Positions 1-23,341 of a DNA stretch of 23,341 nt are shown here, in pieces. Source of the stretch: Amoeboradix gromovi (lineage: Eukaryota > Sanchytriomycota > Sanchytriomycetes > Sanchytriales > Sanchytriaceae); contig JADGIF010000074.1 in the NCBI GenBank assembly GCA_018985225.1, positions 1-23,341 of the forward strand. Reading direction: 5' to 3'. Position 1 is the first letter of the stretch. Every line of letters begins with the position of its first letter. A model generated the notes under the pieces. That model was not told the origin of the DNA. It worked only from the letters and a program-made list of their open reading frames with translations, and did no database searches. The position numbers and the translations under genes were made by a program.

Positions 1-2
1 TC

Positions 3-3000
3 AAACCATTGCTAGCCGGTGCAATGACAGAGCAAACTATGAGAAGACAAGGTGAACAGTTGAGCGAGCTACAGTCACAGATGGACGCAGCACTGACTGC
101 GAAGGTCCAGTTGGAGAATAACGCGAACGCTCTACTCAATGAACAGTATAAACTAAAAGAATTACTCAATTTATCAGCTATTACTAATAACGAGCAGTTA
201 GAGCAATTGCAATCGACACGATTAAGATTAAATGAATTGCAATCACTTTATGCAGAAAGTGAGCAATCTGTTAAATTATTGAATGAAAACATTCTTAATT
301 TGACTGTTGCTAAAACTAAATTAGAATCAGAATTAAGAGATACAAACACAGCGAATGCTGACTTGAATTCGAAGTTAAATCAACAGACCCAGTTGTTGAA
401 ACAGTCTGATGTTGAGATATCATTGTTAAAATCAGATGCTGTTAATAACGAAGATTTAATCAACAAGTTGAACAAATCGATTGCGCAGAGCAATAAGGAT
501 TACTCAAATTTGCAATCCGAACATGAGAAAGTACTTGGCGTTCAGAATCAATCTAATTCCACCAACAGTCAGTTGCAAGCTCAATACAAGCTGTTGCAAG
601 AGCAGTTTAAAGAGTTGCAGTCCAAGTACGATATACTAGTTACGTCTAAGGGTAAGTTGGAAGATTTATTGAATACCGCAAATTCTAATAATCAGCAATT
701 GACTACAGATTTTAACAAGCTACAGTCGGAATACAATAAGTTGAACAACGATCACGTGTTGCTGCTAAAACAGCAAGAGCAGTCTGACGGTTTGATCAAG
801 GAATTAAGTGCAGTAAAAAGAGATTTAAACTTAAAAGTACAAGGATTGCAAAGTGATTTAGATCAGACTATATTGTTAAAGACCCAATTGGAGTCTAAGT
901 CTTCGAAGCTTCAATCTGAGTTAGCGTCTCTAAATGATTTAATAAACAATAAAAATGACAGCCACTCAAAACAAGGTGAACTTATCAAATTAAAGGAATC
1001 TGAAGCCAAAAATTTGCTGCAACAAGTACAGCAGGTTACTAGCCAGTTAAATGAACTTAAACAGGTCCATTCTAATCAATTAAATGCTTTGAAGAACAAA
1101 CAAGATGAAGATTTGTTGCATTTAGAGAGTGTCTTGCAGTCTAAAAAACAGGTAGAGGTGAAATTGAGTTTAATCAGTAACGAACAATCTGAGTTACTGG
1201 AATTGAAGAATAAACTGGAGATTCAAAATAGAAGTATTACTGACAAATGTAATCAGTTGCAAAGCACTCTGGAGACTACAACCAGTGAACTTCAAACTAT
1301 AAAATTGAATAAACAATCCCAAGATAGTGTTTTGTCGGATACACAATCTAAATTGCAGGAATTAGAGTCAGCGATAACTAAATCAGAACATGAGCTCAAG
1401 TTGAATGCCAGATCTTTGCAGTCAAAGAATGATGAGTTAGATATGGCCAATCGCAAGTATTCTAAGATAGAATCACAATTGTTAAAGCTTCAATCAGAGT
1501 TGGATGCAAAGAACCAGGAGTTCGAGTCGCTCAATAGTTCCAGTGGAGCTACTAACAAACAGCTACAGGAACACTCTAATACTATCCAAACACTTCAGAA
1601 CCAATACAATATCGCTAACAGCGAACTATCTGCAAGTCAATCTAAATGCAAGCAGTTGATGGAATCATTGAGTCTGAAGTCATTGGAGATTGTGGAACTA
1701 GAGTCGAATATTAACGGACTGAACAATGTAAAACAAAGATTGACTGTAGAGCATGAAGACTTACTCCATGAGTTGGATGCAGGTAATGCTACAATAAGTA
1801 AACTGCAAAGAACTAACAAGCAGCTGGAATCTCAGTTGCAACAGGTACAGCACCAACACGACACATTAACAAAGACTATTGGTAATTTGGAATCCACAAA
1901 TAGTAAGCAGTTAGAGAAGAACCAGTTATTACAGCAGGAGTGCAACAACAAAGACGGAATCTATCAACAGTTGCTTAAACAAAAGAATGATGTGCAGTTG
2001 GAGTTAAAGAATTTGATTGATCAAATCGGGGAAGGAGGTAAAAACATTCATGATTTGAACAATAAATTAAAGAAGCAGACTCTTCTACTAGAGCAAAGTG
2101 AGGAGCAACTTCAATCTGAACTGCTACAAAATCAGCAGCACGTAATGAACTTGAATGGAATGAGAAATGAACTGCAAGATACAAGGATCAAGTACGAGGA
2201 AGAATTAGCTATCAAGGACCAAATGATGGATGAGACACGTCGATTGTTACTAAAAGAAATAAACGATCTAGGCAATCAAGTTGAGCAATGCCAGCAAACT
2301 ATAGCCACTCTAACCAACACAAACACCACGTTAAAGAACGAATTAAATGAATTATCATCAACGGCTAGCAATATCAGTAATCAGCAGCAGTTAGATGGCA
2401 GAAAGACAAAAAAATTGGAGCTTCAAATACAACAATTACAACAAGATGTTTTAAATAGCAACAACCAGAAGCAGCAGTTTGAAGAATTAAGCCAGCGTCA
2501 TGAAAAGAGATGTGCAGTCTTGCAGAAAGAGTCAGAGTTATATGAGCAGCAGTATGAGCAAGAACTGCAGAAAAAGAAATTGTTGGAACGTAAAAATGCT
2601 GAATTGCAAGAACAGTTGAATATTACTAGCAATGAAAAAGCGTTATTGCTAGAGTCTAATAAGAAGTTGAGCGTTGATGTAAACGATTTGAAAGAACAAT
2701 TGGACCTCTCTATTGAAAAGTACTCAATACTAGAACAGCAACCACAGGTCACTACGAATGGTGCAAGTATTGAAGAATTGGAGTCACTAGAACAACAACG
2801 CAGAGCATTGCAAATAAAGTTCAAATTGCAGGCTAGTGAAATGCTAGAATTGCAAAGTGAATTGGAATCTGTAAAAAACAAGAACAGCCAATTGACAACT
2901 CAAGTTAACGAATCCACTCACTTGTTAGAAGTTGCTAATACTAACAACGGGGCAATCGAAGCCAGGTTAAGGAAATCAGCATTAGAGAATAAGGAATTGG

Positions 3001-4382
3001 CTGGTAGATTAGCAAATGAAAGTGACTTGGTGAAGGAGTTGAACGAATTGATCAATCAAAATAGAGTTAAAAGTGATGGCTTATTGAATAAACTCGAGAA
3101 CATGGAAATGAGTAAGTTGAAGTTAGACAAGGAGTTGAGTTTATTAGTGATTAAATACAAAGAACAAGGTGTATTGAATGAGCAGTCAAATAACCAGATT
3201 AAGCAGTTTACAGCTCAGGTGCAGCAGCTGCAGCAATCTAACTCGCAATTAACGACTGAATTGGAAGAGTCTCATTATGACACTACTCAGTTAAAACAGC
3301 AGTTATCTAATGCTAACAACCAACTTCAGTCTCTACAGCAACAGATCAACAAGGTGAATGCGAACCATCAGGATGAATTCCAGCAATTCCAGATTAAGTG
3401 GACCGGTCAAATCAAGTTATTAAACAATGAACTAACGGAAGAGCAGGAGAAATCAAAGAGTTTTAAAGCATCATTGGATGAAGAGATTAACACCAGTAAC
3501 AAGTTAAGAGGCCAGTTGAATGAGTTAGAGGATTTGAAGGAATTGATAGCTACAAAACAATCTCAAATCGATTTGTTGAAGAAGTCAATTAGCGCCAGTG
3601 ACGATCATTTAAACCAACTGATGACTCAAATTAATAATAGTGCAGCTAACAACAAGGAGTTAAGAAGTAAAATTGACTCTGATGACGTGGAGATGGTGAG
3701 ACTAAACAAACTTATCAAAGAGCTAACTAAACAATTAGAAGAGCCAAGTAAGCATACTGGTGTTGATGAGGGAGCACTGCAACTGATTAGCAAAGACAGA
3801 GACACGTTACAAACATTACTAGAGGAGGAAAAGGAAGAAGGATTGATTCTAAAAGACAAGTTGAATAGATTAACTAATCAATTTAATGATCTTAACACCC
3901 AATTGGTTCGAGTTAACAGTGAATTAGAGAATACTAACCTAAACAACAGTCAGTTAGAAATCAAATTAAAAGAATCTAAAATGAGATTAATGGAATTAGA
4001 AGGAGCAACCAAGAAAATGGATTTGAAGGCCTCAAAGTATGTGGAAGACAGAATCAACGAATTGACTAATCAATTGAATGCAGAGCAAACAGAAAAAGAT
4101 GATTTTAGCAGACAATTACGAAAAGAAGTGAGAGAGAAGAGAGATCTGCTTATCAAATACGAAGATGGAGAGAAGAATAAGTTGAAACTACTCGAAGAAG
4201 TAACGAAATTGGAGTCCAAGTTAAAAACAGCAAAGAACAAGATGGAAGAAATGGATACAAATGAGAGCATGGTGCAATTGAGTATCAGAAAGATGCAAAG
4301 AGATCTGGATGAGTACATTGAGAAGAGCGATCGATTGGAAAAGGAAAATGAGAGATTAAAAATTAGAGCAGAGCGAGCATAA
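3..4382 (+). CDS. MYO1: Class II myosin heavy chain, coiled-coil tail (5' partial)
   Basis: The frame is already open at base 3 (AAA CCA TTG CTA) and reads KPLL. This tetrapeptide follows the IQ/light-chain-binding region and starts the rod in class II myosins, so the motor head lies upstream of the window. About 1,459 residues follow, almost entirely heptad coiled coil rich in Leu, Gln, Asn, Glu and Lys. Proline is nearly absent; breaks occur near bases 2745 (QQPQ) and 3745 (EEPSK). The last ~150 residues (KYVEDRINELTNQL, then REKRDLLIKYED) resemble the conserved C-terminal rod of fungal and animal myosin II. The known role is bipolar filament formation in the cytokinetic actomyosin ring. 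The tail is longer than the roughly 1,100-residue muscle rod; long tails are known in filamentous fungi. The gene converges with the septin gene, 23 bp between stops. Class assignment rests on the tail only, since no motor is visible. Confidence 0.85.
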   Translation, partial: KPLLAGAMTEQTMRRQGEQLSELQSQMDAALTAKVQLENNANALLNEQYKLKELLNLSAITNNEQLEQLQSTRLRLNELQSLYAESEQSVKLLNENILNLTVAKTKLESELRDTNTANADLNSKLNQQTQLLKQSDVEISLLKSDAVNNEDLINKLNKSIAQSNKDYSNLQSEHEKVLGVQNQSNSTNSQLQAQYKLLQEQFKELQSKYDILVTSKGKLEDLLNTANSNNQQLTTDFNKLQSEYNKLNNDHVLLLKQQEQSDGLIKELSAVKRDLNLKVQGLQSDLDQTILLKTQLESKSSKLQSELASLNDLINNKNDSHSKQGELIKLKESEAKNLLQQVQQVTSQLNELKQVHSNQLNALKNKQDEDLLHLESVLQSKKQVEVKLSLISNEQSELLELKNKLEIQNRSITDKCNQLQSTLETTTSELQTIKLNKQSQDSVLSDTQSKLQELESAITKSEHELKLNARSLQSKNDELDMANRKYSKIESQLLKLQSELDAKNQEFESLNSSSGATNKQLQEHSNTIQTLQNQYNIANSELSASQSKCKQLMESLSLKSLEIVELESNINGLNNVKQRLTVEHEDLLHELDAGNATISKLQRTNKQLESQLQQVQHQHDTLTKTIGNLESTNSKQLEKNQLLQQECNNKDGIYQQLLKQKNDVQLELKNLIDQIGEGGKNIHDLNNKLKKQTLLLEQSEEQLQSELLQNQQHVMNLNGMRNELQDTRIKYEEELAIKDQMMDETRRLLLKEINDLGNQVEQCQQTIATLTNTNTTLKNELNELSSTASNISNQQQLDGRKTKKLELQIQQLQQDVLNSNNQKQQFEELSQRHEKRCAVLQKESELYEQQYEQELQKKKLLERKNAELQEQLNITSNEKALLLESNKKLSVDVNDLKEQLDLSIEKYSILEQQPQVTTNGASIEELESLEQQRRALQIKFKLQASEMLELQSELESVKNKNSQLTTQVNESTHLLEVANTNNGAIEARLRKSALENKELAGRLANESDLVKELNELINQNRVKSDGLLNKLENMEMSKLKLDKELSLLVIKYKEQGVLNEQSNNQIKQFTAQVQQLQQSNSQLTTELEESHYDTTQLKQQLSNANNQLQSLQQQINKVNANHQDEFQQFQIKWTGQIKLLNNELTEEQEKSKSFKASLDEEINTSNKLRGQLNELEDLKELIATKQSQIDLLKKSISASDDHLNQLMTQINNSAANNKELRSKIDSDDVEMVRLNKLIKELTKQLEEPSKHTGVDEGALQLISKDRDTLQTLLEEEKEEGLILKDKLNRLTNQFNDLNTQLVRVNSELENTNLNNSQLEIKLKESKMRLMELEGATKKMDLKASKYVEDRINELTNQLNAEQTEKDDFSRQLRKEVREKRDLLIKYEDGEKNKLKLLEEVTKLESKLKTAKNKMEEMDTNESMVQLSIRKMQRDLDEYIEKSDRLEKENERLKIRAERA

Positions 4383-4386
4383 TAAA
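4381..4386 (+). promoter_or_regulatory. AATAAA poly(A) signal overlapping the myosin stop codon
   Basis: AATAAA shares its first two bases with the TAA stop of the myosin gene. Only 23 bp separate this stop from the stop of the convergent septin gene, so the myosin 3' UTR must run into the septin coding strand. Assignment as a poly(A) signal is by motif and position. Confidence 0.45.
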
Positions 4387-4405
4387 TTTTAATAATCAAA
4401 CATGC

Positions 4406-5371
4406 TTATTTACTCTTCATGGACTTGTACAAAGAATGAGTGCTATAGATACGGTCTGGATCAATGCTTTTATCTAAACCGGGCATATCGTATATAGATT
4501 TGGAAGATATGGCAGGAGAAGAGTTAGCGCTGGCGTCTACTGACATAGATTCTTCGATCGCTTGCTGTCGAGACAGTAGTTTATGAGTTCTGTACTTTTC
4601 ATAAAACTGAAGCTTTGTTATGTTCTTTAGAGCAAAGTAATTATTAACCAACAAACAGTGAATTAGGTGAACCAGATTTGTATGATTAGGATTCTTTATA
4701 TCCAAGTTTCCCCAAGCAAATTTCTTTCCAAGAAAATCCTCATCGTGGTCATCAGCATTACACACTAAGAAAGGAACTAGTTCCTGCATAGCTATGTCTT
4801 CTTCATATTGCACGCCTTCCTCTGGATCCATGAATGAAAATATTGGAATGTTTTCAGACTTTATTTTGTTGGATACTTTCAATTTCCATTCTTTGCGAAC
4901 GGCGCAGCTCATAGAGTCAGCATGAGATAGTACCGGAATCACATTAGCTACCAAGCACAATCTCTTTATTACTTCAATGTCACCAATCATATCTTGCATA
5001 GGACTAATTACATACAAAATACAGTCAACGAGTGAGTTTTTAAGCCCGGACTTTGGGGTTCTTTTGACTTTTAGCTCTTCTGAAAGCTCGGATTCATACT
5101 GGGTTTCAATATATTTTAAAATATCTGTCATTATTTCCAAGTCTTGTTTGTCATTAGGGTAAAATGAAAATCCTAGTGAATCAACTACCTTGAAGATGGT
5201 TTGATCGTTATTGTAATCAACGTTACTGGTAAACACTGTTAGATGGCCTTGCTGAACAACACTAGGAGTAACATCAAAATATTTGTAAATAGTATTTGTT
5301 AACGCAGTTTTACCGCTTCCTTTTCTGCCGACAACCATCAAGTTCAAACGATTTAAGCTAGTAGTCTTCAT
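4406..5371 (-). CDS. Divergent septin (GTP-binding cytoskeletal protein)
   Basis: This 321-residue protein starts MKTTSLNRLNLMVVG. G1/P-loop is GRKGSGKT at residues 15-22, G3 is DSLGF at 64-68 (septins usually DTPGF), followed by septin-like VDCILYVISP (115-124) and VIPVLSHAD (144-152) at G4. The septin-unique region gives FAWGNLDIKNPNHTNLVHLI, matching the family pattern of YPWG...nxxHxDFxxLR, then a YEKYR-like segment. Septins polymerise into rods and rings at division sites, consistent with the neighbouring myosin II gene. Oddities are G4 SHAD instead of AKAD, a very short N-terminus without a clear polybasic helix, and a Ser-rich C-terminal tail instead of a coiled coil. It is therefore a divergent paralogue, perhaps a terminal or regulatory subunit. 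The start is the first Met before the P-loop. I cannot assign a CDC3/10/11/12 orthology group. Confidence 0.85.
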   Translation of the reverse strand: MKTTSLNRLNLMVVGRKGSGKTALTNTIYKYFDVTPSVVQQGHLTVFTSNVDYNNDQTIFKVVDSLGFSFYPNDKQDLEIMTDILKYIETQYESELSEELKVKRTPKSGLKNSLVDCILYVISPMQDMIGDIEVIKRLCLVANVIPVLSHADSMSCAVRKEWKLKVSNKIKSENIPIFSFMDPEEGVQYEEDIAMQELVPFLVCNADDHDEDFLGKKFAWGNLDIKNPNHTNLVHLIHCLLVNNYFALKNITKLQFYEKYRTHKLLSRQQAIEESMSVDASANSSPAISSKSIYDMPGLDKSIDPDRIYSTHSLYKSMKSK

Positions 5372-5428
5372 TTTTCGTGGTTAGACTCGATTTGCTATTA
5401 AATACACTTGGTATTAATTAGGCACCAA

Positions 5429-5595
5429 TCACAGCTCCAAATTAAAAGTCTTGTCAACCAGAATATCAAAAATTTCCATAGAAAAACTGGAAATGCTAGT
5501 CGCTCCGTTACAATGGTCATTCATAATTTCGTTACTTTGAGACAGTACTTAACAAGGTTCTATAAATTTCAGATGCGTATCACCTACTAACATAT
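5429..5595 (-). pseudogene. TnpB/Fanzor-like relic 1, C-terminal end only
   Basis: The reverse strand from the TIR-element border encodes the C-terminal ~55 residues of the same family as relic 2 (17471-17876). Residue-by-residue alignment without gaps gives HLKFIEPC against CIKYLHPY. After a short variable stretch comes HCNGATSISSFS against RCNGASSTASFS, then FDILVDKTF against LDFLGNPDF. It has an internal in-frame TAA (bases 5549-5551 on the reverse strand) and ends at a TGA at 5429-5431. The match to relic 2 runs up to the CATATG that, in relic 2, lies just after the RuvC-III DRD motif. There it stops at the TIR element, with no recognisable upstream half on the other side. It is a dead fragment. 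Family identity is inherited from relic 2, because no zinc finger is left here. Confidence 0.6.
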
Positions 5596-5666
5596 GAGAC
5601 ATCAAATATAAAAACTGGACTAACTTTCTATAACAAGTTGGAACATTATCTCAGCTTTATTAATTT

Positions 5667-5728
5667 TATGGATTTAAGAGGCGAGTGGACATTCAGCTAG
5701 TTGCGGAGTTGACGAGTATAAAAGGAAA
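5667..5728 (+). promoter_or_regulatory. Conserved TATA block of the TIR element (copy 1)
   Basis: These 62 bp are identical to 12598-12659 (reverse strand) in copy 2, while flanking internal sequence differs by several substitutions and indels. The block ends with a consensus TATAAAAGG at 5717-5725, about 216 bp upstream of the ATG of the 58-codon ORF. A promoter role is inferred from the TATA box, the position and the conservation. Confidence 0.55.
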
Positions 5729-5791
5729 ATAGATATTCTGTACAGCTATTCTCTTACTCTTTCATCCAATCTTTATTTCAAATAAACCTCT

Positions 5792-5867
5792 GATTCATAA
5801 TACTAATTCATAGTACTAATTCATAATACTGATTCATAATACTGATTCATAATACTGATTCATAATA
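5792..5867 (+). repeat. 13-bp minisatellite, about 5.8 copies
   Basis: Tandem units of GATTCATAATACT follow one another with a few substitutions (AATTCATAATACT, AATTCATAGTACT). The array lies between the TATA block and the ORF, in the presumed transcript leader. It falls within the part missing from copy 2. Confidence 0.9.
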
Positions 5868-5940
5868 GGGTATATTTTCATTAAGAACTATCCAGAAAGA
5901 ACTGCCTTGCACATGAATAGAGACCTTTCCTAATAAAGTT

Positions 5941-6117
5941 ATGGCCAAGAGAAAGCAAAAGCTTTCATACACCAGTAAATCAAAGAAGTGTAGTGTCTGT
6001 GAGAATGAAATTGACAAGAGTAATGATGTTAGTATAACATTACAAAATGATACTAGAAAAGAGTATCGTCTAAGAAAATGCACCTTTTGCTTAGATGCTC
6101 AAGGACCTCATATCTAG
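5941..6117 (+). CDS. 58-residue basic protein with two CxxC pairs, carried by TIR element
   Basis: The ORF runs from ATG at 5941 to TAG at 6115-6117. An in-frame TGA upstream without another ATG makes this the only possible Met start. The product begins MAKRKQKLSYTSKSKKCSVC, strongly basic, and has CSVC at residues 17-20 and CTFC at 47-50, spaced like a zinc ribbon or treble clef. It ends LDAQGPHI. In copy 2 the last 35 codons remain open with the same stop, CTFC is retained, and only three residues change (V to A, T to S, G to R). This suggests a real protein rather than chance. A DNA-binding role in the element (end recognition or repression) is inference. The antisense frame here is also open, encoding a hydrophobic 78-residue chain, and cannot be fully excluded. 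I do not recognise the family. Confidence 0.5.
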   Translation: MAKRKQKLSYTSKSKKCSVCENEIDKSNDVSITLQNDTRKEYRLRKCTFCLDAQGPHI

Positions 6118-6249
6118 TTTTATTTTGAAGAGGGGATTGAAAGTAATGAAAGAAAATTGGTATAATAGAAGATCTTTTATTAATCATTTCATCCGTATGG
6201 AGCACCTCCTTTAAAAACGAGTTAGTCTAGTTTTTATATTTGGTGTCCC

Positions 6250-6604
6250 AAAGCGTAATACGAAAGAGAAAGTTAGCATTGAAGATAACCAAGAAGGCGA
6301 AACGTAGAAACATGGAATAGAAATTATATCTCAGTACTAAAAACGATTAGAGAGACTGCTTATAGACTTGAACATGTTAAATACCCATCTCTCCTTCCCT
6401 GAAATTGGGTTGAAGAATAAAAACACCACCACAGTCCAAAGGATTTTCGTGCATAGTTGCGAGAAAGATAATGAGCCAAGAAATTTAGTTTAAATCAAGG
6501 ATTGGCGTTTTTTAAGTATCTGCCTAGGAACAGGAAGATCTTTTCATAATGGTATCTCTTCCTCCGATGGGCTACTGTTTGGAAACTCACCCCAATTAGT
6601 CTAC
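6250..6604. other. Intergenic region between TIR element and MDM1-like gene
   Basis: These 355 bp hold the presumed promoter of the MDM1-like gene. I see no tRNA, repeat or recognisable protein. A run of about 50 open codons on the plus strand (6341-6493) and overlapping open runs on the minus strand have no recognisable motif. The missing upstream half of the adjacent Fanzor relic was looked for here and not found. Confidence 0.5.
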
Positions 6605-9600
6605 ATGATACGTTTAAAAAATATTTTTGCTCTAAGTTTACTTATTATTTTAACATACTATTTATTCAGCTTTATCATGATATTTATTGGGTTCATTTCT
6701 TTACTTTCTATTTGGTTTAAACTTAAATTAAATCCCAAGCCGTTTGTTCCTGAAATTCCATTTTTAACTATAAATTTGGAACATGACTCTAAAAGAATAG
6801 AATTGAAATATACCCCAGAGATAAACAAGCAAATCAAGGACCTACTCGAAATGATTGTAAAAACCTACTTCTCATGGCACTCTGAAATAAAATCTTTAAA
6901 CAAGGATTTTATTGAGACAGTGGAATACTTAATATTGAAAGCATTGGTAGACGTTGTCAACAGATGGAACGCAATTGATGTGGTTGCTTTTATTAACTCA
7001 AAAATACTTGTTATTTATCTAAATCATGTGAGACTACTTTGTCGCACTCGTCAACATCTCGATGGAGATAAGCCTCGTAGTTACACAAGATCTAAGGAGT
7101 TTGAAATAATGTTTGCTACTAAATATGCTGACATGGGTGATATTCATAAAGGTATTCAATTCTCTAGCGCTAGTATTGATCCTAGCTATGTTCGCCATAT
7201 TCTTAGCAATTTACTACAATGCGTCTTGCCTGCTGGTGAATATCAGTCATTGGCTTGTAAGACTATTGTTATAGAGATACTGACTAAGCTAATTGTTATT
7301 CCTATTTTAGACAAATGCGCTACAAAAGACTTTATAAACTCATTCATTGACATGTTCTGTATCCATTTGCTGCGCGAAATGAGAATGGTTAAAGAATTAC
7401 GAAGAGTGTTAGAAGCTAACTCACAGCAGTCTAGTACTATAAAATTAAAGAGCTATGACGAGTTTTTGCTAATGATTAATAATTGCCAAAACCTCCTGGA
7501 AGCCAAAAGAATCAGAGATCAAATAGTGATGGAAATAAGAAGAAAAAGATTAATAATAGGTGAAAAGAACAGCAATCAATCAGTAAATGGTGTGAAAGTC
7601 AAAAAACTAATTCAGTACACAAACAAGCTGGTATTGGCAAAAAGAAGAATAGAAAAGAGGATATTGAATCTAGGTGGTAATGTGCCAATGTACGAGCAAT
7701 CTAATGCAATGGAGTCTAGTTTACTGGCAGTCTTAAATAGTAGCGTAGGGTTAGCATACTTTTCAGAGTATTTGGATCTTCAGTCAGGGCAACAGGTTTT
7801 ATCATTGCATTTAGCGATGGAAGGTTTAAATCATCAGTTGAATATGTTCGATGAGTCAACTGGCGATTTTAATGCATTATCTGCAGACATCGCTATGATT
7901 ATAAACTTACATTTTGCAGAGAATGTCACACATTCACTTGCATTTCCTAGCAGCATAGATTCTGAACTAAGAAAGGTTATGGAATCATTAAAGCAGTCGA
8001 AATTAGATTTTGTATCATTTGCCATTGCTAGATCTATCTTGTATCAATTTATAGAAACGCAGTACTTTGAGAAGTTCAAAAAGTCTGATCTATGGCTTAG
8101 AATGTCTAATGAGTATGAACTGGACAAAAAGGAACTGATAGAGAGCGATAAGGAAGATTTGGAAGAAATGGAGGAATCCGAGCTGCTAGGAACAGATGCA
8201 GTTATAAATGTTCAAGGACAACTACAGCATATTGTAGATGACAATGAGGATGATAGCATTTATTCTGAACTGACTCCTGTCAGTGTTAATCCTTTGAGCA
8301 ATAACCAACCTGAATCCACAAGCGAAAATAGCACCCAAATACAGTCTATAACCTCTCAGATACAAGAACTAAATGATAAAATTGATAAGCTAAAGCAGCA
8401 TGAGGCGATCTTATCTACTTTGGTTAAAAGCCATGGTAAGAAAATAAAAAATAAATCAATATTAGATGTTGACGATGCCAAGGTATTGTTTAATACGCAA
8501 ACACTAGATAGTACCTTAAAAAGAGAATCTTCTATATCCAAGTCTAAAAGTACGTTTGTAATTAGAGCATTGGGTAGCGAGGATGAAAGCTACAAAATAT
8601 TAAAGAAGAGTTTGCAAGACGTGCAGCATGAGCAGCAAGAGCTACAAGCTAGTAAACTGGTATTGGAGAATCAAGGAAGAGATTTGTCGATTAAACCCGG
8701 CAGTGTGGACATTTATATTGATAGTTGGACAAGATCGAATGATGGGAGAAAGGAGTTCATTTTGTACTTGATTCGAGTTAAGATTCAAAACGGCAATTCA
8801 TGGAATATTTACAGAAGGTACAGCGAGTTTTTGGAGCTCTATGAGGCTTTGAAGATAGAGTTTCCGATGCTGCCTTATGAGTTGCCCTCTAAACGACCTA
8901 ACATGTTATATGTTGGACAATTGAAAGAGGAGCTAGCGTCCAGCAGACAATCAGGTCTAGAGTCATACATAAGAAACCTAACTCACCATGAGGATGTTTG
9001 TCAATCCACGGAATTTAGAAAGTTCTTGTCACAAGACATAGACAACACCAGGGTGGTCAGCACACCGAGATTAATACACGACTCAAGTGTAGACACAATA
9101 GAAGAATCCCCTAAAAAGGGATTTTCATCATTTATTAACAAATCCCCGATTTTTAGATCTAATAACTCAAGCATGAGCAATAAAGCAAGCAGCTCGGCAC
9201 TCAAGGAATCAAATGATGGAAATAGAGTAATAAGCGATCTGATATTAGAGCTCTTTGACTTGCAAGAATCTGTTTTTAGAAAACATGCGGTTAGCGTAAT
9301 ACTAAATCAGATATTCGGTGGGGTTATAGAAAAGAAGCTGCTGGAAAGTGTGCAACGACTTTGTTCCGAAGAAATGATTTTATTTTACTTGGACACCCTA
9401 AAGGATAAGTTATTTGCAGTTCAAGCATCAGAAACTGTTTGCAAATCAGAAGAGACCAGAATCAAGATAGAGCTGTTGTTTCCAGAGATATTTGGCGGAT
9501 TTTTGGGAAGGAACAACGCATTTAAAGCAGCCGGGAGAGTGTTTGATTCATTTCAAAATGATATTCTAAATTTGAATTTGATTACCACAATTTTAATAGA

Positions 9601-9643
9601 ACTAACCAAAGAACTATTTCCGGAAGTAGAGCGGGTTATTTAA
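6605..9643 (+). CDS. MDM1: Mdm1/SNX13-14-25-type PXA-RGS-PX-nexin C protein
   Basis: This 1,012-residue protein has the complete Mdm1/SNX-RGS layout. A hydrophobic membrane anchor spans residues ~7-40. A PXA domain spans ~70-250, with the family-typical FSWHSEI and DVVAFINSKI stretches. An RGS-like domain covers ~370-500 (LLAVLNSSVGLAYFSEYL). An acidic linker and a short coiled coil (~584-612) follow. A PX domain lies at ~700-812 with the phosphoinositide-pocket RRYSEF motif and LPYELPSKRP. A nexin-C domain lies at ~880-1000. In yeast Mdm1 is an ER membrane protein tethering ER to vacuole and lipid droplets, binding PI3P and fatty acids. Its length is close to yeast Mdm1 (1,127). The start is the first Met directly before the membrane segment. 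It converges with FRS2, 24 bp between stops. Confidence in the family is high; ER-vacuole tethering is by homology. Confidence 0.93.
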   Translation: MIRLKNIFALSLLIILTYYLFSFIMIFIGFISLLSIWFKLKLNPKPFVPEIPFLTINLEHDSKRIELKYTPEINKQIKDLLEMIVKTYFSWHSEIKSLNKDFIETVEYLILKALVDVVNRWNAIDVVAFINSKILVIYLNHVRLLCRTRQHLDGDKPRSYTRSKEFEIMFATKYADMGDIHKGIQFSSASIDPSYVRHILSNLLQCVLPAGEYQSLACKTIVIEILTKLIVIPILDKCATKDFINSFIDMFCIHLLREMRMVKELRRVLEANSQQSSTIKLKSYDEFLLMINNCQNLLEAKRIRDQIVMEIRRKRLIIGEKNSNQSVNGVKVKKLIQYTNKLVLAKRRIEKRILNLGGNVPMYEQSNAMESSLLAVLNSSVGLAYFSEYLDLQSGQQVLSLHLAMEGLNHQLNMFDESTGDFNALSADIAMIINLHFAENVTHSLAFPSSIDSELRKVMESLKQSKLDFVSFAIARSILYQFIETQYFEKFKKSDLWLRMSNEYELDKKELIESDKEDLEEMEESELLGTDAVINVQGQLQHIVDDNEDDSIYSELTPVSVNPLSNNQPESTSENSTQIQSITSQIQELNDKIDKLKQHEAILSTLVKSHGKKIKNKSILDVDDAKVLFNTQTLDSTLKRESSISKSKSTFVIRALGSEDESYKILKKSLQDVQHEQQELQASKLVLENQGRDLSIKPGSVDIYIDSWTRSNDGRKEFILYLIRVKIQNGNSWNIYRRYSEFLELYEALKIEFPMLPYELPSKRPNMLYVGQLKEELASSRQSGLESYIRNLTHHEDVCQSTEFRKFLSQDIDNTRVVSTPRLIHDSSVDTIEESPKKGFSSFINKSPIFRSNNSSMSNKASSSALKESNDGNRVISDLILELFDLQESVFRKHAVSVILNQIFGGVIEKKLLESVQRLCSEEMILFYLDTLKDKLFAVQASETVCKSEETRIKIELLFPEIFGGFLGRNNAFKAAGRVFDSFQNDILNLNLITTILIELTKELFPEVERVI

Positions 9644-9653
9644 TACTACATCC

Positions 9654-9659
9654 AATAAA
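9654..9659 (+). promoter_or_regulatory. AATAAA poly(A) signal of the MDM1-like gene
   Basis: The hexamer starts 11 bp after the MDM1-like TAA and lies inside the 24-bp spacer before the FRS2 stop codon on the other strand. It is called by motif and position only. Confidence 0.45.
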
Positions 9660-9667
9660 TGCATTTA

Positions 9668-11098
9668 CTATAGTTGACATATTGGGTTTCTTTGAATCAT
9701 CTCAATTGCCTGCTTATGTCCAACCAATTCTCTGATGTTGGAACATTTGTATTTGATCATAGCGGGTCTTTCCAGTGACAGTCCCCACGCGATGACACGT
9801 ACATTCTCAGGCAATCCTAATGGCAGCAACATTTCAGGTCTAAACATACCGCTATTCCCTACTTCCACCCAAGTCTTCAATCCTTCATGCCATGTAAATA
9901 TCTCCATGCTAGGTTCCGTATAAGGATTATATGTAGGTTTGAATCTTAAAGGACTAACACCCAACTTTTCAAAGAACATTTCCATGAACTTGATTAAATG
10001 GCCCAGAGATAAGTCGTAATCTACTATTACACCCTCTACTTGATGAAATTCGCATAAATGAGTGGCGTCAGGTGTCTCATTCCTATAAACACGATCAATG
10101 CTAAACAGTTTAGCGGGTCTGAAGTCTCTCGCAAGTCTGTGCAACATCTGCACAGAAACCGCAGTAGTATGTGTCCTTAACAATAACTTCTCGGCTTCGT
10201 TCCTTTTCCAATCATACCCATAGCCTAAACTGCCATAATCCCCAATGGAATGGACTTTCTTAACTTTTGCAACTAAATCATCAGGCAGATCAGAGCTTAC
10301 TTGTGGAGAGCGCAAAAAGAATGTGTCATGCATATCACGGGCAGGGTGCTGCTGTGCCTGAAATAAAGTATCAAAATTCCAAAAAGAAGACTCGACATAA
10401 TTAGAAGTTGGCATTTCTTCAAATCCCAACTCAAAAAAGATATTTCTGAACTCCTCCCTCATTTTCAAAAGAGGGTGCAAGTGCCCACTATTAGGAGAGG
10501 CGCCAAGAGCGTTGAAATTGTAGGGCTTAAAGTGCTTTGATCTCCAATTTAGCAACAAATCTACAGTTAAATCAGTTTCCAGCTGCTTGATTTCAGTATC
10601 ATAGCCATTGCTCTTAGTAATTACATAATTGATGACTTTTTCCTGGGCAACCACCTTTCTTTTCTTCAACTTTTTTAAATCATCATCTGAAATAGTAGCA
10701 TTTGCTAAAACCTTGGAACAACTAATGCCAATCTCGTCAGATACTGAATCTTCTATTACAGATAAGACATTTCCATCCAATCTTACCCACTTCGCGGTCA
10801 ATGCCTTCGCTTTGCCTATTTGCAAAACATGTTTTGGTAAGTCAATTGCACCTAACGGTGAACTGCCACCTTTCTCTTTCAGTTTTAAATACAATCGGTA
10901 TTCATGGGATCCAAATTCGGCCATCTCTTTTCCTTCTGAGTTTAGTGACGTTGCCAAATTGTTTTCCGTAGTGTAACTGATGTAATCTCTGCTTCTTAAA
11001 GAGTCAAGTGCGGCTTTAATATCTTTTTGCGAACCATTAATTTTACTAGAATGCAGAACTTGCACATCTTTTAAAGCATTTACAATTACTTGGTCCAT
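9668..11098 (-). CDS. FRS2: Phenylalanyl-tRNA synthetase alpha subunit, cytosolic
   Basis: This 476-residue class II aminoacyl-tRNA synthetase subunit charges tRNA-Phe as an alpha2beta2 enzyme in the cytosol. The N-terminal ~180 residues form the eukaryotic/archaeal DNA-binding-fold extension. Motif 1 lies around 205-245 (HPLLKMREEFRNIFFELGFEE, then FDTLFQAQQHPARD), motif 2 around 328-355 (FSIDRVYRNETPDATHLCEF), and motif 3 around 436-446 (GLSLERPAMIKY). All are intact. The reading frame extends 51 codons further upstream, but that stretch runs antisense into the CIA1 gene and looks non-homologous. I therefore chose the Met at 11098 (MDQVIVNALKD), which gives a normal family N-terminus. Yeast Frs2 has 503 residues. 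The gene is head-to-head with CIA1 at 23 bp and convergent with the MDM1-like gene. Confidence 0.95.
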   Translation of the reverse strand: MDQVIVNALKDVQVLHSSKINGSQKDIKAALDSLRSRDYISYTTENNLATSLNSEGKEMAEFGSHEYRLYLKLKEKGGSSPLGAIDLPKHVLQIGKAKALTAKWVRLDGNVLSVIEDSVSDEIGISCSKVLANATISDDDLKKLKKRKVVAQEKVINYVITKSNGYDTEIKQLETDLTVDLLLNWRSKHFKPYNFNALGASPNSGHLHPLLKMREEFRNIFFELGFEEMPTSNYVESSFWNFDTLFQAQQHPARDMHDTFFLRSPQVSSDLPDDLVAKVKKVHSIGDYGSLGYGYDWKRNEAEKLLLRTHTTAVSVQMLHRLARDFRPAKLFSIDRVYRNETPDATHLCEFHQVEGVIVDYDLSLGHLIKFMEMFFEKLGVSPLRFKPTYNPYTEPSMEIFTWHEGLKTWVEVGNSGMFRPEMLLPLGLPENVRVIAWGLSLERPAMIKYKCSNIRELVGHKQAIEMIQRNPICQL

Positions 11099-11121
11099 CT
11101 TGTAATACAAGGAGTTTCCAA
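11099..11121. promoter_or_regulatory. 23-bp spacer between FRS2 and CIA1 start codons with palindrome
   Basis: This is all that separates the two divergent ATGs. It contains an exact 6-bp-arm palindrome CTTGTA-A-TACAAG at 11099-11111. Promoter elements for each gene must lie in the spacer or inside the other gene's coding sequence. A regulatory role for the palindrome is inferred from symmetry and position only. Confidence 0.4.
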
Positions 11122-12021
11122 ATGAAGCCGATTTTGAAAGCACAATACGATTTGAAAGAAAGGCTATGGGATTGCAAGTGGCACCCAGACAAAAAAATAA
11201 TAGCTTGCTGTGGCAAAAAAATACACCTAATAGACTCAGACGAAGAAACAAAGATTGGAGAGCACGAAAAAACTATTCGCAAAATTGCATGGAACGGTGA
11301 TGTTTTGGGGGCTGCTTCTTTTGACTCTACCGTGTCCTTGACTAATATAAAGACTAATGAGTCTATATCATTAGAAGGACATGAAAATGAGGCAAAAGGA
11401 ATTTCGTTTTCAGTTGACGGGACCATGGTTGCCACTTGTAGTAGAGATAAATCTGTATGGATTTGGGAAATACTTGACTGCAAAAACCTTGAAGTTGAAT
11501 GTATGGCGGTTTTGCAGGAACATGATCAAGATGTAAAGCACTGTATTTTTCATCCGTTCGAGGATATTTTAATAAGCTGCAGCTACGATATGAAGATTAA
11601 GCTGTATGTTGTTGACTCTGATGATGACTGGTACTGCCAGGATACATTTGAGGAACACAAGGATACTGTATGGGATTTTCAGTTTAGCGAAAATGGAAGA
11701 TTAGCAATGAGTTGCGATGGAAGTGGATTATGTATACTCTGGCAATACCGTGCTGGTTCCTTGGAATATTTAGACAACATCCAACTACCTCACGCAGCAA
11801 TGAAGATTTGCTGGATGGACGATATCTGTACTGTAGCTGCTGAGCAATTCATTTATTTTATCCGTGTAGATCAAGATATGCTGACGATTGATGATAAACT
11901 AGAGCATCCTCACGGAATATACGATGTCAATAGTATGAGCATACAAAAAAAAGAGGGAGACTACTGGCTTGCCAGCGTAGGCGATGATTGCAAGTTAAAA
12001 ATCTGGCAAATTACTAAATAA
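11122..12021 (+). CDS. CIA1: CIA targeting complex WD40 subunit Cia1
   Basis: This 299-residue WD40 protein starts MKPILKAQYDLKERLWDCKW, equivalent to the N-terminus of Cia1/CIAO1 where an E-R/K-[IL]-W segment opens blade 1. Repeats recur about every 40-50 residues with GH/EH...D...W spacing. Examples are DGTMVATCSRDKSVWIWEI, EEHKDTVWDFQFSENGRL and GDDCKLKIWQ at the C-terminus, giving a seven-blade propeller typical of the family. Cia1 acts with Cia2 and Met18/MMS19 to deliver 4Fe-4S clusters to cytosolic and nuclear apoproteins. At 299 residues it is slightly shorter than yeast Cia1 (330). There is no alternative Met before the second blade, so the start is well fixed. This makes the 23-bp gap to FRS2 real. 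Other small WD40 proteins are possible, but blade 1 and the length favour Cia1. Confidence 0.85.
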   Translation: MKPILKAQYDLKERLWDCKWHPDKKIIACCGKKIHLIDSDEETKIGEHEKTIRKIAWNGDVLGAASFDSTVSLTNIKTNESISLEGHENEAKGISFSVDGTMVATCSRDKSVWIWEILDCKNLEVECMAVLQEHDQDVKHCIFHPFEDILISCSYDMKIKLYVVDSDDDWYCQDTFEEHKDTVWDFQFSENGRLAMSCDGSGLCILWQYRAGSLEYLDNIQLPHAAMKICWMDDICTVAAEQFIYFIRVDQDMLTIDDKLEHPHGIYDVNSMSIQKKEGDYWLASVGDDCKLKIWQITK

Positions 12022-12444
12022 ACTCACGAAATATTAATTAAGAAACACGCGTTAGTGCTTTTAATGCTTTAAGAATTTTCTTTGGCCAAAGTTTACTGCA
12101 AAGTTCCTGGATAACTACAAAGTCTTTAAGTTTAGAAATTTTTATAGTACTAGAAGTGCTATCTTGTCAAGTTATTTCGAGTATTTACATTCATTGAATA
12201 TGGAGAGCGCAGGTCAGTTCCGTCTTGAGATTTTCTTGTCTAGATGAATAATACCTGCTTAACAATAGCAGAAGATTTCGTCAATTTGACCTTTGCTCTA
12301 ATTGGTAATCGCGTTAGGCAAATAGCTATTGGGACACCAAATATAAAAACTAGACTAACTCACTGAGGTAATGCTATCATTAATAAAAGATCTTCTATTA
12401 TACCAGTTTTCTTTTATTGATTGTATTCCCTCTTCAAAATAATA

Positions 12445-12552
12445 CTAGATATGAGGTCTTTGAGCATCTAAGCAAAAGGTGCATTTTCTTAGACGGTACT
12501 CTTTTCTAGAGTCATTTTGTAATGTTATACTAGCATCATTACTCTTATCTAT
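12445..12552 (-). pseudogene. C-terminal remnant of the element-borne two-CxxC ORF
   Basis: Thirty-five codons ending at TAG (reverse of 12445-12447) match residues 24-58 of the 58-residue protein of copy 1, with changes V to A, T to S and G to R. CTFC is kept. The first CxxC and the start codon are gone, and no in-frame ATG lies upstream back to a stop before the TATA block, so no complete protein can be made. Confidence 0.65.
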
Positions 12553-12597
12553 TCTAGTTTTTACAGAGTAATAGTGATATTTTATTTGAGATAAAGA

Positions 12598-12659
12598 TTT
12601 CCTTTTATACTCGTCAACTCCGCAACTAGCTGAATGTCCACTCGCCTCTTAAATCCATA
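12598..12659 (-). promoter_or_regulatory. Conserved TATA block of the TIR element (copy 2)
   Basis: This is identical over 62 bp to 5667-5728. TATAAAAGG reads on the minus strand at 12601-12609. In this copy it would drive a short transcript over the ORF remnant. Confidence 0.5.
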
Positions 12660-13447
12660 AATTAATAAAGCTGAAATAATGATTCAAACTTTATCAGAAA
12701 GTTAATCCAGTTTTTATATTTGATGTCCCTATTAATTAGCTTCCTACATTTTAGCATGAATTTCGAACTAGACAACGGTTCAATTTTTTCGCCCAACTTC
12801 ATTATACAGCTATCGAAAAATCACTTCCACCGCATCGCTAATTTATACAGGAATCTGGATGCTCCGAAGCCATTCCAAAGCCAAATTAGATCGCTGAGAG
12901 TAGATTATTGTCAGGAAGTCTAAGGTTTACTGAGTACCAGTCTTCAGGAAACCATTTTAGATTCAATATAACTGACAGCTTCATGAACCATCCTTTCGAA
13001 TGTACTACATCTGCTGTCAGAGATTATTTTTCTGATTATAAGACGATAATTCGACATTCTACGGCATTTTCCTTCGACTTGTGGTGTTGTTCCTGAATAG
13101 GCAACTGTTATCATTGGTAACTCTTGCCACTTACTCATTAAACTCTAGCCATCTTTCACTTTCTTAAGTTTGGTCATTTATGTATTTGGGTGTCTGAGAT
13201 ATCTTATTGTTTCTGGATAGCGGCAATCTAAATGGGAAACTTTTAATTGCTGTCAAATGTGTAATTACAACAAATTTTCACCTTTGGGATAACTCGCATA
13301 ATAGCTTTACATAATGTCTTAGCAGTTTCAATACACAAAACATCGACATGGTCCTAAGGCTTACATCATTGATGTTTGTAGGGTTTCTGGTAATTGCGAA
13401 TAATGATGGAACTTAAAAGTTATGTGCAAATTAATCAATTTATTAGC

Positions 13448-16030
13448 TTATATAAACAAATCGCCAGGTGCCAATGTTTCCATTGTAAGTGAAGAATTGT
13501 TTATTTGCTTTTCATCACATAGAAACCATATTGGGTATTCTACCACATGTCCTTTGATCCCATCCAACAATGAAAGTTCTTTTTCCGTAAGTTCTTGCTC
13601 ATGCTTGCCTGCCCGTTGTATATCTTTGTAGCTCTTCATCAGATCATCGGGGTATGGATTAAATACGGTCCTATATATATTGCTATTGGAGTTGGCCCTT
13701 ATTGCCCACAATCCCCATGCTTCTTCACTAGCTGGGTCTACAATACCAGGATCAATCTCGCCTAGATGCTCCTTCCATAAATCCATCCTAAGTTGTTTTA
13801 TAGGGTTGCTAATATGTAGCACAGATTCGAGATAATCAGATGATGTGTACTCACTAAGAACTGCTATTTCACTGTCTCTGTTACCTAGTAAGCTTCTATC
13901 ATTGATATTAGCTGATCCTAATAAGCATCGCCTATCATCGACAATTAGCAGTTTGGAATGAATATAGATCTGTTCATTAGCTGCTATGTTATTTTTCTTT
14001 GCATAATTTCTTAATCCAAATACTCTAAAGTAGACATTCGAATCGATTCCTTCTTTTTGTAGCAACGAATATATACTCGCATCTCCTTTGCTTATTGTAG
14101 AGTATTGGAACTGCAAGATAAACTTTGAAGTGTTCCCTTGGTCTCCACTTAGCTCGCCTGTAAATCCTGGCACAAGTGGAATCAGTAAAAAGACTCTGAA
14201 TTGCGTGCCTTCCTTATATGCCCTTATGATTCGATCTACCAATTCCTTGGCCACAGTGTTTTTTACATACTCGCTAGAACTAGTGTTGCTGACAAAGAAT
14301 TGGTTCTCCATATATATAAAATGTTGCGATTCTCTAATTAATGCAACATAAGCTGCTAATATACTCTTTTCGGTTGGCTGCCCAATACTCCACGGCGATG
14401 CAGATCTGAGTACTTGCGTGGCAACAAAATTTTGTTTTATTATTCTCTTGGAATGTTGATTTGGGGGGATCATGAATGGGACTTCTCTCTTAGTTTTTCC
14501 CAATTTAGCGTGATTCCAATACTGTATAAAGTGATAGCACATGTCTAATACACTTTCTCCTTCTATTCTACTATGCACATCATGCCATGGCATTCTTGGT
14601 TGGTCTCTACTAATGTTATCTACAGACCACTGTGACCTGACTTTAATAAAGTCTTTGATTCTGATGTTGTTGTAGTCTTGTCCTGGTAGATTAATGTTGT
14701 CATCAAACAGTGCATGCTCCTGCCTAGTCCATCTGCCAAGGCAGAGGTCAATTCCACCGACGAATCCAAATAATTCGTCAACAACGACGATCTTTTCGTG
14801 GTGAGACCACATTAAACTTCCTGTTGAAGAGAAGTGATCCGGGTGTCTTTGGACATATATGTTTCGATGTAGTTGATTTAAATATAATTTTGTGTGCTCT
14901 GAATCATTTGGTAGGGCTAAGTTCATTTCTTTGAATACCAGGATGTATATAGACACGTTTCTCTCAGCAGCACGCAGCAATACTCTATCTAGTCTGCTAT
15001 GTTCGTTATCAGCGTACGGCCTCAGCAAATATAATTCAGGCGTTAACCACCAATCTGATATGTATATACTTTTAGTGGCTGATTCTATATGACCAATTAG
15101 AGCCTTGAAGTAGTTGGAGGCATCGATATAGTATGCAACACCACCTTGTCTAATTGGTGCAAATGAACCAAACCTGTGATACTTTCCATAAATGGAGTTG
15201 CTGATTCTATCATATAGAGAACTGGTAAATAACAAGTATTCATGTCTTCCGAGCTTAACACGAACCGTATTGCTGTAGTTTGTGAGCTTTATTTTGTTTT
15301 TTTTGATTTTAGAAGATTTGATATCAATTTTGAAATTTTGATTAAATAGCAAAAGGGCTAGGATGGAAGTAGACCATGGGTTAGAAAATAGGGCAATGCA
15401 GGAGTCGTAGATTACGCCATAAACAGAGTTATAACCGCTCAAGTGAATCGTGTATTTATTGCTTTTCGGAGCCAGATGATGAGCATCAAACTTTAATTCG
15501 ATTGGTTTAGTATCGCAGCAAAAAGAATTAGAGGAAACATTAAGAAATTGCAAGATATCTAGTTCAACGTTAGTAAATGTGAAGTTGGCAACTAGTCTTT
15601 CTAGATAAACCTGGACGTGATGTGATTGAATAGCGGCAGAATCCGAACGATCTAAAGGAAAATCAGGAAGGGAGGGTAGATCTCTTCTTCCAAATTTAAT
15701 TGATTTTAATTCCGCATGGAACCTAAACAAAGCTCCAAATTTCTTTTTCACACTCCACTCAAAATTGCCGTAGGTTAAATAAATTACGAAAAAGTTCAAT
15801 TCTTTTTCAACATGGACAGTCAAGAACGGCGAGATTGATATTGTGTTGCATAGAAATGATGGGCATAACATCGCCATTCTAAACGCCCAAAAATAGTGAT
15901 CATCAGCAACAACATTTTTTTTCAAATAAGCACGCTTGGCAGATTTTTTGAGTTTCGATATTGTCTTCGTAAGTACACTGAATGATACTCCATTTGGAGT
16001 AGGGCTTAATGGAGTGCTCTCCACTTCCAT
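13448..16030 (-). CDS. SPO14: Phospholipase D1 (PX-PH-HKD2), Spo14 family
   Basis: This 860-residue enzyme hydrolyses phosphatidylcholine to phosphatidic acid and choline. A PX domain occupies ~70-170 and a PH-like domain ~172-290. The catalytic core starts with WWLTPELYLLRP. HKD motif 1 is HEKIVVVD with catalytic His at 411 (HxKxxxxD complete), followed by GFVGGIDLCLGRW. PRMPWHDVHSRIEG, then SPWSIGQPTEKSILAAYVAL and SQHFIYMENQFFVS follow. HKD motif 2 is HSKLLIVD with His at 691, followed by GSANINDRSLLGNRDSE. The C-terminus keeps FNPYPDDLMKSY. All catalytic residues are present. It is shorter than yeast Spo14 (1,683) and human PLD1 (1,074) because the N-terminal extension is short. In fungi the enzyme supports sporulation membranes and PIP2-regulated traffic. 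Start MEVESTPLSP is the first Met, 33 bp downstream of the LRR relic's stop. Confidence 0.95.
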   Translation of the reverse strand: MEVESTPLSPTPNGVSFSVLTKTISKLKKSAKRAYLKKNVVADDHYFWAFRMAMLCPSFLCNTISISPFLTVHVEKELNFFVIYLTYGNFEWSVKKKFGALFRFHAELKSIKFGRRDLPSLPDFPLDRSDSAAIQSHHVQVYLERLVANFTFTNVELDILQFLNVSSNSFCCDTKPIELKFDAHHLAPKSNKYTIHLSGYNSVYGVIYDSCIALFSNPWSTSILALLLFNQNFKIDIKSSKIKKNKIKLTNYSNTVRVKLGRHEYLLFTSSLYDRISNSIYGKYHRFGSFAPIRQGGVAYYIDASNYFKALIGHIESATKSIYISDWWLTPELYLLRPYADNEHSRLDRVLLRAAERNVSIYILVFKEMNLALPNDSEHTKLYLNQLHRNIYVQRHPDHFSSTGSLMWSHHEKIVVVDELFGFVGGIDLCLGRWTRQEHALFDDNINLPGQDYNNIRIKDFIKVRSQWSVDNISRDQPRMPWHDVHSRIEGESVLDMCYHFIQYWNHAKLGKTKREVPFMIPPNQHSKRIIKQNFVATQVLRSASPWSIGQPTEKSILAAYVALIRESQHFIYMENQFFVSNTSSSEYVKNTVAKELVDRIIRAYKEGTQFRVFLLIPLVPGFTGELSGDQGNTSKFILQFQYSTISKGDASIYSLLQKEGIDSNVYFRVFGLRNYAKKNNIAANEQIYIHSKLLIVDDRRCLLGSANINDRSLLGNRDSEIAVLSEYTSSDYLESVLHISNPIKQLRMDLWKEHLGEIDPGIVDPASEEAWGLWAIRANSNSNIYRTVFNPYPDDLMKSYKDIQRAGKHEQELTEKELSLLDGIKGHVVEYPIWFLCDEKQINNSSLTMETLAPGDLFI

Positions 16031-16062
16031 TGTTAGAAGGGGACTTTAGCTTTGTTGCAGAC

Positions 16063-16448
16063 TTATAGATTAATTCCTGGTGATAATACCGTATTTAAAG
16101 TTGCGATGACTTGCGCGGCCGTATAACCTAAGTCAGCTGTAGTATTTGTTAGCAAATTTGCTGAGCATAAACCATTCATTGTCAACGGGTCTAAATTATT
16201 GATATTAGGGTCACCAAGCAATGGATTATTGGAAATATCACAGTATTGTACATAACTTGTGTCTAGGAAAAGTATGTCTGTAAATAATTGTTATCAATAG
16301 AAAAATTTCCCGGCAAGTATAAATTTACTCTGCCAGATAGCTCATTGTTTGACAAAAAAACTGTGACAACCCACTAGGGCTATGATCAGGATTATTGGCG
16401 TATCTCTAAAAAGGTTTTTCAAATGGTATTGTATTTACCTAATTCACC
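16063..16448 (-). pseudogene. Leucine-rich-repeat protein relic
   Basis: On the minus strand, pieces of LRR-type sequence follow one another in shifting frames. GELGKYNT is followed by ANNPDHSPSGLSQ, then (after a shift in a T7 run) LSNNELSGRVNLYLPGNFS. After another shift comes a 73-codon open stretch (16063-16284) containing DISNNPLLGDPNI and ending VLSPGINL-TAA. LSNNxLSG and ISNNPLLG are typical extracellular or fungal LRR repeats. No start codon, two or more frameshifts and a stop (TAG after KPF) indicate a decayed 3' end. It points the same way as PLD and ends 33 bp before its ATG, so the PLD promoter probably lies within it. A gene with unresolved introns is less likely, because one shift falls in a homopolymer run. 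Confidence 0.5.
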
Positions 16449-16567
16449 TTTTTTGTTGAACTTCACTAAGAGTAACCTAGTTGTTTGGTTGGTCGTATTT
16501 AACCAATCAGAATGATTATTAAATCAAAGCCATTAGCATTTAAACTCTGGCTTATTCTTTGATCTGA

Positions 16568-17155
16568 ATGACTTTTGACTATGATGATTCTTTTAGAAAA
16601 GAGTCCTTAAAAAGAAACCTAGATCGTATTAGAGAAGGGATAGATGATGATGTCAAAATAAAAAAATGGGCAAAAAAAAATGTAGGTGATTCATACGAAA
16701 ACTGTATTTTTAGACTCAGAAAATTCTTGGAGTATTTAGAGAAATCAGAATACGTTGACGAGAGCCAAGTGGAGCGCTGTAAAAGTCTTCAGAAAGAATG
16801 TCATTGGGCGTGTCATGATGATAATAGTTGGGAACAACACTATTCTTTCATAACAAACGATAATCAAGAACAACTCTGTGGTGATTTGGAAGATTTCCTG
16901 AAAGATTGCGGCGTTTACTCCAGTTCTAATAATTGTTATGATGTGAGTGACAAAGACAGTGATATTTCCGACCTTGGGTACAGCTTTTCAAACAAACTGG
17001 TAATGAAAGATGATATTTGTCATTATTTTCAAAAAGGAGAGTGTAAATTTGAAGAGAAATGCAAGTATTTACACATTACCAAACCATGTGTTTATTTTTA
17101 TAATGGAAAATGCAGATATGGTAATCAATGCAAATACTCACACACCGATTTATGA
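16568..17155 (+). CDS. Small tandem CCCH zinc-finger protein
   Basis: This 195-residue protein has two C-terminal CCCH fingers with spacing C-x7-C-x5-C-x3-H: Cys151/159/165-His169 and Cys174/182/188-His192, only four residues apart, ending three residues before the stop. This type of finger usually binds single-stranded AU-rich RNA or splicing/polyadenylation substrates. The first ~140 residues are charged and probably helical (DRIREGIDDDVKIKKWAKK, FRLRKFLEYLEKSE), with an acidic Ser/Asp stretch before the fingers. I know no family for that part. The start is the first ATG after an upstream stop. AATAAA follows the stop at 17160. A role in RNA binding is inferred from the fingers, and the gene's specific function is unknown. 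Confidence 0.8.
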   Translation: MTFDYDDSFRKESLKRNLDRIREGIDDDVKIKKWAKKNVGDSYENCIFRLRKFLEYLEKSEYVDESQVERCKSLQKECHWACHDDNSWEQHYSFITNDNQEQLCGDLEDFLKDCGVYSSSNNCYDVSDKDSDISDLGYSFSNKLVMKDDICHYFQKGECKFEEKCKYLHITKPCVYFYNGKCRYGNQCKYSHTDL

Positions 17156-17159
17156 ATGA

Positions 17160-17165
17160 AATAAA
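17160..17165 (+). promoter_or_regulatory. AATAAA poly(A) signal of the CCCH gene
   Basis: The hexamer starts 5 bp after the TGA stop of the CCCH gene. It is called by motif and position. Confidence 0.4.
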
Positions 17166-17470
17166 TACATTACAACAATGAAAGATTTTTGTTATTAATA
17201 AACAAACGTCCTTTAAGTAAAATAGACTCTTCACATTGATTATAATCAAGTCTTGCCACTTTTTCTTGTAGTAAAAAACGAGTGCCTAATCGGTTTGTAG
17301 CCAATAGACATTAATCAATTGAATTTAAAAGTGACCTTGATTCATTAGTTGTGCTATTGTTGTGCCCTTATTACTTTTCGAAAAGAATCGCTAAATTTTC
17401 GTTTCTCTTATGCTTTTACGATCTTCACTGAAATCTTTGATTTTTCAAAGATTCAGCGACTTGCTTCTCC
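17166..17470. other. Intergenic AT-rich stretch downstream of Fanzor relic 2
   Basis: No gene or tRNA was recognised. The only structure seen is the hairpin at 17432-17453. In the orientation of the adjacent Fanzor relic this is its 3' flank, where such elements encode their guide RNA scaffold, so a relic of that RNA could lie here. That is inference from family knowledge. Confidence 0.35.
17432..17453. repeat. Perfect 9-bp inverted repeat, T4 loop
   Basis: AATCTTTGA-TTTT-TCAAAGATT forms a 9-bp stem with a 4-nt loop. It lies 17 bp beyond the stop codon of Fanzor relic 2 in that gene's orientation. It could be an element-end or guide-RNA hairpin, a terminator-like structure, or chance in AT-rich DNA. 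Confidence 0.6.
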
Positions 17471-17876
17471 TTAAAAGTCCGGATTTCCGAGAAAATCGAG
17501 AATTCTTACAGAGAAACTAGCAGTGCTAGATGCTCCGTTACAGCGATTGCCCAAGTTTGCACTACCCTGAGGCGGGATTGAATAAGGATGCAGATACTTG
17601 ATGCATATGTTCCTTGCTGCCATATGGTCTCTATCTATCTCCAAATGACACTTTGTGCAGGTTCAGGTTTCTAAGTTGGTTTTCTTTAGAGTACCACACC
17701 TTGTACATGTCTGACTAGTAAATGCTTCATTACATTCCACCATCGTCTTTCCTCTTTGCTTACACTTGAACTTCAAGCGTTCCTTGAATAAGTTGTATAG
17801 ACATCTCTTTCCTGGCGTCGAAAGACATCAAATTGCTCCATGCTTGGGCCAGTTCCTCAACGATGATCAGTTTATG
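17471..17876 (-). pseudogene. TnpB/Fanzor-like RNA-guided nuclease relic 2 (C-terminal half)
   Basis: Read on the minus strand it begins KLIIVEELAQAW, resembling RuvC-II (hydrophobic strand then E). It shifts one base near 17790, then reads LFKERLKFKCKQRGKTMVEC and EAFTSQTCTRCG, followed by a Lys-rich loop. After an in-frame TGA (17663-17665) come TCTKCHLEIDRDHMAARNI and a C-terminal tail ending at TAA (17471-17473). The order E-x-x-TS-x-x-CxxCG ... CxxC ... DRD-xx-AARNI is diagnostic of the zinc finger and RuvC-III of TnpB/IS607-OrfB and their eukaryotic Fanzor relatives. The RuvC-I half is not found upstream. One frameshift and one stop make it inactive. Intact relatives are RNA-guided DNA endonucleases spread with transposons. 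Confidence 0.82.
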
Positions 17877-18125
17877 CTTTACCTATTACTTATTTCTTTA
17901 GATTCAATTTACCATTTGTGAAAAGAAAGAATATCGAGTATTTGAGCTATTGGAAAAATCTGGACAAGTCATGGTATTGTATAAAAATACATACAAATTC
18001 GCGATAAATAATTTATTCAAGAAATCAATCGAGCAGTTCCATACGTTTGTAATTAACTTGAGGATAAGTGCCAGCCTTGAAGCTAAAGAGAAATTATTTC
18101 TGTTACTAATGTTACATTGTGTTAT
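17877..18125. other. Spacer between Fanzor relic 2 and SEN1 3' end
   Basis: No RuvC-I motif or other Fanzor N-terminal sequence was found here. A plus-strand open run (about 17900-18201, first ATG 17950) reads EKKEYRVFELLEKSGQVMVL and continues antisense into the last SEN1 exon. It has protein-like, lysine-rich composition but no motif I recognise, and may be chance. Confidence 0.35.
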
Positions 18126-21100
18126 TTATTTGAACAAGTTCTTGTATTTTGCGTTCTTGTCTGTAATTCGAGGCGGCATAGTTCCCGTAATATTGTCTTG
18201 ATCTTTCGCATAATCCAATAATTCTTTCCAGAAATCATTTTCTAATAACGATTGTGCATTCCCCACTACATACAAAGAATACTTGGCTCTAGTTAATGCC
18301 ACATTCATTCTTCTTATATCCTTCAAGAATCCTACACTCTTACTTCTCGAGTATCCACGAACTGTACTTAATATAATAATGTCTGACTCTTGTCCCTGAT
18401 ATCCATCGATGGAGCTGATTCTTACTGTATTTAATATATCAGTCCCAAATGATCTTCGCAGTTCATTTCCAATCAGCCTAACCTGTGATTTGTAGGGCGA
18501 TATAATACTGATTTTATCTTTGAACTAAGTGAAGTAAAAGTACATTAATTTCTGGATATGTATACGCTATGTATTTTATCAAATCCACTACTGCTGCTGC
18601 TTCTTTGGCGTTACTCAATGATTTGTTATGATTGTTATGGCTACCTTTGATATCAAAGAATCTAAATGGTCCCAAATATCTGTTATTGTGCCATTCCTTT
18701 GTCCATTTGACAAGATCTACGCCGTCTGTTATTTTGTTACCGTAAAACAGCTTACTTGGAAATCTGCTGATATCAGGATGCATTCTGTACTGCACACTAA
18801 GTAATTCACTTTTGTCCGTGTTTTGATTGTACAATCTATCGAATAAACTTTGCTCATAGTTGTAGTCTTTTGCTATTCTACTTATTACAGTCGGTGGCAA
18901 CTGTTTATGGTCACCGACTAAGACACAGTTTTCGCATCCATGTTGCAATGGAATCAGACTAGACAACTCTACACTTTGCGCTGCCTCATCAATAACTACA
19001 TATTTCCAAACCACTCCTGACTTCTTTAAGAAGTCGTGACCACTACCAGTTAATGTGCAACACACGATATTGGCTTCTTTTAGTATCTCATTCCTTATCT
19101 TTTGTTTACTGTCTTCATTGGACACACTCTTTTGCCTTTTGCTCTTTAGCTTGTCTATCTGGTGTTTGTATTTAAGAATCTCACTCTTCTCTAAACTTGT
19201 ACGGTTGACTGCTGGAATAGCTTGCAGTATTGCCATCTTATTAGTTAATAATTTCTCATTGTCTTCAATCATAGAGCTCGCTTTATCTTCTATTCTGCTA
19301 TTTAATATACTATCCAAGGACACGTGCTGCAAGTCCTTGCTAATTTGATCAACCACACCTAGCCTAACAATTAGCGGATATATTTTCTTGCCGTTAGAAT
19401 CATAAAGCCCAGGCAGCAATCTCTTGATTATAACATCAATGGCTGCATTGCTAGGTGCACAGACTAGTACAGTACCATTCATTTTTATAGATCCCATAGT
19501 ACTACCTGGAGCGTTGATTCTGTTTCCTTTGCTTGGGGGATGCAGTAGAAAACAGTTGATGATGCTAGATATAGTCATAGTCTTGCCCGTACCGGGTGGC
19601 CCTTGAATTAAGGAAAATCCTTTGGCCCTAGAAACGCTGTTTATAACAGCAGTAGATTGGGGTTTATTCAGCTTATGTGCGCTACAAATTGCCTGCAACT
19701 TAGATAATTGCCTATCGTTATATTTTATAGGACGTATAACGGCATTTAATATGTCATTGATTAATGGGAACTTTGCTGATTTACCAAATGCATTAAATTC
19801 ACGAATACTTGTAGTGCAGCTATATATCTTGGTTAAGTTCAATTTTGTGTCGATATTGCAAGTACGCTGAACCAATTTCTCATGTGCTTTGATTCTCACT
19901 TTTAACTTGTTCTTGAAAAAATTAGAATTCTCCACAAACCCCAAATATTCCTTAAACTCATCATTAGTATTTAAAATCTGGATAGCTACTACATCATTCT
20001 CTAGCAAGACACGCGCACTTTCGTCCAATTCACATGTGATTATACTAAAATCATCTATAGACTCGATATACTCTACCTTAGTGCTAAAATGCACAAAGTA
20101 TTCGCCATCCTCCTCTTTACATTGCTGTATGGACTCATAGAGTTCATAGTATATTAATGGTTGATATATATCATGATACTCATTTATATCTTTAAACTTA
20201 CTTGGTACTTGAACAGGCTCATCAAAGGTCAAATTAGTGAATAGAGATTTATAACTTGGTAGTATTGTATTTTTAGATATATCCCAGGCCAGAACTTGCT
20301 TTAGTAAAGTAGACAATGCTAGCTCAGGCGTTTTAATGCTGTTGAATGAATGATGAGGCTCAGGCTTTACCATTTTTACAGAATAATCAGGTTTATATCG
20401 TTTCACGATGTTGTCAGTATCTACATACTTTGCTTCCCTTTTAAACGGTACTAAATGTTCATTAACGCTGCTATCACTGCTTAATTCAACCATTTCTTGC
20501 CGCTCTTCATGGGCATGTGTTTTTACAGCATTTCTATTGATAACATCATTTACTGGTGTGCGATCGGAATTATAGATATCAGGCAGTTGGTAGAGAACAG
20601 CCTCACTCGTGTTCTCATCATTGTTCGTTATAAACTCCATACAGTTCTTATATCCAAGCACCTTGGTTTTCAAGACCTCTCTTAACTCCGAATCAGCTAC
20701 AGGATACACAGTTTCTATCAGATACAATGGTGAATAAAACTTTGAGTATAATGAGGTTACACTAGACTGCCAAGAATCGGTATTTTGGACATATATGCCC
20801 GCCAAATTTATGATTTGTTGTTTTACAAATTCAATCAAACTTTTGAGTTCCTGTTGCATAGGCAAATTAGATACCGGAAAAAACAATTTTGTCATGTTCA
20901 ACAGTCCAGCCAATAAATTGAGGTGCAGGATGTGAACATTGAGCAAAATTTCAGACCCATCCACTTGAAGGAACAGATCGGTACAAAATTCAAAAATACC
21001 AGAACAATTTAACAAGACGTCTGCATAATAGTGACCCTGATTAAGCAGTTTATAAGTAGAGTTAAAGAAATCTGTCAAACAGTTTAAGAACTTTGCGCTA

Positions 21101-22584
21101 TTTGATTTATAAATAAGGTTTAGTTCATTTGACTCTATCCCAGATTCAGAATACCTGAACAGATATGCCACATTACCAACTAGTTCGTTAAAAAATGATA
21201 ATCCTATTAGAGTATCCCCTATAGAAGACAATTGCGAACCATCAATAGTCGGATCAAGATTCGAAATTGCTTTTTTAATCAAGATGTTACAATGTAACTG
21301 TAATTTAGATAAGCTATGTTTTCTTATAGTGGGGTAGATATAAATGTCCTTTAAGCAGGACAAAATAATTTTTTGTTGCTCTAAAGAAGCATTCTTGTAA
21401 ACGAGTTCAAATGAAAAAGAAGATAAAACAGTCTCTACAACAGCAACTCTCTCTTTAGACACTTTACCACCCGTAAATATAACAGAAATGCACTCTTTTA
21501 CAATGCCAAGGCACTTCATTAAAAGACTGTACTGATTTTGCGAAAAAGGGGAGTTATTTAAGATGTACAAGGAATCAGAATAAAATGATTGGGAGAAGGA
21601 AGTTGACTCGATTTCTTCAACCAGCTTGCTATAAAGCTTATCCGATAGCATCGTTTTGAAGTTACCTTTTATATGAGGATTGTTCAAAAAAGCTGCAATT
21701 TTATCTGATGAGATTGAAGAGTACAGATCTAGATCAGTAAAGAACTCATTTGTATAGTCGCTTTGCTCATGCTCAGGTATGTTTGTGTTTGCAATTGTAT
21801 TTAAAAGGGTTGAGATATCAATGGTAGTGAAACTCGCAGAATAAAGAAATTCCATTATTTTTGACAGGGACCTCGAGTTAGGCAACTTAGATAAAAAAGT
21901 GTCTAGCTTGTAGCTATCAACCACAGTCTTTAATGCAGCTGTGTTCAGTATTGATAGCATAGAATAGAGACAGGAGATGATGTTATCCGGTGCTGTATCT
22001 AGTTTGAAGATTCCAGGCAAAGATGACGATTTACTATCAAGAACGCTGATCATGTACTTGAAATACTTATCAGTATTTTCTATGAACTCATCTGCATTCA
22101 AATCTTTAAACTTGGATATATACCGCATCCCAAAAGATTTGCAATATTTGTCAGGAAGAAGCAACATAAAGGAAATGCCATTTAAAAATTTGGGATTTAA
22201 AGGAAAATTATCTACAGCTTTGTTCAATATATTGAGTTCTTTAAATTTCTGGATAAAAGGTTGGTTAACCCACAAAGGGTCACGAAAAATAGCAATAAAG
22301 CAAGTGGCCAAGTCCAATGGATCTGAGTTTCGGAGAATTGGTAAGCACCTTCTTAGTTCCAAGTCTCTTAGTAACTCCCTCACACTAGAATCCTTGATTT
22401 GATCAACGACGTCATAAAATGAAATAGTACAGGATATACAGTTTGATAGTACAACCTTTAGTTTTTCCTTGATTCTGTTCCCGAGAACCTTATCATCTAG
22501 TTTAAAAAGCATGTCGATTGCTTCACCTTTGGTTTCTTTAATACAATACCAATGATTCTGTCTAAATATGTGAGTTGAACTCAT
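18126..22584 (-). CDS. SEN1: Sen1/senataxin-type RNA-DNA helicase (two exons)
   Basis: Exon 1 is 22584-18544 and exon 2 is 18524-18126 (minus strand), 1,479 residues after removing 19 nt. The N-terminal ~650 residues are helical, as in the SEN1_N domain. The superfamily 1 Upf1-like helicase follows: Q-motif region NKPQSTAVINSV, Walker A GPPGTGKT at 995-1002, Walker B DEAAQS near 1199, motif III GDHKQLPPTV, and motif IV region QYRMHPDISRFPSKLFYG. Exon 2 supplies ISIISPYKSQ, SSIDGYQGQESD (motif V) and RRMNVALTRAK (motif VI). Without the splice the protein would stop at 1,356 residues and lack motifs V and VI. Sen1 terminates noncoding transcription and resolves R-loops in the nucleus. It is shorter than yeast Sen1 (2,231). 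The start is the first Met, MSSTHIFRQNHWYC. Helicase identity is near certain; Sen1 is favoured over Upf1 by the N-terminal domain and motifs. Confidence 0.93.
18525..18543 (-). other. Candidate 19-nt spliceosomal intron in SEN1
   Basis: On the minus strand GTACTTTTACTTCACTTAG interrupts the helicase frame after ...YPEIN. Removing exactly these 19 nt (phase 0) joins to FKDKISIISPYKSQ, the expected Sen1 sequence, and makes the total a multiple of three. No other GT-AG choice nearby restores both frame and homology; the next AG would give 26 nt and the wrong frame. No clear branch-point consensus is present. Confidence 0.7.
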
Positions 22585-22944
22585 TAAGGAGGTTTTGTAG
22601 TAAAATTAAATTTTCAAGAACGTAGGACATGCTAAATGAAAAGAGCGGAAAACTCTGAAATGATTACAGATACAAAAGTGGAGTTTTCTTATTAGATGGC
22701 CAACATTTCATCAAAAGATCCCAAAACCCTGGTGTGCAGGTCCTAGCATAAATTGTACCTCCAGTACAATTTTTAGTAAAACAATAAAACTCAAGAATTG
22801 TAGACCTGGCACAAACAGAATCTATGCTGGGACACACAGTGTCCACAAAATATGAAATAAGATGATGTTAAAAAGCAAGACGTCAATGTGACATTGATGA
22901 CGCAGGTATATACACAAAAGAAAGGGCCATTGTGGTATACCTAA
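22585..22944. other. Intergenic region upstream of SEN1
   Basis: These 360 bp hold the SEN1 5' flank. I see no tRNA. A minus-strand ORF of 60 codons (22664-22846) is Cys-rich (MDTVCPSIDSVCARST...) and unrecognised, with a hydrophobic-plus-cysteine composition that may be chance. Inverted repeats occur at 22750-22772 and around 22825-22840 (GGACAC-ACA-GTGTCC). Confidence 0.35.
22750..22772. repeat. Perfect 9-bp inverted repeat, 5-nt loop
   Basis: AAATTGTAC-CTCCA-GTACAATTT forms a 9-bp stem. With the second palindrome GGACAC-ACA-GTGTCC some 70 bp further on, it sits in the SEN1 upstream region. Function is unknown. Confidence 0.6.
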
Positions 22945-23148
22945 CAAGAAATTGGTGTATCCGCTTGGTTGAAAATCATTGATACTGCCTGTCAGATTTT
23001 AGAATATCCAAAGATTGGTTTAGCTGTCACGGAAGGAATATCAAGTAGAAGAGCATTCAGGGTCTCGCAGAGGTTCAAGGTATGCCAGTGTTCACAATGC
23101 GATGTAGTCGTAGATAGAGATGTGAATGAGAGTTGCAGCAGTCTTTAA
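22945..23148 (+). pseudogene. TnpB/Fanzor-like relic 3, zinc-finger and RuvC-III piece
   Basis: This open stretch of 67 codons without a usable Met ends at TAA 23146-23148. It reads VTEGISSRR, then RFKVCQCSQCDVVVDRDVNES. The spacing E-xx-SS ... CxxC ... DRD-VN matches the end of TnpB-family nucleases (ypS/TSK ... CxxC ... DRDvNAA), with RuvC-III DRD at 23113-23121. The first zinc-binding CxxC is missing and the segment between E and DRD is three residues shorter than in relic 2, so it is degraded. DRDVN differs from DRDHM of relics 1 and 2, suggesting another lineage of the family. No RuvC-I or RuvC-II is visible. The last ~190 bp of the window show nothing I recognise. Confidence 0.5.
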
Positions 23149-23341
23149 GTTGTAGAAAGCCACTGAGAAATGGCGAAAGATATGGCAAGCAAGAAGGATT
23201 AGCGATAGGAAGTAGTTGAGACTAAGCGTAGGTGATACCATATGGGATATGTTGAAAGACTATTTACAGATCTTTCAGCCATCCGCTTTAATTGCTTGTC
23301 CGATTTTTATAGAACGTGTCAACATCGCTGAAATTTAAGAA

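Follow-up and report, generated by a model that had tools for sequence, protein, structure and literature searches.

Very short introns are known from several lineages outside the fungi. As the accessible text of PMC4494063 gives them, introns of chlorarachniophyte nucleomorphs are mostly 18–23 nt long with GT-AG ends, and 19 nt is the commonest length (70.3% in Bigelowiella natans, 49.3% in Lotharella oceanica). For mikrocytid parasites, introns of 16–17 nt and a spliceosome of 17–19 proteins are reported (PMC10245619), and for heterotrich ciliates such as Stentor introns of 15–16 nt (PMC10245619). Among fungi, Cryptococcus neoformans has a mean intron length of 63 bp, which its report gives as short (PMC8476143).

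Here we describe a 19-nt insert in a Sen1 helicase gene, located on a 23,341-nt stretch of DNA (the window) whose assembly totals 6.78 Mb, together with a class of similar inserts elsewhere in the same genome. The class resembles that of the nucleomorphs in having GT-AG introns with a mode of 19 nt; however, nucleomorphs are remnants of a green algal endosymbiont's nucleus and carry a few hundred genes, whereas the assembly studied here has a probable fungal affinity and contains a U4 gene, which is not reported in nucleomorphs in the accessible text (PMC4494063). Mikrocytids share with this genome a narrow length class and a conserved intron sequence, but their introns are two to three nt shorter and the organisms belong to the Rhizaria (PMC10245619). 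Heterotrichs likewise have tiny spliceosomal introns and have kept their snRNAs (PMC10245619, PMC9505925), but they are ciliates with large cells and genomes, and their introns are shorter still (PMC10245619). C. neoformans offers fungal spliceosomal introns, but these are about three times longer (PMC8476143). Ultrashort introns are known elsewhere; what would be new is their occurrence in a fungal nucleus, an unexpected place. An initial annotation of the window had called the length exceptional for a fungus, and this assessment holds to the extent that searches of the open-licence PubMed Central literature (preprints excluded), as far as its accessible text goes, turned up no fungal introns of 19 nt.

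Results

The Sen1 frame is interrupted by 19 nt

The Sen1 gene begins near position 22584 on the minus strand and its frame is interrupted at 18525–18543 (Table 1). Profile searches place AAA_11 and positions 1–107 of the AAA_12 profile in one open frame (ORF1, 18514–22605), and positions 110–194 of AAA_12 in a second (ORF2, 18126–18524) that lies in a different frame; the motifs ISPYKSQ, GYQGQE and NVALTRAK are all carried by exon 2. Both the coordinates and the GT-AG ends proposed in the initial annotation for a 19-nt intron were confirmed on the minus strand, and so was the claim that its excision restores frame and homology: the pieces align end to end with a solved Sen1 (8ftm, listed under the name "5'-3' RNA helicase-like protein", and presumably from Chaetomium). 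ORF1 residue 1353 aligns with residue 637 of the 8ftm chain and ORF2 residue 3 with residue 641; the three chain residues between them correspond to N, F and K once the 19 nt are excised. With the SEN1 chain 8ram of S. cerevisiae the match is off by one (8 chain residues vs. 7 in the window). Sen1 of yeast is essential.

Table 1. Features of the Sen1 gene and its insert (positions in the window).
Feature	Position	Strand	Remarks
19-nt intron GTACTTTTACTTCACTTAG	18525..18543	minus	phase 0, between N and F of Sen1
5' splice site GTACTT	18538..18543	minus	common variant of the genome's GTA(T/C)TT
Putative branch motif TTCAC	18529..18533	minus	A at 18530 would be intron position 14 of 19
Alternative putative branch A	18535 (TTTAC)	minus	candidate read from the sequence
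3' splice site TAG	18525..18527	minus	read from the sequence
Sen1 exon 1	18544..22584	minus	1347 codons from first ATG; AAA_11 and first half of AAA_12
Sen1 exon 2	18126..18524	minus	132 codons and stop; second half of AAA_12

A break of this kind could also stem from a one-base sequencing or assembly error, the 19 nt being coding: a single-base indel near 18524–18543 would likewise join the frames, and the assembly comprises 366 contigs. The protein joined in this way, however, would have about six residues that are absent from the solved Sen1. Nor is the gene likely to be a decaying pseudogene copy. Its frame is broken and the window also holds a broken mobile-element remnant, but the helicase profiles are kept in both pieces.

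The insert, which has GT-AG ends, occurs only once in the 6,779,989-base (6.78 Mb) assembly. It lacks TAAY, and its best branch match, TTCAC, departs from the consensus of the other introns described below; its motif score is 11.4, compared to 14.3–21.8 for 13 introns of other junctions. Across 229,644 bases, 23 19-mers score as high as the Sen1 copy or higher, against 6.7 expected. The Sen1 intron stands above chance because of its homology, because the break is common to a relative, and because it belongs to a genome-wide class. Within the window it ranks second by motif score. The higher-scoring match, of 22 nt (14917–14938), is taken as chance, since it sits within the open frame of a PLD gene and its removal would break that frame.

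A relative is broken at the same place

The best non-self match to the Sen1 protein, P0002, is encoded on a 19,954-base ENA contig belonging to a separate assembly; the two proteins are 48% identical across 1,404 alignment columns. The tail of P0002, ...TISVLVINVV, stops where the window frame ends (...EINVLLLHLVQR), the terminus ...KYISRTYSTISVLVINVV aligning with the terminus of the window's exon 1 frame, ...KYIAYTYPEINVLLLHLVQR. Because this separately assembled relative ends at the same position, the frame break is not a sequencing slip, and an error in the window is a very improbable explanation; the shared break similarly leaves the decaying pseudogene extremely unlikely. At the codon level, the tail and its stop can be accounted for by a 19-nt GT-AG intron with TTTAA after it, which gives F K as in the window, and enumeration of introns that fit the tail alone also permits one of 24 nt. 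We infer a 19-nt intron in the P0002 gene at the same place as in the window, as deduced from the protein tail rather than from DNA. A further fragment (P0121; 92 aa) covers 70% of exon 2 at 71% identity and starts at an internal methionine, which fits a frame closed upstream and proves little. IMG/VR, searched with Sen1 and with EF2 for DNA of relatives, yielded no relative.

Short inserts bridge many frame breaks

A sample of 229,644 bases was composed of 200 kb from the assembly, the window and two snRNA loci; the contigs were chosen non-randomly (C1–C10, C50, C100, C150, C200, C250, C300, C338, C340 and C366). Between neighbouring same-strand frames whose codon use is coding-like, 24 breaks were found, the window's own included; the shift is +1 in 15, +2 in 7 and absent in 2. 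The initial annotation had suggested a scan of the genome for short GT-AG insertions. In the sample, a GTA..HAG segment of 18–22 nt bridges 15 of the 24 breaks in frame, compared to a mean of 1.2 and a maximum of 8 for the 1,023 other pairs of 5' triplet and 3' dinucleotide. By length, ten junctions are solved by 19 nt, four by 20 nt and two by 22 nt. That so many junctions are solved by excising a GTA...AG segment of 19 or 20 nt again speaks against sequencing or assembly error.

Consensus-like introns are present at 14 of the 24 breaks, that of the window among them. One of the 15 solutions (L006, plus strand) is unlike the intron class; at another break (L016, minus strand) the first bridging candidate is unlike the class as well, and a consensus candidate, GTATTTTGATATTAACTTAG, is also there. 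A third break (L014, minus strand) has a candidate intron of 25 nt, GTACTTTTGATACTAACATTTGCAG. The nine breaks for which there is no GTA..HAG solution of 18–22 nt may be neighbouring genes. Extrapolation from 14 per 230 kb would put the frame-shifting introns of the assembly at roughly 400, a figure that is only a guess.

Homology at the other junctions

For 14 of the 23 other breaks the two pieces were scanned with profiles separately, that is, unjoined. The G-alpha profile ends at position 185 in one piece and resumes at 186 in the next (20-nt intron), the first piece of EFG_C in elongation factor EF2 ends at position 56 and the second starts at 56 (19-nt intron), and Dynamin_M ends at 239 and resumes at 243 (19-nt intron). 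Other pairs of pieces occur in the expected order: Thiolase N and C, RasGAP and RasGAP_C, GRAM and TBC. At eight of the 14 scanned junctions the second piece had no usable match, or a weak one, to Pfam profiles; CN_hydrolase, cut at profile position 151 of 256, and the C-terminal domain of GH31, whose match stops at 56 of 87, have no visible continuation in the next piece.

EF2 allows a comparison among relatives. Four relatives (P0166 from JGI, P0167 and P0168 from ENA, P0169 from EukProt) have an EF2 that is 88–92% identical to that of the genome, and all four end 2–7 residues past a common VMESFG; the four named fungi aligned with them (Paraphysoderma, Allomyces, Rozella, Schizosaccharomyces) continue with F and LR..T.GQAFPQ. 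Enumeration from the tails shows those of P0166 and P0168 to be compatible with 20-nt introns and that of P0169 with a 19-nt intron, 26 nt also being possible; the P0167 tail, of merely four residues including the stop, gave no intron solution. Introns at a common position in the relatives' EF2 genes are thus a deduction from protein. A break at one place in five members is, moreover, hard to attribute to errors of sequencing.

The recurrent +1 shift (15 of 24 breaks) is what programmed ribosomal frameshifting on an intact RNA might also produce. However, 7 of the 24 breaks, 20-nt cases among them, need a shift of 2, the profiles of G-alpha and EF2 continue too closely to accommodate residues translated from an insert, and the GTAYTT...TAAY.YAG anatomy common to the inserts has no place in a frameshift signal. 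Frameshifting is accordingly a highly unlikely account of the breaks.

Length and consensus of the intron class

In the 229,644 bases, strings of the form GTA..TAAY.YAG occur 16 times at a length of 19 nt, where 2.4 are expected from an order-1 Markov sequence. No other length exceeds 6 occurrences between 12 and 40 nt, or 7 between 12 and 150 nt, the motif count up to 150 nt being the means by which longer introns were covered. One of the 16 strings (in L020) is part of a repeat; they do not include the Sen1 intron, which has no TAAY. Across the assembly as a whole the pattern GTATTTN{0,20}TAAYNTAG is found 156 times vs. 58 for the reversed pattern, and among the 100 matches listed 49 are of 19 nt, 18 of 20 nt, 8 of 21 nt and one of 18 nt. 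The initial annotation had supposed that frame-neutral introns of 18 or 21 nt might lie hidden in other genes; these last two counts bear it out by half, as candidates. The GTACTT version of the pattern is found 101 times vs. 33 for its reverse. The 100 matches listed comprise 73 distinct strings, of which 42 are 19 nt long, and 35 of these carry T or C at position 11, as expected for a YTAAY branch site. Repeats account for some of the matches: one 19-mer, GTACTTCAAAATAATGTAG (e.g., L020:30-48), appears 23 times among the 100 GTACTT matches listed, several near contig ends. A 24-mer, GTACTTTAAAGAAAACTAATTTAG, appears 5 times among the same matches. Overall, 19–21 nt is the commonest intron length detectable in the genome.

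Two further kinds of string deserve mention. GTACTTCAAAATAATGTAG and GTACTTTAAAGAAAACTAATTTAG are intron-like strings within repeats and are candidate introns of a mobile gene. Away from the scored frame breaks, high-scoring intron-like strings of 21 nt (L007:8102-8122, minus) and 23 nt (L021:8350-8372, minus) are candidates for frame-neutral introns or introns of untranslated regions.

The spliceosome and a possible mechanism

Genes for U6, U2 and U4 are present in the assembly, as is Prp8 with an open frame of 2,233 codons. A U2AF-like match falls under the family cut-off, and the same model also matches in two bacterial controls. Neither U1 (Rfam) nor SF1-HH (Pfam) gave a match in the assembly, which does not imply that they are absent.

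The initial annotation had argued that so short an intron leaves no room for a normal branch point and would need an unusual splicing mechanism. As regards the class, the first argument fails, since TAAY precedes the last YAG; for Sen1 itself, with TTCAC, it retains some weight. The second is not supported: the class has a branch-point motif, U2 retains GTAGTA and U6 retains ACAGAGA, which we take to be the sites recognised in splicing. From U6, U2, U4 and Prp8, and from the kept sites in U2 and U6, the ordinary reading is splicing by the major spliceosome. The 19 nt in Sen1 very probably form a spliceosomal intron, one of the class to which most introns detectable here belong.

The anatomy of the class is as follows: mostly GTA(T/C)TT, a YTAAY-like branch site and then YAG, with a total of 19–21 nt and no apparent polypyrimidine tract. 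In the 19-nt form the predicted branch A is position 14, 13 nt downstream of the first G and 5 nt upstream of the last. The 5' sites GTATTT and GTACTT are without the usual G at position 5, so that pairing with an unaltered ACAGAGA of U6 is presumably weaker. The major spliceosome would most likely act in the ordinary order, with the 5' site first and then U2 on the branch site. Splicing in RNA, the choice of branch A and the tolerance of so short a loop are inferred from the DNA.

Very short, uniform and AT-rich inserts would also be in keeping with removal from DNA, in the manner of the internal eliminated sequences of ciliates, or with a non-spliceosomal RNA route. But the inserts have GT-AG ends and a branch-like motif, the assembly contains genes for U2, U4, U6 and Prp8, and its affinity appears to be fungal; either route is scarcely credible. 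Were spliceosomal introns of this size confirmed, the genome would be among those of the organisms with the shortest introns known, and a fungal nucleus would join the short list of lineages with ordinary introns under about 22 nt. Since fungi are the kingdom in which splicing is best understood, transferring such introns to yeast could then be used to test how short an intron the spliceosome can handle.

Affinity of the genome

In EF2 trees the genome and its four relatives form a clade of five (100/100). With two long rows left out, this clade stands beside Blastocladiomycota at 52/70 only, and a tree that joins it to Rozella is not rejected (p-AU 0.556, with no non-fungal outgroup). With the long Drosophila row the clade falls among non-Dikarya fungi, joined to the long Schizosaccharomyces branch (97/89), a placement that may be due to long-branch attraction. 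Rows were hand-picked from the 120 matches listed: 36 for the Drosophila tree and 33 for the other. In the Sen1 tree, for which 25 of the 120 matches listed were named and two of the 25 (P0082 and P0048) were dropped, the cutting motif not being found in them, the window protein and its relative sit on a very long branch. Sanchytriomycota are marked by a small genome, a GC content of about 35%, fast evolution and a sister position to Blastocladiomycota. The GC content of the genome sample is 36%, and the lineage has the look of an early-branching fungus that evolves fast, with a sanchytrid as its likeliest, though unproven, identity.

Published sanchytrid genomes measure 10.5 and 11.2 Mb with GC contents of 36.27 and 34.64%; they are SPAdes single-cell assemblies, and their proteins are TransDecoder frames taken from the contigs (PMC8371127). 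In the accessible text of that report the word stem "intron" occurs once, in the title of a reference. For both sanchytrid species a long-type TPPP (p25-alpha) gene is reported (PMC10459994). No match to PF05517 was found in the 6.78 Mb assembly, which may be incomplete, and absence of p25-alpha is not implied; the result lends no support to a sanchytrid identity.

Proteomes read from open frames on contigs would be cut at introns such as these, and gene content may therefore be partly an artefact. We lean towards the view that a deep lineage of fungi, probably sanchytrids together with uncultured relatives, combines a standard-looking spliceosome with 19-nt introns as its normal introns, that its proteomes are cut at these introns, and that content described as "reduced" or "lineage-specific" is perhaps in part an artefact of annotation. 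Intron-free gene models and claims of gene loss for the lineage may then need redoing.

Mobile elements and repeats in the window

At 17474–17827 on the minus strand lies the remnant of a TnpB/Fanzor-like zinc ribbon, interrupted by a stop, which matches Cas12f1-like_TNB in two pieces (E = 4.7e-10 and 1.3e-4). A second TNB-like match at 22945–23145 (plus), with VVDRDVNE, is much weaker (E = 0.024) and may be chance. Two inverted copies of an element with terminal-repeat-like ends occupy 5595–6251 and 12328–12732; their arms extend to 129 nt at 93% complementarity and 64 nt at 100%, and the element is apparently a short mobile element. The intergenic segment 5777–5880 is a tandem array of a 13-nt unit, CTGATTCATAATA.
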